Part shown: positions 1 to 64,000 of the stretch, one piece after another | Layout: every line of letters starts with the position of its first letter | How positions within the stretch are numbered: position 1 is the first letter of the stretch | Assembly: GCF_006539865.1 (NCBI RefSeq) | Contig: NZ_BJNV01000009.1 | Span: 62,001 to 126,000, forward strand | DNA from: Zoogloea ramigera | GTDB taxonomy: Bacteria; Pseudomonadota; Gammaproteobacteria; Burkholderiales; Rhodocyclaceae | Direction: 5' to 3' | Length of the DNA: 64,000 nt | Position numbers and translations under genes: made by a program | The notes under the pieces: generated by a model | What the model was told of the DNA's origin: nothing | Databases searched by the model: none | Seen by the model: the letters and a program-made list of their open reading frames with translations, nothing else

Positions 1-1
1 C

Positions 2-109
2 TGGATCAACCGCAGCGGCCAGCCCCTCGAGGCGCTCGACGTGGCGCCCACCGCCACCGGCCGCACGATGGACGACGTGGTGGCTTATCTCATTGGCGGG
101 CGGGGCTGA
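2..109 (+). CDS. C-terminal end of a type II haloacid dehalogenase-like protein (partial)
   Basis: Only the last 35 codons are in the window, ending in TGA at 107-109. The tail reads WINRSGQPLEALDVAP and then ...TMDDVVAYLIGG. This resembles the C-terminus of (S)-2-haloacid dehalogenases of the HAD superfamily, where a Trp-x-Asn-Arg motif is followed by a Leu-rich end. The catalytic Asp nucleophile and the cap domain lie outside the window, so the substrate cannot be judged. One base separates this stop from the next ATG, so the two genes are probably co-transcribed. Confidence 0.55.
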   Translation, partial: WINRSGQPLEALDVAPTATGRTMDDVVAYLIGGRG

Positions 110-110
110 C

Positions 111-896
111 ATGGACGCCGCGCAGATCCTCCTCGTCGGCGGCGGCGCCTTTCTGGCCGGTGGCATGAACGCCATCGCCGGCGGCGGCACCTTCTTTTCG
201 TTTCCCGCGCTGCTGGCGGCCGGCGTGCCGCCGGTGATGGCCAACGCCAGCAACACCGTGGCCATGTGGCCGGCCAGCCTGTCGAGCGCCTGGGCCTACC
301 GCCGCGAGGTGAGCCGCCATCCGCGGTGGACGCTGCTGCTGGTGCTGGTGTCGCTGGTCGGTGGCATCAGCGGCAGCCTGCTGTTGCTGGCGACGTCCAA
401 TGCGGCCTTCTCGCGCCTGGTGCCGTGGCTGCTGCTGGTGGCCACCAGCCTGTTCGCATTCTCCGGGCAGATCAGCCGCGCCGTTGCGGCGGCCAAGGCA
501 AAGGTCGGGCTCGGCACGCGGGCGGCCGGTACGCCGGGCGGGCTTGGCGGTTTGATCTTCCAGACCATCGTGGCGATCTATGGCGGCTTCTTTGGCGCCG
601 GCATGGGCATCCTCACGCTGGCTGCGCTGGCCATCCAGGGCGTCGATGACATGCAGGAGCTCAACGGCCTCAAGAACCTCACCTCGGCGGTCAATTACAC
701 CGTGGCCGCGGCCACCTTCATCATCGCCGGCGCCATCAGCTGGCCCCACACCCTGCTGATGATCGCCACCGCCATGGCCGGTGCCTTTGCCGGCGCGGCC
801 TTCGCGCGCCGCCTGCCGGCCGTATGGCTGCGGCGGCTGGTGGTGGCAGTGGGCGCCGTGCTCAGCCTCATCTATTTCATCAAGACTTACGCTTGA
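111..896 (+). CDS. TauE/SafE family sulfite exporter-like permease
   Basis: A 261-residue integral membrane protein of the TauE/SafE (former DUF81) family, proposed to export sulfite, sulfoacetate or similar organosulfur anions across the inner membrane. The N-terminus has the family's glycine-rich first helix (LAGGMNAIAGGGTFFSFPAL, about residues 16-35). A second similar half follows near IVAIYGGFFGAGMGILTLAAL, giving the internal duplication typical of the family. Several long hydrophobic stretches fit 7-8 membrane segments. The ATG at 111 is preferred over an upstream TTG at 93, because it starts right after the previous gene's stop and leaves the normal N-terminus. The substrate cannot be told from sequence. 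Confidence 0.85.
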   Translation: MDAAQILLVGGGAFLAGGMNAIAGGGTFFSFPALLAAGVPPVMANASNTVAMWPASLSSAWAYRREVSRHPRWTLLLVLVSLVGGISGSLLLLATSNAAFSRLVPWLLLVATSLFAFSGQISRAVAAAKAKVGLGTRAAGTPGGLGGLIFQTIVAIYGGFFGAGMGILTLAALAIQGVDDMQELNGLKNLTSAVNYTVAAATFIIAGAISWPHTLLMIATAMAGAFAGAAFARRLPAVWLRRLVVAVGAVLSLIYFIKTYA

Positions 897-923
897 CCTT
901 AACCTTCACCTAAAGGAGCTTCC

Positions 924-2522
924 ATGAGCCTCAACCTGCCCCAAGGCATGCAGATCAACGCCCCCCTCCAGCCCGGCTACGAAAACATCCTCACCCTCGA
1001 GGCCCTCGAGTTCGTCGCCAAGCTGCACCGCGCCTTCGAGCCCCGTCGCCAGGAGCTCCTGAAGGCCCGCGTCGCGCGCCAGGCCCGCATCGACGCCGGC
1101 GAGATGCCCGACTTCCTGCCCGAGACCAAGGCCATCCGCGAAGGCGACTGGAAGGTCGCCCCGCTGCCCAAGGCCCTCGAGCGCCGCCGCACCGAGATCA
1201 CCGGCCCGGTCGAGGTCAAGATGATCATCAACGCCTTCAACTCGGGCGCTGATTCCTACATGACCGACTTCGAGGACTCCAACAGCCCGAAGTGGGACAA
1301 CCAGATCCAGGGCCAGATCAACATCTACAAGGCGATCCGCCGCGAACTGTCGTTCAAGAACGAAGCTGGCAAGGAATACAAGCTCAACGACAAGATCGCC
1401 ACCCTGCAGATCCGCCCCCGCGGCTGGCACCTGGATGAAAAGCACGTCACCGTTGATGGCCAGCGCGTCTCCGGCGGCATCTTCGACTTTGGCCTGGTGT
1501 TCTTCCACAACGCAAAAGAGCAGATCGCCCGCGGCGCCGGCCCCTTCTTTTACCTGCCGAAGATGGAGAGCCACCTCGAAGCCCGCCTGTGGAACGACAT
1601 CTTCGTGATGGCCCAGGACCACATCGGCCTGCCGCAAGGCACCATCAAGGCCACCGTGCTGATCGAGACCATCCTCGCCACCTTCGAGATGGAAGAGATC
1701 CTGTACGAGCTGCGCAACCACTCCGCCGGCCTCAACGCCGGGCGCTGGGACTACATCTTCTCGTGCATCAAGAAGTTCAAGAAGAACCAGGATTTCTGCC
1801 TGGCCCAGCGCAGCGCCATCACCATGGAAGTGCCCTTCATGCGCGGCTACGCGCTGGCCCTGGTGCAGGCCTGCCACAAGCGCGGCGCCCCGGCGATGGG
1901 CGGCATGTCGGCCCTGATCCCGATCAAGAACGACCCGGAAGCCAACGAGAAGGCCCTGGCCGGCATCCGCCACGACAAGACCCGCGACGCCAACGACGGC
2001 TTCGACGGCGGCTGGGTGGCTCACCCGGGCCTCGTCGCCATCGCCGCCGAAGAGTTCCAGAAGGTGCTCGGCGACAAGCCCAACCAGTGGGAGAAGCAGG
2101 TTGACGGCAAGTTCGGCCCCGAGCAGTGGTTGGACTTCCGCCCGACCACCCCGATCACCGAGGCCGGCCTGCGCAACAACATCAACGTGGGCATCCACTA
2201 CCTCGGCTCCTGGCTGGCCGGCAACGGCTGCGTGCCCATCCACAACCTGATGGAAGACGCGGCCACCGCCGAGATCTCCCGCTCCCAGGTGTGGCAGTGG
2301 GTGGTCAGCCCGAAGGGTGTGCTGGACGACGGCCGCAAGGTGACCGTCGAGATGGTCCGCCCGATGATCGCCGAGGAACTTGCCAAGGTGAAGGCCACCG
2401 TCAGCGCCCAGGGCGAAGACACCGCCAGCTACGACCAGGCCGCGGTGATCTTCGACAAGATGTCGCTGACCCCGGAATACCCGGAGTTCCTGACCCTGCC
2501 GCTGTACGAAGCGATGGAGTAA
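924..2522 (+). CDS. aceB: malate synthase A
   Basis: Malate synthase condenses glyoxylate with acetyl-CoA to form malate, the second step of the glyoxylate shunt used for growth on acetate or fatty acids. The 532 residues match the usual length of isoform A. Visible landmarks are the IRPRGWH segment (about 163-169, carrying the glyoxylate-binding Arg), VLIETI (Glu about 248, metal ligand), AGRWDYIF (Asp about 276, metal ligand), the MGGMSALIPIKNDPEAN stretch, and HNLMEDAATAEISRSQ, which holds the catalytic Asp. A good ribosome binding site (AAAGGAGC) lies 5-12 bases before the ATG. No isocitrate lyase gene is present in the window, so the shunt is split here. A strong inverted-repeat terminator follows about 100 bases downstream. 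Confidence 0.95.
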   Translation: MSLNLPQGMQINAPLQPGYENILTLEALEFVAKLHRAFEPRRQELLKARVARQARIDAGEMPDFLPETKAIREGDWKVAPLPKALERRRTEITGPVEVKMIINAFNSGADSYMTDFEDSNSPKWDNQIQGQINIYKAIRRELSFKNEAGKEYKLNDKIATLQIRPRGWHLDEKHVTVDGQRVSGGIFDFGLVFFHNAKEQIARGAGPFFYLPKMESHLEARLWNDIFVMAQDHIGLPQGTIKATVLIETILATFEMEEILYELRNHSAGLNAGRWDYIFSCIKKFKKNQDFCLAQRSAITMEVPFMRGYALALVQACHKRGAPAMGGMSALIPIKNDPEANEKALAGIRHDKTRDANDGFDGGWVAHPGLVAIAAEEFQKVLGDKPNQWEKQVDGKFGPEQWLDFRPTTPITEAGLRNNINVGIHYLGSWLAGNGCVPIHNLMEDAATAEISRSQVWQWVVSPKGVLDDGRKVTVEMVRPMIAEELAKVKATVSAQGEDTASYDQAAVIFDKMSLTPEYPEFLTLPLYEAME

Positions 2523-2625
2523 TCCCCCGGTTGGCCGCACCCTCGTAGCGGGGGAGGCAGGAGGTCAGCCTTTTCGGCCCCTCCTGCAGGCCGATGGGTC
2601 GATTTCGACGTGGCTTCATGGAGGA

Positions 2626-2673
2626 GCCGCACATAAAAAAACCTCGTCAAGGCGAGGTTTTTTTATGTGCGGC
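2626..2673. terminator. bidirectional rho-independent terminator
   Basis: Perfect 21-bp inverted repeat: GCCGCACATAAAAAAACCTCG, a 6-base loop, then its complement. Runs of A and T sit inside the arms, so it can stop transcription from aceB on the left and from the PEP-CTERM gene converging from the right. Confidence 0.85.
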
Positions 2674-2677
2674 CCCA

Positions 2678-2766
2678 GGGCCTGGCTCCGCCCAGCCCGC
2701 CCCCCGTGGGGGGCAAAGGAAACGTGGGGCGGCCCTGCGTTTCCTTTGGAGGCCGGAGCCAGGCCC
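2678..2766. repeat. nested inverted repeats forming a long hairpin
   Basis: Two inverted repeats share one centre. Outer arms GGGCCTGGCTCCG (2678-2690) pair with CGGAGCCAGGCCC (2754-2766). Inner arms AAAGGAAACG (2715-2724) pair with CGTTTCCTTT (2738-2747). The element sits between the convergent aceB and PEP-CTERM genes, beside a complete terminator, so it may be a dispersed palindromic element instead of a second terminator. Confidence 0.6.
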
Positions 2767-2791
2767 CGGCTCTTGCCGGGCAGCCGGGCGC

Positions 2792-3577
2792 TTACTTGCC
2801 GGCAGTCTTGCGGCGGACGGCGCCGAGGGCCGCCAGGCCAAGACCCATCAGCGCGAAGCTGGCGGGCTCAGGAACGGCGGTGGTCGGCGGGGTCACGACG
2901 GGGCCCTGGCCGACGTTGATGATGCTGCTGTCGATGCCCTGGGTGAAGTCGTAGAAGTTGTCGTACGGGTCGGAATCCTGAACCTGGAAGGTCAGGGACG
3001 GGGTGACCGACAGGGATGCGTACAGCGAGGACAGGGTGACCGAGTCGGTGGTGCTGAACCAGCCAGTGTCCAGGATGCTGTTGCGGAAGCCGGTGCTCGC
3101 GGCGCCGATCTGGGTGCCCAGGGAGTTGGTCTGCTGGGTGACCACGTCGGACCAGTTGCCGAAGTTGATGCCATTCACCAGCAGGTTGTTGTCATCATCG
3201 TCGAAGTCACCCGCACCGGTGTCGCCGTCGGAGAGGGTGAAGCGGATGGAGAGAGACTGGAAGCCACCGCCGAGGGCCGACAGCACGCTGGAGTTGTAGC
3301 CGGTCTGGATGCCGATGGTGCCCGGGTTGCCGCGGTAGGCGACCGGGGTGCCGTCATCGTAGTAGCCGGAGAACAGGGAGGACGCGGCCAGCTGGCTGAC
3401 CACGCGGGCGCCGTTGGTGCCCACGGCCTCCACGACGATGCCGCCCACGGTGCTTGCGCCGACCGTGGTGACGTCGAAGCCCGTCGGGGAGGTGGACGTG
3501 AAGGCGCTGGCGGAAGCTGCGCCGCTGACGAGGGCGATCGCGCACGCGGCGGCGATTTTGTCGAGATGGCAGATCAT
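2792..3577 (-). CDS. PEP-CTERM sorting domain protein, secreted, unknown function
   Basis: A 261-residue exported protein. Starting at the ATG at 3577 (Shine-Dalgarno AAGGAGCC a few bases upstream) gives a clear signal peptide, MICHLDKIAAACAIALVSGA, with cleavage near ASASA. The mature part is acidic and rich in Ser, Thr, Asp and Gly. The C-terminus is a textbook PEP-CTERM tail: VPEPASF, a hydrophobic helix (ALMGLGLAALGAV), then RRKTAGK. Such tails are recognised by exosortase (EpsH/XrtA) in biofilm- or exopolysaccharide-forming Gram-negative bacteria; no exosortase gene is in this window. An upstream ATG at 3637 would destroy the signal peptide and is not favoured. A sigma-54-like promoter lies about 75 bases upstream of the start. 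Confidence 0.85.
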   Translation of the reverse strand: MICHLDKIAAACAIALVSGAASASAFTSTSPTGFDVTTVGASTVGGIVVEAVGTNGARVVSQLAASSLFSGYYDDGTPVAYRGNPGTIGIQTGYNSSVLSALGGGFQSLSIRFTLSDGDTGAGDFDDDDNNLLVNGINFGNWSDVVTQQTNSLGTQIGAASTGFRNSILDTGWFSTTDSVTLSSLYASLSVTPSLTFQVQDSDPYDNFYDFTQGIDSSIINVGQGPVVTPPTTAVPEPASFALMGLGLAALGAVRRKTAGK

Positions 3578-3650
3578 TATGGCTCCTTGAACAGGGTTGC
3601 GGTGAGTGGAACGGATAGCCGGCGAGGCCTTAAACATCCCGAATCACTCA

Positions 3651-3666
3651 AGCAGAATTTAGGCCA
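3651..3666 (-). promoter_or_regulatory. candidate sigma-54 (-24/-12) promoter for the PEP-CTERM gene
   Basis: Read on the minus strand the sequence is TGGCCTAAATTCTGCT: GG and GC are separated by exactly 10 bases, as required by RpoN, with TGGC at -24 and TGCT at -12. The predicted start near 3640 would give a leader of about 60 bases before the ATG at 3577. Sigma-54 with the PrsK/PrsR system is known to control PEP-CTERM genes in some bacteria. The match to the -24 half is only partial beyond TGGC. Confidence 0.45.
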
Positions 3667-4094
3667 GTTTGGGCAGCTGATAAAAAACTGTTAAAAATCT
3701 GGTGCTTAAATTCTGTTGCAGCCGCGTCCAGGCATCGCGAAAGATAATCTCCTTTAAATTTGTAAAATATTTCGACAGTTTCAGGCTTTTGATGTTTACC
3801 CAATCCTGGCAGGGTCACGAAGCCCTTGCGGGGCGGGCGGGATTTATTGGTTTTAGCGTCCGCAGCCACGCACCGACATCCACCCTGAAGCTCAGCCTGC
3901 CGCCAGAAGCGCCGTATGCCAGATGCCGCGCTGATGACTTTTCAGGCCGTTCGAAGCGCCCGAGGTATTTGTAAGGGTTTAGAGGCGGGCGCGGCGGGGG
4001 TGGGAGGCACAACGGCACCTGCGGGTGCCGTAGTACGTTGATGCCTTATGGGTGAGCTGTGAGAGCAGCGGGCCCGGCCGGGCTCAGGCTGGCT
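3667..4094. other. 428-base intergenic stretch, A+T-rich in its left part
   Basis: No convincing gene. The part from about 3667 to 3800 is noticeably richer in A and T than the surroundings (runs such as AAAAACTGTTAAAAAT and TTTAAATTTGTAAAATATTT) and may hold the upstream activator region of the PEP-CTERM promoter. A 73-codon open frame on the minus strand (3648-3869) has no ribosome binding site and no recognisable motif and is not called. Confidence 0.5.
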
Positions 4095-4466
4095 TTATGC
4101 GGCGGGTGCCGCAGGCTTGGCCTTGCGCACCGGCTTGCGATCGGACCGCTTCTTGAGGCCCACCGCGACGACCTGGTCGGAATCGTCACCATAGATCGCC
4201 AGCACCTGCTTCTTGGAGCCGCCCACGCCATCGTGGAAGGCGTGCTCCGCCGCGATGGACTCGTCGCGGGCGGCGGCGAGGGCCTTTTCGAGGCGAGCCT
4301 CGGCCTCCTGGGTGTCCTTGTAGCGCTTGTAGGCCGCGTTGACGACGGGAAGGGTGAAGTTCTCGTTGGGCGGCTGGTAGCCCTCGATGGTGCGCAGGCC
4401 GAAGAGCGCGTCTTCGTCAGCGCGGAGGACATCGAGGGGAATACGTTTGCGGGCAGTCTTGGACAT
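4095..4466 (-). CDS. small hypothetical protein with basic Ala/Pro tail
   Basis: A 123-residue protein I do not recognise. The start at 4466 is chosen because GGAG lies 7 bases upstream; an in-frame ATG four codons earlier overlaps that site. The sequence starts MSKTARKRIPLDVLRADEDA, then holds a probable alpha-helical stretch with alternating charges (AAYKRYKDTQEAEARLEKAL, about residues 65-90). It ends in a lysine/arginine- and alanine/proline-rich tail (KKRSDRKPVRKAKPAAPAA) of the kind seen in nucleic-acid-binding or nucleoid-associated proteins. No signal peptide or membrane segment is seen. It stands alone between the PEP-CTERM gene and a repeat region. A DNA-binding role is only a guess from the basic tail. 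Confidence 0.6.
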   Translation of the reverse strand: MSKTARKRIPLDVLRADEDALFGLRTIEGYQPPNENFTLPVVNAAYKRYKDTQEAEARLEKALAAARDESIAAEHAFHDGVGGSKKQVLAIYGDDSDQVVAVGLKKRSDRKPVRKAKPAAPAA

Positions 4467-4736
4467 GTGCGGCTCCATGCTTGGTTGATGATGGATCGGT
4501 GGTGTACAACGCCAAAGATCTTACAGGCATGTCATCGCGAGATGAATATGCCATAAGATATAGACGAGCCCGGCAAGCGGAGGCAGACACTGCCAGGGAG
4601 GCGGCGGCAAGCTCGCCATGGCGGTGTTCGATCAGGGACAGGGAAGGCGCGTCCAGGAGGCCTCGGAGGCGCAGGGGGTGAGGCCTGGATCAGATCGGCA
4701 TCCGGCACGGCGCCGGGCCGATCTGACGCGCTGATC

Positions 4737-5051
4737 TTGGCAATCTGCAGGCTCACTTTGGCAAAGTGCGGCGTGCACTTGGCAAAGTGCAGGGTCAACT
4801 TGGCAAAGTGCACCGTGCATTTGCCAAAGTGACGCGTGCATTTGGCAAAGTGACGCGTGCATTTGCCAATGTGCAGGGTCAACTTGGCAAAGTGCACCGT
4901 GCACTTGCCAAAGTGAGGCGTGCACTTGGCAAAGTGACGCGTTCACTTGCCAATGTGCGGCGTGCACTTGGCAAAGTGCGAGGTCAACTTGGCAATGTGA
5001 AGCGTCAACATGGGATTGTGACGGCGCACTTTGCCGATCGAGCGGCGCACA
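4737..5051. repeat. 21-bp minisatellite array (about 15 units)
   Basis: A head-to-tail array keeps strict 21-bp phase from 4737 (unit starts 4737, 4758, 4779 ... 5031). A typical unit is TTGGCAAAGTGCACCGTGCA plus one base. The core CACTTKSCAAAGTG is nearly palindromic, and its centre alternates between TTGGCAA and TTGCCAA. Because 21 is seven codons, all frames are largely open and read as heptapeptide repeats (for example RALGKVx/GQLGKVH forward and HFAKCTx on the reverse strand). No start codon with a ribosome binding site lies outside the array, so it is called a repeat and not a gene. The bases 4467-4736 before it contain nothing I can identify. Confidence 0.85.
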
Positions 5052-5061
5052 GGGGTGGTTT

Positions 5062-5092
5062 GTCGGGTTACGCTGCGCTAACCCGACCTACC
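5062..5092. repeat. dispersed palindromic repeat, copy 1
   Basis: GTCGGGTTA, CGCTGCGC, TAACCCGAC then CTAC: a palindromic intergenic element found six times in this window (5062, 5170, 5223, 41685, 41742, 44815). A partial copy (CCCGACCTACCTGAACTGGG) sits at 5144-5163, so this cluster has grown by local duplication. Confidence 0.8.
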
Positions 5093-5169
5093 TGAACTGG
5101 GGATCACTCGAAACTCGCCTCGAACACAAAATTACTGACACTCCCCGACCTACCTGAACTGGGCGGTGT

Positions 5170-5199
5170 GTCGGGTTACGCTGCGCTAACCCGACCTAC
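5170..5199. repeat. dispersed palindromic repeat, copy 2
   Basis: Same orientation and nearly the same sequence as copy 1, again followed by CTACCTGAAC. The arms GTCGGGTTA/TAACCCGAC can form a REP-like hairpin. Confidence 0.8.
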
Positions 5200-5222
5200 C
5201 TGAACGGGATCACAGCGAAACC

Positions 5223-5256
5223 GTAGGTCGGGTTAGCCCGCAGGGCGTAACCCGAC
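5223..5256. repeat. dispersed palindromic repeat, copy 3 (inverted)
   Basis: GTAGGTCGGGTTAGCCCGCA followed by GGGCGTAACCCGAC: the element in the opposite orientation to copies 1 and 2, with the longer loop variant also seen at 41742 and 44815. It lies just downstream of the hsdR stop codon. Confidence 0.8.
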
Positions 5257-5312
5257 TAACCCGCTGACACTTCCGGGCACATTGCCAATCGCGCGCCCGA
5301 GCCTGCACCCCG

Positions 5313-8300
5313 TCAGTGATACACCCTCGCGCCCTCGCCGAAACCGGCCGTGTAGAGGTGCGCAAACACGGCGTTGGCCTTGGTGTTGATCTCATCCGTG
5401 TCGTAGACCCCCGGCGGCAGGTGGGCGTACAGGTGCTTGATGATCTCGGCCTTCACCTGCGCCTGCGCCGTGGCCTTCTCGCGCCAGTGGTCGATCTGCA
5501 GCTTGCCGCTGGCGAGCCTCTCCAGCAACGCCTTGGCTACCTTCTTGATAGCGTCGCGGTCGCCCTTGGTCAGGGTGTCTTTTTGCAGCAGGTCGAACAC
5601 CGCCAGTTGCTCTTCGCTGTCGAGGCCCTCGCGCAGGTAGCGCCTCTCTTCCTCGTTCAGGTTGTCGTTGAAGGCGAACAGATCATCCATCACCTTCTGG
5701 ATCTCGGTGGCGTCCTTGTCCTTGTTGTATTCCCGGATGATCTCCTGGTAGCGCTCGTACAGATCGACCCGGGTCGGGTTGCACGCCAGCATCAAGGCCA
5801 GCCGCGCTTCGATCTTTTCCTTCAGGTTCAAGGTCACCACGTTCTTGAACGGCGATTTCTCGAACTCGGCCCGCAGCCGCGAGAAGTCGATGGTGGAGAG
5901 GTCGTAGCGCACCGGGTTCTGCCTGATGGCGCCGGCTGCCGGTTGGCCATCGGTCGTCAGGGCCGTGTCGACAACGTCGTACAAGTCCTGCAGCAGTGCG
6001 CTCACATCGGGCGTCTCGCGGGCGTCCTGCAGCTTGTTGTAGATCGCACTCACCGCGCTCTCTTCGGCATCGAAATCAAACAGGCCCGGGTGCGGAAACA
6101 GGCCCCGGTGGCGGGCCTGCACGTCTTCCACGATCACCTGATAGGTCTTGCGGCGCTCATCGCTTTCGCACAGCAGGTTCACCGCGAGCAGGATCTGCCG
6201 TTGCTTGTCGAAACCCCTGGCGGCAATCAGGGTGTCCACATCGAAACCGAGGCCCACCAGAAACTCCCGCGCAGCCTTCAGGCTGTGGGCGTATTCGGCC
6301 AGGGCCTCCGAGTCGTCGCGCACCGTGTTTTGTTCTTCGTCGCCCTTGCCGGTGCCGTCGCGGTCGCCCTGGGCAAAGGTGGAGAGCGCCTTGCGCAGGC
6401 TTTTCAGCATCCCGTTGTAGTCGATGATCAGGCCATGCTTCTTGCCGCCGCCTACCCGGTTTACCCGGGCAATGGCCTGCATCAGCGTGTGGCCCTGCAT
6501 GGGTTTGTCCAGGTACAGCGTGGCCAGGCACTTTACGTCGAAGCCCGTCAGCCACATGGCGCACACAATCGCGATGCGGAAGGGCTTGTCGGCCTGCTTG
6601 AACTCCTTCTCCAGGTTGCGCCTGACCATCTTCTCCCGGTGCGGCGCGATGTCGAGCGCCTCGTCGCGGAAGTTGCGCCACTTGGCAAACTCGGCCACCT
6701 CGCCTTGCTCCTGGGAGACCACCACGCAGCATTCGGTGGCCTTCATCCACTCGACTTGTTCGCGGCGCTGTTGCAGCAGCTTCGGCGGCGTCTTGCCCCG
6801 GGCGGCAAACAGCGCCTCCTCGGCGGCCACGCTCGCTTCCAGCTGGGCGGCTTTTTCCTGCCACTTGGCCGTGACCAGGTCGTGCATTTTCACGCAGGTT
6901 ATCTTGTCCAGGCACACCACCATCGCCTTGCCGCCACCGGGTTCCACCACCTTCCAGCGCTGGTGGAAGTGGTCCACAAAATCCTGCGCCACCTTCTCGA
7001 GGCGAGTGGGCGAGGTCAGGATGGGGTAGTCGCGGGCCAGCTCACGGTAGAGCTTTTCCTCCTTGTCGTCGCTCCACGGGGCATCCAGCGTGGCAGCCTG
7101 GCGGGCGGCCTCGATGTGGGCGGCGATGCGTTCGCTCACCTTGGGGTCGACGATCTTGAGCTTCTCGCCGCGGTTCTCGTAGAACAAGGGCAGGGTGGCA
7201 CCGTCGGCCACCGCGCGCTGGAAGTCGTAGATCGACACATAGTGGCCAAACACCTCGCGGGTCAGCTGCTTTTCGCCGGCGTCGATCAAGGGCGTGCCGG
7301 TGAAGCCCAGAAACTTGGCGCGCGGCAGGCCCTTGCGCATGTTGAGCGCCAGGCGGCCGTACTGGCTGCGGTGCGCCTCGTCGCTGATGACGATGATGTC
7401 GTCCCGCGTCGAATACGCCTCCTGCACCCGCTCGCGGTATTTCTGGATCAGGCCGAACACATAGCGGCGGTTCTGGTCGCGCAGCATCCTGCGCAGGGCA
7501 TCGCCGCTGGCGGCCTGGTCCGTCTTGCTGTTGGCCCGCCCGGTGTTGGTGTAGGTGGAGGCGATCTGGTCGTCCAGCTCGCTGCGGTCGGTGATGACCA
7601 CAAAGGTGTAGCGGCCCGACACCTTGCGGTGGATCTTTTCGGTGAGGAACACCATCGAATACGACTTGCCCGAGCCCTGGGTGTGCCAGAACACGCCAAG
7701 CTGCCCGGCCGCCACCTCGTCCCGGATCACCGGGTCGGTGGAGGTGAGGCGGGCCATCACCCGGTTGACGCCCAGGTACTGGTGGTTGCGCGCCACGATC
7801 TTGTGGGTGCTGCCTTCGCTGGCATCGAAGAGCACAAAGTTCTCGACGATGTCGAGCAGGCGGGTTTTGTCGAGCATGCCCTTGAGCAGGATCGGCAGCA
7901 GGGGCTGGTCCTTGCCCGGCTCCGGGTCGTCCTCGTTTTGCCGCTTCCAGCGGTAGAAGTGCTCGCGGGTGCTGGTCAGCGACCCATACTGCGCATCGTG
8001 GCCGTTGGAGATCACCACCAGCGCATTCCAGTGGAAGAGCTGCGGGATGGTGTCCAGGTAGTCGCTGTAGTTCTTCTTGTAGGCGCTGTCGATGTGCGCC
8101 TCGAAGCGCTTGAGCTCGATGAACACCAGCGGCAGGCCATTGACGTAGCCGATCACGTCCGGGCGGCGCAGCCACAGGCGCCCACGCACCCACAGCTCAC
8201 GCACGGCCTGAAAGCGGTTGTTGCCGGGGCAGTCGAAGTCGATCAGGCGCAGGCGTTTGTCCACCAGCCGGCTGGCGCCGTGGTGGTCGGTGCCGCGGTA

Positions 8301-8621
8301 CTTCACCGGCACGCCCTCGCGCAGCAGCGTGTATTTCTCCTGGTTGAGGGCGACCAGCGTCTTGGTGATGTCGTCCTGCAGCACCTGCGCCAGGGCCTGG
8401 CTGTAAGCCTCGGGCGGCAGGCCCGGGTTAAGGCGCTGCAGGGCGGCCAGCACCTCGCGGCGCAGCACCACCTCGGTATCCTTGCTGCGGCCCAGCAGGC
8501 TGTCCTCGCCAAAGTCTTCGTCGTCCTGGGCAAACACGGCTTGCCAGCCGAGCGTCTGCTCCAGCAGCTCGGCCGTAGGCGCCTGGATCAGCAGGTCTTC
8601 GGAATAATCCCTCCTGGCCAT
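5313..8621 (-). CDS. hsdR: type I restriction enzyme, R (endonuclease/translocase) subunit
   Basis: The 1102-residue HsdR subunit cuts DNA after ATP-driven translocation when the HsdMS complex meets unmethylated target sites. A PD-(D/E)xK nuclease domain is visible: RPDVIGY (Asp 155) and FIELKR (Glu 169, Lys 171). The superfamily 2 motor follows, with Walker A HTQGSGKS (313-320), the DEAH box SDEAHRSQYG (413-422), motif III FTGTPL (440-445) and a motif VI-like QAIARVNR further on. A Lys/Glu-rich C-terminal region probably contacts HsdM. The length is normal and the frame intact. It is the last gene of a leftward hsdM-hsdS-hsdR operon, 108 bases after hsdS, with GGGAGGGAG upstream of the ATG. 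Confidence 0.95.
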   Translation of the reverse strand: MARRDYSEDLLIQAPTAELLEQTLGWQAVFAQDDEDFGEDSLLGRSKDTEVVLRREVLAALQRLNPGLPPEAYSQALAQVLQDDITKTLVALNQEKYTLLREGVPVKYRGTDHHGASRLVDKRLRLIDFDCPGNNRFQAVRELWVRGRLWLRRPDVIGYVNGLPLVFIELKRFEAHIDSAYKKNYSDYLDTIPQLFHWNALVVISNGHDAQYGSLTSTREHFYRWKRQNEDDPEPGKDQPLLPILLKGMLDKTRLLDIVENFVLFDASEGSTHKIVARNHQYLGVNRVMARLTSTDPVIRDEVAAGQLGVFWHTQGSGKSYSMVFLTEKIHRKVSGRYTFVVITDRSELDDQIASTYTNTGRANSKTDQAASGDALRRMLRDQNRRYVFGLIQKYRERVQEAYSTRDDIIVISDEAHRSQYGRLALNMRKGLPRAKFLGFTGTPLIDAGEKQLTREVFGHYVSIYDFQRAVADGATLPLFYENRGEKLKIVDPKVSERIAAHIEAARQAATLDAPWSDDKEEKLYRELARDYPILTSPTRLEKVAQDFVDHFHQRWKVVEPGGGKAMVVCLDKITCVKMHDLVTAKWQEKAAQLEASVAAEEALFAARGKTPPKLLQQRREQVEWMKATECCVVVSQEQGEVAEFAKWRNFRDEALDIAPHREKMVRRNLEKEFKQADKPFRIAIVCAMWLTGFDVKCLATLYLDKPMQGHTLMQAIARVNRVGGGKKHGLIIDYNGMLKSLRKALSTFAQGDRDGTGKGDEEQNTVRDDSEALAEYAHSLKAAREFLVGLGFDVDTLIAARGFDKQRQILLAVNLLCESDERRKTYQVIVEDVQARHRGLFPHPGLFDFDAEESAVSAIYNKLQDARETPDVSALLQDLYDVVDTALTTDGQPAAGAIRQNPVRYDLSTIDFSRLRAEFEKSPFKNVVTLNLKEKIEARLALMLACNPTRVDLYERYQEIIREYNKDKDATEIQKVMDDLFAFNDNLNEEERRYLREGLDSEEQLAVFDLLQKDTLTKGDRDAIKKVAKALLERLASGKLQIDHWREKATAQAQVKAEIIKHLYAHLPPGVYDTDEINTKANAVFAHLYTAGFGEGARVYH

Positions 8622-8729
8622 CTTGTTGACTCCCTCCCGTATCGATACCCGCCATCCACGCGGCCCGGCTGCATCGTCAAGCCATGCGCGGCCGGCCGCA
8701 CAGCCAGCCGGAATATGCCACGGGATCGG

Positions 8730-9968
8730 TCAGGCCGGGAGATTCTCGGGAAGAGGGATGCCGGACACATCGAGCTGGCCGGACATCAGTTTGGGGAGGA
8801 GCAGGTCGCGGGCCTTTTCCAACGATAGGTTGGCGACGTTCAACTGCGCTGCTTGCTCAAGCATCGGTCCAACTAATCGATGAAACTCAATCTGTAGATG
8901 CTGCGGCGGTTGCCAAATTTCTACCATGCCGATGTCTGATCGGCTCAGTTCCAATTGGTTGGTTGCGCCTTTACCCATCTCGGAAAAAACCGGCTCTAAG
9001 TTGGACAAGGCCTGACCGAAATAGCTTGATGAGTCCGCATGAATTGGCCGCACAATTGTGACGTGGGTATCCACAGTGCAATTTTCGACGGGTGTGCGCA
9101 CTTGAGCGACACGTCCAAGGGTGCCGGCACCAGTCGAATTGATCAGTACGTCGCCTATCTGCACCAGGCGATCGGATTTCACGTCCTTCGACTGCCGTCG
9201 CGCAGGCTCCATTGAGATGCGCCCACCACGGATGCACTTTTGGTTGATGACCCGGCTCATCGCTGTGTCGTCGTACTTCGGAGCGATCCCCCGATTTAGG
9301 AAAGACGTTTGCTCGGCAATTGGTGTCTTGCGCCATCCTTTCGGTACCCTGTCTTCCACCGGTACCGACTCATGGCCAGGAAAGCGCAGATGCACGAACC
9401 ATTCGCGGTAGATGCGGCGGGCGGCGTCTTCGAGCAACGCGATGCGACGCTGGTTGGTTGCGATCAGGTCGTCGTAGGCGTGGGCTGCGGATGCTGCAAT
9501 CTGTTGTGTTTCAATGTCGTCGGGAACATGAAGGACATAGTTCTCGAGCCGATCCATTTCCAGCTTCTTGGTGCCATGTGCAGCTTCCGTCGCAAGATCG
9601 CGAATTGCGTTGGCGTTGGCCGAAAGGCTGTAAAAAATAAATCGCGCATCGATACCGGCTTTCGGAATGAGTGCTTTCACGTCCTGGTTGAACGCCATTG
9701 CACGCTGTGCAAGCGAAATCCGAAATTCCTTGGCCAGCGACATGCCACGAACAACAGCGAAGGTTGTTCCTTCCGGAACTAATCGACTTCCAGCCTGAAG
9801 GCCGGCGTCAGTGATTTTTAAGGACGTATCGCTCAAAAAGTGTTTGGTCATTTCCGCAGAACTGACCCAAGGGATGTCGCCTCCCCAGTATTCCGCTTTG
9901 CCTTTGTTCGGGGTTCCGCCCGATAAAAAGCGGACGCATTCATTGAGTCGCTTGGTTGGCCAGCTCAT
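8730..9968 (-). CDS. hsdS: type I restriction-modification specificity subunit
   Basis: HsdS determines which bipartite DNA sequence the complex methylates and cuts. The 412 residues hold two target-recognition domains. The first runs from about residue 1 to 150 (starting MSWPTKRLNECVRFLSGGTP). A conserved helical spacer comes around 155-195 (ETQQIAASAAHAYDDLIATN, then ALLEDAARRIYREWF). The second domain is about 205-375, and a second helical region ends in ARDLLLPKLMSGQLDVSG. The gene has clearly lower GC than hsdM and hsdR, as is common for exchangeable specificity genes. Its ATG overlaps the hsdM stop by 4 bases (ATGA), so translation is coupled. The target sequence cannot be predicted from this alone. 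Confidence 0.92.
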   Translation of the reverse strand: MSWPTKRLNECVRFLSGGTPNKGKAEYWGGDIPWVSSAEMTKHFLSDTSLKITDAGLQAGSRLVPEGTTFAVVRGMSLAKEFRISLAQRAMAFNQDVKALIPKAGIDARFIFYSLSANANAIRDLATEAAHGTKKLEMDRLENYVLHVPDDIETQQIAASAAHAYDDLIATNQRRIALLEDAARRIYREWFVHLRFPGHESVPVEDRVPKGWRKTPIAEQTSFLNRGIAPKYDDTAMSRVINQKCIRGGRISMEPARRQSKDVKSDRLVQIGDVLINSTGAGTLGRVAQVRTPVENCTVDTHVTIVRPIHADSSSYFGQALSNLEPVFSEMGKGATNQLELSRSDIGMVEIWQPPQHLQIEFHRLVGPMLEQAAQLNVANLSLEKARDLLLPKLMSGQLDVSGIPLPENLPA

Positions 9969-12163
9969 CCCAGCAGCCCCTCGAAATTCCTGGCAATCCG
10001 CCCCGCCAGTTCCACCGCCTTGTCGTTCAGCTCGGCCAGCTCGTCGTGGATCTCGCGCAGCGTCTCGGCGAAGTCGTCTTCATCCTCGGCCGCGGCCGCC
10101 GCCACGCCCACGTAGCGCCCCGGGGTGAGCGAGTAGTCGTTGGCGGCGATCTCTTCCACTGTCACGGCCTTGCAGAGGCCCGGTATGTCCTCGAACAGCC
10201 CGTGCGGGAAGCGGCTGTGCAGCCAGTGGACCTGATGGATGAAGTAGGCGGCCTGCTTGAGCGCGTCGAGCACGGCGTCGCGCACCGTGGGGTCTTCGTT
10301 CTTCTTCGGGTCGGCGGCGAGCAGGGCGCGTCGGCCGTCACGGACGGCTTTGCCGTCGAAGGCTTTGCTACTGCGGGCGCGCAGGGTTTTGTCGGCGGTC
10401 TCGATCAGCTTGAGCCATTGCTTGTGGCGGGCTTCCAACACCTTGCCGGCGCTTCTCAATTGCGGGGCGAGGGCGTCGAGCGCCGCCTGCAGCGTGCGCT
10501 GCCCGCTGTGGCTGGCAAGGTCGGCCCGGGTGATGGCGGCGCGGGCCTGGGTGCAGGCAGCGAGCAGCGCGGCGATGGCCGTGTTTGTGTTGCCTTCCGC
10601 GCAGGTGTCGGCCTGGGCCGCGGCCAGCTCGCCCTTGAAGTCATCGAGCTGGGCCTGGGTGAGCTGCGCGTCGTCGGGCTGGCTGGCGTTTAGCTCGGTG
10701 AGGCGTGCCCCCTGGGCGAAGGCCTGCAGTTGCGCGGCCAGTTGCTCGATGGTAGCGCTGTCGGCGGCGATGCGGCCGGGGATGGCGGCCAGCCAGGCGT
10801 CCACCTGCCGTTGATAGTGGGCGACGAGGGCTACGAACTTGTCGGTTTCGCCCCGGTACAGCCACACGATGGCGTTGAGGTTGGCGTGCTGTTCGTCGGT
10901 GAAGATGTGCGAGCGCGCCGAGACCACGTGATACACGTTGCGCGCGTCGATCATCAGCACCTGGTCGTGCAGATCCTGGGGCTTGCCCTTGTCGAAGAAC
11001 CACAGGGTGCAGGGCAGGCTGCGGGTGTAGAAGAACTTGTTGCCGATGGCCATCATCACGTCCACGTGGCCGGTGTTGACGAGCTGCTCGCGGATGTCGC
11101 GGTCTTTGTTGCCGGCGTCCGAGGCGCTGGAGGCCATCACGAAGCCGGCGCGGCCGCTGTCGTTGAGGTAGGCGTAGAAGTACTGGACCCACAGGCTGTT
11201 GGCGTTGCTGATGGCGCCGGTCTTGGCGTTGGTGCCGGGGAGACCGAAGGGCAGGCGCCCGCCTTGTTCGATGGGCTTGACCTGGCCTTCGACCTTCTTG
11301 GTGTCTACGCCGTCGACGTTGAAGGGCGGGTTGGCCATGACGAAGTCGCATTGCCCGACGAGGTGCTCGACCTGGTCGTAGAAGGTGTTGCCCTGGCGGA
11401 TGTTGGAGGCGTCAAGCCCGTGCACCACGAGGTTCATGCGCGCGAGCTTGGTGTTGGTGTCGCTCTTTTCCTGGCCGTGGAAGGTGACGGTGTCGTTGGC
11501 CTGCTGGTGGCGCACGTCCTCGATGAAGTGGCCGGTCTGCACGAACATGCCGGCCGAGCCGCAGGCGGGGTCGAGCACCAGGCCGTGGTCTGGCTCGATG
11601 ATGTTGACGATCATGCGCACCAGCGAGGGCGGCGTGAAGAACTCGCCGCCTTCCTGGGCGCCGCTCATGGCGAACTTGTTGAGGAAGTATTCGTAGATGC
11701 GCCCGAACACGTCGCCGGTGGCGGCCTTGATGGCGGGGCGGTCGAAAATCTTGACCAGATCAAACAGCAGGTCGGTTTCGAAGGCGGGGTAGCCGCGGGG
11801 CAGGGCGCCTTTGAGCACCTCGTATTCGGCCTCGATCACGTCCATTGCGGCGTCGATGACCTCGCCTACATTGTTGCCCTGCGGCAGGCTGGCGATGCGG
11901 TCGAAGCGCGCGGCCTCGGGCAGGTAGATGGCCGCCTTGCCCTGAAACCCGAGCTTTATCAGCATCTCACGCTGGTCGGCAGGCACCTGCGCCGGGATGT
12001 CGGCCTCGATCTCGGGGAGATAGGCCTTGAAGCGGTTGTCGGCGTGGCGCAGAAAGATCAGGCCGAGCACCGGCATCGCATATTCGGCAGCGGTGAGCTT
12101 GGAGTTTGCCCGCAACTGGTCGGCGGCTTCCCAGAGTTCGTTTTCGAGTTGCTGGACGTTCAT
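9965..12163 (-). CDS. hsdM: type I restriction-modification DNA methyltransferase subunit
   Basis: HsdM transfers a methyl group from S-adenosylmethionine to adenine N6 in the site chosen by HsdS. The N-terminal helical domain (about 1-150) is followed by the methyltransferase core with motif I LDPACGSAGMF (197-207) and catalytic motif IV NPPF (278-281). At 732 residues it is longer than the classic ~500-residue HsdM. The extra C-terminal part (about 480-732) is rich in Ala, Gln and Leu and looks coiled-coil. It is the first gene of the operon and starts about 180 bases beyond the 3' end of the tmRNA gene. No integrase or second attachment copy was found to prove island insertion. Confidence 0.95.
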   Translation of the reverse strand: MNVQQLENELWEAADQLRANSKLTAAEYAMPVLGLIFLRHADNRFKAYLPEIEADIPAQVPADQREMLIKLGFQGKAAIYLPEAARFDRIASLPQGNNVGEVIDAAMDVIEAEYEVLKGALPRGYPAFETDLLFDLVKIFDRPAIKAATGDVFGRIYEYFLNKFAMSGAQEGGEFFTPPSLVRMIVNIIEPDHGLVLDPACGSAGMFVQTGHFIEDVRHQQANDTVTFHGQEKSDTNTKLARMNLVVHGLDASNIRQGNTFYDQVEHLVGQCDFVMANPPFNVDGVDTKKVEGQVKPIEQGGRLPFGLPGTNAKTGAISNANSLWVQYFYAYLNDSGRAGFVMASSASDAGNKDRDIREQLVNTGHVDVMMAIGNKFFYTRSLPCTLWFFDKGKPQDLHDQVLMIDARNVYHVVSARSHIFTDEQHANLNAIVWLYRGETDKFVALVAHYQRQVDAWLAAIPGRIAADSATIEQLAAQLQAFAQGARLTELNASQPDDAQLTQAQLDDFKGELAAAQADTCAEGNTNTAIAALLAACTQARAAITRADLASHSGQRTLQAALDALAPQLRSAGKVLEARHKQWLKLIETADKTLRARSSKAFDGKAVRDGRRALLAADPKKNEDPTVRDAVLDALKQAAYFIHQVHWLHSRFPHGLFEDIPGLCKAVTVEEIAANDYSLTPGRYVGVAAAAAEDEDDFAETLREIHDELAELNDKAVELAGRIARNFEGLLG

Positions 12164-12272
12164 TCAATCGGTCTCTTTGTTGCGTTTGGCGCCTGCCATC
12201 ATCGTCAGCCTCGGCCGCGCACAGCCCGTCGCGCCAGATTTGTAGTGGAGCAGTTTGGAACACTACAGACGT

Positions 12273-12314
12273 AAAAAAGGCCGAGAAACCCGATCTAGCT
12301 AGGTTTCTCGACCT
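12273..12314 (-). terminator. terminator of the tmRNA gene
   Basis: Read on the minus strand, AGGTCGAGAAACC, an 11-base loop and GGTTTCTCGGCCT form a 13-bp stem with one G-T pair, followed by a run of T. It lies 27 bases past the tmRNA 3' end. Confidence 0.85.
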
Positions 12315-12340
12315 TCTCCGGATCGCTCCGGACTCGATTC

Positions 12341-12704
12341 TGGTGGAGCCGGGGGGAATCGAACCCCCGTCCGCAAGTCCTCTACAGTCAGTTCTACATA
12401 CTTAGCCGACCTACTTGGATTTAACCCGGGGTTTAGCCAGTCGGCAGGCCGACACCAGGCGAGTCACCTTGAATTTCGCGCGGGACCAAGTAACCCGGAC
12501 CGTTGCTAGTTCCTGTAAATGACACTGCATCGGGTTTGACCCCACCTGACCCAGGAACGAATCAGTGCAGTGGCTTAGGCCTTAGGCGGCCAGAGCGAAA
12601 CGCTCGTCGTTGGCGTTTGTAGTTTTCCAGTTGATTTACGAGGTGACTGGTCCTCGGTATGCCCTGATCTGCTTTGCAACCCACGTCGAAGCCAAGTCGG
12701 CCCC
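12341..12704 (-). ncRNA. ssrA: transfer-messenger RNA
   Basis: One-piece tmRNA of 364 bases that rescues stalled ribosomes and tags the unfinished proteins for proteolysis. On the minus strand it begins GGGGCCGACTTGGCTTCGAC and ends with the tRNA-like T-arm GGTTCGATTCCCCCCGGCTCC plus an encoded CCA. The 5' GGGGCCGA pairs with the 3' CGGCTCC acceptor strand. The tag frame GCC AAC GAC GAG CGT TTC GCT CTG GCC GCC TAA gives ANDERFALAA, the usual betaproteobacterial form. The gene is intact; its 3' end faces the hsd operon. Confidence 0.95.
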
Positions 12705-12764
12705 AGTTTTGCTGCTTTACTTAGTGCTGGCGATAACCAGAAAGTTCCGAATCATACCACGCGA

Positions 12765-13421
12765 TCAGCGATTTCCCAGCAACGTGAGGATTTCGAGCGG
12801 GTGCTGGATGATCACGTCGGCCTGCCAGGCGTCGATGGGCTCGGCGCTGCCCAGGTAGCCGTAGGCCGCGGCGACGGTGCCCATGCCGGCGGCCTTGCCG
12901 GCGACGATGTCGCGGATGTCGTCGCCGATGTAGAGGCAGCGGGCGGGCTCGACGCCGGTGTGGGCGCAGGCGTGGAGCAGGGGGTCGGGGAAAGGCTTGG
13001 GGCGGGCGGCGGTGTCGCCACCAATCACGCAGGCGCAGCGCTCGGCCAGGCCCAGCGCGCTGATGATGGGGCGGGCCAGGCGTTCGGCCTTGTTGGTGAC
13101 GACGCCCCAGGGGATGCGCTGCGCGTCGAGGCCGTCGAGCAGCGCATCCATGCCGTCGAAGAGCCGGGTTTCGACGCACAGGGCGTCTGCGTAGAGTTCG
13201 AGGAAGCGCGCGGCGAGGGGCGCGTAGGCGGAGGCATCGGGGGTGAGACCGAAACCGGCGCCTAGCATGCCGCGCACGCCATGGGAGACCTGGGGGCGGA
13301 GCTGCGCGAACGGGGTGGGCGCGAGGCCGTGCTCCCGCTGCAGGCGGGTGAGGATGCCGGCCAGGTCGGGGGCGGTGTCGGCGAGGGTGCCGTCGAGGTC
13401 GAAGAAGACGGCCTCAGGCAT
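12765..13421 (-). CDS. gph: phosphoglycolate phosphatase (HAD family)
   Basis: A 218-residue HAD hydrolase that removes phosphate from 2-phosphoglycolate, a product of DNA 3'-end repair and of oxygenase side reactions. Motif [16 protein letters not shown] is at about residues 6-20 (Asp nucleophile 8, acid/base Asp 10). Motif II is VVTNKA near 107, and the last motif is YIGDDIRDI near 169 with the metal-binding Asp pair. Length and cap domain fit the Gph/PhoPA class. It overlaps ubiG by 8 bases, as in many betaproteobacteria, so the two are co-translated. HAD substrate assignment from sequence alone is never fully certain; the ubiG linkage supports Gph. Confidence 0.88.
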
Positions 13422-14109
13422 TCCGGGTGGTGCGCATCAGGTAGTTGACGTCGGTGTCGCGGCCGAGGGAGTAGACCTTGCTGATGGGGTTGTACTGCAT
13501 CCCGATGAGTTCGTTGACGTCCAGGCCTGCTTCGCGCACATAGCGGGCGAGCTCGGACGGCTTGATGAACTTGGCGTACTCGTGGGTGCCCCGCGGCAGG
13601 AGGTTGAGGACGTATTCGGCGCCGACCACGGCCATCAGGTAGGACTTGAGGTTGCGGTTGAGGGTCGAGAAGAAGACGCTGCCGCCGGGTTTGACCAGCG
13701 TGGCGCAGGCGCGGATGGTGCTGGCGGGGTCGGGGACGTGTTCGAGCATTTCCATGCAGGTCACCACGTCGAAGCTGGCGGGGCAGTCGCGGGCGAGGTC
13801 TTCGGCGGAGATGTGGCGGTAATCGACTTGCTCGCCGCTCTCGAAGAGGTGCAGCCGGGCGACGCCGAGGGCTTTCTCGGAGAGGTCGACGCCGGTGACC
13901 TGGGCGCCCCGGGCGGCCATCGATTCGGCAAGAATGCCGCCGCCGCAGCCGATGTCGACCACCTTCTTGCCAGCGATGCGGGCGTTGTCGTCGATCCAGT
14001 CGAGGCGCAGGGGGTTGATCTGGTGGAGCGGTTTGAACTCGGATTCGGGGTCCCACCAGCGGTGGGCGAGGTCACTGAATTTCTGCAGTTCGGCGGGATC
14101 GGCGTTCAT
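13414..14109 (-). CDS. ubiG: bifunctional ubiquinone O-methyltransferase
   Basis: UbiG carries out both O-methylations of the ubiquinone ring (2-polyprenyl-6-hydroxyphenol and 3-demethylubiquinol), using S-adenosylmethionine. The 231 residues match the family. The N-terminal [19 protein letters not shown] signature (about 11-29) is characteristic of UbiG. The SAM-binding motif I is [13 protein letters not shown] (50-62), followed by the acidic GVDLSEKAL loop, and the membrane-contact region [17 protein letters not shown] comes near 170-187. It lies upstream of gph in the same leftward transcript and starts 137 bases from the ompA terminator. Confidence 0.95.
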
Positions 14110-14188
14110 GAAGCGGCATCCGGGGTTGAGTGGGCAGGTTGCGATTGTATTGCGATAGGCCCGCGGCGGTCACGGGGGCTGAAAAACA

Positions 14189-14214
14189 AAAAGCCCTGCA
14201 GGGCAGGGCTTTTT
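14189..14214 (-). terminator. rho-independent terminator after ompA
   Basis: AAAAGCCCTGC, a 3-base loop, then GCAGGGCTTTT. On the minus strand the stem is followed by a T-rich run, placing it just downstream of the ompA stop at 14247. The A/T tails on both sides could make it work in either direction. Confidence 0.85.
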
Positions 14215-14246
14215 GACGACTGACGCGAAGCCAGAAGGATGGCGGA

Positions 14247-14972
14247 TTACTTGGTGCCGATCACTTCGATTTCAACGCGACGATCGGGCTGCAGGCATTC
14301 GACCAGCTTCTTGTTCTTGCCGCTGTCCTTGCCGAGGTTGTTGCACTTGCCGGTGGTCACGGGCTGCTTCTCGCCCTTGCCTTCGGTGTAAACGCGGTTG
14401 GCTTCGACGCCCTTGCCGACCAGGTAGGTCTTGACGGCGGCGGCGCGCTTCTCGGAGAGCTTCTGGTTGTAGGCATCACCACCGATACGGTCGGTGTGGC
14501 CAACGGCCAGGATGACTTCCAGCTTCATGTCCTTGGACTTGGCGGCCAGGTCGTCAAGCTTGGACTTGCCGGCGGGCAGCAGGACAGCCTTGTTGAACTC
14601 GAACAGGGTGTCGGCAGCCAGCTTGACCTTTTCGCCAACCGGGGCGACGGCAGCCGGAGCAGCGGCGCGGGCGCCAGCGGCCGGGGCGGCAGCGGGGGCG
14701 CACTTGTCAGCCGGGACGACGTCCTTGTCGCACTCGCAGCCGACCGGCAGGTTGCCAGCCATGGTGTTGGTGGCGGCGGCCGGAGTCCAGTAGCCGGTGC
14801 GCCAGCAGAGGTCGGTACCGCTACGAGCCACGACATTACGTGCGTCGATCACGTAAGGCACTTCGCCTTTCGTATCAACGACGATGTCTTTGGCGAAGCT
14901 GGCGGAGGCAGACAGGCCGAGGGCGGCCATCGCGGCGGCCATCAGCAGTTGTTTTTTGGCTTGTTTGATCAT
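14247..14972 (-). CDS. OmpA family outer membrane protein
   Basis: A 241-residue exported protein with a C-terminal OmpA peptidoglycan-binding domain that anchors the outer membrane to the cell wall. The ATG at 14972 (GAGGAAAACG just before it) gives a clean signal peptide MIKQAKKQLLMAAAMAALGL ending SASFA. The short mature N-terminal part has four Cys residues (DLCWRTGYWTP, GCECDKD, ADKC). An Ala/Pro-rich linker follows, then the OmpA domain from about residue 130: LFEFNKAVLLPAG, the GHTDRIGGDAYNQKLSEKRA signature and a final DRRVEIEVIG. There is no 8-stranded barrel, so this is the short OmpA type common in betaproteobacteria upstream of ubiG. A closely related but broken paralogue lies at 16454-17176. 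Confidence 0.9.
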   Translation of the reverse strand: MIKQAKKQLLMAAAMAALGLSASASFAKDIVVDTKGEVPYVIDARNVVARSGTDLCWRTGYWTPAAATNTMAGNLPVGCECDKDVVPADKCAPAAAPAAGARAAAPAAVAPVGEKVKLAADTLFEFNKAVLLPAGKSKLDDLAAKSKDMKLEVILAVGHTDRIGGDAYNQKLSEKRAAAVKTYLVGKGVEANRVYTEGKGEKQPVTTGKCNNLGKDSGKNKKLVECLQPDRRVEIEVIGTK

Positions 14973-15061
14973 CGTTTTCCTCGTCGCAAGGCAAAGGGGT
15001 AGAACCGGAAAATTCTTAAATCGTGCTGGAGCTCGTGATGAACTCAGGCAGCATATCCAAT

Positions 15062-16381
15062 TCATTGGCGGAGCCTATTCTGCCATAGCCGGGCCGTGCT
15101 CAATAGCTCCGTGTTGGTTATTTGCAACAGTCTGCCACCTTGCAGACGCTGCTGTCCAGCCACCCAGACGTCCGAAACGTCGTGCCGGCCGAGCACGTGA
15201 ATGAGGTGGGAGACGGGGTGGAAGCAGGGCAGGGCGTCGGGGTCGGCGATATGCACGGCGCACAGGTCGGCGGCCTTGCCGGTGGCAATCGAGCCGATCT
15301 CGTGGTCGAGGCCGAGGGCGCGGGCGCCGTCGAGGGTGGCCATGCGCAGGGCGCGGTGGGCGGGCAGGGCGGTGGCGTCGCCGGTGCTGAGCTTGGCCAG
15401 CAGGCTGGCCTGCTGCATCTCGCGGAAGAGGTCGAGGCGGTTGTTGCTGGCGGCGCCGTCGGTGCCAAGGCCGACGTTGAGGCCCTTGTCGAGCAGGCGG
15501 GCGACCGGTGCGGCGCCGCTGGCGAGCTTCATGTTGGAGGTCGGGCAGTGGGCGACCGCGCAGCCATGGAGGGCGAGGCGTTCGATGTCGCCGTCGTTCA
15601 GGTGCACGGCGTGGACGCCGATCAGGTTGGGGCCGAGGAGCCCGAGGGTCTCCAGCCGGGTGATCGGCCGCTGGCCGCAGGTGCGCAGGCTGTCCTCAAC
15701 CTCCTGGGCGGTCTCGTGGATGTGGATGTGGATGGGGAGTTCGAGCTCGTCGGCCAGCGAGCCGATGCGTTCAAGGGTGGCGTCGGCGACGGTGTAGGGG
15801 GCGTGGGGGGCGAGGGCGAAGCGGATCAGCGGATGGTCACGCCAGGCGTCGAAGGTGGCGAGCCCCTTGTGGAGGTAGTCGTCGGCGTCGGAGGCGTATT
15901 GCGACGGGAACTCGATGATGGTGATCCCGAGCACAGCCCGCAGGCCGACGCGGTCGAAGGCCTCGGCGGTGGCCTCCGGGTAGAAGTACATGTCGTTGCA
16001 GGTGGTGATGCCGCCGCGCAGCATTTCGGCGGCGGCCAGCAGGCTGCCGTCGCGGACGAAGGCGGTGGAGGCGTGACGCGCCTCGGTGGGCCAGATGGCC
16101 TCCTGGAGCCAGCGCATCAGCGGCAGATCGTCGGCGAGGCCGCGCATCAAGGTCATTGCGGCATGGCAATGGAGGTTGATGAGGCCGGGGGTCAGGATGT
16201 GCTCGGGCAGGCTGACGGTTTCGGCGGCGGTGTAGCGGAGGCGTGCTTCGGCGGTGGGCAGCACGGCGACGATGCGGCCGTTGTGGACGGCGACCGCGTG
16301 GTGCTCGAGGGTCGTGTCGGCGGGCTCGACGGGGATGATCCAGCGGGCTTCGATGAGGAGGTCGACCGGTGTCGGCATCAT
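15062..16381 (-). CDS. mtaD: S-adenosylhomocysteine/5-methylthioadenosine deaminase-type amidohydrolase
   Basis: A 439-residue TRZ/ATZ-family metal hydrolase, probably deaminating S-adenosylhomocysteine or methylthioadenosine in the methyl-cycle salvage route. The amidohydrolase metal site is visible. LTPGLINLHCHAAMTLMRG (about 63-81) holds the HxH pair. IHIHIHETAQEVEDS near 217-230, VHAVHLND near 255 and GLGTDGAASNNRLDLF near 303 supply the remaining His and Asp ligands. The C-terminal beta-sandwich segment GSIATGKAADL is typical. It sits beside ubiG and gph, whose methyltransferase reaction produces S-adenosylhomocysteine, which suits the proposed role. ATG at 16381 or 16378 are both possible starts. 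Guanine deaminase-like activity is the main alternative. Confidence 0.82.
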   Translation of the reverse strand: MMPTPVDLLIEARWIIPVEPADTTLEHHAVAVHNGRIVAVLPTAEARLRYTAAETVSLPEHILTPGLINLHCHAAMTLMRGLADDLPLMRWLQEAIWPTEARHASTAFVRDGSLLAAAEMLRGGITTCNDMYFYPEATAEAFDRVGLRAVLGITIIEFPSQYASDADDYLHKGLATFDAWRDHPLIRFALAPHAPYTVADATLERIGSLADELELPIHIHIHETAQEVEDSLRTCGQRPITRLETLGLLGPNLIGVHAVHLNDGDIERLALHGCAVAHCPTSNMKLASGAAPVARLLDKGLNVGLGTDGAASNNRLDLFREMQQASLLAKLSTGDATALPAHRALRMATLDGARALGLDHEIGSIATGKAADLCAVHIADPDALPCFHPVSHLIHVLGRHDVSDVWVAGQQRLQGGRLLQITNTELLSTARLWQNRLRQ

Positions 16382-16402
16382 GGTGGTGAGGTCCGGGGCA
16401 TG

Positions 16403-16425
16403 AAAAACCCCGCCGTGGCGGGGTT
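16403..16425 (-). terminator. terminator after the interrupted ompA paralogue
   Basis: AACCCCGCC, two bases, GGCGGGGTT with T residues on the minus-strand side. It lies between the ompA-like pseudogene stop (16454) and mtaD. Confidence 0.8.
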
Positions 16426-16453
16426 TCGGGGCAAAAGCCAGGGCGAGCCGAGC

Positions 16454-17176
16454 TTACTTGGCGGGGCCCTTGACGTCCACGGTGACGCGGCGGTTGGGGG
16501 CGAGGCATTCGATCAGCTTCTTGCGGCCGAGCTTGTCGTCGCAGCCCTTGATCGGCTGGGTCTTGCCGGCGCCCATCGTTTCGACATTGGCGGCCTTCAC
16601 GCCCTTGGCGAGCAGGTAGGCCTTGACGGCGTCGGCGCGCTTTTCGGACAGCTTCTGGTTGTAGCCCTGGGCGCCGAGGCGGTCGGTGTGGCCGGTGATG
16701 ATGAGCGTGTCGACGGCCGCGCAGTTGCCGAGCTTGGCGATCACGGCGTTGTCGAGGGTGGTCTTGGCCGAGCCGGTGAGGGTGGCCTTGTTGAAGGCGA
16801 AGGTGCTGTCGGCCGACAGGTTCACGCTGAAGTCGCACTTGGCGGCGGCAGCCGGGGCTGCAGCGGCGACCGCGGCGGGGGCGTCGGCAGCGCCACGGGC
16901 GGCGGGGGCGCAGGTGTCGGCACCGACGACGTCCTTGTCGCACTGGCAGCCGACCGGCAGCTCGCCGGCCTTGACCGCGCCTGCCGCGGCGGGCGTCCAG
17001 TAGCCGGTGCGCCAGCAGAGGTCGAAGCCGCTGCGGGCGACAACGTTGCGCTGATCGACGACGTAGGGCACTTAGCCCTGGCCGTCAACGACGATGTCCT
17101 TGGATTGGGCGGTGGCGCCCAGGCTGGCGAGCATCAGCAGGGTAGCGGATGCTAGGCGGAATTTGACTGCGTTCAT
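16454..17176 (-). pseudogene. OmpA family protein interrupted by an in-frame TAA
   Basis: A paralogue of the ompA gene at 14247-14972. From the ATG at 17176 (strong GAGGAGGAAATCC site) it reads a signal peptide MNAVKFRLASATLLMLASLG and the start of the mature protein (QSKDIVVDGQG). It then meets TAA at 17072-17074, codon 35. The frame continues without further damage: VPYVVDQRNVVARSGFDLCW, the Cys-rich part, an Ala-rich linker and a complete OmpA domain (GHTDRLGAQGYNQKLSEKRA). In the intact paralogue the stop position is Glu (KGEVPYV), so one GAA-to-TAA change explains it. The codon after the stop is GTG, so re-initiation could make a cytoplasmic fragment without signal peptide. Sequencing error, true gene loss or read-through cannot be separated here. 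Confidence 0.8.
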
Positions 17177-17335
17177 GGATTTCCTCCTCGAATCGATGGG
17201 GCTTTCTGGGGCGCCCGTATCGTGATGATTTGCGTGGCCGGATTAGAGCACACGAGGGCAGCGGATAACAACGCAGGCAGTGGGGTGTGGGTGCCGCCGG
17301 CCACAGCGGGCGGGCAGGAACGGGCTGGCGCGGCG

Positions 17336-17344
17336 TGCTAGAAT
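17336..17344 (+). promoter_or_regulatory. candidate extended -10 promoter for gyrA
   Basis: TGCTAGAAT, an extended -10 element 47 bases before the gyrA ATG; no good -35 box is visible, as usual for this class. The same TAGAATCGCG or TACAATCGCG core precedes orn (44037) and the esterase gene (48633). Confidence 0.5.
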
Positions 17345-17390
17345 CGCGTTTTTTCGTCTCTTCGACGAATAGTCGATTTCCCGCGGTGCC

Positions 17391-19976
17391 ATGATCCCGT
17401 TCGCCAAAGAAACCATCCCCATCAGCCTCGAAGACGAGATGCGCCACGCCTACCTGGATTACGCGATGAGCGTGATCGTCGGGCGGGCGCTCCCCGACGT
17501 GCGTGATGGCCTGAAGCCAGTGCATCGCCGCGTGCTGTTCGCGATGCACGAACTCGGTAACGACTGGAACAAAGCTTACAAGAAATCAGCGCGTATCGTC
17601 GGTGACGTGATCGGTAAGTATCACCCCCACGGCGATCAGTCGGTGTACGACACCATCGTGCGGATGGCCCAGGATTTTTCCCTGCGCTACATGCTGGTCG
17701 ACGGCCAGGGCAACTTCGGTTCGGTGGACGGCGACAGCGCGGCGGCGATGCGTTACACCGAAATCCGCATGGCCAAGATCGGCCACGAGCTGCTCGCCGA
17801 CATCGACAAGGAAACCGTCGATTTCGGCCCCAACTACGACGGCTCCGAAAAAGAGCCGCTGGTGCTGCCCTCGCGCATCCCCAACCTGCTGATCAACGGC
17901 TCCGGCGGCATCGCGGTGGGCATGGCGACCAACATCCCGCCCCACAACCTCGTCGAGGTGGTTGACGCCTGCCAGAAGCTGCTGGCCGAGCCGGACGTCA
18001 GCATCGACGAGCTGATCAAGATCGTCCCCGCGCCGGATTTCCCCACCGCCGGCCTCATCTACGGCCTGGCCGGTGTCCAGGAAGGCTACCGCACCGGCCG
18101 CGGCCGGGTCATCATGCGGGCGCGCACCCACTTTGAAGACATCGGCAAGGGCGACCGCCAGGCGATCATCGTCGACGAGATCCCCTACCAGGTTAACAAG
18201 AAGAGCCTGATCGAGAAGATCGCCGAGCTGGTGAACGAAAAGCGCATCGAGGGCATCAGCGACATTCGCGACGAGTCCGACAAGTCGGGCATGCGCGTGG
18301 TGATCGAGCTCAAGCGCAACGAGATGCCCGACGTGGTGCTGAACAACCTGTTCAAGCAGACCCAGCTCCAGGACACCTTCGGCATGAACATGGTGGCGCT
18401 GGTCGATGGCAAGCCGCGGCTGCTCGATCTGCGCCAGATGCTCGATTGCTTCCTGGCCCACCGCCGCGAGGTCATCACCCGCCGCACCATCTTCGAGCTG
18501 CGCAAGGCCCGTGAGCGCGGTCACATCCTCGAAGGCCTCGCGGTGGCGCTGTCCAACGTGGACGAGATCATCGCGCTGATCAAGGCCGCGCCCACGCCGC
18601 CCGACGCCAAGCGGGCGCTGATGGCGCGCCAGTGGCGCTCGCCGCTGGTCGAGGAGATGCTCGCCCGCGCCACCTCCGACAGCTTCCGCCCCGAAGGCCT
18701 GGCGCCTGAATACGGCCTGTCGGCCCAGGGCTACCGGCTCTCCGAGGCCCAGGCCCAGGCCATCCTCGAGCTGCGCCTGCAGCGCCTCACCGGCCTCGAG
18801 CAGGACAAGATCGTCGGCGAATACCGCGACGTGATGGCCCTCATCGCCGACCTGCTCGACATCCTGGCCCGGCCCGAGCGCATCACCGCGATCATCAGCG
18901 ACGATCTTTCGGCCATCAAGCAGCAGTTCGGCGACCCGCGGCGTTCCGAGGTGGTGATGAACACCGCCGAGATCAACATCGAAGACCTGATCGCGCCCCA
19001 GGACATGGTGGTCACCCTGTCCCACACCGGCTACTTCAAGCGCCAGCCGCTCACCGACTACCGCGCCCAGAAGCGCGGCGGCCGTGGCAAGCAGGCGGCG
19101 GCGGTGAAGGACGATGACTTCGTCGACCAGCTCTTCGTGGCCAACACCCACGACCACATCCTGTGCTTCTCGAACCGCGGCCGGCTCTACTGGCTGAAGG
19201 TGTATGAGGTGCCGGAAGGCAACCGCAACGCCCGCGGCCGGCCCATCGTCAATCTCTTCCCGCTCCTCGAGGGCGAGAAGATCACCGCGGTGCTGCCGGT
19301 CAAGGAGTTCGACGAAGGTCACTTCATCTTCATGGCCACGGCCCAGGGCACCGTCAAGAAGACCCCGCTCACCGACTTCGCCAACCCGCGCAAGGCCGGC
19401 ATCATCGCCGTCGGCCTCGACGAGGGCGACTATCTGGTCGGTGTCGCGATCACCGACGGCCAGCACGACGTGATGATGTTCTCCGACGCCGGCAAGGCGG
19501 TGCGCTTCAGCGAGAACGACGTCCGCCCGATGGGCCGTCAGGCCCGCGGCGTGCGCGGCATGATGCTCGAGGACGGCCAGACCGTGATCGCCATGCTGGT
19601 CGCCAGCGACGAAGAGCAGGGCGTGCTCACCGCCACCGAGAACGGCTTCGGCAAGCGCACCCCGATCGGCGAATACACCCGCCACGGCCGCGGCACCAAG
19701 GGCATGATCGCGATCCAGACCTCCGACCGTAACGGCAAGGTCGTCGCCGCCACCCTGGTGACCGAAAAAGACCAGATCATGCTGATCACCACCGGCGGCG
19801 TGCTGGTGCGCACCCGTGTCTCCGAGATCCGCGAAATGGGCCGTGCGACCCAGGGCGTCACGCTGATCTCGGTGGACGAGGGCAGCACCCTCTCCGGCGT
19901 GCAGAAGATCCTCGAGGGCGACGAGGAAGATCACGAGGACGGCGAGGTGAGCGGCGAGGCCGGCACCGAAGCCTGA
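17391..19976 (+). CDS. gyrA: DNA gyrase subunit A
   Basis: GyrA breaks and reseals DNA so that gyrase can introduce negative supercoils. The 861 residues start [17 protein letters not shown]. The winged-helix/tower region contains the catalytic tyrosine in [10 protein letters not shown] (Tyr 122, same number as in E. coli). The quinolone-resistance region reads [11 protein letters not shown] (77-87), so position 83 is Gln where E. coli has Ser; Asp 87 is kept. The GyrA box appears as QKRGGRGKQ near residue 560, at the start of the C-terminal DNA-wrapping propeller. The tail is acidic ([20 protein letters not shown]). It opens a rightward block with serC 28 bases downstream. Confidence 0.97.
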
Positions 19977-20004
19977 GCAGACTGAGGCAGGAAGGATTCA
20001 CACG

Positions 20005-21087
20005 ATGCGGATTTTCAATTTCTCGGCCGGCCCGGCAGTGTTGCCGACTCCCGTGCTCGAACAGGTGCGCGACGAACTCCTCGACTGGCACGGCCGCGGC
20101 ATGAGCATCATGGAGATGAGCCACCGGGGCAAGGATTTCACCGGCGTCATCGAAGAGGTCGAGGCCGATCTGCGCGAGCTGATGGGCATCCCGGCCAACT
20201 ACAAGGTGCTCTTCCTGCAGGGCGGGGCGACCCAGCAGTTCGCCCAGATCCCGATGAACCTGCTGGCCGGCCGTTCGGCCGACTACGTGCTCACCGGTTC
20301 CTGGTCCAAGAAGGCGTACAAAGAGGCCCAGCGCATCGGTGACGTGCGGGTGGCCGGCTCCACCGAGGCCGACCGCTTCACCCGCGCGCCGCGCGCCGAC
20401 GAGCTTCAGTTCGACCCCCGGGCCGCCTATGCTCACATCTGCACCAACGAGACCATCCACGGCGTCGAGATGTTCGAGCTGCCCGAGCCCCCCGCCGGCG
20501 TACCGCTGGTGGCCGACATGAGCTCCCACATCCTGTCGCGCCCGATGGATGTCTCGCGTTATGGCCTGATCTACGCCGGCGCCCAGAAGAACATCGGCCC
20601 GGCCGGCCTAGTCATCGTCATCGTCCGCGAAGACCTGCTGGGCAAGGCGCTGCCCACCACGCCGAGCGTGATGGACTTTGCCACGATGGCCGAGCACGGC
20701 TCCATGCTCAACACCCCGCCCACCTTCGGCATCTACCTGGCCGGGCTGGTGTTCAAGAACCTCAAGGCCCAGGGTGGGCTGGCGGCCGTCGAAGAGGCCA
20801 ACATCGCCAAGGCGAATCTGCTTTACAGCGCCATCGACGGCAGCGGCGGCTTCTATGTGAACCCGGTCGAAGTGGCCAGCCGCTCGCGCATGAACGTGCC
20901 CTTCACGCTGGCCGACCCGGCCCTCGATGCCGACTTCCTGGCCGAAGCCGCGGCACGGCAGTTGTCGGGCCTCAAGGGGCACAAGTCGGTGGGCGGGATG
21001 CGTGCCTCCCTCTACAACGCGATGACCATCGCCGGCGTCGAGGCGCTGGTGGATTTGATGCAGGATTTCGCCGCCCGCAAGGCGTGA
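20005..21087 (+). CDS. serC: phosphoserine aminotransferase
   Basis: SerC is a PLP enzyme that makes 3-phosphoserine from 3-phosphohydroxypyruvate for serine synthesis, and also acts in pyridoxal phosphate synthesis. The 360 residues begin IFNFSAGPAVLPTPVLEQ as in the family. The substrate loop MSHRGKDF lies near 39-46, FLQGGATQQFAQIPMNLL near 71-88, and the PLP lysine is in IYAGAQKNIGPAG near 190-202. HKSVGGMRASLYNAM near the C-terminus is the usual phosphate-binding end. The AGGAAGG site is well placed. The order gyrA-serC-pheA-hisC-tyrA-aroA is a well-known mixed-function operon. Confidence 0.96.
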   Translation: MRIFNFSAGPAVLPTPVLEQVRDELLDWHGRGMSIMEMSHRGKDFTGVIEEVEADLRELMGIPANYKVLFLQGGATQQFAQIPMNLLAGRSADYVLTGSWSKKAYKEAQRIGDVRVAGSTEADRFTRAPRADELQFDPRAAYAHICTNETIHGVEMFELPEPPAGVPLVADMSSHILSRPMDVSRYGLIYAGAQKNIGPAGLVIVIVREDLLGKALPTTPSVMDFATMAEHGSMLNTPPTFGIYLAGLVFKNLKAQGGLAAVEEANIAKANLLYSAIDGSGGFYVNPVEVASRSRMNVPFTLADPALDADFLAEAAARQLSGLKGHKSVGGMRASLYNAMTIAGVEALVDLMQDFAARKA

Positions 21088-21112
21088 GCGGCGCAGCTTT
21101 TCAGGAGACCGC

Positions 21113-22204
21113 ATGAACGAGGCGATGCTGAAGGAACTGGGCGTGGTTCGCGACCAGATCGATTCCATCGATGCACAACTGCTGGCGCTGCTCAACGAGC
21201 GCGCCCGCTGCGCCGAGCACGTGGGCGAGATCAAGTCCCGCTACGGCGAGGCCGGCCACGTGTACCGCCCGGAGCGCGAGGCCCAGGTGCTGCGCCGCAT
21301 CCAGGATCTCAACCAGGGCCCCCTGCCCAACGAGAGCGTCACCTTCTTCTTCCGCGAGGTCATGTCGGCCTGCCTGTCGCTGGAAAACCCGCTGGGCATC
21401 GCCTTTCTCGGGCCGCTGGGCACCTTCTCCGAGAGCGCGGCGGTCAAGCATTTCGGCCATGCGGCGCGCCTTGTACCGCAAACCACCATCGACGACGTGT
21501 TCCGCGAGGTCGAAGCCGGCCATGCCCAGTATGGTGTGGTGCCGGTCGAGAACTCCACCGAGGGCGCGGTCGGCCGCACCCTTGATCTGCTCCTTGGCTC
21601 GCCGCTCAAGATCTGCGGCGAGGTCGTGCTGCGCATCCACCAGCACCTGATGAGCCGCGAGACCAGCCTTGGCGCCATCACCAAGGTGTATTCCCACGCC
21701 CAGTCCCTGGCCCAGTGCCACGAGTGGCTGAACCGCTCGCTGCCGGGCGTGCCGCGGATCTCGGTGGGCAGCAACGCCGAGGCCGCGCGGCTGGCGTCCG
21801 TCGAGCCCGGCGCCGCGGCGATCGCCGGCGAGGCCGCCTCCGAGCGCTACGAGTTGCCGCGTCTCGTCGAGAACATCGAGGACGAGCCCAACAACACCAC
21901 CCGCTTCTTCGTGCTCGGCCGCCACGACGCCGGCCCCAGCGGCGCCGACAAGACCTCCCTGATCATGTCGGCCACCAACCGCCCGGGCGCGGTACATCTG
22001 CTGCTGGCGCCCCTGGCCGCCGCGGGCGTTTCGATGAGCCGGCTGGAATCCCGCCCGGCCCGCGCGGCGCTGTGGGAGTACGTCTTCTACGTCGACATCG
22101 AAGGGCACCGGGACGAGCCGGCGGTCAAGACCGCCCTTGCTGCCCTCGCTGCCGAAGCTGCTTATCTCAAGATCCTGGGCTCCTACCCCCAGGCCGTGTA
22201 CTGA
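21113..22204 (+). CDS. pheA: chorismate mutase / prephenate dehydratase (P-protein)
   Basis: This bifunctional enzyme converts chorismate to prephenate and then to phenylpyruvate for phenylalanine synthesis. Three domains are seen in 363 residues. An AroQ-type chorismate mutase covers about 5-90 (VRDQIDSIDAQLLALLNERA). The prephenate dehydratase covers about 95-270 (IAFLGPLGTFSESA, then GVVPVENSTEGAVGRTLDLL and the TRFFVLG end). A C-terminal ACT domain (SLIMSATNRPGAVHLLLAPL, then SRLESRPARAALWEYVFYVD) probably mediates feedback inhibition by phenylalanine. AGGAG precedes the ATG. It lies 25 bases after serC and 18 before hisC. Confidence 0.96.
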   Translation: MNEAMLKELGVVRDQIDSIDAQLLALLNERARCAEHVGEIKSRYGEAGHVYRPEREAQVLRRIQDLNQGPLPNESVTFFFREVMSACLSLENPLGIAFLGPLGTFSESAAVKHFGHAARLVPQTTIDDVFREVEAGHAQYGVVPVENSTEGAVGRTLDLLLGSPLKICGEVVLRIHQHLMSRETSLGAITKVYSHAQSLAQCHEWLNRSLPGVPRISVGSNAEAARLASVEPGAAAIAGEAASERYELPRLVENIEDEPNNTTRFFVLGRHDAGPSGADKTSLIMSATNRPGAVHLLLAPLAAAGVSMSRLESRPARAALWEYVFYVDIEGHRDEPAVKTALAALAAEAAYLKILGSYPQAVY

Positions 22205-22222
22205 TTCCAACTGGAGTGATCG

Positions 22223-23320
22223 ATGCGTCTGTGTGACCTGGCTCCCGCCCATATCCGGGCCATTTCCCCCTACCAGCCCGGCAAGCCGATCTCCGAACTG
22301 GCCCGGGAGATGGGCCTGGACGAGGCCTCCATCGTCAAGCTCGCCTCCAACGAGAACCCCCTCGGCGTCGGCGAGAAGACCCGCGAAGCCATGCAGCGCG
22401 CCCTCGCCGACATCGCCCGCTACCCGGACGGCAACGGCTTCGAGCTGAAGGACGCCCTGTGCCGCCGCTACGGCGTGGCGATCGACCAGATCGTGCTTGG
22501 CAACGGCTCCAACGACGTGCTCGAGATGGTTGCCGGCGCCTTCCTCGGCCCCGAGCGCGAAGCCGTCTTCGCCCAGCACGCTTTCGCGGTGTATCCGCTG
22601 GCCACCCAGGCTGCCGGTGCGAAGGGCATCCAGGTGCCAGCCAAAAATTTCGGTCACGATCTCGACGCCATGCTGGCGGCGATCACCCCGGCCACCCGCG
22701 TTGTCTTCATCGCCAACCCGAACAACCCGACCGGCACCTTCATTCCCGGCCCCGAGCTCGAAGCCTTCCTGGCGCGCGTGCCGGCCGACGTGCTGGTGGT
22801 GCTCGACGAGGCCTATACCGAATACCTGGCGCCGGACCAGCGCTACGACGCGATCGGCTGGATCGCCCGCTTCCCCAACCTGCTGGTGAGCCGCACCTTC
22901 TCGAAGGCCTACGGCCTGGCCGGTCTGCGGGTGGGCTACGGCCTCGGCAACCCTGCGGTCATCGACCTGCTCAACCGGGTGCGCCAGCCCTTCAACGTGT
23001 GCAGCGTCGGCCTCGCCGCCGCCGCCGCAGCGCTCTTCGACGACGACTTCCTCGAGCGCAGCTACGTGGCCAACGCCGCCGGCATGCAGCAGCTCACCCA
23101 GGGCTTCCAGCGCCTTGGCCTCGACTGGATCCCGTCGGCCGGCAACTTCGTGACCTTCAAGGTCGGCGATGGTGCCGCGGTCAATGCCGCGCTGCTCGCT
23201 CAGGGCGTGATCGTGCGGCCGATCGGCGGCTACGGCATGCCCGAGTGGCTCCGCGTGTCCATCGGCCTCGAGAGCGAGAACGCCCGCTTCCTCGAAGTCC
23301 TGCCCGACTGTCTGGTGTGA
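22223..23320 (+). CDS. hisC: histidinol-phosphate aminotransferase
   Basis: A PLP aminotransferase of fold type I, 365 residues. In this gene order (pheA-hisC-tyrA) it is thought to serve both histidinol phosphate and aromatic amino acid transamination; such copies are often called hisC2. Motifs: KLASNENPLGVGEKTREAM near the start, the VFIANPNNPTGT loop near 155-166, VLDEAYTEY near 193-201, and the PLP lysine in SRTFSKAYGLAGLRVGYGL near 222-240. The stop codon overlaps the start of tyrA (GTGA), so the two are translationally coupled. Which reaction dominates depends on whether another hisC exists elsewhere. Confidence 0.93.
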   Translation: MRLCDLAPAHIRAISPYQPGKPISELAREMGLDEASIVKLASNENPLGVGEKTREAMQRALADIARYPDGNGFELKDALCRRYGVAIDQIVLGNGSNDVLEMVAGAFLGPEREAVFAQHAFAVYPLATQAAGAKGIQVPAKNFGHDLDAMLAAITPATRVVFIANPNNPTGTFIPGPELEAFLARVPADVLVVLDEAYTEYLAPDQRYDAIGWIARFPNLLVSRTFSKAYGLAGLRVGYGLGNPAVIDLLNRVRQPFNVCSVGLAAAAAALFDDDFLERSYVANAAGMQQLTQGFQRLGLDWIPSAGNFVTFKVGDGAAVNAALLAQGVIVRPIGGYGMPEWLRVSIGLESENARFLEVLPDCLV

Positions 23321-24225
23321 GCGTGGCCGGCGTGAAGAAGGTCGGCAAGCTCGTCATCTGCGGCGTCGGGCTGATCGGTGGCTCCTTTGCGCTGGCGCTG
23401 CGCCAGGCGGGCCTGGTCGAGCACGTTGTCGGCATCGGCCGGCGCCCCGAGCCCCTCGCCGCCGCCCGTGAGCTGGGCATCATCGACGAGGCCGCCACCG
23501 ACTGGGCTGCAGCCCTCGCCGGCGCCGAACTCGTGCTGCTGGCGATGCCGGTCGGCCAGATGGCGGCGGTCGCGGCGGCCATCGCGCCCCATCTTCAGGA
23601 AGGCACCATCGTCACCGACGCCGGCAGCACCAAGCGCGACGTCATCGAGGCGATCTACGGCCACCTGGACGCGCACCTGGCCAGCGTTGTGCCGGCCCAC
23701 CCCATCGCCGGGGCCGAGAAGAGCGGCCCCACCGCCGCCCGCGCCGACCTCTACAGGCAGCGCAAGGTGGTCGTTACCCCGTTGCCCGAGAACAACCCGG
23801 CGGCCGTCGCTCGTGTGCGTGAGCTGTGGGCGGCCTGCGGCGCCGTGCTCCACGAGATGAGCCCTCAGGATCACGACCGGGTCTTCGCCGCGGTCAGCCA
23901 TCTGCCTCACCTGCTGGCCTTCGGCCTGGTCCACGACCTGGCCGGGCGGGCCAACGCCGAGCAGCTCTTCAGCTACGCGGCCAGCGGCTTCCGCGACTTC
24001 ACCAGGGTCGCCGGCAGCCACCCCGAGATGTGGCGCGACATCTGCATCGCCAACCGCCAGTCCCTGCTGGCCGAGCTGGACGCCTACCTTACCGAGCTCG
24101 CCTACCTGCGCGCCCTGCTTTCCGAGGGCAACGGCCCGGCCCTCGAGCGGGTCTTCGACGCAGCCAGCCGCGCCCGCAACACCTGGGCCGACAAGGCCTT
24201 TCCCGCCCCGCCGTCGGGCGAGTGA
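23317..24225 (+). CDS. tyrA: prephenate dehydrogenase
   Basis: TyrA oxidises prephenate to 4-hydroxyphenylpyruvate for tyrosine synthesis. The 302 residues carry a Rossmann NAD(P) site [20 protein letters not shown] near the start, the [10 protein letters not shown] segment near 103-112, and [13 protein letters not shown] near 127-139 with the substrate-binding His. A helical C-terminal half holds [14 protein letters not shown] and [17 protein letters not shown]. The start is assigned to GTG at 23317, which overlaps the hisC TGA; GTG at 23323 or 23332 would remove only a few residues. There is no fused mutase or ACT domain. The next gene begins 15 bases later. Confidence 0.93.
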
Positions 24226-24239
24226 CCAAAGGATCTTCC

Positions 24240-26198
24240 ATGGAATTCATCGATCTGCCGCCGATGCTGCAGGCCGCCGGCAGCGTGCGCCTGCCCGGCT
24301 CCAAGAGCATCTCCAACCGCGTGCTGCTGCTGGCGGCGCTGGCCGAGGGCGACACCCTGGTCGAGGCGCTGCTCGACTCCGACGACACCCGGGTGATGCG
24401 CAACGCGATCGTCGCTCTCGGTGTCGAGGTGGCGGAGGAGGGCGAGGCGCTGCGCGTCTCGGGCTGCGGCGGGCGTTTCCCGAAGCTTAGGGCCGATATT
24501 TTCGTTGGTAACTCCGGGCTCAGCATCCGCACCCTGGTGCCGGCCATCGTGGCCTGTCTGTCGGGCGGTGACGATGCCGCGGCCGAGGTGCGCCTGTCCG
24601 GCGTACCGCGCATGCACGAGCGTCCGATCGGCGATCTCGTCGATGGCCTCAAGCAGCTGGGGGCCCGGGTCGAGTGGCTGGGCGAGCCCGGCTACCCGCC
24701 GCTGGCCCTCAAGCCGGCGCTGCTGGGCGCGGAGCGGGTGAGCGTGCGCGGCAACGTGTCGAGCCAGTTCCTCACCGGCCTGCTGCAGGCTGCGCCGCTG
24801 GTGGCGCGGGATAAGCCGCTGGTCATCGAGGTCGAGGGCGAGCTGATCAGCCGGCCGTATGTCGAGATCACCCTCAACCTGATGGAGCGTTTCGGCGTGC
24901 GCGTCGAGCGCGAGGGCTGGAGCCGCTTCACGGTGCCGGCCGGCCAGCGCTACACGTCGCCGGGGCGGATCGCCGTCGAGGGCGACGCGTCGACGGCCAG
25001 TTATTTCCTTGCCGCCGGGGCGCTGGGCGGTGGCCCGGTGCGGGTCGTCGGGGCTGGCCGCCAGAGCATCCAGGGCGACGTGAAGTTCGCCGACGCGCTG
25101 GCCGTGATGGGCGCCGAGATCACCTGGGGCGACGACTGGATCGAAGCCCGGGCGCCGGCGTCGGGCAAGCTCAAGGCCTTCGACCTCGACCTCAACCACA
25201 TCCCCGATGCGGCGATGACGCTCTCTGTTGCGGCGCTCTTTGCCGACGGGCCGAGCACCCTGCGCAACATCGGCAGCTGGCGCGTCAAGGAGACCGACCG
25301 CATCGCCGCGATGGCGGCTGAGCTCCGCAAGCTCGGTGCCACGGTCGACGAGTTCCCCGAAGCCCTGCGCGTGACGCCGCCAGCCGAGCTGCGTCCGGCG
25401 GTGATCGACACCTACGACGACCACCGGGTGGCCATGTGCTTCTCACTGGCGACCCTCGGCGGCGCGTATGTGCGCATCAACGACCCAAAGTGCGTCAACA
25501 AGACCTTCCCCGAATACTTCCAGACCTTCGCCGGCATCACCCGCCCGGTGCCGGTGCTTGCCATCGACGGGCCGTCCGCGTCGGGCAAGGGCACGGTGGC
25601 GGCCCGGGTTGCCGCGGCGCTGGGTTTCGATCACCTCGACAGTGGCGCGCTGTATCGCATCGTCGCGCTGGCGGCCCTCGAAAAAGGTGTCGCCCTCGAT
25701 GACGAGGCGGCCCTGGCCGGCCTGGCAGCGGCGTTGCCGGCGCGCTTCGAGGGCGACAAGGTGCTGCTGGACGGCCGCGACGTGAGCGACGCGATCCGCA
25801 GTGAGGCCTGCTCCGTCGGTGCTTCCCGGGTTGCCGCGCTGCCGGCCGTGCGGGAGGCACTGTTCTGGCGCCAGCGCGCCTATCGTCGCGGGCCTGGCCT
25901 GGTGGGCGAGGGGCGCGACATGGGCTCGGTGATCTTCCCGGATGCCCAGGTCAAGATCTTCCTGACGGCCTCCGCCGAGGCGAGGGCGGACCGCCGGTAT
26001 AAGCAGTTGATCGATAAGGGAATGCCTGCTAACATGGATGATCTTCTGAGAGACTTGCGCGAGCGCGACGAGCGGGATTCCCGGCGTGCGGTGGCGCCCC
26101 TCCGGAAAGAAGACGATGCAGCGCTTCTCGATACCTCCGACATGACCGTCGGTCAGGCGGTTGATTTCGTGATGGCCGAGGCCGCTGCACTCAGGTAA
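24240..26198 (+). CDS. aroA-cmk: fused 3-phosphoshikimate 1-carboxyvinyltransferase / cytidylate kinase
   Basis: One 652-residue frame joins two enzymes. Residues 1-432 are EPSP synthase (shikimate pathway): [10 protein letters not shown] (18-27), [10 protein letters not shown] (90-99), [18 protein letters not shown] (120-137), [10 protein letters not shown] (with catalytic Asp 323) and YDDHRVAM. Residues 436-652 are cytidylate kinase, which phosphorylates CMP and dCMP: P-loop [12 protein letters not shown] (441-452), [20 protein letters not shown] and RDERDSRR. No stop codon and no frame change separate them; the junction is [15 protein letters not shown]. The residues at E. coli EPSPS positions 97 and 101 are Leu and Thr instead of Thr and Pro. 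In many relatives aroA and cmk are adjacent separate genes, so this is a fusion. A weak GGATCTTCC precedes the ATG. Confidence 0.93.
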
Positions 26199-26217
26199 GC
26201 CGCTTCAAAAGTTCAGT

Positions 26218-26250
26218 CCTCCAGCCCCAGGTCGGGCGCTGGAGGTTTTT
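26218..26250 (+). terminator. terminator or attenuator between aroA-cmk and rpsA
   Basis: CCTCCAGC, a 12-base loop, GCTGGAGG and then TTTTT. It would let rpsA be transcribed partly on its own. Confidence 0.75.
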
Positions 26251-26294
26251 CAACCAGGAGCCGTTTCGCGACGGTTGTAAGGTTCTTTTTCCCT

Positions 26295-28001
26295 ATGTCC
26301 ACTGCCACCCCTGTTTCCCTCGAGGATAGCTTTGCCGCGCTGTTCGAGGAGTCCCTCAATCGCCAGGAAATGCGCGCCGGTGAAGTCATCACCGCCGAAG
26401 TCGTGCGCATCGACCAGAACTTCGTGGTCGTCAACGCCGGCCTGAAGTCCGAGAGCTACATCCCCGTCGAAGAGTTCCGCACCGACCGTGGCGAGCTGAC
26501 CGCCCAGATCGGCGACTACGTTCAGGTTGCCATCGAGCAGCTCGAGGACGGCTACGGCGAGACGCGTCTTTCCCGCGACAAGGCCAAGCGCATCGCCGCC
26601 TGGAACGACCTCGACAAGGCGCTCAACGACGCGATCCTCGTCAAGGGCATGATCACCGGCAAGGTGAAGGGTGGCCTGACCGTCATGGTCAACGGCATCC
26701 GCGCCTTCCTGCCGGGTTCGCTGGTGGACATGCGTCCGGTCAAGGACACCACCCCGTTTGAAGGCAAGGAATTCGAATTCCGCGTCATCAAGCTCGACCG
26801 CAAGCGCAACAACGTCGTCGTGTCCCGCCGCGCCGTGCTGGAAGCCTCCATGGGTGAAGAGCGTCAGAAGCTCCTCGAAACCCTCAAGGAAGGCACCGTC
26901 GTCAAGGGTATCGTCAAGAACATCACCGACTACGGCGCATTCGTGGATCTGGGCGGCATCGATGGTCTGCTGCACATCACCGACCTGGCCTGGCGTCGTG
27001 TGCGTCACCCGTCCGAAGTCCTGTCCGTCGGCGACGAACTCGAAGCCAAGGTGCTCAAGTTCGACCAGGAGAAGAACCGCGTCTCCCTGGGCCTCAAGCA
27101 GCTGGGCGAAGATCCGTGGGTCGGCATCTCCCGTCGTTACCCGCAGGGCACCCGCCTGTTCGGCAAGGTGACCAACATCACCGACTACGGCGCATTCGTT
27201 GAAGTCGAGCAGGGCATCGAGGGCCTGGTCCACGTGTCCGAAATGGACTGGACCAACAAGAACATCCACCCGACCAAGGTTGTCCAGCTGGGCGACGAAG
27301 TCGAAGTGATGATCCTCGAGATCGACGAAGACCGTCGCCGCATCTCCCTGGGCATGAAGCAGTGCATGTCCAACCCGTGGGACGATTTCGCCATCAACCA
27401 CAAGAAGGGCGACAAGGTCCGTGGTCAGATCAAGTCCCTGACCGACTTCGGCGTGTTCATCGGCCTGGAAGGCGGCATCGACGGTCTGGTTCACCTGTCC
27501 GACCTGTCCTGGTCCCTGACCGGCGAAGAAGCCGTCCGCCAGTACAAGAAGGGCGACGAAGTCGAGGCCGTGGTGCTGAACATCGACGTCGAGAAGGAGC
27601 GCATCTCCCTCGGCATCAAGCAGCTCGAAGGCGACCCGTTCACCAACTTCATCGCCACCCACGACAAGAACACCCTCGTGAATGGCACCGTGAAGACCGT
27701 GGATGCCCGTGGTGCCGTGATCGCCCTGAACGACGACGTCGAAGGCTACCTGCGCGCTTCCGAGTTCTCCCGCGACCGCGTGGACGACCTCTCCCTGCTG
27801 CTGAAGGTCGGTGAGTCTGTCGAGGCCCTGATCATCAACGTGGATCGCAAGACCCGCGGCATCAATCTGTCGATCCGTGCCAAGGATCAGGTCGAACAGA
27901 ACGAAGCGATGAGCAAGCTGGCGTCTGACAGCGGTTCCGCTGCCAGCGGCACCACCAACCTGGGTGCGCTGCTGAAGGCCAAGCTCAACGAGCAGAAGTA
28001 A
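26295..28001 (+). CDS. rpsA: 30S ribosomal protein S1
   Basis: S1 helps unfold mRNA and dock it to the 30S subunit. The 568 residues hold six S1/OB-fold RNA-binding domains. The first two are divergent and bind the ribosome ([20 protein letters not shown] near 30; [20 protein letters not shown] near 115). The next four are canonical, each with a [19 protein letters not shown]-type core (near 210, 297, 384 and 470). The ATG lacks a strong Shine-Dalgarno sequence; only a weak TAAGG lies about 12 bases upstream. A weak site is also known for E. coli rpsA, where S1 represses its own translation. It is followed 11 bases later by ihfB, the usual partner. Confidence 0.97.
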
Positions 28002-28012
28002 GCGGTTCGGGC

Positions 28013-28297
28013 ATGACCAAGTCGGAGCTCATCGCCCGGCTGGCGGAGCGTTTTCCCCAGCTGGTCGCGAAGGACGCCGAGTTCGCGGTAAAGATGATTC
28101 TCGATGCGATGACCGACGCCCTGTCGCGGGGTGATCGCATCGAGATCCGCGGTTTTGGCAGTTTTGCCCTTAATTACCGTCCGCCCCGTGTGGGGCGCAA
28201 TCCCAAGTCCGGCGAAAAGGTGCAGGTACCCGAGAAGTACGTGCCTCACTTCAAGGCCGGCAAGGAGTTGCGGGAGCGTGTGGACATGATGGGCTGA
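28013..28297 (+). CDS. ihfB: integration host factor subunit beta
   Basis: IHF-beta pairs with IHF-alpha (here ihfA at 40125) to bend DNA sharply, aiding sigma-54 promoters, recombination and replication. The 94 residues begin [14 protein letters not shown] and contain the DNA-binding arm signature [20 protein letters not shown] (about 43-62), followed by [24 protein letters not shown]. It lies directly after rpsA, as in most beta- and gammaproteobacteria. A strong terminator follows. Confidence 0.96.
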
Positions 28298-28340
28298 GTC
28301 CCGTCAGGCCCCACCTACCCGGTGGCCATTGGCTAAATAC

Positions 28341-28371
28341 AGAAGGCGGCGAAAGCCGCCTTCTTTTTTTT
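28341..28371 (+). terminator. terminator after ihfB
   Basis: AGAAGGCGGC, GAAA loop, GCCGCCTTCT, then seven or more T. Confidence 0.95.
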
Positions 28372-28396
28372 GTGCACGTCAGGGATAATTTCAGGA

Positions 28397-28705
28397 ATGC
28401 GCTTGCTTATCTGGATCTTCCGGCTGTTTCTGTTCCTGCTGCTCTTTGGGTTTGCAGTGAAGAACGACGACGTGGTCGTCCTGCGTTTCTTTTTCGGTAC
28501 CCAGTGGCACGTGCCCCTGGTGCTGGTGATCCTGTTGTTCGTGGTTCTCGGTGTATTGATCGGCGTGACGGCGACCGTCGCCACGCTCTACCGGCAGCAT
28601 CGCGAGATCGGCCATCTGCGCCAGGAAAAGGGGCGCGCAGCGCCCAGCGAAACGCGTAGCCAGTTACCTCTGGCCCATGGCCCCGATCTGCCGGAGACCT
28701 ACTGA
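28397..28705 (+). CDS. lapA: LapA-domain small inner membrane protein
   Basis: A 102-residue inner membrane protein of the LapA (former YciS) family, which works with LapB in controlling lipopolysaccharide assembly. Two membrane helices are visible: LIWIFRLFLFLLLFGFAV (about 3-20) and VPLVLVILLFVVLGVLIGV (about 39-57). The family-typical short link NDDVVVLRFFFGTQW lies between them, and a cytoplasmic basic tail (QHREIGHLRQEKGR) follows. The ATG at 28397 is preferred over an upstream in-frame start at 28370, which lies in the ihfB terminator. lapB starts 5 bases after the stop. Confidence 0.9.
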   Translation: MRLLIWIFRLFLFLLLFGFAVKNDDVVVLRFFFGTQWHVPLVLVILLFVVLGVLIGVTATVATLYRQHREIGHLRQEKGRAAPSETRSQLPLAHGPDLPETY

Positions 28706-28709
28706 CTCC

Positions 28710-29885
28710 ATGGAATTCGAACTCTGGTGGCTGCTCGCGTTTCCACTGTTTTTCGTGCTGGGCTGGCTCGCCGCCCGCATCGACATAAAGCATGTGGTGA
28801 AGGAGTCGCGGGCGCTGCCGCGCACCTACCTGACCGGCCTCAACTTCCTGCTCAACGAGCAGCCAGACAAGGCCATCGACGCGTTCATCGAGGCGGTCAA
28901 GATCGACAACCAGACCGTCGAGCTGCATTTCGCGCTGGGTAGCCTGTTCCGCCGCCGCGGCGAGACCGACCGGGCGATCCGCATGCACCAGAATCTCATC
29001 GATCGCGAGGATCTTTCCGACGAGCAGCGTCAGCACGCGCTCTCCGAGCTCGGCCTGGATTTCCTCAAGGCCGGCTTGCTCGATCGGGCCGAGGCGGTCT
29101 TCGTCAAGCTGCGCGGCACTCGCTTCAACGAATTCGCCCTCAACAACCTCCTCGACATCTATCAGCAGGAGAAAGACTGGAAGAAAGCCATCGAGATCGC
29201 CGAGGCGCTGCCCCACCACGAGGGCGTGCTGTGGGAAAAGGAGGTGGCCAACTTCCACTGCGAGCTGGCGGCTGCGGCGATGGCCAACTCCCGCTTCGAC
29301 GAGGCGATGGAGGGGCTGGGCCGGGCCCTCGCGCTGAACCGCAAGTCGGTGCGCGCCAACATGCTGATGGGCGATCTGTGCGCCTCCCGCGATGATGATC
29401 GGGCCGCCCTTGAGGCCTGGAAGATGGTGGAGAAGCAGAACCCGATCTACCTGGCGCTGGTCGCCGAGCGGATCATGGACGCCTACCGCCGCTTGGGCGA
29501 GCTGGAGCAGGGCATCCAGCTCCTGCGCAGCTACCTCGACAAATACCCGTCCCTCGACCTGCTCGACGCCCTGTTCCAGTGGGAGCTGCAGAAGGAGGGG
29601 CCCCAGGTCGCCTACCAGCTCGTCCGCGACGAGCTGCGTCGCAACCCCACGCTGCTCGGGCTGGACAAGCTGCTCGAAGCCGCGCTACTCACCGCGTCGG
29701 CTGAACAGCGCACCGACATCGAGCTCGTCAAGAGCCTGGTCCACGGGCACACCCGCCGCGTCGCCCGCTATCGTTGCGATACCTGCGGCTTCAAGGCCCG
29801 GCAGTTCTACTGGCGTTGTCCGGCCTGTGGCGGCTGGGAGACCTACCCGCCGAAGCGGACCGAAGAGTTCGACCTGGTCCCCTGA
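28710..29885 (+). CDS. lapB: lipopolysaccharide assembly protein B (TPR/rubredoxin-like)
   Basis: LapB (YciM) is a membrane-anchored adaptor that promotes FtsH degradation of LpxC and so balances lipid A synthesis. The 391 residues start with one membrane helix (MEFELWWLLAFPLFFVLGWL) and the conserved RIDIKHVVKESRALPRTYLTGLN region. Tetratricopeptide repeats follow (about 35-330: EQPDKAIDAFIEAVKID and others). The C-terminal zinc ribbon has two Cys pairs, CDTC and CPAC (about 358-377). The ATG at 28710 lies next to the lapA stop. All domains are intact. Confidence 0.94.
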   Translation: MEFELWWLLAFPLFFVLGWLAARIDIKHVVKESRALPRTYLTGLNFLLNEQPDKAIDAFIEAVKIDNQTVELHFALGSLFRRRGETDRAIRMHQNLIDREDLSDEQRQHALSELGLDFLKAGLLDRAEAVFVKLRGTRFNEFALNNLLDIYQQEKDWKKAIEIAEALPHHEGVLWEKEVANFHCELAAAAMANSRFDEAMEGLGRALALNRKSVRANMLMGDLCASRDDDRAALEAWKMVEKQNPIYLALVAERIMDAYRRLGELEQGIQLLRSYLDKYPSLDLLDALFQWELQKEGPQVAYQLVRDELRRNPTLLGLDKLLEAALLTASAEQRTDIELVKSLVHGHTRRVARYRCDTCGFKARQFYWRCPACGGWETYPPKRTEEFDLVP

Positions 29886-29972
29886 GCCGCCCCGGCCTGG
29901 GCCAAGCTTGCAAGTCCTGAGTGCGTGCCGGTTGGCCGGCGCGATTTCTAGATTCACCCTGGGAACGAAGAT

Positions 29973-31295
29973 ATGAAAATCACCGTGGTCGGTACCGGTT
30001 ACGTGGGCCTGGTGTCCGGCGCCTGTCTCGCCGAGATGGGCAACGACGTGCTGTGCCTGGACCTGGATCCCGAAAAGATCCGGATCCTCAAGGAGGGTGG
30101 CATCCCCATCCACGAGCCGGGCCTCGACCAGGTGGTGGCCCGCAACGTGGCGGCCGGCCGCCTGCATTTCACCACCGACGTCCAGGAAGCCGTCCAGTTC
30201 GGCACCATCCAGTTCATCGCCGTCGGCACGCCGCCTGACGAAGACGGCTCGGCCGACCTGCAGTACGTGCTGTCGGCGGCCAAGGCCATCGGCCGGCACA
30301 TGACCGACTACAAGGTGATCGTCGACAAGAGCACCGTGCCGGTGGGCACCGCCGACAAGGTGAAGGCCGCCGTGCGCGCCGAGCTCGACGCCCGGGGCGA
30401 GAACATTCCCTACAGCGTCGTCTCGAACCCCGAGTTCCTGAAAGAGGGCGCCGCGGTCGACGACTTCATGCGGCCCGACCGCATCGTCGTCGGTGCCGAG
30501 GACGACCAGGCGATCTTCCTGATGAAGGCCCTCTACGCGCCGTTCCAGCGCAACCACGAGAAGCTGCTGATCATGGATCTGCGCAGCGCCGAGCTCACCA
30601 AGTACGCCGCCAACGCCATGCTGGCGACGCGCATCAGCTTCATGAACGAGCTGGCGTTGCTCGCCGAAACCCTTGGCGCCGACATCGAACTCGTCCGCCA
30701 CGGCATCGGCAGCGATCCGCGCATCGGCTATCACTTTCTGTATGCCGGTTGCGGCTACGGTGGCTCGTGCTTCCCGAAGGATGTGAAGGCGCTGATCAAG
30801 ACCGGCGCCGATTCCGGCCACAATCTGCGCGTGCTCAATGCCGTCGAGGACGCCAACGATGCCCAGAAGCTGGTGCTCGTCGACAAGGTCGTCGAGCGTT
30901 TTGGTGAAGACCTCAGCGGCAAGCATTTTGCCGTGTGGGGGCTGGCCTTCAAGCCGAACACCGACGACATGCGTGAGGCGCCGAGCCGGGTGATCATCGC
31001 CGAGCTGTTCCGCCGGGGTGCTACTGTAACGGCCTACGACCCGGTGGCGATGCCCGAAGCTCGCCGTGTTTTTGGCGAGGACGCGCGCCTTGTTTACGCC
31101 GAGCGGCCGATGCAGGCGCTCGATGATGCCGACGCGTTGCTCATCGTGACCGAGTGGAAGGAATTCCGCAGCCCCGACTTCGACGTCATCAAGGCCAAGC
31201 TGAAGAGCGGCATCATCTTCGATGGCCGCAACATCTTCGACCCGGCGCTGCCAAAGAAGGCCGGCCTGACCTACCTGAGCATCGGCCGCCCCTGA
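29973..31295 (+). CDS. ugd: UDP-glucose 6-dehydrogenase
   Basis: Ugd oxidises UDP-glucose twice with NAD to give UDP-glucuronate for capsule, exopolysaccharide or lipid A modification. The 440 residues begin with the Rossmann site [20 protein letters not shown]. The central part holds [20 protein letters not shown] (near 150-169) and the catalytic Cys in [16 protein letters not shown] (near 255-270). The C-terminal UDP-binding domain has [17 protein letters not shown]. It lies 87 bases after lapB and is closed by its own terminator, so it may be read from the lap transcript. Its presence fits an exopolysaccharide producer, in line with the PEP-CTERM gene. Confidence 0.95.
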
Positions 31296-31316
31296 GCGGG
31301 CCGCCCGTCGCTCCCG

Positions 31317-31345
31317 AGGGCTTCCACGTGAAGCCCTTTTTTTAT
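31317..31345 (+). terminator. terminator after ugd
   Basis: AGGGCTT, a 7-base loop, AAGCCCT, then seven T. Confidence 0.9.
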
Positions 31346-31437
31346 TGATATCTCCGGTGGCCTTGCGCTGGATCGCCCCCGCGCCCGGCATTTCGGTATC
31401 ATCGGCCCGAATCCGACCTTCTCCCCTGGATCGCATG

Positions 31438-32328
31438 ATGGAATTCAAGACTCTCGAGGACTATGTGGGCCACACCCCGCTGGTCCGGCTCAAGCGCATC
31501 GGCGCTGGGCGCAACAATGTCATCCTCGCCAAACTCGAGGGAAACAACCCAGCCGGTTCGGTGAAGGATCGGCCGGCACTGTCGATGATCCTGCGGGCCG
31601 AGGCGCGTGGCAGCATCCAGCCCGGCCAGACCCTCATCGAGGCGACCAGCGGCAACACCGGTATCGCGCTGGCGATGGCCGCCGCGATCCGCGGCTACGG
31701 GATGATTCTCGTGATGCCCGAGAACCAGAGCATCGAGCGCCGCCAGACCATGCGCGCCTTCGGCGCCGAGCTGGTGCTGACCCCCAAGGAAGGCGGCATG
31801 GAGCTTGCTCGCGATGTGGCCGAGCGCCTGCGCGACGAAGGGCGCGGCGTGATCCTCGATCAGTTCGCCAACCCGGACAACCCCCAGGCCCATATCGACG
31901 GCACCGGGCCGGAGCTCTGGGAGCAGACCGGCGGCACGATCACCCACTTTGTCAGCAGCATGGGCACCACCGGCACCATCATGGGCGTGTCCACCTACCT
32001 GAAGGGGCAGAACCCGGCGGTTCAGATCATCGGCTGCCAGCCTGCCGATGGCGCTCAGATCCCCGGTATCCGGAAGTGGCCGGAGGCCTACCTGCCACGC
32101 ATCTACGACAAGGCCCGTGTCGATCGCCTTGAGTACGTGTCCCAGGCCGACGCCGAGGAGATGACCCGCCGCCTGGCGCGGGAGGAGGGCATCTTTGCCG
32201 GGATCTCTTCGGGGGGCTCGATGTGCGTCGCGCTGCGGCTTGCCGCCGAGCTCGAGAACGCGGTGATCGTCTCCATCGTCTGCGACCGGGGCGACCGCTA
32301 TCTGTCCACCGGCGTCTTTCCCGCGTGA
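31438..32328 (+). CDS. cysM: cysteine synthase B (O-acetylserine sulfhydrylase)
   Basis: CysM makes cysteine from O-acetylserine and sulfide, or S-sulfocysteine from thiosulfate, with PLP. The 296 residues carry the PLP lysine (Lys 43) in the CysM-type motif LEGNNPAGSVKDRPA (33-47), the substrate loop EATSGNTGIALA, and the phosphate-binding SSMGTTGTIMGV. The GNNPAGSVKDR form and the length argue for CysM over CysK. ATG at 31438 has GGA 7 bases upstream; the ATG just before it (31435) is too close to that site. The stop overlaps the next gene's ATG (TGATG), so the pair is coupled. Confidence 0.92.
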   Translation: MEFKTLEDYVGHTPLVRLKRIGAGRNNVILAKLEGNNPAGSVKDRPALSMILRAEARGSIQPGQTLIEATSGNTGIALAMAAAIRGYGMILVMPENQSIERRQTMRAFGAELVLTPKEGGMELARDVAERLRDEGRGVILDQFANPDNPQAHIDGTGPELWEQTGGTITHFVSSMGTTGTIMGVSTYLKGQNPAVQIIGCQPADGAQIPGIRKWPEAYLPRIYDKARVDRLEYVSQADAEEMTRRLAREEGIFAGISSGGSMCVALRLAAELENAVIVSIVCDRGDRYLSTGVFPA

Positions 32329-33143
32329 TGCGTCGAATGGCCAGCACCTTAGTTTTTGACATCGAGACGATTCCCGATGTCGCCGGGATTCGCGCCCTCC
32401 ATGGCCTGCCGGCCGAGCTCGACGACGAGGAGGTTGCCGAGTTCGCCTTCCAGCAGCGTCGGGCTGCCAACGGCACCGATTTTCTGCCCCATCACCTGCA
32501 GCGGGTGGTGACCATCTCGTGCGCGCTCCGGGATGTGAACCACTTCCGGGTTTTCTCGCTCTCCGAGCCCGACTGCACCGAGGGCGAGCTGATCCAGCGC
32601 TTCTTTGACGGCGTCGAGAAGTTCACGCCGCAGATCGTGTCCTGGAACGGCGGCGGTTTCGACCTGCCGGTGCTCCACTACCGGGGCATGCTCCACGGCG
32701 TCACGGCGCCGCGCTACTGGGATCTGGGGGACGGCGATTACAACGACTCCCGCGATTTCAAGTGGAACAACTATATCGGGCGCTATCACACCCGGCACCT
32801 CGACCTGATGGATCTCCTGGCGCTTTACCAGCCGCGGGCCAATGCACCCTTGGACGATCTGGCCAAGCTGATGGGTTTTCCCGGCAAGCTGGGCATGGAC
32901 GGCTCGGCGGTGTGGAAGGGCTACTGCGAGGGGCGCATCGGCGAGATCCGCGACTACTGCGAAACCGACGTGGTCAACACCTACCTGGTCTTCCTGCGCT
33001 TCCAGCTGATGCGCGGTGTCTTCGATCGGGCGCACTACGACGCCGAAGTCGCTTTTGTGCGGGAATCCCTGGGCCGCCTCGAGGCGACGCACTGGCAGCG
33101 CTTTCTCGAAGCCTGGCCGGAGGGCGGCCTCTCTTCAAAATAG
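32328..33143 (+). CDS. predicted 3'-5' exonuclease related to the PolB exonuclease domain
   Basis: A 271-residue RNase H-fold exonuclease. The DEDD-type acidic motifs are present: FDIETIPD (ExoI, near 10-17), SWNGGGFDLPVLHYR (ExoII, near 104-118) and YCETDVVNTYLVFLRF (ExoIII, near 205-220). The preceding RHLDLMDLLALY segment is typical of the PolB-like family, whose members occur widely in proteobacteria with no settled role, probably in nucleic acid repair or turnover. The ATG at 32328 overlaps the cysM stop; a second ATG at 32337 is possible. It ends just before the strong promoter of tRNA-Val. Confidence 0.85.
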   Translation: MRRMASTLVFDIETIPDVAGIRALHGLPAELDDEEVAEFAFQQRRAANGTDFLPHHLQRVVTISCALRDVNHFRVFSLSEPDCTEGELIQRFFDGVEKFTPQIVSWNGGGFDLPVLHYRGMLHGVTAPRYWDLGDGDYNDSRDFKWNNYIGRYHTRHLDLMDLLALYQPRANAPLDDLAKLMGFPGKLGMDGSAVWKGYCEGRIGEIRDYCETDVVNTYLVFLRFQLMRGVFDRAHYDAEVAFVRESLGRLEATHWQRFLEAWPEGGLSSK

Positions 33144-33156
33144 TTGAAGAAAGCTG

Positions 33157-33184
33157 TTGACAGTTTTCGGGGGTCGTCTATAAT
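33157..33184 (+). promoter_or_regulatory. consensus sigma-70 promoter for tRNA-Val
   Basis: Perfect TTGACA (33157-33162), 16-base spacer, perfect TATAAT (33179-33184). It ends 11 bases before the tRNA and is followed by a G/C-rich discriminator (GCGGGC), as expected for a stringently controlled stable-RNA promoter. Confidence 0.92.
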
Positions 33185-33195
33185 GCGGGCTTCTT

Positions 33196-33272
33196 AGGCG
33201 CGTAGCTCAGCTGGTTAGAGCACCACCTTGACATGGTGGGGGTCGTTGGTTCGAGTCCAATCGCGCCTACCA
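33196..33272 (+). tRNA. tRNA-Val (anticodon GAC)
   Basis: A 77-base tRNA. The acceptor AGGCGCG pairs with CGCGCCT, and CCA is encoded. The anticodon stem CCACC/GGTGG encloses a loop with GAC, which reads GUC and GUU valine codons. The T-arm is GTTGGTTCGAGTCCAA. tRNA-Val upstream of thrS is the common betaproteobacterial arrangement. Confidence 0.96.
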
Positions 33273-33294
33273 AACACCTAAGAGGAAAACGCAG

Positions 33295-33324
33295 ATGTTT
33301 CGAACTTGCAGCGTTCAAGGCTAA
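33295..33324 (+). CDS. possible leader peptide upstream of thrS
   Basis: A 9-codon frame, MFRTCSVQG, follows a strong ribosome binding site (AGAGGAAAACGCAG). It lies between tRNA-Val and a rho-independent terminator in front of thrS. Its codons 4-6 overlap CTTGCAGC (33305-33312), which can pair with GCTGCAAG (33339-33346). It holds one Thr codon only, so it may not be a classic threonine attenuator. Too short to call a gene with confidence. Confidence 0.35.
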   Translation: MFRTCSVQG

Positions 33325-33362
33325 GTAAAATCTGGTCTGCTGCAAGGCGTTTTTCGGTAGAG

Positions 33363-33394
33363 AAAAAAGTGCGGCCTGGCCGCACTTTTTTTTT
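33363..33394 (+). terminator. terminator/attenuator upstream of thrS
   Basis: AAAAAAGTGCGGCC, one base, GGCCGCACTTTTTTTT. It lies between tRNA-Val and thrS, so transcription entering thrS from the strong tRNA promoter must pass it. Together with the preceding mini-frame and hairpin it looks like an attenuation region. Confidence 0.85.
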
Positions 33395-33420
33395 GCCCTC
33401 AATTTATCGCGCGAGCCATC

Positions 33421-35337
33421 ATGCCCAACATCACCTTGCCCGACGGTTCTGTTCGCAGCTTCGAACAGCCAGTGACGATTGCCCAGGTTGCCGCCTCCAT
33501 CGGCGCCGGCCTGGCCCGTGCCGCGCTTGCCGGCAAGGTCGAGGGGCGTCTTGTCGACACCTCCCATCTCATCGAGCACGACACCCAGCTCTCGATCGTC
33601 ACCGACAAGGATGCCGACGGCCTTGAGGTCATCCGCCACTCCACGGCGCACCTGCTGGCCTATGCGGTCAAGGAGCTGTTCCCCGACGCCCAGGTGACCA
33701 TCGGGCCGGTGATCGACAACGGTTTTTACTACGACTTCTCCTACAAGCGCCCGTTCACGCCGGAAGACCTGGCCAAGATCGAGGCCCGCATGGGCGAGCT
33801 CGCCAAGCGCGACATCCCGGTCGAGCGCAGCGTGCTGCCGCGGGACGAGGCGGTGGCCTATTTCAAGTCCATCGGTGAGCACTACAAGGCCGAGATCATC
33901 GCTTCCATCCCCCAGGGTGAGGACGTCTCGCTGTATCGCGAGGGTGATTTCACCGACCTGTGCCGCGGGCCTCATGTGCCGTCCACCGGCAAGCTGAAGG
34001 TCTTCAAGCTGATGAAGGTGGCTGGCGCCTACTGGCGTGGCGACTCGAAGAACGAGATGCTGCAGCGCATCTACGGCACCGCCTGGGCCAAGAAGGAAGA
34101 CCAGGACGCCTATCTGCACATGCTCGAAGAGGCCGAGAAGCGCGACCACCGGCGCCTTGGCAAGCAGCTCGACCTGTTCCACCTGCAGGAAGAGGCGCCG
34201 GGCATGGTGTTCTGGCACCCGAATGGGTGGACGCTCTGGCAGCAGATCGAGCAGTACATGCGCCGCGTCCTCACCGAGGCCGGCTACCAGGAAGTCAAGA
34301 CGCCCCTGGTGATGGATCGCCAGCTGTGGGAGCGTTCCGGGCACTGGGATAACTACCGGGACAACATGTTCACCACCGAATCGGAGAAGCGCGACTACGC
34401 GATCAAACCGATGAACTGCCCCGGCCACGTGCAGATCTACAACCACGGCCTGCACTCCTATCGCGACCTGCCGCTGCGTCTCGCCGAGTTCGGCTCCTGC
34501 CACCGCAATGAGCCCTCCGGCGCGCTGCACGGCCTGATGCGGGTGCGCGGCTTCGTGCAGGACGATGCGCACATCTTCTGCACCGAAGATCAGATCGTGG
34601 CCGAAGTCACCGCCTTCAACGAGCTGCTGTCCCGCGTCTATCGCGACTTCGGCTTTACCGACGTGGCGGTCAAGTTGTCCCTGCGCCCCGAAAAGCGGGC
34701 CGGCAGCGACGAGGTCTGGGACAAGGCCGAGGGTGGCCTGCGCGAGGCGCTCGCCGCATCCGGCCACCAGTGGGAGGAGCTGCCCGGCGAGGGCGCCTTC
34801 TATGGCCCCAAGATCGAATATCACGTCAAGGATGCGCTGGGCCGCTCCTGGCAGTGCGGCACGATGCAGCTCGACTTCGTGCTGCCCGAACGCCTCGATG
34901 CCGAGTACGTGGCCGAGGACAACACCCGCCGTCGCCCGGTCATGCTGCACCGCGCGATCCTGGGTTCGCTGGAGCGTTTTATCGGCATTCTCATCGAAAA
35001 CCACGCCGGTGCGCTGCCTATGTGGCTGTCGCCGGTGCAGGCGGTGGTGCTGAATATCTCGGAAGCGCAGGCCGATTATGTGGCCGAAGTCGTCAAGACG
35101 CTCCGCTCGCGGGGCTTCCGCGTCGAGGCCGATTTGCGCAACGAGAAAATTACTTATAAAATACGCGAACATAGCGTACGAAAGCTGCCTTACCTTCTCG
35201 TTGTCGGTGACAAGGAGAAAGCAGCCGATGTTGTTGCCGTACGCGCCCGGGGCAATCAAGACCTCGGCCAAATGTCCCTCGAGGAGGTCGTCGAGCGTTG
35301 GCAGCGTGAAATTTCCACGTTTGCCGGCACGGCCTGA
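33421..35337 (+). CDS. thrS: threonyl-tRNA synthetase
   Basis: ThrRS charges tRNA-Thr and removes mischarged serine. The 638 residues show a TGS domain (about 1-60, [20 protein letters not shown]). The editing domain has [19 protein letters not shown] (about 73-91) and the [12 protein letters not shown] loop near 179-190. The class II core has [20 protein letters not shown] (zinc Cys near 336) and the anticodon-binding domain starts near 535. Motif 2 appears as [20 protein letters not shown]. It begins the thrS-infC-rpmI-rplT-pheST cluster of translation genes. Confidence 0.97.
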
Positions 35338-35364
35338 TTTTTTATTTTTTTGGAGATTTGAACC

Positions 35365-35886
35365 ATAGCTCAGGATAAAAAGCTGCGCGTTAACGGCGAG
35401 ATCAATGCGCTGGAAGTGCGCCTGACGGGTGAGGGCGGTGAGCAGGTCGGCATCGTTTCTTTGCGTGCTGCCCTCGAAGCGGCGGAAGAAGCCGGCGTTG
35501 ATCTCGTGGAGATCGCGCCGATGGCCAAGCCGCCGGTGTGCCGCTTGATGGACTTCGGCAAGTACAAGTACGAAGAAGCCAAGCGTGCCCACGAGGCCAA
35601 GCAGAAGCAAAAGCAGATTCAGGTCAAGGAAGTCAAGCTCCGTCCGGGTACGGACGAGAACGACTACCAGATCAAGCTGCGCAACCTCATCAAGTTCCTG
35701 AACGAAGGTGACAAGGCCAAGGTGACGCTCCGCTTCCGCGGTCGCGAAATGGCGCACCAGGAGTTCGGCATGCGCCAGCTCGAGCGCGTCAAGGCTGACC
35801 TCGAAGAGATCGGCCAGGTGGAGCAGATGCCGAAGATGGAAGGGCGCCAGATGATCATGGTCATCGCCCCGAAGAAGAAGCACTGA
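35365..35886 (+). CDS. infC: translation initiation factor IF-3 (AUA start)
   Basis: IF-3 keeps the ribosomal subunits apart and proofreads start codons. With the start at ATA (35365) the protein has 173 residues and the expected N-terminus (I/M)[20 protein letters not shown] Shine-Dalgarno GGAG lies 9 bases upstream. The next standard start (GTG at 35416) would cut off the first 17 residues of the N-domain. A non-standard start is a known feature of infC (AUU in E. coli), through which IF-3 represses its own synthesis. N-domain about 1-75 and C-domain 85-173 ([17 protein letters not shown]) are complete. Confidence 0.93.
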
Positions 35887-36061
35887 AACCCGGCTGCGGG
35901 TTTCGCAGCGGGTTGTATTGAATTCCCGGTGCCCTGACGTTTAGTCAGGCGCCGGAATACGGCGGGCAGAATAGCCCGTCGGAAACAAGTGGTGACGGGT
36001 TGTTGAAGCGTGTCCGGAAGTCGGATGCCACCCGGGGCCATGTCATAAGCTGGAGTACTTC
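35887..36061 (+). promoter_or_regulatory. structured leader of rpmI-rplT, possible L20 autoregulatory site
   Basis: A 175-base gap separates infC from rpmI inside an otherwise tight cluster. It begins with AAACCCGG-CTGC-GGGTTT-like inverted arms and contains further paired segments. In other bacteria ribosomal protein L20 binds the leader of this operon and represses rpmI and rplT. The location and size suit that role; no specific L20 site was proven. Confidence 0.4.
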
Positions 36062-36259
36062 ATGCCCAAGATGAAGACCAAGAGCGGCGCCGCCAAGCGG
36101 TTCAAAGTCCGCGCTGGTGGTAGCATCAAGCGTTCGCAGGCGTTCAAGCGCCACATCCTGACCAAGAAGACGACCAAGAGCAAGCGCCAGCTGCGCGGCA
36201 TGACTGCCGTACACGCTGCGGACGAAAAGTCCATCCGCGCCATGATGCCCTACGCCTGA
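36062..36259 (+). CDS. rpmI: 50S ribosomal protein L35
   Basis: A 65-residue, very basic protein with the L35 signature [20 protein letters not shown] and [20 protein letters not shown]. It lies 15 bases before rplT and is translated with it. Confidence 0.97.
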
Positions 36260-36273
36260 TTTAGGAGAACGCA

Positions 36274-36633
36274 ATGCCCCGAGTTAAACGCGGTGTAACC
36301 GCTCGCGCACGTCACAAGAAAGTCCTCGATCAAGCCAAGGGCTATCGCGGCCGTCGCAAGAACGTATATCGGATCGCCAAGCAGGCGGTCATGAAGGCTG
36401 GCCAGTACGCTTACCGCGACCGTCGTCAGCGCAAGCGTCAGTTCCGCGCCCTGTGGATCGCCCGTATCAACGCCGCTGCGCGTGAAGTCGGCCTGACCTA
36501 CAGCCGCTTCATGAATGGCCTGAAGAAGGCTTCCATCGAAGTGGACCGCAAGGTGCTGGCCGATCTGGCCGTCTTCGACAAGCCCGCTTTTGCGGCGCTC
36601 GCCGAACAAGCCAAGGCCCAGCTCGCTGCGTAA
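36274..36633 (+). CDS. rplT: 50S ribosomal protein L20
   Basis: A 119-residue 23S rRNA-binding protein needed early in 50S assembly. It starts [20 protein letters not shown], continues with [20 protein letters not shown], and ends in the globular domain ([20 protein letters not shown]). A TTAGGAG site precedes the ATG. L20 also acts as translational repressor of its own operon in many bacteria. A terminator follows before pheS. Confidence 0.97.
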
Positions 36634-37737
<1,104 letters not shown>

Positions 37738-37740
37738 GCC

Positions 37741-40119
37741 ATGCAATTCTCAGAACTCTGGTTGCGCAGTTTCGTCAGCCCTGATCTCGATTCGGATCAG
37801 CTTGGGCATTTGCTCACCATGGCGGGGCTGGAAGTGGAGGAGCAGGACGGCGTGGCCGCCGTGTTCTCCAAGGTCGTCGTCGCGCAGATCGTCGAGGCCG
37901 AGAAGCACCCCAACGCCGACAAGCTGCGCGTCTGCAAGGTGGACGCGGGGCAGGGCGAGCTGCTGCAGATCGTCTGCGGCGCCCCCAATGCGGCCGCCGG
38001 CATCAAGATCCCGTGCGCGCTGGTGGGCGCCGACCTGGCCGGTTTCGGCATCAAGGCGGCCAAGCTGCGCGGTGTCGAATCCTTCGGGATGCTGTGCTCC
38101 GCCAAGGAGCTCGGCATCTCTGACGAGAGCGGCGGCCTGCTGGTGCTGCCCGAGGACGCCCCGGTCGGCACCGACCTGCGCGATTACCTGGCCCTCGACG
38201 ACACCCTGTTCACCATCAAGCTGACCCCCAACCGCGCCGACTGCCTCAGCCTCACCGGCATCGCCCGCGAAGTGGCGGCCCTCACCGGCAGCCCGCTCAG
38301 CCTCGTTGCCTGCGCGCCGGTGGCCGCGGCCCACGCCGACACCCGCGCGATCGTGCTCGACGCGCCGGAAGCCTGCCCGCGCTACGCTGGCCGCATCATC
38401 CGCGGCGTCGACGCCAAGGCATCGACCCCCGAGTGGATGAAGCAGCGCCTCGCGCGTAGCGGCATCCGCTCGATCAGCGCGCTCGTCGACGTCACCAACT
38501 ACGTGATGCTCGAGCTCGGCCAGCCGCTGCACGCCTTCGACAACGCCAAGCTTGCCGGCGCGATCCACGTGCGCCTGCCCCAGCCAGGCGAGCAGGTGCT
38601 GCTCCTCAACGGCCAGACCATCACGCCCGCCGCCGACACCCTGCTGATCGCCGACGAAGCCCGCGCCCTGGCGCTGGCCGGCATCATGGGCGGCGAAGAC
38701 AGCGGGATCACCCTCGATACCACCGAACTCTTCCTCGAGAGCGCCTTCTTCGCCCCCGACGCCATCGCCGGCCGGGCCCGCGCCTACGGCTTCTCGTCGG
38801 ATGCCTCGTATCGCTTCGAGCGCGGCGTCGATTTTGCGCTGGCCGGCCAGGCCATCGAGCGCGCCACGCGCCTCATCCTCGACATCTGCGGCGGCGAAGC
38901 CGGCCCGGTGGTCGAGGCCGTCGCCGCCGACAAGCTGCCCGCCCGCGCGCCTATCCGCCTGCGCGCCAGCCGCGTGCGCCGCGTGCTCGGCATCGACCTC
39001 AGCGCCGACGCGGTGGCTGGCATGTTCGAGCGCCTCGAGCTGCAGGTCAGCCGCGAGGGCGACGACTTCATCGTCACGCCGCCGTCCTACCGCTTCGACG
39101 TGGAGATCGAGGAAGACCTGATCGAAGAGATCGCCCGCATCCACGGCTACGACAACATCCCGAGCCACGCCCCGCGTGGCCCGATCACCATGTTGCCGCG
39201 CCCCGAGGCGAAGCGCGACACGATGTCGCTGCGCCGCCAGGTGGCCGCCCGCGAGTACCAGGAAGTCATCAACTTCGCCTTCGTCGAAGAGGCCTGGGAG
39301 AAGGACCTCGCCGGCAACACCAACCCGGTGCGCCTCGCCAACCCCATCGCCAGCCAGATGAGCGTGATGCGCTCGACGCTGATCGGCGGCCTGGTGGCCA
39401 ACGTCGTCACCAACCGCAAGCGCCAGACCACGCGCGTGCGCGTCTTCGAGATCGGCCGCTGCTTCGCCCACGACGCCGCCGGCCAGCCCGTCGACGGCTA
39501 CCACCAGCCGGTGCGCATCGCCGCACTGGCGGCGGGTTTCGCCAAACCCGAGCAGTGGGGCGAGGCCAACCGCAACGTCGATTTCTTCGACGTCAAGGCC
39601 GACCTCGAGGCGCTGCTCTTCCCGCGCGTCGCCGAGTTCGAGCGGGCCAGCCACCCGGCCCTGCACCCGGGCCGCTCGGCCTCGGTGAAGGTCGATGGCA
39701 AGGTCGTCGGCTTCATCGGCGAAGTCCATCCGGTGTGGGTCCAGCGCTATGAGCTGGGCACCGCGCCGGTGGTCTTCGAGCTCGACCTCGACGTGCTCCT
39801 GCAAAGCGTCACCCCGGCCTACGCCGAGCTGTCGCGCTTCCCGGCGGTCACCCGCGACCTGGCCCTGGTGGTCGATCAGCAGGTGGCGTCAGGCGCGCTG
39901 CTCGCCGGTCTGCAGGCGGTCGCGCCGGCCATCGTCCAGCGCATCGAGCTCTTCGACCAGTACCAGGGCAAGGGTGTCGAGCCGAACCGGAAAAGCCTTG
40001 CTTTCCGGGTGGTGATGCAAGAAACTCAGCGCACCCTCGAAGACACCGAAGTCGATGCTGCAATGAACGCCCTGACCCGCCACGCCGAAGAAGCACTCGG
40101 CGCCAAGCTGCGGGGTTGA
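37741..40119 (+). CDS. pheT: phenylalanyl-tRNA synthetase beta subunit
   Basis: The 792-residue beta subunit recognises tRNA-Phe and edits Tyr-tRNA-Phe. An EMAP-like tRNA-binding domain is near 40-150 ([20 protein letters not shown]). The B3/B4 editing domain covers about 205-400 ([20 protein letters not shown]), the B5 domain about 400-475, and a catalytic-like core about 480-690. The C-terminal FDX-ACB domain is about 700-792 ([18 protein letters not shown]). The ihfA start region overlaps its stop, as in E. coli where ihfA is read from the pheST transcript. Confidence 0.97.
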
Positions 40120-40124
40120 TGCAC

Positions 40125-40430
40125 ATGAGCATGACCCTTACCAAGGCCGAGCTTGCCGATCTGCTCTTCGAGCAGGTGGGGCTCAACAAGCGCGAAGCCA
40201 AAGACATGGTGGAGTGTTTCTTCGAGGAGATCCGTCTGGCGCTGGAGCGCGGCGATTGCGTCAAGCTCTCGGGTTTCGGCAACTTCCAGTTGCGCGAGAA
40301 GCCCCAGCGCCCCGGTCGCAACCCCAAGACGGGCGAAGAGATCCCGATTACAGCCCGGCGCGTGGTGACCTTCCACGCCAGCCAGAAGCTGAAGGCCAAT
40401 GTGGAGCAGCTGAGTGATGTTGCAGAGTGA
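40125..40430 (+). CDS. ihfA: integration host factor subunit alpha
   Basis: The partner of IHF-beta. The protein of about 101 residues reads [20 protein letters not shown], with the DNA-binding arm [20 protein letters not shown] and [20 protein letters not shown]. Three in-frame ATGs (40119, 40125, 40131) are possible; 40125 has GGGG 9 bases upstream. The pheT-ihfA-merR order is conserved. Its last codons overlap the start of the MerR gene. Confidence 0.95.
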
Positions 40431-40794
40431 AACCCCGGCGGCGGCCGAGTTGCCGCCGATTCCCGCCAAGCGTTATTTCACGATAGGCGAAGTCAGCGAG
40501 CTGTGCGGCGTGAAGCCCCACGTGCTGCGTTACTGGGAGCAGGAATTCACCCAGCTGCGGCCCGTCAAGCGGGGCGGCAACCGGCGCTACTACCAGCACC
40601 ATGAGGTGCTGCTGATCCGCCGCATCCGCGAACTGCTGTACCAGGACGGCTTCACCATCTCCGGCGCCCGCAACCGCCTCGACGAGCTCGCCTCCCGCAA
40701 GCGCGAGGACGCCGAAGAGGCTATCGGCCTGCGCGAGCAGCTCGCCTCGGTGCGTTCCGAGATCAAATCCCTCCTGCAGATCCTGCAGGGCTGA
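40417..40794 (+). CDS. MerR family transcriptional regulator
   Basis: A 125-residue regulator with an N-terminal MerR winged helix (about 20-85: [50 protein letters not shown]) and a dimerising coiled coil (about 86-120). No Cys-rich metal or redox site follows, so the signal is unknown. Genes of this kind sit after ihfA throughout beta- and gammaproteobacteria; no target is known to me. The ATG overlaps the last 14 bases of ihfA. Confidence 0.9.
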
Positions 40795-40832
40795 GCGGCG
40801 CGGCGTGCGTGCCGCGTCGACCCATGCTCTCC

Positions 40833-40866
40833 GGCGGCGCCGTCCTGGCGCCGCCAGCGTTTTCCC
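40833..40866 (+). terminator. terminator after the MerR gene
   Basis: GGCGGCGCC, 5-base loop, GGCGCCGCC, followed by a short T-containing tail (AGCGTTTTCC). The tail is weak for a rho-independent terminator. Confidence 0.65.
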
Positions 40867-40893
40867 CCCCATTCACTTTTTCCGGATCTTCCC

Positions 40894-41652
40894 ATGACCT
40901 ACTGTGTCAGCATGTTGCTCGACGCGGGTATGGTGTTTTTGTCCGATTCCCGCACCAATGCGGGTGTCGACCACATCAACACCTTCCGCAAGATGAGCAT
41001 TTTCCAGCGCCCCGGCGAGCGCGTGATGGTGCTGATGAGCTCGGGCAACCTGGCGATCACCCAGCAGCTCGTGTCGATGTTGCGGGAATCCATGGCCGCC
41101 CAGGACGGGCGAGAGAACCTGTGGACGGCCCCCAACATGTTCGAGGCGGCCCGCCACATCGGCGAAACCCTGCGTGAGGTGCACAACCGCGACGCCGATG
41201 CCCTGCAGAAGTTCGGCATCGACTTCACCGCGGCGCTGATCCTCGGTGGCCAGATCGGCCGCGAGCAGCCGCGCCTGTTCCAGATCTACGCCGCCGGCAA
41301 TTTCATCGAGGCGACCCCCGACACGCCGTATTTCCAGATCGGTGAGTCGAAGTACGGCAAACCGATCATCGACCGCGTCGTGAAGCGCCACACCACCCTC
41401 GACGAAGCGGCCAAGCTGGCGCTGATCTCGATGGATTCGACGATCCGCTCCAACCTGTCGGTGGGCCTGCCCCTCGACCTCGCCATCATCAAGACCGATG
41501 CGCTGGCGATCTCGTCCCACGTGAACATCGACGCGAAGAACGAGTATTTCGCGATGATCCGCAACCGCTGGAGCGAAGCCCTCGGCCACGCCTTCGCCGA
41601 ACTTCCCGACGCCGACCTGGTGGACAAGGGCGACGAGTTCCAGGCGCAGTGA
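40894..41652 (+). CDS. Anbu-type proteasome-related peptidase
   Basis: A 252-residue Ntn-hydrolase of the Anbu group, ancestral relatives of proteasome beta subunits and HslV. It starts MTYCVSMLLDAGMVFLSDSR; removal of Met would expose Thr 2 as the nucleophile. The SDSRTNAGVDHINTFRKM segment (about 17-34) supplies the conserved Asp/Arg and Lys 33-type residue, and VMVLMSSGNLAITQQLV (about 44-60) is typical. Anbu genes usually sit with alpha-E, a circularly permuted ATP-grasp, and a transglutaminase-like gene. None of these is here, so this copy is an orphan. It lies between the MerR terminator and a pair of palindromic repeats. The physiological substrate is unknown. Confidence 0.85.
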   Translation: MTYCVSMLLDAGMVFLSDSRTNAGVDHINTFRKMSIFQRPGERVMVLMSSGNLAITQQLVSMLRESMAAQDGRENLWTAPNMFEAARHIGETLREVHNRDADALQKFGIDFTAALILGGQIGREQPRLFQIYAAGNFIEATPDTPYFQIGESKYGKPIIDRVVKRHTTLDEAAKLALISMDSTIRSNLSVGLPLDLAIIKTDALAISSHVNIDAKNEYFAMIRNRWSEALGHAFAELPDADLVDKGDEFQAQ

Positions 41653-41684
41653 GTTTCTCCGCGTTGATCTGGTATTGCAAATGG

Positions 41685-41714
41685 GTAGGTCGGGTTAGCG
41701 CAGCGTAACCCGAC
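41685..41714. repeat. dispersed palindromic repeat, copy 4
   Basis: GTAGGTCGGGTTAGCGCAGC then GTAACCCGAC, inverted relative to copy 1. With copy 5 it forms a larger inverted pair between the Anbu gene and rsgA. Confidence 0.8.
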
Positions 41715-41741
41715 ATCGGCCGCGCCAGCTCGAAGTGTGGT

Positions 41742-41775
41742 GTCGGGTTACGCCCTGTGGGCTAACCCGACCTAC
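41742..41775. repeat. dispersed palindromic repeat, copy 5
   Basis: GTCGGGTTACGCCCTGTGGG then CTAACCCGACCTAC, facing copy 4 across a 27-base gap. The two together could fold as one long hairpin and may act as a transcription stop between the convergent Anbu and rsgA genes. Confidence 0.8.
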
Positions 41776-41803
41776 CGACCTCCGTGGGTGCACAAGCGCC
41801 GCC

Positions 41804-42697
41804 TCACCACCCCTGGGCCTGGCGCTTCGCCTGCTCGCATTCGTGGCGGAACATCAGAAACTGGCGCAGGCGGCGTGGGTCGATCTGGCCCGCTTCGGCG
41901 GCGGTCTGCAGCGCGCAGCCCGGCTCGGCGTCGTGGCGGCAGTCGCGGAAGCGGCACTGGCCCACGTAGGGCCGGAACTCCCGGAAGCTCGCCTCCAGGG
42001 CCTCGGCGTCGAGGTGGGCGAGGCCGAAGGTCTGCATCCCCGGGCTGTCGATGATGCCGCCGCCCTCGGGCAGTGGATAGAGCCGCGCGAAGGTGGTGGT
42101 GTGCTTGCCGGTGTCCAGCACCTCCGAGATCTCCCGGGTCTGGGCGCGGGCCTCGGGGATCAGGGCGTTGGTGAGCGTCGACTTGCCCATCCCCGACTGC
42201 CCGACCAGCAGGCTGGTTTCGCCCACCAGGCGCTCGCGCAGGGCATCCACGTCGCCCAGGGCCGACAGCTCGAGGATCGGGTAGCCCAGCGCTGCGAACG
42301 GGGCGAGCAGCGCACGGCTGTTTTCCAGGCCGGCGCTGATGTCGGCCTTGTTGAGCACGATCAGCGTTTTGAGGTGCTGGCTTTCGGCGGCGCACAGGCA
42401 GCGCGACAAGAACTCGTCCGAGAAGCTCGGCTCGGTGGCCACCACCAGCACCACCTGGGTCGCGTTGGCGGCGATCAGCTTCTGGCGCCAGGCATCGGAG
42501 CGGTAGAGCAGGCTGCTGCGCTCCTCGAGCTTGTCGATCACGCCCTGGCCGGGGCCGGTGACGCCCACCTTCACCCGGTCGCCGCAGGCAAACACGCTCT
42601 TCTTGCCGCGCGGCACGCACAGCAGGATCTCGCCGGTGGTGGTGCGCACTTCATATTGGCGCCCGAAGGCGGCGATCAGGGTTCCATCGAGTTTCAT
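41804..42697 (-). CDS. rsgA: ribosome small-subunit biogenesis GTPase
   Basis: RsgA is a circularly permuted GTPase that acts late in 30S maturation. The 297 residues hold an OB-fold (about 1-70). The GTPase motifs are in the permuted order: VLNKADIS (G4), then GQSGMGKSTLTNAL (G1), then IIDSPGMQTFGL (G3). A C-terminal zinc site CRFRDCRHDAEPGC is near 245-258. The start overlaps the stop of the upstream M48 protease by 4 bases (ATGA). The gene pair with the protease is common in betaproteobacteria, often together with orn as seen here. Confidence 0.95.
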   Translation of the reverse strand: MKLDGTLIAAFGRQYEVRTTTGEILLCVPRGKKSVFACGDRVKVGVTGPGQGVIDKLEERSSLLYRSDAWRQKLIAANATQVVLVVATEPSFSDEFLSRCLCAAESQHLKTLIVLNKADISAGLENSRALLAPFAALGYPILELSALGDVDALRERLVGETSLLVGQSGMGKSTLTNALIPEARAQTREISEVLDTGKHTTTFARLYPLPEGGGIIDSPGMQTFGLAHLDAEALEASFREFRPYVGQCRFRDCRHDAEPGCALQTAAEAGQIDPRRLRQFLMFRHECEQAKRQAQGW

Positions 42698-43944
42698 CGG
42701 GCGGCCTGCAGGCGCGCGATACGGATCGCGGCGGGGGGGTGGGAGTCGTAGATGCTGGAGTACAGCGGGTCGGGCGTGAGCGTGGAGGCGTTGTCGCGGT
42801 ACAGCTTGACCAGCGCGCTCACCAGGGCGGCGGCCGGGGCCTGGCGGGCCGCGTAGGCGTCGGCCTCGAACTCGTGGCGGCGCGACCAGCGGCTCATCAG
42901 CGGGGTGAGCGGAAAGGTGAACACCGGCAGCACCAGCGCGAACAGCAGCAGCGTGGCCGCGGTGCCCTGGCTGGCCAGCCCCAGGCCCTCGAAGAACCAG
43001 GCCTGGCCGGCCAGGTGGCCGAGCAGCGCAAAGAAGCCCAGGCTGCCAGCGCCGATCACCGCCAGGCGCTTCCACAGGTGGTGGTGATGGTAGTGGCCGA
43101 GCTCGTGGGCCAGCACCGCCTCCACCTCGGGTGGGTCGAGCTTGGCCAGCAGGGTGTCGAAGAAGACGATCCGCTTGCTCCCGCCAAAACCGGTGAAATA
43201 GGCGTTGCCGTGGGCCGAGCGCTTGGAGCCGTCCATCACGAAGAGGCCCGACAGGCGGAAGCCGCAGCGCGTCATCAGGCCCTCGATGCGCGCCTTCAGC
43301 GGGCCGTCGTCGAGGGGCTGGAACTTGTTGAAGAGCGGCGCGATGAAGGTGGGGTACACCAGCATCACCAGCAGGTTGAAGCCCAGCCAGAAGGCCCACA
43401 CATACAGCCACCACAGCCCGCCCATGGCCTCCATCAGCCACAGCACGAAGGCGATCAGCGGCAGCCCGATGACGGCCGCCAGCACCACGCCCTTCACGGT
43501 GTCGGCCACGAAGAGGCCCGGGGTGAGCCGGTTGAAGCCAAAGCGGGCCTCGAGCACGAAGCTGCGGTAGAGCCCAATGGGCAGCTCGATCAGCCACGAC
43601 ACGACGCCCACCGCGCTCACGAAGGCCACCCCGTGGGCCAGGCTGCCGGCCTCAAGGAAGCGGGCGCACAGATCGTGCAGTGCCTGCAGCCCGCCGCCCA
43701 CGGTGAGCGCCAGCAACAGCACCGCGGAGACGACGACATCGACCATGCCCAGGCGCACCCGCGCCACCGTGTAGTCGGCGGCCTTCTGGTGGGCGTCGAG
43801 GCTGATCGTGGCGGCGAAGGCGCCGGGCACCGCGGCCCGGTGGGCGGCCACGTGGGCCGCCTGGCGCCGGGCCAGCCACAGGCGGCACAGCAGGCCGACG
43901 CCCAGGGCGACGAGGAACAGGGCGGAGAAGCGGGTGGAGGTCAT
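42694..43944 (-). CDS. M48 family (Ste24/CAAX-type) membrane metalloprotease
   Basis: A 416-residue inner membrane zinc protease resembling the CAAX prenyl protease Ste24. Several hydrophobic segments precede the active site (about 5-20, 65-90, 105-125, 150-170, 178-200). The zinc motif AHELGHYHHHH has His 280, Glu 281 and His 284, and the third ligand Glu lies in RRHEFEADAYAARQ. Bacteria lack prenylated CAAX proteins, so the natural substrate is unknown; membrane protein quality control is likely. It is divergent from orn and coupled to rsgA. Confidence 0.9.
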   Translation of the reverse strand: MTSTRFSALFLVALGVGLLCRLWLARRQAAHVAAHRAAVPGAFAATISLDAHQKAADYTVARVRLGMVDVVVSAVLLLALTVGGGLQALHDLCARFLEAGSLAHGVAFVSAVGVVSWLIELPIGLYRSFVLEARFGFNRLTPGLFVADTVKGVVLAAVIGLPLIAFVLWLMEAMGGLWWLYVWAFWLGFNLLVMLVYPTFIAPLFNKFQPLDDGPLKARIEGLMTRCGFRLSGLFVMDGSKRSAHGNAYFTGFGGSKRIVFFDTLLAKLDPPEVEAVLAHELGHYHHHHLWKRLAVIGAGSLGFFALLGHLAGQAWFFEGLGLASQGTAATLLLFALVLPVFTFPLTPLMSRWSRRHEFEADAYAARQAPAAALVSALVKLYRDNASTLTPDPLYSSIYDSHPPAAIRIARLQAAR

Positions 43945-44036
43945 GGGCCGGAGCGGATCGGGAAAAACGGGGGAGGGCAGGTCGATTGCGGGGCCAGTAC
44001 AGGGCTGGAACAGGGCAGGCAGCCGCCCGGAGGGCG

Positions 44037-44042
44037 TAGAAT
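44037..44042 (+). promoter_or_regulatory. candidate -10 element for orn
   Basis: TAGAAT followed by CGCGCC, 31 bases before the orn ATG; same TAGAATCGCG context as upstream of gyrA. No clear -35 element. Confidence 0.45.
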
Positions 44043-44072
44043 CGCGCCTTTACCGCAAAAAGCGACTGGATT

Positions 44073-44618
44073 ATGGCACAGGACCAGAATCACCTCATCT
44101 GGCTGGACATGGAAATGACCGGCCTCAACCCCGACAGCGACCGCATCATCGAGATGGCGATGGTCGTCACCAACAGCAAGCTCGAGGTGATCGCCGAAGG
44201 CCCGGTGATCGCCGTGCATCAGCCCGACGCGGTGCTCGAGGGCATGGACGAGTGGAACAAGAACACCCACGGCCGCTCCGGCCTGATCGAGCGCGTCAAG
44301 GCCTCGACCATTGACGAAGCCGCCGCCGAGGCGCTCTACCTCGACTTCATGCGCGAATACATCCCCTCGCGCACCTCGCCCATGTGCGGCAACTCCATCG
44401 GCCAGGACCGCCGCTTCATGGCCCGCTACATGCCCAAGCTTGAAGACTGGTTCCACTACCGCAACCTGGATGTGTCCACCCTCAAGGAGCTCTGCCGCCG
44501 CTGGCGCCCGGATGTATACAAGGGCATCGAAAAGAAGGGCGCCCACCAGGCCCTGGCCGACATCCACGAATCCATCGCCGAGCTGCGCTACTACCGGGAA
44601 CACTTCCTGAAGGTCTGA
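44073..44618 (+). CDS. orn: oligoribonuclease
   Basis: Orn degrades the shortest RNA oligonucleotides, including pGpG from c-di-GMP breakdown. The 181 residues carry the DEDDh motifs: [20 protein letters not shown] (ExoI), [17 protein letters not shown] (ExoII) and [20 protein letters not shown] (ExoIII with catalytic His and Asp). It is divergently arranged with the M48 gene. Confidence 0.97.
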
Positions 44619-44633
44619 CGTTAAAGGTCTGAC

Positions 44634-44777
44634 GTGCTCCCCTTCACCTGGCGCGCCTGGCTCCGCCGCCACCGGCGCCGGCTCATCGGGCTGGCGCTGG
44701 TCGTCGGCTTCTTCTATGCCCTGGGCTACTTCAGCCACCCGGTGACCTCGCCGCTGATGTGCAAGATCTACGGGTGA
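44634..44777 (+). CDS. small single-span membrane protein, unknown
   Basis: A 47-residue frame starting with GTG 15 bases after the orn stop, with AAAGG 9-13 bases upstream. It has a very basic N-terminus (WRAWLRRHRRRL), one hydrophobic helix (IGLALVVGFFYALGYF) and a short tail ending MCKIYG. The positive-inside layout is plausible for a real membrane miniprotein, but no family is recognised and it may be spurious. Confidence 0.4.
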   Translation: MLPFTWRAWLRRHRRRLIGLALVVGFFYALGYFSHPVTSPLMCKIYG

Positions 44778-44814
44778 GGGCGCACCTACAGCCCACGACA
44801 TACCGTCAGCCCGC

Positions 44815-44848
44815 GTAGGTCGGGTTAGCCCGCAGGGCGTAACCCGAC
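44815..44848. repeat. dispersed palindromic repeat, copy 6
   Basis: GTAGGTCGGGTTAGCCCGCA then GGGCGTAACCCGAC: identical in type to copy 3 at 5223, nearly 40 kb away. Confidence 0.8.
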
Positions 44849-45012
44849 ACCCCCACCCCCAAGCCTCCCCCGCGGCGCACTGCCGCTTTGTGCCATGCGC
44901 ATGTTTTTGTATCTGTAATGAGTGCGTTCGGGTAGCATCTGTTCCTGTCCCCGAGCTGGATAAAACCCCAGAGCAACGGTGTCTTCCCTCAACCCGCACC
45001 CAGGAGCAAAGC

Positions 45013-45477
45013 ATGCCGCAGAATCTCGTATCCCTTCGTCTGTCTGCCGAAACGCTGGCAGCCGTCGATCAGGCTATCGGCACCCTCGAGGCGTTCAGCA
45101 AGCCCATGCGTACCCTTACCGCCGATGAAATCCGTGCCCTCACCAAGATGGGTGATAAATCGGCCGACTTCTGCCGGCAGACGGCGATGGTGCTGGAGCA
45201 GAATCAGGACGTCATCCCGGCGAGCTTCGACCTCGAAAAGATGCAGGGCGACCTGGTCGTCATCGATGCCCTGGACCGGCAGATCCTGCGCCTCAAGGAG
45301 ATCATCGCAAAAATGGGGGACACCCGGATCGCCCTGGGCAGCGAGATCATGACGGCGGCCTCCGACGGCTATGCGCTGATGACGATGTTCGGCAAGGCGG
45401 AAGGCTTGAGCGCGCTGCAGCAGGCCATGAAGGTGCGGCGCCCCGGCCGCCCACGTTCGGGGCCCGACAAGGCCTGA
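45013..45477 (+). CDS. hypothetical protein with predicted helices and AT-hook-like tail
   Basis: A 154-residue soluble protein I do not recognise. The ATG at 45013 has AGGAG 6 bases upstream; an open frame extends further 5' but without a start signal. The sequence looks mostly alpha-helical (SAETLAAVDQAIGTLEAF; DLEKMQGDLVVIDALDRQIL, about 75-95). It ends VRRPGRPRSGPDKA; the RPGRPR segment resembles an AT-hook that binds the DNA minor groove. There is no signal peptide. It has its own terminator and stands alone. A DNA-associated role is inferred from the tail only. Confidence 0.75.
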   Translation: MPQNLVSLRLSAETLAAVDQAIGTLEAFSKPMRTLTADEIRALTKMGDKSADFCRQTAMVLEQNQDVIPASFDLEKMQGDLVVIDALDRQILRLKEIIAKMGDTRIALGSEIMTAASDGYALMTMFGKAEGLSALQQAMKVRRPGRPRSGPDKA

Positions 45478-45500
45478 AGGGCCGGCAAGGTTTTTACATG

Positions 45501-45530
45501 AAAGGCGGGAGAGATCCCGCCTTTCTGTTT
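45501..45530 (+). terminator. terminator after the hypothetical gene at 45013
   Basis: AAAGGCGGGA, GAGA loop, TCCCGCCTTT, then a T-rich tail. Confidence 0.9.
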
Positions 45531-45548
45531 TCTTGCATCATCATGGCC

Positions 45549-45778
45549 TCGAAAGATCCGGCTCACGGAATTTTTATTGTGCTCCGGTCCAGGAAAGATG
45601 CGGCCCGCTGATTTTTAAATCGGTTTGATGGATTTAAAAATTCGTCAGCCGGATCTCAAGGCAGGCAGCGCGATATTCTTGATCTGGATTTCGGATCTTT
45701 AAATCTGCCCGGGCCATCTTTAAATCTGCGTGGGTGATTTATTGATCCGTCTGACGGATTTTTAATAGCCATAGGGTA
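45549..45778. repeat. second 21-bp-periodic degenerate array (about 11 units)
   Basis: A+T-rich units keep a 21-bp phase almost throughout (starts near 45549, 45570, 45591, 45611, 45632, 45653, 45674, 45695, 45716, 45737, 45758). The best-kept units are ATCTTTAAATCTGCCCGGGC and ATCTTTAAATCTGCGTGGGT. The sequence is unrelated to the array at 4737-5051 but the period is the same. On the minus strand it reads as heptads such as RFKDGPG. No start codon with a ribosome binding site supports a gene. Confidence 0.7.
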
Positions 45779-45840
45779 TCCCGACGCAGGCCCGCCCTCG
45801 GCCAGCGATGAGCAAGTTACATTTCCGGGCCCCGCAATGA

Positions 45841-45860
45841 AAACGCCCCATGTGGGGCGT
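45841..45860 (-). terminator. terminator for the exonuclease-like gene
   Basis: ACGCCCC, ATGT loop, GGGGCGT; on the minus strand it is followed by TTTT. Located about 75 bases past the stop of the leftward gene at 45934. Confidence 0.8.
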
Positions 45861-45933
45861 TGGGTTGGTGTTGCGCTGTCTGTCTGCACCGGCCTGCAGG
45901 AACGGGCCGTGGAGCGCCCGGGGGTGAGCGTAT

Positions 45934-46569
45934 TCACCCCCCCCGCAGCCACTTGCGGCTGCTCTGCGTATCGAGCAGATCGCGCGGGCTGGCGAGGCCC
46001 TGGTGGCGGGCGCGGGCGAGGGCGACCAGGTGCAGCTGGGCGACGGCGTAGGCTTCGAGCAGCGCGTCGCGGGGGGCGAGGCGGTCGATGTCGAAGGCGC
46101 CCAGCCAGGCGTCCATGCGGGCCTGGCCGCCGATTCGTTCAGGGTAGAGGCTGGGCAGCAGCACCATCAGGTCGAGCCATTCGAGGGTGGGCTGGTTGCC
46201 CAGGTGTTGTTCGAAGGCGCGCTCGAGGGTGCCGCGGTTGAAGGGGGCGTTGAAGACCACCACCGGGGCGAGGGCGATGAAACGCAAGAGCCCGATGAGG
46301 GCGTCGGCCGGGCTGTCGCCGAGCCGCGCCTGGAAGGCGTCGTCGGGGTGGATCAGGCCGCGGTTGATGGCCACCGCGCCCACCGCCAGCAGGCGCTGGC
46401 TGGCGCCGTCGGCGGGGCCGGTCTCGGTGTTGACGACCACGTAGCGGGTTTCATAGTGGGAGCGGGCCAGGTCGGGCGCCGGCAGCTTGCCGGCGAGATC
46501 GAGGCTGGCCTGCTGCTCGGGGGTGAGGCCCGGGCCGCTGCCGGGCAGGAATCGGGAGAGCCAGTTCAT
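45934..46569 (-). CDS. DnaQ-like exonuclease-fold protein lacking catalytic residues
   Basis: A 211-residue protein with the layout of DEDDh 3'-5' exonucleases but with the active site altered. ExoI reads VVVNTETG (Asn 47 in place of Asp, Glu 49 kept). ExoII reads VVFNAPFNRGTLERAF (Asn 111 in place of Asp). ExoIII reads APRDALLEAYAVAQ, where the usual His and Asp are Arg 167 and Glu 172. It is therefore predicted to bind but not cut nucleic acid or nucleotides. It starts 3 bases after the DUF294/CBS gene, the usual neighbour of an exonuclease of this type, so it probably works as a partner of that protein. The codon changes are scattered missense changes and the frame is intact. Confidence 0.82.
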   Translation of the reverse strand: MNWLSRFLPGSGPGLTPEQQASLDLAGKLPAPDLARSHYETRYVVVNTETGPADGASQRLLAVGAVAINRGLIHPDDAFQARLGDSPADALIGLLRFIALAPVVVFNAPFNRGTLERAFEQHLGNQPTLEWLDLMVLLPSLYPERIGGQARMDAWLGAFDIDRLAPRDALLEAYAVAQLHLVALARARHQGLASPRDLLDTQSSRKWLRGG

Positions 46570-46572
46570 GGG

Positions 46573-48483
46573 TCAGATCTGGTAGTCGAGCTTGAGACGG
46601 AGCTGGATCTTGCGGGCCTGCCGGAAGGCCTCCTTGAGGATGCGCCGGTCGAGCTCGTTGAGGTTGTCGGGCTTGACCCGGTTGTCGCCGGGGGCGCCGT
46701 GGTCGGTGTCGAGGTGCTGGTGGCGCAGGCGCAGGAGCTGGATGAAGTGGAAGCCGTCGGCCATCGCCGACAGCTCCTCGGCCGGCATTCCGATGCGCGA
46801 GCCGCCCTGGCGCAGGCGCTGCACGGTGCTGGTGGCCTCGACGCCGGTGCGCAGGGCGAGCACGCGGGCGGCGTCGACAAACAGGCGGGCGCCAAACTTC
46901 TTGAGGTCGATGCTGCCGGGGTGCTTGGGGTCGTCGTCGGTGACGAAGTCGCGGATCTTGCCCAGCGGCGGCGCCACGTCGAGGGCGTTGGCGGCCATCG
47001 CCTTGAGGAAGGCCGGGTTGCCGCCGGTGAGGGCGAGCAGCCAGTGGCGCAGGTTGTGGGCGAGCTTCTCGTCGCCGTAGAGCACCCGGAAGTCGAAGAA
47101 GATGGTGGCGTTGAGGAGGGCCTCGGGGTGGGGCTCGCGGATCCAGCTGCCAAACTTCTCGCGCCATTCGTCGACGGTGAGGCAGAGCTCGGGGTTGCTG
47201 GCCATGATGTTGCCTGTGCACAGCGGGAAGCCGCAGGCGGCGAGGTCGTTGTTGACGTCCTTGGCGAACTCGAGGAGGCGCAGCTTGAGGGGCTCCTTGT
47301 CGGCCCACTCGGGGAGCAGGTAAACGATGCCGTTATCCTGGTCGGTGGACAGTGTCTGCTCGTGGCGGCCCTCGGAGCCAAAGGCCAGCCAGGCGTATTC
47401 GACGCCGTACAGGTCGTGGCGGTTGAGGTTGAGCTCGAGGATGCGTCGGGTGAGGGCGTCGTTGAGGGCCGAGATGAACTGGGTGAGCTGCTCGGCGCCG
47501 ATGCCCTGGGCGAGCAGGTTGAGGGCCAGCTGGCGGATGTCGCGGCTGGCGCGCTGGAGCGCCTCGATGTCGGCGGCGCTCTCGATGCCCGAGCGGATCT
47601 GGCGCAGGCTGATGCGCTGCAGCGCAAAGAGGTCGCGCTCGGAGATCACGCCCTTCAGCCGGTCTTCGGCGTCGACCACCAGGATGTGGCGCACGCCGTG
47701 GGTGGCCATTTCGAGGGCTGCGTCGTAGGCGGTGGCGCCGCCGCCCAGGGTGTGGGGCGGGGTGGTCATCACGTCGGCGATGGGGCGGGCGAGGTCGAAG
47801 CCGGTGAGCACGATGCGCTTGAGGATGTCGCTCTGGGTGAGCACGCCGACGGGTTTTTCATCATCGCCGGCCACGGCCATGCAGCCGACCTTGGCCTCGA
47901 CCATCTTCTCGAGGGCGGCGCGGGTGGCGACGCCGGGGCCGACGAAGACCGGCGCCTTGCTCACCAGGTTGGAGAGCGAGGTGGTCATGGTTTGCTGCTC
48001 GGCGGCGCGCTGGGCAAACTGCACCTGCAGCTGCTCCCGCGACTGGCTCATCAGGCTCGCGATGTAGCGGGTGCAGAAGATCTGGAAGCTCGGGCTGAGC
48101 TCCTGGAGGCGCAGGAAGTCGGCCGCCGGGAGCTGGAAGCAGTAGGTGTCCTCGACCGCCAGGTGGCTGTTGGTGGACGGCCGCCCGGCAGAGATGGCAC
48201 CGATCGGGAAGCCTTCGCCGGGGCCCAGGGTGAGGGTGGAATATTCGGTGACCGAGACGGCGCCCGTCTGGCGGGCCTGCACCTTGCCGCGATAGACGAT
48301 GTAGAAGAAGCGCGGCGGGCCATCTTCGGGGACCAGGATCTCGGACTCGGCGGGGTAGAAGGCCGTGGACAGCCGCTCGCCAAGAAAGCGCAGGGCGTCG
48401 GGCTCCATGCGGTCGAAGGGGGCATGGCGGCGCAGGAAGTCGAGATGGGTACGGATCAGGGTGTCGGAGGCGGTGGTGTCCAT
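46573..48483 (-). CDS. cyclic nucleotide-binding/CBS/DUF294 nucleotidyltransferase-like signalling protein
   Basis: A 636-residue cytoplasmic protein with an ordered set of domains. A cNMP-binding-like fold covers about 10-145 (FYIVYRGKVQARQTG; GEGFPIGAI). Two CBS domains cover about 175-290 (KPVGVLTQSDILKRIV; RLKGVISERDLFALQR). A DUF294 nucleotidyltransferase domain has the GSxGRxE...DxD motif at 369-383 (GSEGRHEQTLSTDQD), and a helical C-terminal DUF294 domain follows. The NTase motif resembles GlnD-type uridylyltransferases, so it may modify a protein in response to adenylate or cyclic nucleotide levels; no target is known. The start at 48483 is chosen from domain position, as an upstream ATG adds a low-complexity extension. 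The downstream partner is the exonuclease-like gene. Confidence 0.88.
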   Translation of the reverse strand: MDTTASDTLIRTHLDFLRRHAPFDRMEPDALRFLGERLSTAFYPAESEILVPEDGPPRFFYIVYRGKVQARQTGAVSVTEYSTLTLGPGEGFPIGAISAGRPSTNSHLAVEDTYCFQLPAADFLRLQELSPSFQIFCTRYIASLMSQSREQLQVQFAQRAAEQQTMTTSLSNLVSKAPVFVGPGVATRAALEKMVEAKVGCMAVAGDDEKPVGVLTQSDILKRIVLTGFDLARPIADVMTTPPHTLGGGATAYDAALEMATHGVRHILVVDAEDRLKGVISERDLFALQRISLRQIRSGIESAADIEALQRASRDIRQLALNLLAQGIGAEQLTQFISALNDALTRRILELNLNRHDLYGVEYAWLAFGSEGRHEQTLSTDQDNGIVYLLPEWADKEPLKLRLLEFAKDVNNDLAACGFPLCTGNIMASNPELCLTVDEWREKFGSWIREPHPEALLNATIFFDFRVLYGDEKLAHNLRHWLLALTGGNPAFLKAMAANALDVAPPLGKIRDFVTDDDPKHPGSIDLKKFGARLFVDAARVLALRTGVEATSTVQRLRQGGSRIGMPAEELSAMADGFHFIQLLRLRHQHLDTDHGAPGDNRVKPDNLNELDRRILKEAFRQARKIQLRLKLDYQI

Positions 48484-48632
48484 GGGCGGCGCAGGGGGAC
48501 GGAGCAAAAGCCCGAATCTACTCTGCCCATGCCCCGGCGTCATGATCTTGCGCAAAAAACTTTGCTTGAAGTGGGGTCACTTCGCGCCCGGCGTGAACAT
48601 TGCCGCGGCGGCGGCGCTCGCCCGGGCTCGGC

Positions 48633-48638
48633 TACAAT
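48633..48638 (+). promoter_or_regulatory. candidate -10 element for the esterase gene
   Basis: TACAAT followed by CGCGCG, 52 bases before the ATG at 48690, in the same TANAATCGCG context seen at 17339 and 44037. Confidence 0.4.
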
Positions 48639-48689
48639 CGCGCGCTCCTCGTGTTCCCCCCATTTTCCCTTCTGTTGCCAGGACCCGCC

Positions 48690-49367
48690 ATGACCGAATC
48701 CCTCTTGCCCACTGTCGAAATCCTCACCGGGCCCGCACCCACCCACGCGGTGATCTGGCTGCACGGCCTGGGCGCCGACGGCCACGATTTCGAGCCGGTG
48801 GTGGACGAGTTCGACGCCGACCGTCTGCCGCCCACCCGCTTCATCTTTCCCCACGCGCCCAAGCGGGCGGTGACCATCAACGCCGGTTACGTGATGCGGG
48901 CGTGGTTCGACATCTACTCGCGCGATTACGGCAACCGCGCCGAGGACGTCGAGGGCACCGAAGCCTCGGCGGCCCAGGTGGAGGCGCTGATCGCCCGCGA
49001 GAACGCCCGCGGCATCCCCGACGAGCGCATCGTGCTGGCGGGCTTCTCCCAGGGCGGGGCGATCGCCCTCCACGCCGGCCTGCGCCACCCGCACCGGCTG
49101 GCCGGGGTGATGGCGTTGTCCACCTTCCTGCCGCTGGCCGAGCGCCTCGCCGGCGAAGCCCACCCGGCCAACCGCGACGTGCCGATCTTCATGGCCCACG
49201 GCCAGGGCGATTCGGTGATCCCCCACGATTTCGCGCGGCAGTCGGCCGAGCTGCTCGCCGCCGCCGGCTACCCGCTGGAATGGCGCAGCTACCCGATGGA
49301 GCACTCCCTGTGCCTGCCGGAAGTACGCGACATCGAGGACTGGCTGGCGAAGGTGCTGGCGGCCTGA
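48690..49367 (+). CDS. alpha/beta hydrolase, carboxylesterase/acyl-protein thioesterase type
   Basis: A 225-residue alpha/beta hydrolase of the phospholipase/carboxylesterase family. The oxyanion region VIWLHGLGADGHDFEPVVDE is at about 20-39. The nucleophile Ser is in LAGFSQGGAIALH near 110, the acid Asp in MAHGQGDSVIP near 168, and His in YPMEHSLCLPEV near 200. Members hydrolyse short-chain esters or thioesters; the true substrate is not known. The ATG at 48690 gives the usual family length, and an upstream in-frame start at 48600 adds an unrelated sequence. It converges with the MaoC-like gene 7 bases away. Confidence 0.92.
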   Translation: MTESLLPTVEILTGPAPTHAVIWLHGLGADGHDFEPVVDEFDADRLPPTRFIFPHAPKRAVTINAGYVMRAWFDIYSRDYGNRAEDVEGTEASAAQVEALIARENARGIPDERIVLAGFSQGGAIALHAGLRHPHRLAGVMALSTFLPLAERLAGEAHPANRDVPIFMAHGQGDSVIPHDFARQSAELLAAAGYPLEWRSYPMEHSLCLPEVRDIEDWLAKVLAA

Positions 49368-49374
49368 GCCGGCT

Positions 49375-49833
49375 TCAGGCTGCCGCTGCGGGGCGGCGCT
49401 TCAGCATGTTGTTGCCGATGAAGCTCAGCACCGTCTCGCCGCGCTGGTTCTCGGCCTTGTAGAGCAGCCGGGCGATGCCCCGGTCGGGCTTCGATTGCGA
49501 GGGGCGCACGTCGAGCACCTCGACGACGCTCTTCAGGGTGTCGCCGGGGCGCACCGGGGCCAGCCAGCGCAGCTCGTCGAGGCCCGGCGAGCCGATGCTC
49601 GATTCGGCAAAGATGCCGCTCTGGATGAACAACCGGAAGCACACCGCGATCGACTGGAAGCCGCTGGCGATGAGCCCGCCGTAGGGCGAGTCGGCGGCGG
49701 CGTTGGCGTCGAGGTGGAAGGGCTGCGGGTCGTAGCGGAAGGCGAAGTCGATGATCTCGGCCTCGGTGAGGGTGAGGCCGCCGCTCACGAAGCGGTCGCC
49801 AGGCTTCAGGTCGTCCAGGTAGCGGGTGTCCAT
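49375..49833 (-). CDS. MaoC family hot-dog dehydratase
   Basis: A 152-residue hot-dog-fold protein related to R-specific enoyl-CoA hydratases, which feed beta-oxidation intermediates into polyhydroxyalkanoate synthesis or act on other acyl-CoA substrates. The hydratase motif is DPQPFHLDANAAADSPYGGL (about 35-54), with the catalytic Asp and His, followed by IASGFQSIAV. AGAAACCCC precedes the ATG. It converges with the esterase gene; no pha genes are in the window, so the substrate remains open. Confidence 0.9.
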   Translation of the reverse strand: MDTRYLDDLKPGDRFVSGGLTLTEAEIIDFAFRYDPQPFHLDANAAADSPYGGLIASGFQSIAVCFRLFIQSGIFAESSIGSPGLDELRWLAPVRPGDTLKSVVEVLDVRPSQSKPDRGIARLLYKAENQRGETVLSFIGNNMLKRRPAAAA

Positions 49834-50087
49834 GGGGTTTCTCCTTGATATTGAAAATGCTTGCCGTGCGGCATCTTAGCCGATCCCGGCGGTGGGGCGG
49901 GCCGCCGGCGGGCCGGGTGAAGGGTGGCGTCCGACTGTCAGGTTTTTTTACAGAGTGTTAAAAGCTGTTTTTAGGACTGTTGTTTTTATTGGATTTTTGT
50001 TCGCAGGCATCGTAATTGCATGAGCCCTCCCAAAAATAAGCTCCCCGGTTTTTCGCCGCGGGGCCACCAGACGGGAAGGAATGCAAA
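49834..50087. other. 254-base intergenic region upstream of the giant surface-protein gene
   Basis: The region is divergent between the MaoC gene and the giant gene. It contains an A+T-rich stretch from about 49940 to 50000 (TTTTTTTACAG, TGTTAAAAGCTG, TTTTTATTGG) that could hold the promoter. CCCCGGTTTTTCGCCGCGGGG then forms a small hairpin before the start codon. The ribosome binding site is GGGAAGGAATGC. No match to a named regulator site was found. Confidence 0.5.
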
Positions 50088-53000
50088 ATGGCTGCGGTTT
50101 ACGGTGAAGAGCGGGTCAATTACTACACGAACGACCACCAATATGGTGCCCAGGTGGCGGTGCTTGCCGGTGGGGGTTATGTCGTAAGCTGGGTCTCCCG
50201 CGGGCAGGACGGTAGTGACGACGGGATCTACGCCCAGCGCTACAACAGCGTGGGGATGCCGGTCGGTGCCGAGTTCCGGGTGAACAGCGCCACCGCCAAT
50301 GCGCAGATCCAGCCGACCATCGTAGGCCTCTCCGACGGTGGCTTCGTTGTCGCCTGGTCCGATCAGTACGCCGACGGCAGCAGCTGGGGCGTTTTTGCCC
50401 AGCGCTACGACGCCCACGGCGTGGCCCGGGGCAGCCAGTTCCTCGTCAACCAGACCACCCTCTACGACCAGGGCACGCCGGCCATTGCCGCGGTCGATGG
50501 CGGCTTCGTCGTCACCTGGGCTTCCCAGTACCAGGACGATGGCGGCAGCTACGGTGTGTACGCCCGCCGCTACGCCAACGACGGCAGCCCGAGCGGCGCC
50601 GAGTTTGCCGTCAACAGCACTGTGAGCGGCAACCAGAACGAGCCCGCGATTGCGGCCTTCGACGGCGGCGGCTTCGTCGTCGTGTGGCGCTCCGAAGGCC
50701 AGGACGGCAGCGGCGGTGGCGTCTATGCCCAGCGCTTCGATGCCGCCGGCGCCGCGCTCGGCGGCGAGTTCCGGGTCAACACCACCACCGATTCCAACCA
50801 GTCCGACGCCCACGTGGCGGTGCTTGCCGACGGCAGCTTCGTCGTGGTGTGGGCCGATGACGGCAGCCACGACGGTAGCGGTTACGGCGTCTATGCCCAG
50901 CGCTTCGATGCGGGCGGTAACCAACTCGGTGGCGAGTTCCTCGTCAATGGGAGCGTGATCAGCAGCCAGTACCAGCCGGCGGTCACCGCGCTGGCGAGCG
51001 GCGGCTTCGTGGTCAGCTGGTACAACGATTATTACGACGCGAGCGGCACCGGGTCGGCAGCAGACGTTTACGTGCGTGAGTACGCCGCCGACGGCTCCCC
51101 GGTCGGCGCCGAGGTGAAGGTCAATTCGCCTAGCGGCAGCTACTACCAGTACGAGCCGGCGATTGCCCACCTCGGCAGCGACAACTTCGTGGTCGTGTGG
51201 CGCTCGGACGGCCAGGACGGCTCCAACGCCGGCATCTATCAGCAGCTCTTCGGCTCGGCGGCCGAGCTGGTGCGGGGCAACGCAGCCCCGGTGCTCGCCG
51301 ATTTTGGTGGCACCGTCAGCTTCGACGAAAACGTGGTCAACGCCACGCCCCAGGTGCTCGACCCGCTGGTGAGCTTCTCGGCCCGGGCGGGCGCCAGCTT
51401 CGAAGGCGGCGTCGTCACCGTCTTTTACGTCAGCGGCGCGAGCCCGGCCGACCAGCTGTCGGTGCGCGGCACCGGCGACGGCGTGGGCGAGATCGGCGTG
51501 GCAGGCAGCGAAGTCCGCTACGGCGGCGTGGTGATCGGCGAGGTCTCGGGCGGCACCGCCGGCAGCGCGCTGCAGATCCGCCTGAATGCGGCGGCAGGCG
51601 CGGACGCCATCGAGGCGCTGGTGCAGGGCATCGCCTACGCCAACACCAGCTTCAGCCCCCTGGCCAGCCGCCAGGTGGGAGTCCGCATCGAGGACGGCAG
51701 CGGGGTGTCGACGGGCGGTGGCGTCGTCACGGTTAACGTGATTCGTGAAGAGGACGGCACGCCGGCCTTTGGCGGGGAAGATCCGGTCAATACCTATACC
51801 CAGGATCATCAGCTGAACCCGGCGATCGGCAAGCTGGCCGATGGCGGCTACGTGATCGCCTGGAGCTCCAACGGCCAGGACGGCTCCAGCTCGGGCATCT
51901 ACGCCCAGCGCTTCAGCGACGCGGGCGTGGCGGTGGGCCCGGAAGTGCGGGTTAACAGCGCGACGGCCGGCGAGCAGAGCTACCCGCAGGTGGCGGGCCT
52001 GTCGGACGGCGGCTACGTGATCGTGTGGCAGGACAACGCGAGTGCCGACGGCTCCGGCTGGGGCGTGCTGGGCCAGCGCTTTGGCGCCGACGGCAGCCCG
52101 GCAGGTGAGGCCTTCGTGGTGAACACCACAACCATCGGTTACCAGTTCCAGGGCGCCATCGCCAGCTACGCCGGCGGCTTTGCGGTGGTCTGGGCGAGCG
52201 ACAGCTACGTGCCGGGCGGCGACAGCGACGACATCTACCTCACCCGCTACGACAACGCCGGCAACGTGGTCGGCACCCCCGAGATGCGGGTCAGCGTCAA
52301 TCCGGGCAGCGCCGACGCCCAGTCCGGCAACCAGTACCTGCCGCGCATCGCCGCGCGGGCCAATGGCGACCTCGTCATCGTGTGGCGCGACGACAACGGC
52401 AACGACGGCAGCGGCTACGGTGTGTTCGGGCGCAGCTTTGATGCCGCCAGCGGCGGCTTCGGCGAGGTGTTCCAGGTCACCACCGTCACCAGCGGCAACC
52501 AGTACGAGCCCGATGTGGCGATGTTCGCCGATGGTAGCTTCGTGGTTGTGTGGCGCGACGACAACGGCCTCGACGGCTCGGGCGCGGGCACCTTCGGCCG
52601 GCGCTTCGACGCCGCGGGCGCCCCGCAGGGCGACGCCTTCCTCGTCAACGAAAACGCCACCGGCAGCCAGTTCCAGCCCAAGGTGACGGCCCTGTCGACC
52701 GGCGGCTTCGTGGTCGCCTTTTACAACGACACGGGCGACTACTGGGGTGACACCTACATCCGCGAGTTCGACGCGGCCGGCAACCCGGTCGACAGCGATC
52801 GCCGGGTGCACAGCGACGAAGTCGGGGCTTACCGCTACCAGTACGAACCGGCCATCACCGACCTGGGCAACGGCAGCTTCGTGGTCGCCTGGCGAGCCGA
52901 CAACAACGCCGATGGCAGCGGCATCTATCAGCAAGTCTTCGGCGACAGCGCTGCGCTTGGCCGGCAGGGCAACCCCGAGCTCTCCGGCTTCACCGGCGCG

Positions 53001-56000
53001 GTCAGCTTCATGGAAAACGCCGTCAACGGCGGCCTGCAGATCATCGACGCGGCGGTGAGCCTCAGCGACGTCGACTCGGCCGACTTCAGCGGCGGGCGGC
53101 TCGACCTCTACTACCTCAACGGCGGCGCGGCCGAAGACCAGCTCGGCGTGGTGGCCGGCGGTTTGATCAGCGTGGCGGGCAATGTGGTGAGCTACGCCGG
53201 TACGCCGATCGGCACCCTGAGCGGCGGTGCCAATGGTGAAAACCTGCGCATCGACCTGAGTGGCGCCGCCGCCACGGCCGACGCCGTGCAGGCGCTGGTG
53301 CAGCACCTGGGCTATGGCAACACCGACTTCAGCCCCAACGCCAGCCGCACGCTGGGCCTGCGCATCAGCGACGGGGATGGCGGGACGAGTGCGCCCAACG
53401 TGCTCACCCTCTACGTCGGCGACGAACTCGGCGGCACGCAGGCCCTTGGCGAGCAGGAGCAGGTCAATACCTATACGTCGGGTGAGCAGGTCAATCCTGC
53501 CATCGGCAAGCTCGCCGACGGCGGCTACGTGATCGCCTGGATCTCCAACGGCCAGGACGGCTCCGGCTGGGGCGTCCATGCCCAGCGCTTCAGCGCCGCG
53601 GGCGTGGCGGTGGGCCCGGAAATGCAGGTCAATACGGCCACCTACGGCGAGCAGAGCACCCCGCAGGTGGCGGGCCTGTCGGACGGCGGCTACGTGATCG
53701 TGTGGCAGGACAACGGCAGCGCCGACAGCTCCGGCTGGGGCGTGTTCGGCCAGCGTTTCGGGGCCGACGGCAGCCTGGCGGGCGGGCAGTTCGTGGTGAA
53801 CACCACCACCCTGGGCAGCCAGCTCTACCAGGCCGTCGCCAGCTACACCGGTGGCTTTGCGGTGGCCTGGTCGGCAGACGGTAACGTGTCGGGCGGTAAC
53901 GGCCACGACATCTACCTCACCTGCTTCGACAACGCCGGCAACATCGTCGGCACCCCCGAGATGCGGGTCAGCGTCAATCCGGGCACGACCGACGCCCAGT
54001 CCGGCTACCAATACATGCCGCGCATCGCCGCGCGGGCTGATGGCGACCTCGTCATCGTATGGCGCGACGACAGCGCCAGCGACGGCAGCGGCCACGGCGT
54101 CTACGGGCGCAGCTTTGATGCCGCCAGCGGCAGCTTCGGCGACGTGTTCCTGGTGAACACTGTCACCAGCGGCCACCAGTACGAACCCGACGTGGCGATG
54201 TTCGCCGACGGCAGCTTCGTGGTGGTGTGGCGCGACGACAACGCCCTCGACGGCTCGGGCACGGCCACCTTCGGCCGGCGCTTCGACGCCGCGGGCGTGG
54301 CCCTGGGCGACGCCTTCCTGGTCAACGAAAACACCTCGGGCAGCCAGTACCAACCCAAGGTGACGGCCCTGTCGACGGGCGGCTTCGTGGTCGCCTTCTA
54401 CAACGACACGGGCGACTACTGGGGCGACACCTACATCCGCGAATTCGATGCCGCGGGCAACCCGGTCGACAGCGATCGCCGGGTCAACGCCGACAGCGGG
54501 GCGGCCTACCGCAGCCAGTACGAGCCGGCCATCACCGACCTGGGCAACGGCAACTTCGTCGTTGCCTGGCGGGCCGACAACAACGCCGACGGCAGCGCCA
54601 GCGGCATCTACCAGCAAGTCTTCGGCGACGGCGCTGCGCTGGCGCGGCAGGGCGACCCCGACCTCTCCGACTTCACGGGCGCCGTCAGCTTCATGGAAAA
54701 CGCCGTCAACGGCGGCCTGCAGGTCATCGACGCGGCGGTGAGCCTCAGCGACGCTGACTCGGCCGACTTCAGCGGCGGGCGGCTCGACCTTTATTACCTC
54801 AGCGGCGGCACCGCCGCAGACCAGCTCGGCGTCGTCGCTGGCGGCCCGATCAGCGTGGCCGGCAACGTGGTGAGCTACGCCGGCACGCCGATCGGCACCC
54901 TGAGCGGTGGGGCCAACGGCACCAACCTGCGCATCGACTTCAGCGGCGCCGCCGCCACGGCCGACGCCGTGCAGGCGCTGGTGCAGCGCCTGGGCTACGC
55001 CAACCCCGACTCCAGCCCCAACGCCAGCCGCACGCTGGGCCTGCGCGTCAGCGACGGGGACGGTGGGGCGAGTGCGCCCAACGTGCTCACCATCACGGTG
55101 ACGCCCGAGGCCGACGGCACGCCGCCGGCCTACCCGCAAGATCAGGTCAACACCCATTTCGCAGGCGAGCAGACCGGCCCGGCGATCGGCAAACTGGCCG
55201 ATGGCGGCTACGTGATCGCCTGGACCTCCGCCGAGCAGGATGGCTCCAGCTGGGGCATCTACGCCCAGCGCTTCAGCGCCGCCGGCGTGGCGGTGGGCCC
55301 GGAAGTGCGGGTCAACACCGCGACGGCCGGCGAGCAGAGCTACCCTCAGGTGGCGGGCCTGTCGGATGGCGGCTACGTGATCACCTGGCAGGACCCCAAC
55401 GGAAACGACCTCAGCGGCTGGGGCGTGTTTGCCCAGCGCTACGATGCGGCCGGCAGCGCCGAGGGCAGCGCCTTCGTCGTCAGCACCACCACTCTGGGCT
55501 ATCAGCTGCACAGTGTGGTCGCCAGCCACGACCAGGGTTTCGTGGTGGCCTGGACGGCCGACACCAACGTGCCGGGCGGCAACGGCTACGACATCTACCT
55601 CACCCGCTTCGACAACGCCGGTAATGTGCTCGGCACGCCCGAGCAGCGGGTCAGCGTGAGCCCAGGCAGCGCCGACGCCCAGCCCGGCAGCCAGGATCTG
55701 CCGCGCATCGCGGCCCACGCCGACGGCAGCATGATGATCGTGTGGCGCGACAGCAACGGTAACGACGGCAGCGGCTGGGGCATCTTCGGGCGCAGCTTCG
55801 ACGCCGTCAGCGGCAGCTTCGGCAACACCGTCCAGATCAACAGCTACACCTACAGCACCCAGATCGACCCGGACGTGGCGGCCCTTGCAGGTGGCGGCTA
55901 CGTTGTGGTGTGGCGTGACGACAACGGGCGCGACGGCTCGGGCTACGCCACTTTTGCCCAACGCCTCGACGCCAGCGGCGCGCCGGTGGGCGGCGAGTTC

Positions 56001-59000
56001 CGCGTCAACGACAACGTGTCGGGCAACCAGTACATGGCCAAGGTCAGCGCCCTGCCGACGGGCGGCTTCGTGGTGGCCTTCTACAATGACACGGGTGAAT
56101 ACTGGGGCGACACCTACATTCGTGAGTTCGATGCCGCCGGCAACCCGGTGGATGGCGACCGGCGTGTTAACGACGACAGCGGTGCCACTTACCGCAACCA
56201 GTACGAGCCGGCCATTGCCGACCTGGGTAACGGTAACTTCGTGGTCGCCTGGCGGGCCGACGGTAACGCCGACGGCAGCGCCTCGGGGGTCTTCCAGCAG
56301 GTCTTCGGCGAAACGGTGGTGCGGCCTGGCGATACGCAGCCGGTGCTCGACGACCTGGCCCCGGCGGTCACCTTCGGGGTGGCCGACATGGCGGCCCCGC
56401 AAGTCATCGACAACGACCTTCAGGTGTCGGCCAACGCCAGCCTGGCGGGCGGCAGCCTGTGGGTGTATTTCACCAGCGGGGCAGGGGCCAGTGATGCGCT
56501 GTCGGTGCGCAGCGAGGGCAGCGGGGCCGGCCAGATCGGCGTCAGCGGCAGCCAGGTGAGCCACGGTGGCGTGGTGATCGGCAGCATTGCCGGCGGCAGC
56601 GCCGGCGCGCCGCTGGTGATCAGCCTCAACGCCAACGCCACGGCGGCCGCCGTGCGTGCGCTGGCCGAGAACATCAGCTACCAGTACACCGACGCCAGCG
56701 TGCCGGCTGGCACCACGCGCAGCGTGGCCTATCGGCTGTTCGACGGGGCGGGCATGGCCTCGGCCTCGCAGGAGATCGCGATCAGCCTGGCGGCCAGCGC
56801 GCCGGCGGCCAGCCTGGCCCTTAACGAGTTCACCCCGGTGGTCAACCTCACCGAGAGCCAGTCTCGCGTCGAGGCGGTGCTCGATGGCGCGGTGAGCCTC
56901 GTCCAGGGAGCGGGTAGCCTGGAAGGCGCGGAGCTGATGGTGTCCTTCGTTGGCAACGGTCGGCCGAGCGATGAGCTCGGCATCGTGGCCGACGGCAGCG
57001 GCGCGGGGCAGGTGGATGTCTCCGGGGCCAACGAGGTCAGCTACGAAGGCACCGTTATCGGCCGGATGAGCGGCGGGGAGCAGGGCAGCCCGATGTTCGT
57101 CGAGTTCAACGCGGCGGCGAGCGCCGAGGCGGTCGAGGCGGTCATCGAACACCTCAGCTACCAGAGCACCACCGAGGGGCCGCTGGCGAGCCGCGCGCTG
57201 GAGATCCGCCTGACGGACGCCAGCGGGGCGGCCACGGCCAGCACCGTCACCATCAACATCACCCCCGAGGCCAACGGCGCGGTGCCGCTCGCCGGCCAGG
57301 AGCGGGTCAATACCTACCTGCCCGGCGACCAGACCCATCCCGTCGTGGCCACCCTGGCCGACGGCAGCTACGTGGTGGTGTGGCAGTCCAACGGCCAGGA
57401 CGGCAGCTACTGGGGCGTCCACGGCCAGCACTTCACGGCGGCTGGCGTGCCCATCGGCGCCGAGTTCCAGGTGAATAGCTACACCACCAACAGCCAGAGT
57501 GAGGTGGCGGTCACGGCCCTGGCCGGTGGCGGTTTCGTGGTGGCGTGGCGCAGCGAGAACCAGGACAGCAGCTCCGGCGGCGTGTTCGCCCAGGTCTTCA
57601 GCGAGGCGGCCGAGCGGCTGGGGGCGGAGTTCCGTGTCAACACCGCCAGCAACTACGACCAGACCCACGCGGCGGTGGTCGGCCTGGCCGACGGCAGCTT
57701 CGTGGTGGCCTTTGCCGACCAGGTGCAGGACGGCAGCAGCTACGGCAGCTTCGCCCAGCGTTACGACGCGGGCGGCAATGCGCTGGGCAGCTATTTCCAG
57801 CTCAACACCTACACGGCTTACGAACAATACCTGCCCGCGCTCGCGGCCCTGCGCGACGACCCGGCCACGGCCGGCAGCAACGAGACGGGCTTTGTGGCGG
57901 TGTGGCGCTCGCAGTACCAGGACGGCTCCGGTGCCGGCATCTTCGGCCAGCGCTTCAATGCCGCCGGCGAGAAGCTGGGCAGCGAGTTCCAGGTCAATAC
58001 CAACCTCGTCGGCAACCAGTACAGCCCGACGGTGGCCACGCTGGCCAACGGCGATTTCGTGGTGGTGTGGTCGGATGAGTCCGATGCCTCTGTGCGCGGC
58101 CAGCGCTACACGGCGGGTGGTGCGGTGGTGGGCGGCGAGTTCGTCATCAATACGCCGGATTTCCCGTCGAACCATGAGCAGTATCCGCAGATCGCCGCGC
58201 TCGCCAACGGCGGCTTCGTGGTGGCCTGGGATGCGTACTACAACGTTACCGTCGGTGATTACTACAACGTCTGGGCCCAGCAGTTCGATGGGGCTGGCAA
58301 CAAGGTCGACGGCCCGCTGCTGCTCAGCGACAGCGCGGCCTACACCCAGATCTACCCGGCCATCACAGGGCTGACCGGTGGCGGTTTCGTGGCGGCCTGG
58401 GCCAATACTCACCTGGATCAGCCAGGCGTGGGCGATTACGGCGTGTATCAGCGCCTGTTCGGCACGGCGGGGGCGCCCGAGCGGCCGCTGAGCCCGCAGC
58501 TGCTGGATCTTGAATCCGAAGTCAGCTTTGCTGAAAACGCGGTCAACGCTGCGCCCCAGTTGCTCGACCCGGGCCTGCGCGTGGTGGAAGGGGCGTCGCC
58601 CAGCTTTAACGGTGGCGTGCTCACGGTGGCGGTGCTGCAAGGCTACGGCGGCGGTGAAGGCTATGACGCCGAAGGCCCCGGGCAGGACGTGTTTACGATT
58701 CTCCACGAGGGCAACGGCGCGGGGCAGGTTGGCGTGGCCGGCGCTGTCGTCAGCTTTGGCGGGGTGCAGGTGGGTACGCTGGAGGGCGGCCAGAACGGCC
58801 TCGCCCTGCAGGTGCATTTCAACGCGGCGGCCACGGCCGAGATCGTCGAGCAGGTGGCCGAGCGTCTGGCCTACCGCAACGTCTCGTCGGCCCCGGTCAC
58901 TTCGCGGCTGGTGGAGGTGGTGGTGAGCGATGGCCACGGCGGCCAGAGCGCAGCCCGCACCATCACCGTCAACGTGGCGGCCGAGACCGACGGTGGCGTG

Positions 59001-62000
59001 CCGCTGCTGGCGGGCGACACCCGCGTCAATACCTACACCACCGACAGCCAGATCTTCCCGACGGTCATCCATCTGTCCGGCCCGAGCGCGGGCCAGTACG
59101 TGGTGATCTGGCAGTCCAACGGCCAGGACTCCGACGGCTACGGCGTCTTCGCCCAACGTTACGACAGCAACGGCGCCGCCATCGGGCCCGAGTTCCAGGT
59201 GTCCACCACGACGCCGGGCAATCAGGGGGCCGACTCCGGCGTGCGCGCTGCTGCGCTGGCCGACGGCGGCTTCGTGGTCGCCTGGGAGGCACCCGACGGC
59301 TGGAGCCGCGGCATCTTTGCCCAGCGCTTCGATGCCACCGGCACGCCGGCGGGCAGCGAATGGCGGGTCAACCCCGCCGCCAGTTACGACCAGCTGCAAC
59401 CCACGCTCACCGGCCTCGCCGATGGCGGCTTCGTGATCGCCTACACCGAAGAAAACGCCGACGGCAACAGCTACGGCACCTTGTTTGTGCGTTACGACGC
59501 CGCCGGCGTGGCCCAGGGCGCGCCGGTGCTGATCAACGAAAATCCGGTGTGGGCTGGCACGGCCTTCACGGACGGCAACCAGTCTTTCCCGCAGCTGGCA
59601 GCCCTCGCGGGCGGTGGTTTCGTGGCCACCTGGCATTCCAACGGCCAGGACGGCAGCGCCTGGGGCATCTATGCCCGCCTGTTCGACGCCGATGGTGCGC
59701 CCGTCGGTGACAGCTTCCAGGTGCACACCACGGCCCTCGGTAGCCAGGAGCGCCCCGACGTGGCGACCCTCGCGAATGGCGACTTCGTGATCGTGTGGAC
59801 CAGCGACAACGACCCGGGCAGCGATGCCGAGGGCGTGTTCATGCAGCGCTTCACCGCCGCCGGGGTGCCGGTGGGGGCGGAGACGCTGGTCAACAACGGC
59901 TCCAGCGCCTCCCATTACGACGCCTACGCCCGCGTGACGGCCCTCGATACCGGCGGCTTCGTGGTCGCCTGGGAGGCGGGCGACGACTGGGGCCGCGGTT
60001 TCTACATCCAGCAGTACGACGCCGCCGGCAGCAAGGTGGATGGCCCCCAACGGGTGTCCCAGAACGGCACCAGCGACCAGAGCTACGGTGACGTGGAAGG
60101 CCTGCCCGGCGGGCGCTTCGTGGTTGCCTGGTCGGCCACCAACGATGACGCGGCCGGCGCCTGGGGCATCTACCAGAACGTCTATGGGGCCGCGGGTTCG
60201 GCGCTGCCGAACCGGGCGCCCGAGCTCGGCAATGTGGTCGCGAGCGTCGGCTTCCAGGAGAACAGCCTGGGTACGCCGCAACTCATCGATACCGCTATTG
60301 GCCTGTTCGACGGTGATTCGCCCGACTTTGCCGGCGGCCGGCTCACGGTCAGCGTGATCAGCGGCTATTCGAGCACCAACCAGGACATCGGCGACTATCG
60401 CGCCGACCAGGACAACTTCTCCATCCTCGACGAGACCACCGGCGGCAGCCCGGTCAATGTGATCGGCAGCCAGGTGCGCGTGGGCGCCACGGTGATCGGC
60501 ACCCTGGTCAGCGACGGCCAGGCCGGCCGTGATCTGGTGATCGAATTCAATGCCAGCGCCACCCAGCCCCTCGTCGAGCGGGTGATCGAGCGGCTCGCCT
60601 ACCGCAACCCGTCCTCCGACCCGGTGGCGAGCCGGCAGGTGAGCATCAGCCTGTCCGACGGTGATGGTGCCACCAGCACGCCGCAGGTGGTGCAGATCGT
60701 GGTGGCCCCCGAGGCCGACGGCGCACAGCCCCTGGGCCAGCCGGAGCTCGTCAATACCTACCAGACCTCCGAGCAGCTCCTGCCGGCCGCCGCCACGCTG
60801 GCGGATGGCGGCTACGTGATCGTCTGGCAGTCGGCCGGCGAGGATGGCTGGGACAACGCCATCGTCGGCCAGCGCTACGCGGCCAATGGCACGCCGGTGG
60901 GCAATGAGTTCAAGGTTAACGCCTACACGCCGGGCGCCCAGACCGCCCCGGCGGTCACCGGCCTCGCCGATGGCGGCTGGGTGGTGACCTACACCGACCA
61001 GTGGCGCGACGACAGCGGCTACTCGGTGTGGGCCCAGCGTTTCGACGCCGCGGGCAGCCCCGCGGGGGCCGAGTTCCGCGTCAATAGCTCGACCTCGGGC
61101 AGCCAGTACGACTCGGCGGTCAGCGCCCTCGGCGATGGCTTTGTCGTCGCCTGGTTCTCGGACGGCGAGCGGAGCGGCGAGTACTACGACATCTTCTTCC
61201 AGCGTTACGACGCGAGCGGCGTTGCGGTGGGCGTGGAAACCCGCGCCAACCAGGCTGTCGTCGGCAACCCCTACGCCTACCAGTTCGAGCCGGCCATCAC
61301 CGGCCTCGCCAACGGCAACATTGTCGTCACCTGGCGCAGCGAGGGCCAGGACGGCAGCAACTCCGGCGTGTATGCGCGGCTCTTCGACGGCCAGAGCGGC
61401 AACGCCCTGGGCACCGAGTTCCAGCTCAACCAATACACCACCGACTACCAGTACGCGCCGCGCATCGCCGCGGTGGGCGGCGGTTTTGTTGCGACCTGGG
61501 TTTCCCGCGGGCAGGACGGCAGCGGCGACGGCATCTACGCCCGTCGTTACGACGCCGCCGGCAATGCCCTGGGTGACGAGTTCCGCGTCAATGAGGCCAG
61601 CTCCAGCGAGCAGCGCAGCTCCGACATCGCCGCCACCGGTGACGGCGGCTTCGTGATCACCTGGCGCAATTACGGCGGCGATGAGGTCTACGCGCAGAAG
61701 TTCGACGCCACCGGCGCCCGCGTGGACGGGCAGATCGAGATCAGCAGCGCCGCCACCTACAGCGACGACGCACCGGTGGTGGCCGGCCTGGCTGGCAACG
61801 CCTTCGCGATCGCCTGGCAGGGCTACTACGACAACAACAGCAACGGCATCTTCCAGCGTGTGGTGGGCGAGCCCCAGGCCTTCGCCCACAGCGCTGCGCC
61901 GCAGATCGTCGACCTCGCGAGCAGCGTGAGCTTCCAGGAGAACGCCCTCAACGCCGCACCGCAGCTGATCGACGCCGGCATCGGCCTCCTCGATGTCGAT

Positions 62001-64000
62001 TCCACCAGCTTTGCCGGTGGCCGCCTCGACGTGAGCTTCCTCACCACCTACGGCGACCCCAACCAGTCCGGCATCCCGGGCCTCCGCGCCCAGGACCAGC
62101 TGGGCATCCGTCACCAGGGCATGGCCACCGAGCAGATCGGCGTGCTCGGCAACACCGTGTATTTCGGCGGTACGGCGATCGGCACGATCACTGGCAACGG
62201 CGCGAATGGCGGCTCGCTGGTGGTCAGCTTCAACGCCAACGCGACGCCCAACGCGGTGGAGCACCTGATCGAGAACCTCACCTACCAGAACTTCCTGTCC
62301 AACCCCGAGCCGAGCCGCACCGTGTCCCTGCGGCTGGCGGACGGCAGCGGTGGCGTCACGGCGCCGCTGGCGATCACCCTCGACATCGTCGCCAACCCCG
62401 ACGGGGCGGTGATGTATGGCGCCGAGCAGGTCGTCAGCCGCGTCGCTGGCAGTGGCAACCAGGCCGGCGACCAGGCGAACCCGGTCATGGCGATGCTCGA
62501 CGGCGGTGGTTATGTGGTCGCCTACACCGACACCAGCGGCCTCGACGGCAACGGCTACGGCATCTTCGCGCGCCGCTACGACGCCAACGACAACCCCCTG
62601 GGCGATCCCTTCCAGGTCAACCTCACCGGCCTGCACACCCAGGACGAGCCGGCGGTGGTCCGCCTGTCCGGCGGCGGTTTCGCGGTGGTGTGGACGTCCA
62701 ACGATTATCTGGTGGACAACTCGGGCGACGGCGTCTTCATGCGCCGCTACCTGGCCGACGGCAGCCCGGCGCCGGAGGGCGAGGTGCTCGTCAATACGTC
62801 CATCAGCGGCAACCAGTACCAGCCGGCGGTGAGCCAGAGCCAGGACGGCGGCTTCATCGTCGCGTGGTATTCCGACGGCGAGCGCGACGGCTCTTACTAC
62901 GATGTGTTCTTCCAGCGTTTCGACGCCAGCGGCAACAAGCTGGGCATCGAGACCCGGGCCAGCACCCCGGTGCCGGTGAACCCCTACATCGCCGAGTACG
63001 AGCCGGCGATCGCGCTGCTCAACGACAGCAGCGGCGACTTCGTGATCACCTGGACCGACAACACCGCCGATGGCAGCGCCAGCGGCATCTTCGGCCAGCG
63101 CTTCAATGCCGACGGCAGCGCCGACGGCGCGTCGTTCCGGGTGAACACCTACACCGACAGCAGCCAGGGCCAGTCCGCCGTGGCGGCGCTGGGTGGGGGC
63201 GCCTTCGTCGTGGTGTGGGCGTCCTACGGCCAGGATGGGTCTTACCAGGGCATTTATGGCCAGCGCTTTGATGGCGCCGGCACTCCCGCGGGGGCCGAGT
63301 TCCGGGTTAACTATTCGGTCTCCGGCGACCAGATCCGGCCTGCGGTGACGGGGCTCACCAACGGCGGCTTCGTCGTGACCTGGGACGACTACAGCAACGT
63401 GTGGCTGCAGCAGTACGACGCCAGCGGCCGCGCCATCGACAGCCAGGTGCCGATCAACAACGTCAGCACCGAATACGGCGCCGACGTGGTCGCCACCGCC
63501 GATGGCGGCTTCCTGGTGGCCTACACCGGTTATCGCGACACCGCCCATGGCGGCAACAACAGCTACGAAGTGCTGCTCCAGCGCTACAGCAACACCTCGC
63601 CGAAAGTCAGCGACGTGTCGGTGAGCGGCACTGAAGACACCGCCATCGTGCTCCTCGACAGCGTGTTCGCCGCCGGCTTCAGCGATGCCGACGGCCAGAC
63701 CCTGGCCGCCATCCGCATCGTCACCCTGCCGGCCTCCGGGGCGCTCACGCTCGACGGCGTGGCGGTCGCGCCGGGGCAGGAGATCAGCGTCGCCGACCTG
63801 GCCGCCGGCCGGCTCGTCTATCGCGGCACGGCCGATTTTGCCGGCGCCGACGCCTTCCGCTGGACAGGCAGCGACGGCAACGTGTTCTCCACCCAGTCGG
63901 TGTTCACCAACATCACGGTGAACAACGTGAATGACGGCCCGCGCCTCGAGGCCGGCCCCAACCGCGTGGCCGACGAGGGCCATTACTTCTCCCAGAGCCT
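50088..64000 (+). CDS. giant repetitive secreted/surface protein with eight predicted seven-bladed propeller blocks (partial, runs off right edge)
   Basis: A single frame stays open from the ATG at 50088 (AAGGAA upstream) to the window end: at least 4637 residues, with no stop. It starts MAAVYGEERVNYYTNDHQYG without a signal peptide, as expected of a type I-secreted protein whose export signal would lie in the unseen C-terminus. Eight blocks each hold exactly seven ~55-residue repeats built on the pattern GGFVVxWxSxGQDGSG, xGIYAQRFDAAG, then GxEFxVNxxTxGxQxxPAV. Each block opens with the VNTYTxxxQxxPAI strand and closes with a short repeat (xGIYQQVFG), the signature of beta-propeller closure. 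Spacers of about 150 residues (51291-51760, 52981-53450, 54661-55130, 56341-57295 double, 58496-59020, 60226-60745, 61906-62410) have VSFxENxVNxxPQxxD starts and cadherin/Ig-like SDGDGG ends. The last 130 residues are a cadherin-like domain. Likely an adhesin or matrix protein; the exact role is unknown. Confidence 0.85.
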   Translation, partial: MAAVYGEERVNYYTNDHQYGAQVAVLAGGGYVVSWVSRGQDGSDDGIYAQRYNSVGMPVGAEFRVNSATANAQIQPTIVGLSDGGFVVAWSDQYADGSSWGVFAQRYDAHGVARGSQFLVNQTTLYDQGTPAIAAVDGGFVVTWASQYQDDGGSYGVYARRYANDGSPSGAEFAVNSTVSGNQNEPAIAAFDGGGFVVVWRSEGQDGSGGGVYAQRFDAAGAALGGEFRVNTTTDSNQSDAHVAVLADGSFVVVWADDGSHDGSGYGVYAQRFDAGGNQLGGEFLVNGSVISSQYQPAVTALASGGFVVSWYNDYYDASGTGSAADVYVREYAADGSPVGAEVKVNSPSGSYYQYEPAIAHLGSDNFVVVWRSDGQDGSNAGIYQQLFGSAAELVRGNAAPVLADFGGTVSFDENVVNATPQVLDPLVSFSARAGASFEGGVVTVFYVSGASPADQLSVRGTGDGVGEIGVAGSEVRYGGVVIGEVSGGTAGSALQIRLNAAAGADAIEALVQGIAYANTSFSPLASRQVGVRIEDGSGVSTGGGVVTVNVIREEDGTPAFGGEDPVNTYTQDHQLNPAIGKLADGGYVIAWSSNGQDGSSSGIYAQRFSDAGVAVGPEVRVNSATAGEQSYPQVAGLSDGGYVIVWQDNASADGSGWGVLGQRFGADGSPAGEAFVVNTTTIGYQFQGAIASYAGGFAVVWASDSYVPGGDSDDIYLTRYDNAGNVVGTPEMRVSVNPGSADAQSGNQYLPRIAARANGDLVIVWRDDNGNDGSGYGVFGRSFDAASGGFGEVFQVTTVTSGNQYEPDVAMFADGSFVVVWRDDNGLDGSGAGTFGRRFDAAGAPQGDAFLVNENATGSQFQPKVTALSTGGFVVAFYNDTGDYWGDTYIREFDAAGNPVDSDRRVHSDEVGAYRYQYEPAITDLGNGSFVVAWRADNNADGSGIYQQVFGDSAALGRQGNPELSGFTGAVSFMENAVNGGLQIIDAAVSLSDVDSADFSGGRLDLYYLNGGAAEDQLGVVAGGLISVAGNVVSYAGTPIGTLSGGANGENLRIDLSGAAATADAVQALVQHLGYGNTDFSPNASRTLGLRISDGDGGTSAPNVLTLYVGDELGGTQALGEQEQVNTYTSGEQVNPAIGKLADGGYVIAWISNGQDGSGWGVHAQRFSAAGVAVGPEMQVNTATYGEQSTPQVAGLSDGGYVIVWQDNGSADSSGWGVFGQRFGADGSLAGGQFVVNTTTLGSQLYQAVASYTGGFAVAWSADGNVSGGNGHDIYLTCFDNAGNIVGTPEMRVSVNPGTTDAQSGYQYMPRIAARADGDLVIVWRDDSASDGSGHGVYGRSFDAASGSFGDVFLVNTVTSGHQYEPDVAMFADGSFVVVWRDDNALDGSGTATFGRRFDAAGVALGDAFLVNENTSGSQYQPKVTALSTGGFVVAFYNDTGDYWGDTYIREFDAAGNPVDSDRRVNADSGAAYRSQYEPAITDLGNGNFVVAWRADNNADGSASGIYQQVFGDGAALARQGDPDLSDFTGAVSFMENAVNGGLQVIDAAVSLSDADSADFSGGRLDLYYLSGGTAADQLGVVAGGPISVAGNVVSYAGTPIGTLSGGANGTNLRIDFSGAAATADAVQALVQRLGYANPDSSPNASRTLGLRVSDGDGGASAPNVLTITVTPEADGTPPAYPQDQVNTHFAGEQTGPAIGKLADGGYVIAWTSAEQDGSSWGIYAQRFSAAGVAVGPEVRVNTATAGEQSYPQVAGLSDGGYVITWQDPNGNDLSGWGVFAQRYDAAGSAEGSAFVVSTTTLGYQLHSVVASHDQGFVVAWTADTNVPGGNGYDIYLTRFDNAGNVLGTPEQRVSVSPGSADAQPGSQDLPRIAAHADGSMMIVWRDSNGNDGSGWGIFGRSFDAVSGSFGNTVQINSYTYSTQIDPDVAALAGGGYVVVWRDDNGRDGSGYATFAQRLDASGAPVGGEFRVNDNVSGNQYMAKVSALPTGGFVVAFYNDTGEYWGDTYIREFDAAGNPVDGDRRVNDDSGATYRNQYEPAIADLGNGNFVVAWRADGNADGSASGVFQQVFGETVVRPGDTQPVLDDLAPAVTFGVADMAAPQVIDNDLQVSANASLAGGSLWVYFTSGAGASDALSVRSEGSGAGQIGVSGSQVSHGGVVIGSIAGGSAGAPLVISLNANATAAAVRALAENISYQYTDASVPAGTTRSVAYRLFDGAGMASASQEIAISLAASAPAASLALNEFTPVVNLTESQSRVEAVLDGAVSLVQGAGSLEGAELMVSFVGNGRPSDELGIVADGSGAGQVDVSGANEVSYEGTVIGRMSGGEQGSPMFVEFNAAASAEAVEAVIEHLSYQSTTEGPLASRALEIRLTDASGAATASTVTINITPEANGAVPLAGQERVNTYLPGDQTHPVVATLADGSYVVVWQSNGQDGSYWGVHGQHFTAAGVPIGAEFQVNSYTTNSQSEVAVTALAGGGFVVAWRSENQDSSSGGVFAQVFSEAAERLGAEFRVNTASNYDQTHAAVVGLADGSFVVAFADQVQDGSSYGSFAQRYDAGGNALGSYFQLNTYTAYEQYLPALAALRDDPATAGSNETGFVAVWRSQYQDGSGAGIFGQRFNAAGEKLGSEFQVNTNLVGNQYSPTVATLANGDFVVVWSDESDASVRGQRYTAGGAVVGGEFVINTPDFPSNHEQYPQIAALANGGFVVAWDAYYNVTVGDYYNVWAQQFDGAGNKVDGPLLLSDSAAYTQIYPAITGLTGGGFVAAWANTHLDQPGVGDYGVYQRLFGTAGAPERPLSPQLLDLESEVSFAENAVNAAPQLLDPGLRVVEGASPSFNGGVLTVAVLQGYGGGEGYDAEGPGQDVFTILHEGNGAGQVGVAGAVVSFGGVQVGTLEGGQNGLALQVHFNAAATAEIVEQVAERLAYRNVSSAPVTSRLVEVVVSDGHGGQSAARTITVNVAAETDGGVPLLAGDTRVNTYTTDSQIFPTVIHLSGPSAGQYVVIWQSNGQDSDGYGVFAQRYDSNGAAIGPEFQVSTTTPGNQGADSGVRAAALADGGFVVAWEAPDGWSRGIFAQRFDATGTPAGSEWRVNPAASYDQLQPTLTGLADGGFVIAYTEENADGNSYGTLFVRYDAAGVAQGAPVLINENPVWAGTAFTDGNQSFPQLAALAGGGFVATWHSNGQDGSAWGIYARLFDADGAPVGDSFQVHTTALGSQERPDVATLANGDFVIVWTSDNDPGSDAEGVFMQRFTAAGVPVGAETLVNNGSSASHYDAYARVTALDTGGFVVAWEAGDDWGRGFYIQQYDAAGSKVDGPQRVSQNGTSDQSYGDVEGLPGGRFVVAWSATNDDAAGAWGIYQNVYGAAGSALPNRAPELGNVVASVGFQENSLGTPQLIDTAIGLFDGDSPDFAGGRLTVSVISGYSSTNQDIGDYRADQDNFSILDETTGGSPVNVIGSQVRVGATVIGTLVSDGQAGRDLVIEFNASATQPLVERVIERLAYRNPSSDPVASRQVSISLSDGDGATSTPQVVQIVVAPEADGAQPLGQPELVNTYQTSEQLLPAAATLADGGYVIVWQSAGEDGWDNAIVGQRYAANGTPVGNEFKVNAYTPGAQTAPAVTGLADGGWVVTYTDQWRDDSGYSVWAQRFDAAGSPAGAEFRVNSSTSGSQYDSAVSALGDGFVVAWFSDGERSGEYYDIFFQRYDASGVAVGVETRANQAVVGNPYAYQFEPAITGLANGNIVVTWRSEGQDGSNSGVYARLFDGQSGNALGTEFQLNQYTTDYQYAPRIAAVGGGFVATWVSRGQDGSGDGIYARRYDAAGNALGDEFRVNEASSSEQRSSDIAATGDGGFVITWRNYGGDEVYAQKFDATGARVDGQIEISSAATYSDDAPVVAGLAGNAFAIAWQGYYDNNSNGIFQRVVGEPQAFAHSAAPQIVDLASSVSFQENALNAAPQLIDAGIGLLDVDSTSFAGGRLDVSFLTTYGDPNQSGIPGLRAQDQLGIRHQGMATEQIGVLGNTVYFGGTAIGTITGNGANGGSLVVSFNANATPNAVEHLIENLTYQNFLSNPEPSRTVSLRLADGSGGVTAPLAITLDIVANPDGAVMYGAEQVVSRVAGSGNQAGDQANPVMAMLDGGGYVVAYTDTSGLDGNGYGIFARRYDANDNPLGDPFQVNLTGLHTQDEPAVVRLSGGGFAVVWTSNDYLVDNSGDGVFMRRYLADGSPAPEGEVLVNTSISGNQYQPAVSQSQDGGFIVAWYSDGERDGSYYDVFFQRFDASGNKLGIETRASTPVPVNPYIAEYEPAIALLNDSSGDFVITWTDNTADGSASGIFGQRFNADGSADGASFRVNTYTDSSQGQSAVAALGGGAFVVVWASYGQDGSYQGIYGQRFDGAGTPAGAEFRVNYSVSGDQIRPAVTGLTNGGFVVTWDDYSNVWLQQYDASGRAIDSQVPINNVSTEYGADVVATADGGFLVAYTGYRDTAHGGNNSYEVLLQRYSNTSPKVSDVSVSGTEDTAIVLLDSVFAAGFSDADGQTLAAIRIVTLPASGALTLDGVAVAPGQEISVADLAAGRLVYRGTADFAGADAFRWTGSDGNVFSTQSVFTNITVNNVNDGPRLEAGPNRVADEGHYFSQS
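50100..51290 (+). repeat. propeller block 1 (seven repeats)
   Basis: Seven repeats, from VAVLAGGGYVVSWVSRGQDG to FVVVWRSDGQDGSNAGIYQQ. The opening NYYTNDHQYGAQ strand is the part missing from repeat 7. Confidence 0.75.
51775..52980 (+). repeat. propeller block 2 (seven repeats)
   Basis: Opens VNTYTQDHQLNPAIGKLADG and closes RADNNADGSGIYQQVFG. Block 3 is nearly the same in DNA sequence, displaced by 1677 bases. Confidence 0.75.
53455..54660 (+). repeat. propeller block 3 (seven repeats)
   Basis: A recent tandem duplicate of block 2 (for example CGGTGGGCCC at 51931 and 53608). It opens VNTYTSGEQVNPAIGKLADG and closes GSASGIYQQVFG. Confidence 0.75.
55135..56340 (+). repeat. propeller block 4 (seven repeats)
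   Basis: Third member of the duplicated set, 1683 bases after block 3 (CGGTGGGCCC at 55291). It opens VNTHFAGEQTGPAIGKLADG and closes GSASGVFQQVFG. It has diverged more than blocks 2 and 3, and is followed by a double spacer. Confidence 0.72.
57296..58495 (+). repeat. propeller block 5 (seven repeats)
   Basis: Opens ERVNTYLPGDQTHPVVATLA and closes VGDYGVYQRLFG. Repeat 4 carries a short insertion (RDDPATAGSNETG), the only notable length change. Confidence 0.72.
59021..60225 (+). repeat. propeller block 6 (seven repeats)
   Basis: Opens TRVNTYTTDSQIFPTVIHLS and closes GAWGIYQNVYG, with seven WxS/WEA-type repeats between. Confidence 0.72.
60746..61905 (+). repeat. propeller block 7 (seven repeats)
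   Basis: Opens LVNTYQTSEQLLPAAATLAD and closes NNSNGIFQRVVG; seven repeats in between, including two with GxxYYDIFFQRYD-type variants. Confidence 0.72.
62411..63605 (+). repeat. propeller block 8 (seven repeats)
   Basis: Opens EQVVSRVAGSGNQAGDQANP and has seven repeats. It closes NSYEVLLQRYSNTSP, after which the sequence changes to a cadherin-like domain instead of another ENxVN spacer. Confidence 0.7.
63606..64000 (+). other. cadherin-like domain at the window edge
   Basis: KVSDVSVSGTEDTAIVLLDS, then GFSDADGQTLAAIRIVTLPA, LTLDGVAVAPGQEISVADLA and RGTADFAGADAFRW, ending NITVNNVNDGPRLEAG. This is the VxEDTxxxxS...FAGxDxFxW...VNNVNDxP pattern of bacterial tandem cadherin-like repeats that bind calcium in large adhesins. 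It is cut by the window end. Confidence 0.75.

Follow-up and report, generated by a model that had tools for sequence, protein, structure and literature searches.

The protein nearest in function to the one described here that has been tested experimentally is BapP of Pseudoalteromonas tunicata. In the available text of its report, BapP is a large predicted calcium-dependent adhesin of 1600 aa with a predicted Sec signal, one five-bladed N-terminal propeller, twelve Ig-like domains and type I secretion genes directly downstream; its deletion lowers biofilm, so that normal biofilm formation by Pseudoalteromonas depends on this Bap adhesin (PMC12153261). CylK, according to the accessible part of the source, has its active site between an N-terminal domain and a propeller, and its homologues were gathered above 24% identity (PMC8916777). 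A search of open-licence papers found no bacterial chain of several propellers, only the single-propeller BapP. The animal receptors LRP1 and LRP2 do carry several propellers, six-bladed and of the YWTD kind, with EGF and LDLa spacers. Archaeal surface-layer proteins reportedly combine beta-propeller and PKD domains, a finding said to be that of Jing et al. in 2002, and archaeal propeller-PKD surface proteins use YVTN repeats. Adhesins of the LapA/BapA type, finally, have an acidic, almost Cys-free composition, which is also that of the gene product considered below: its 5329 aa contain 591 D and E, 212 K and R and a single Cys.

Gene A and its blocks of seven repeats

The window analysed here comprises 64,000 nt of Zoogloea ramigera, namely bases 62001-126000 of contig C9 in a draft genome of 4.6 Mb. 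Gene A starts in it at 50088 on the forward strand and reads through to 63998 (4637 aa) with no stop before the window end. The preliminary description had taken 50088..64000 as the span of the repeat protein; one giant ORF is indeed found there, but the repeats stop at 63593, a cadherin-like domain comes next and the gene runs past the window (Table 1). At the end of contig C9, at 128075, gene A has reached at least 5329 aa and its frame is still open, with no stop, the contig breaking off within a PKD-type part. Only 4-6 residues stand before propeller 1, which starts at residue 5-7, and by eye no hydrophobic signal was seen at the start of the gene. The nine ORFs scanned upstream are ordinary genes, including pheS, pheT, an M48 peptidase and a MaoC-like protein, and a scan 5′ of gene A found no promoter or terminator. 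The opposite strand holds an ORF of 4665 aa across gene A (window 49986-63983, reverse strand). Because TTA, CTA and TCA are absent from all 5329 codons of gene A, antisense stops cannot arise in that phase, and we rejected this ORF as a gene, regarding it as a by-product of gene A codon use.

Table 1. Features of gene A within the window (positions counted from its first base).
Feature	Coordinates	Strand	Remark
Gene A	50088..64000	+	giant ORF, start MAAVYGEERVN...
Propeller 1	50100..51266	+	7 units, 389 aa
Spacer 1	51267..51773	+	169 aa; modelled mostly beta with a short helix
Propeller 2	51774..52952	+	7 units
Spacer 2	52953..53447	+	165 aa
Propeller 3	53448..54632	+	7 units, repeat profile
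Spacer 3	54633..55133	+	167 aa
Propeller 4	55134..56315	+	7 units, repeat profile
Double spacer	56316..57290	+	325 aa, two spacer domains, splits the chain 4 + 4
Propeller 5	57291..58472	+	7 units, repeat profile
Spacer 5	58473..59009	+	179 aa
Propeller 6	59010..60203	+	7 units, repeat profile
Spacer 6	60204..60737	+	178 aa
Propeller 7	60738..61877	+	7 units, repeat profile
Spacer 7	61878..62420	+	181 aa
Propeller 8	62421..63593	+	7 units, repeat profile
Cadherin-like domain	63594..64000	+	Cadherin_5 E 8e-4, tandem-95 E 1.2e-7, both below cut-off

A 55-position repeat profile was made from the units of gene A and of its paralogue, gene B (L010, contig C6, 1-12342, reverse strand, 4114 aa, cut by the contig end). 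It detects 56 units in gene A, arranged as eight blocks of exactly seven and all within the window, and 42 units in gene B, as six blocks of seven. Individual units of gene A score 26-80 bits, the profile itself being derived from them; given these scores and the positional likeness described below, we do not regard the pattern as due to chance. Each block starts with an 'xVNxxTxxxQxxP' strand, and its last unit breaks off before that strand recurs; of the 55 profile positions, the last unit reaches 46-54 in gene A's eight blocks and 41-51 in gene B's six. This confirms the earlier count, made by reading the letters, of eight blocks with seven repeats each, a repeat being some 55 residues long, and the unit boundaries agree equally with the remark that blocks begin with the terminal strand and end with a repeat lacking it. 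Over the 98 units of both genes the conserved residues are Asn (76%), Gln (91%) and Asp (84%).

A wider count took in 39 loci with 103 clusters of at least three units (smaller ones were dropped), from which six at a contig or frame end were excluded. Exactly seven units were detected in 83 of the 97 clusters left, while six have six units and a one-unit gap and two, from Pantoea, have 13 units where 14 fit, which we read as two propellers without a spacer between them. The six clusters that deviate belong to L013 (3, 5 and 6 units), L024 (5), L076 (6) and L099 (6); the L013 deviants are fragments spread over three reading frames of a single draft contig, and the missing first unit of L099, from Rhodovulum P5, sits in another frame. 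L049 and L050 in this set are near duplicates, L012 was omitted (its contig is identical to that of L049), and L114 (seven blocks of seven, one of six), L116 (one of seven) and L112 (a 49-unit run) stand outside the 97; matching contigs left out of the block counts include G008:C197, G017:C136 and G529:C275. In G704, 49 consecutive units run without a recognised spacer, and by eye their scores recur roughly with period seven. Lone seven-unit domains also occur next to unrelated domains in other proteins.

The predicted structure of block 1 is confident, closed and toroidal, and in structural comparison its residues 1-389 match a full solved seven-bladed domain. When two propellers and the spacer between them were modelled together (pTM 0.48, a model that does not define the relative placement of the domains), block 2 was likewise predicted to be a seven-bladed propeller. 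The earlier proposal of seven-bladed propellers is therefore well supported by prediction: we have good confidence, from these models, that each of the first two blocks forms a closed beta-propeller of seven blades, and the other six blocks of gene A, judged by their sequence, are probably propellers too. Velcro closure, in which the last blade is completed by the N-terminal strand, would be consistent with the unit boundaries, the strand list and the whole-propeller match. The nearest solved fold to block 1 is that of CylK, and many further structural matches are sialidases and polysaccharide lyases. Sequence and profile searches gave no match to any solved chain at E < 0.1 (best 0.55, 0.15 and 0.18), and even with E allowed to reach 10 CylK was not among the chains matched; a relationship to CylK by sequence was thus not found, and we keep the resemblance as a structural one. 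The conserved Asn, Gln and Asp of the units make blade-bridging calcium sites like those of CylK plausible.

Spacers, equal arms and the copying of whole propellers

Spacers in gene A measure 165-181 aa, save for the 325 aa between blocks 4 and 5. They had been called cadherin- or Ig-like; the modelled one is mostly beta with a short helix, and no Pfam or NCBIfam match over cut-off covers any spacer, so that the label stays tentative. The cadherin-like and PKD domains that were recognised sit 3′ of the last propeller.

The most surprising part of the finding is the layout of the arrays. With propellers denoted by 7 and spacer domains by S, the order 7S7S7S7 SS 7S7S7S7 is found in gene A, in a gene on contig C32 of the Zoogloea genome G021, in G766 (where one block has six detected units and a spacer is longer by about one unit) and in a plasmid gene of Rhodobacteraceae SC52, and 7S7S7 SS 7S7S7 in gene B and Rhodovulum P5; a G021 gene on contig C13 is the exception (7S7 SSS 7S7S7S7). 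Six of the seven complete spacer-bearing arrays therefore have equal arms around one doubled spacer, a lead and not a statistic, as the arrays were found through likeness to the query and not all matches were fetched. The SC52 and Rhodovulum arrays come from complete plasmid records. Two arrays are cut at an end (L014 with four propellers before and at least two after the doubled spacer, G007 with at least two before and four after), the two-propeller proteins L066, L074 and L102 were left outside spacer scoring, and Pantoea and G704, in which no spacer domain was seen, fall outside the equal-arms rule. We note that in Rhodovulum P5 (L099, 12694-12960 and 12954-26072) the first blade lies in a separate small hypothetical gene, which masks the start of the 3+3 chain.

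Equal arms occur in two classes of Pseudomonadota, G766 belonging to the class of the window and to a different order. Blocks do not match one to one among the Zoogloea, SC52 and G766 proteins, so that the n + n layout may either be ancient or have emerged several times. A Zoogloea gene went from 3+3 to 4+4 by the gain of one propeller in each arm, and this gain, together with the presence of equal arms in two classes, may hint that the arms pair or fold back and do not form a simple string. One could then see here the grammar of an unnamed family (n propellers, a doubled-spacer hinge, n propellers, a stalk, type I export), with the paired arms as a symmetric, length-adjustable hairpin or two-armed clamp. 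This idea, the pairing of the arms included, is tentative, and we would not back it at even odds or near them.

Blades also resemble one another by position. Identity between units from different blocks of the two genes, A and B, is 0.444 when they share a position and 0.368 when they do not; 65 of the 98 units find their closest partner in another block at the equivalent position, and none of 500 position shuffles reached the observed mean. Propellers were thus copied whole. At the DNA level, gene A has 87% identity between blocks 2 and 3, and 78% between block 4 and either of these. Blocks 2 and 3 are both closest to block 2 of gene B, and blocks 5 and 6 to its block 4. In the G021 gene on C32, a relative of gene B, modules 2 and 3 (a module being a propeller with the spacer after it) are 99.94% identical over 1698 nt, and propellers 5 and 6, whose identity rounds to 100%, drop to 92.6% once the following spacers are included; such copy numbers, coming from draft contigs, are provisional. 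Positional conservation and the 99.94% repeat show that the item copied is the propeller, not the blade.

Gene ends, secretion genes and occurrence

Beyond the window, PKD_4 matches gene A with 89.9 bits (cut-off 27). Searching its own genome with this PKD-type part gave nothing past the two known contigs, and the 3′ end of gene A itself was not found there; the same search in the genus led to 3′ ends on contigs of G021, G007 and G018. We infer from their PKD likeness that they terminate genes of gene A's family, as no contig spans a whole gene. These tails hold PKD_4 and three or four cadherin-like domains, and a 220-aa C-terminal end is common to the three Zoogloea tails, the other two being 81% and 73% identical to the G021 version.

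The preliminary description had proposed to look for RTX repeats and for a type I secretion operon once the 3′ part of the gene was at hand. RTX did not appear, with no family match at E 0.01 in any of the three Zoogloea 3′ ends, but secretion genes follow one of them, and their order is repeated at the start of another contig of the gene A genome. After the G007 end come, on the same strand, a small ORF with a PEP-CTERM-like tail (by eye), a PrtD-type ABC transporter (TIGR01842, 666.4 bits, cut-off 510.15) and HlyD (TIGR01843, 375.1 bits, cut-off 208.65). Contig C7 (L103, 100-3871) opens in the same order with a PEP-CTERM-like ORF (by eye; no NCBIfam match at E 1e-20), a PrtD-type ABC transporter (672.5 bits) and HlyD (378.4 bits), and may adjoin gene A or gene B. 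HlyD-type scores 3′ of the G021 end are far below cut-off, and no secretion genes were seen by eye 3′ of the G018 end. Elsewhere, G766, with eight propellers, carries ABC and HlyD genes further 3′, in the orientation and on the contig of the giant gene (621.1 and 382.5 bits), the record being discontinuous in between; in Pantoea agglomerans, TolC, ABC and HlyD stand directly behind the gene (ABC 741.1 bits, cut-off 693.1); and SC52, Rhodovulum and Azospirillum show RTX-like letters by eye and, by their annotation, lack adjacent secretion genes. In total, secretion genes adjoin three of the eight gene ends examined (G007, G766 and Pantoea, not G021, G018, SC52, Rhodovulum or Azospirillum).

Two further type I secretion loci of the genome, of LssB type, lie beside large adhesin-like genes cut by the contig end (L094 on C12, 7787-13016, and L093 on C94, 9552-13681), and the large gene at the C12 locus starts, by eye, like a LapA-type retention module. 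We rejected both as the exporter of gene A, each adjoining its own large gene, and the PrtD-type locus on C7 is preferred because of its gene order. Contig C64 carries another giant ORF (L104, 7451-19999, reverse strand, at least 4183 aa) with ABC- and HlyD-like ORFs behind it by eye, the ABC scoring 336.8 bits to LssB; the block-1 query had no match on this contig.

The block-1 query matches in 14 of the 23 genomes of the genus Zoogloea, its own included, and in 40 of 72,556 plasmid records; the block profile at E 1e-15 has matches in 28 genomes of a 399-genome sample of the order, and in 34 of a 398-genome sample of the phylum. Many of the matches fetched are single propellers within other large proteins, some with RTX-like ends by eye and some with a start that we take to be LEPR-XLL-like; in L017 and L018 the propeller is fused to a metallophosphoesterase-like part, and in L015, from Microvirga, it lies beside RTX-like letters (by eye). 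One large protein on G051:C18 (L072, L079) combines a seven-unit propeller of gene A's kind with delta-60-like repeats. A 26,117-aa open frame with a propeller is reported in L116 (G511:C1), a length made unreliable by unreadable parts of the record.

Proposed function and comparison with known systems

A role as adhesin or matrix protein is a reasonable reading, drawn from the architecture, from BapP as a precedent and from the secretion genes that some relatives carry. With a probability of about two in three, we propose that gene A encodes a giant extracellular protein of this sort, type-I-secreted and calcium-stabilised, whose multivalent propellers hold flocs together. Its tail would continue as in the three other Zoogloea, with PKD and cadherin-like domains and the conserved 220-aa C-terminal end. 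Having no Sec signal by eye, the protein would leave the cell through type I secretion, probably by a PrtD/HlyD-type pair such as that behind the gene end in a sister genome. Calcium may stabilise the propellers, by analogy with CylK; these would offer repeated multivalent binding faces by which polysaccharide or adjacent cells are held within flocs, the PKD tail acting as a stalk, and chain length would evolve through copying of whole propellers plus spacers. No LapA-type retention module that could account for surface anchoring was seen: the family matches of gene A at E up to 10 include no N-terminal module of this class.

Could the chain cover the cell instead of gluing cells? The archaeal surface-layer proteins, which are said to pair a beta-propeller with PKD domains, are a precedent for such an S-layer-like or structural coat, yet a design that matches in 14 of 23 genomes of the genus is not universal, the size and the secretion context of the relatives look adhesin-like, and we find a coat improbable. 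Catalysis, in which the secreted chain would be an enzyme in many copies that attacks polymers of the matrix in the manner of a sialidase, a lyase or CylK, draws on the enzymes among the structural matches, CylK foremost, and on the metallophosphoesterase-like fusions (L017, L018, by eye). It is also unlikely: the sequence and profile searches point to no solved chain at E < 0.1, fourteen propellers in two genes suit multivalent binding better, and propeller 1 is preceded by no partner domain such as the one that, in the available text, borders the active site of CylK together with its propeller (PMC8916777). The fold itself could be doubted, the units being tandem repeats such as solenoids also use, the profile being able to miss units, and 6 of 97 clusters failing to yield seven; seven would then be incidental to an open solenoid or to separate beta-sandwiches. 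Against this stand the confident closed model with its match over the full seven-bladed domain, the 83 clusters of exactly seven and the single seven-unit domains adjoining unrelated domains, which leave that view next to no credence.

As an adhesin or matrix protein, gene A would bear on the flocs of Zoogloea, which underlie activated sludge treatment, and for which exopolysaccharide and PEP-CTERM proteins are reported, in the accessible text of the sources, to be required (PMC9012009; PMC9850573). The giant propeller chain is a direct candidate for a polysaccharide-holding protein, and a related gene end has secretion and PEP-CTERM-like genes behind it. A predicted structure is now available for a propeller family that no Pfam model took over cut-off. 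The arrays also provide a series in which blade number is fixed and propellers multiply, whereas other propellers, in the available part of PMC9218822, are described as having been amplified one blade at a time.

The preliminary description knew of no named family with this architecture. No Pfam, NCBIfam or PHROGs family indeed exceeds its cut-off for the window protein or block 1, but the design is already present in public records under generic names. Scattered weak matches (CopC, Kre9, LTD and others) were treated as chance. NF053835 (PDIAV motif-containing lipoprotein) was the family with the largest number of matching blocks, 17 out of 24 when E values up to 1 are counted, with a best E of 1e-12; it is a lipoprotein model that names no structure, and the window protein (E 0.0053, 16.2 bits) is far below its cut-off of 90, for which reason membership was rejected. 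The delta-60 repeat (TIGR02608) has no clear support as parent family, with an hhalign probability of 5.8% (E 0.0066) against four delta-60-like units only and one block of 24 at E 0.014.

Some likenesses are of layout only, as with LRP1 and LRP2, where multiple propellers are split by small domains as here but are six-bladed, and with the archaeal surface proteins, where propellers are joined with PKD domains. The C-terminal domain of CylK (PDB 7ron, 7roo, 7fh6-7fh8) resembles block 1 in structure, with 12% identity over the structural alignment, whereas CylK as described in the text at hand is an enzyme with its own N-terminal calcium-binding domain and one propeller, and no such domain precedes propeller 1 (PMC8916777). 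With the RTX adhesins of the LapA/BapA type, gene A shares giant size, repeated beta domains and secretion genes near some relatives, and it differs in that no retention module was seen, the Zoogloea tails gave no RTX match and the repeats are propellers. BapP, by the available account, is likewise large and propeller-bearing, with Ig- or cadherin-like domains and secretion genes behind; unlike it, genes A and B alternate six to eight seven-bladed propellers with spacers, and no Sec signal is seen by eye (PMC12153261). The beads-on-a-string design, which has no name, occurs in distant bacteria as well and likely serves to keep cells together.
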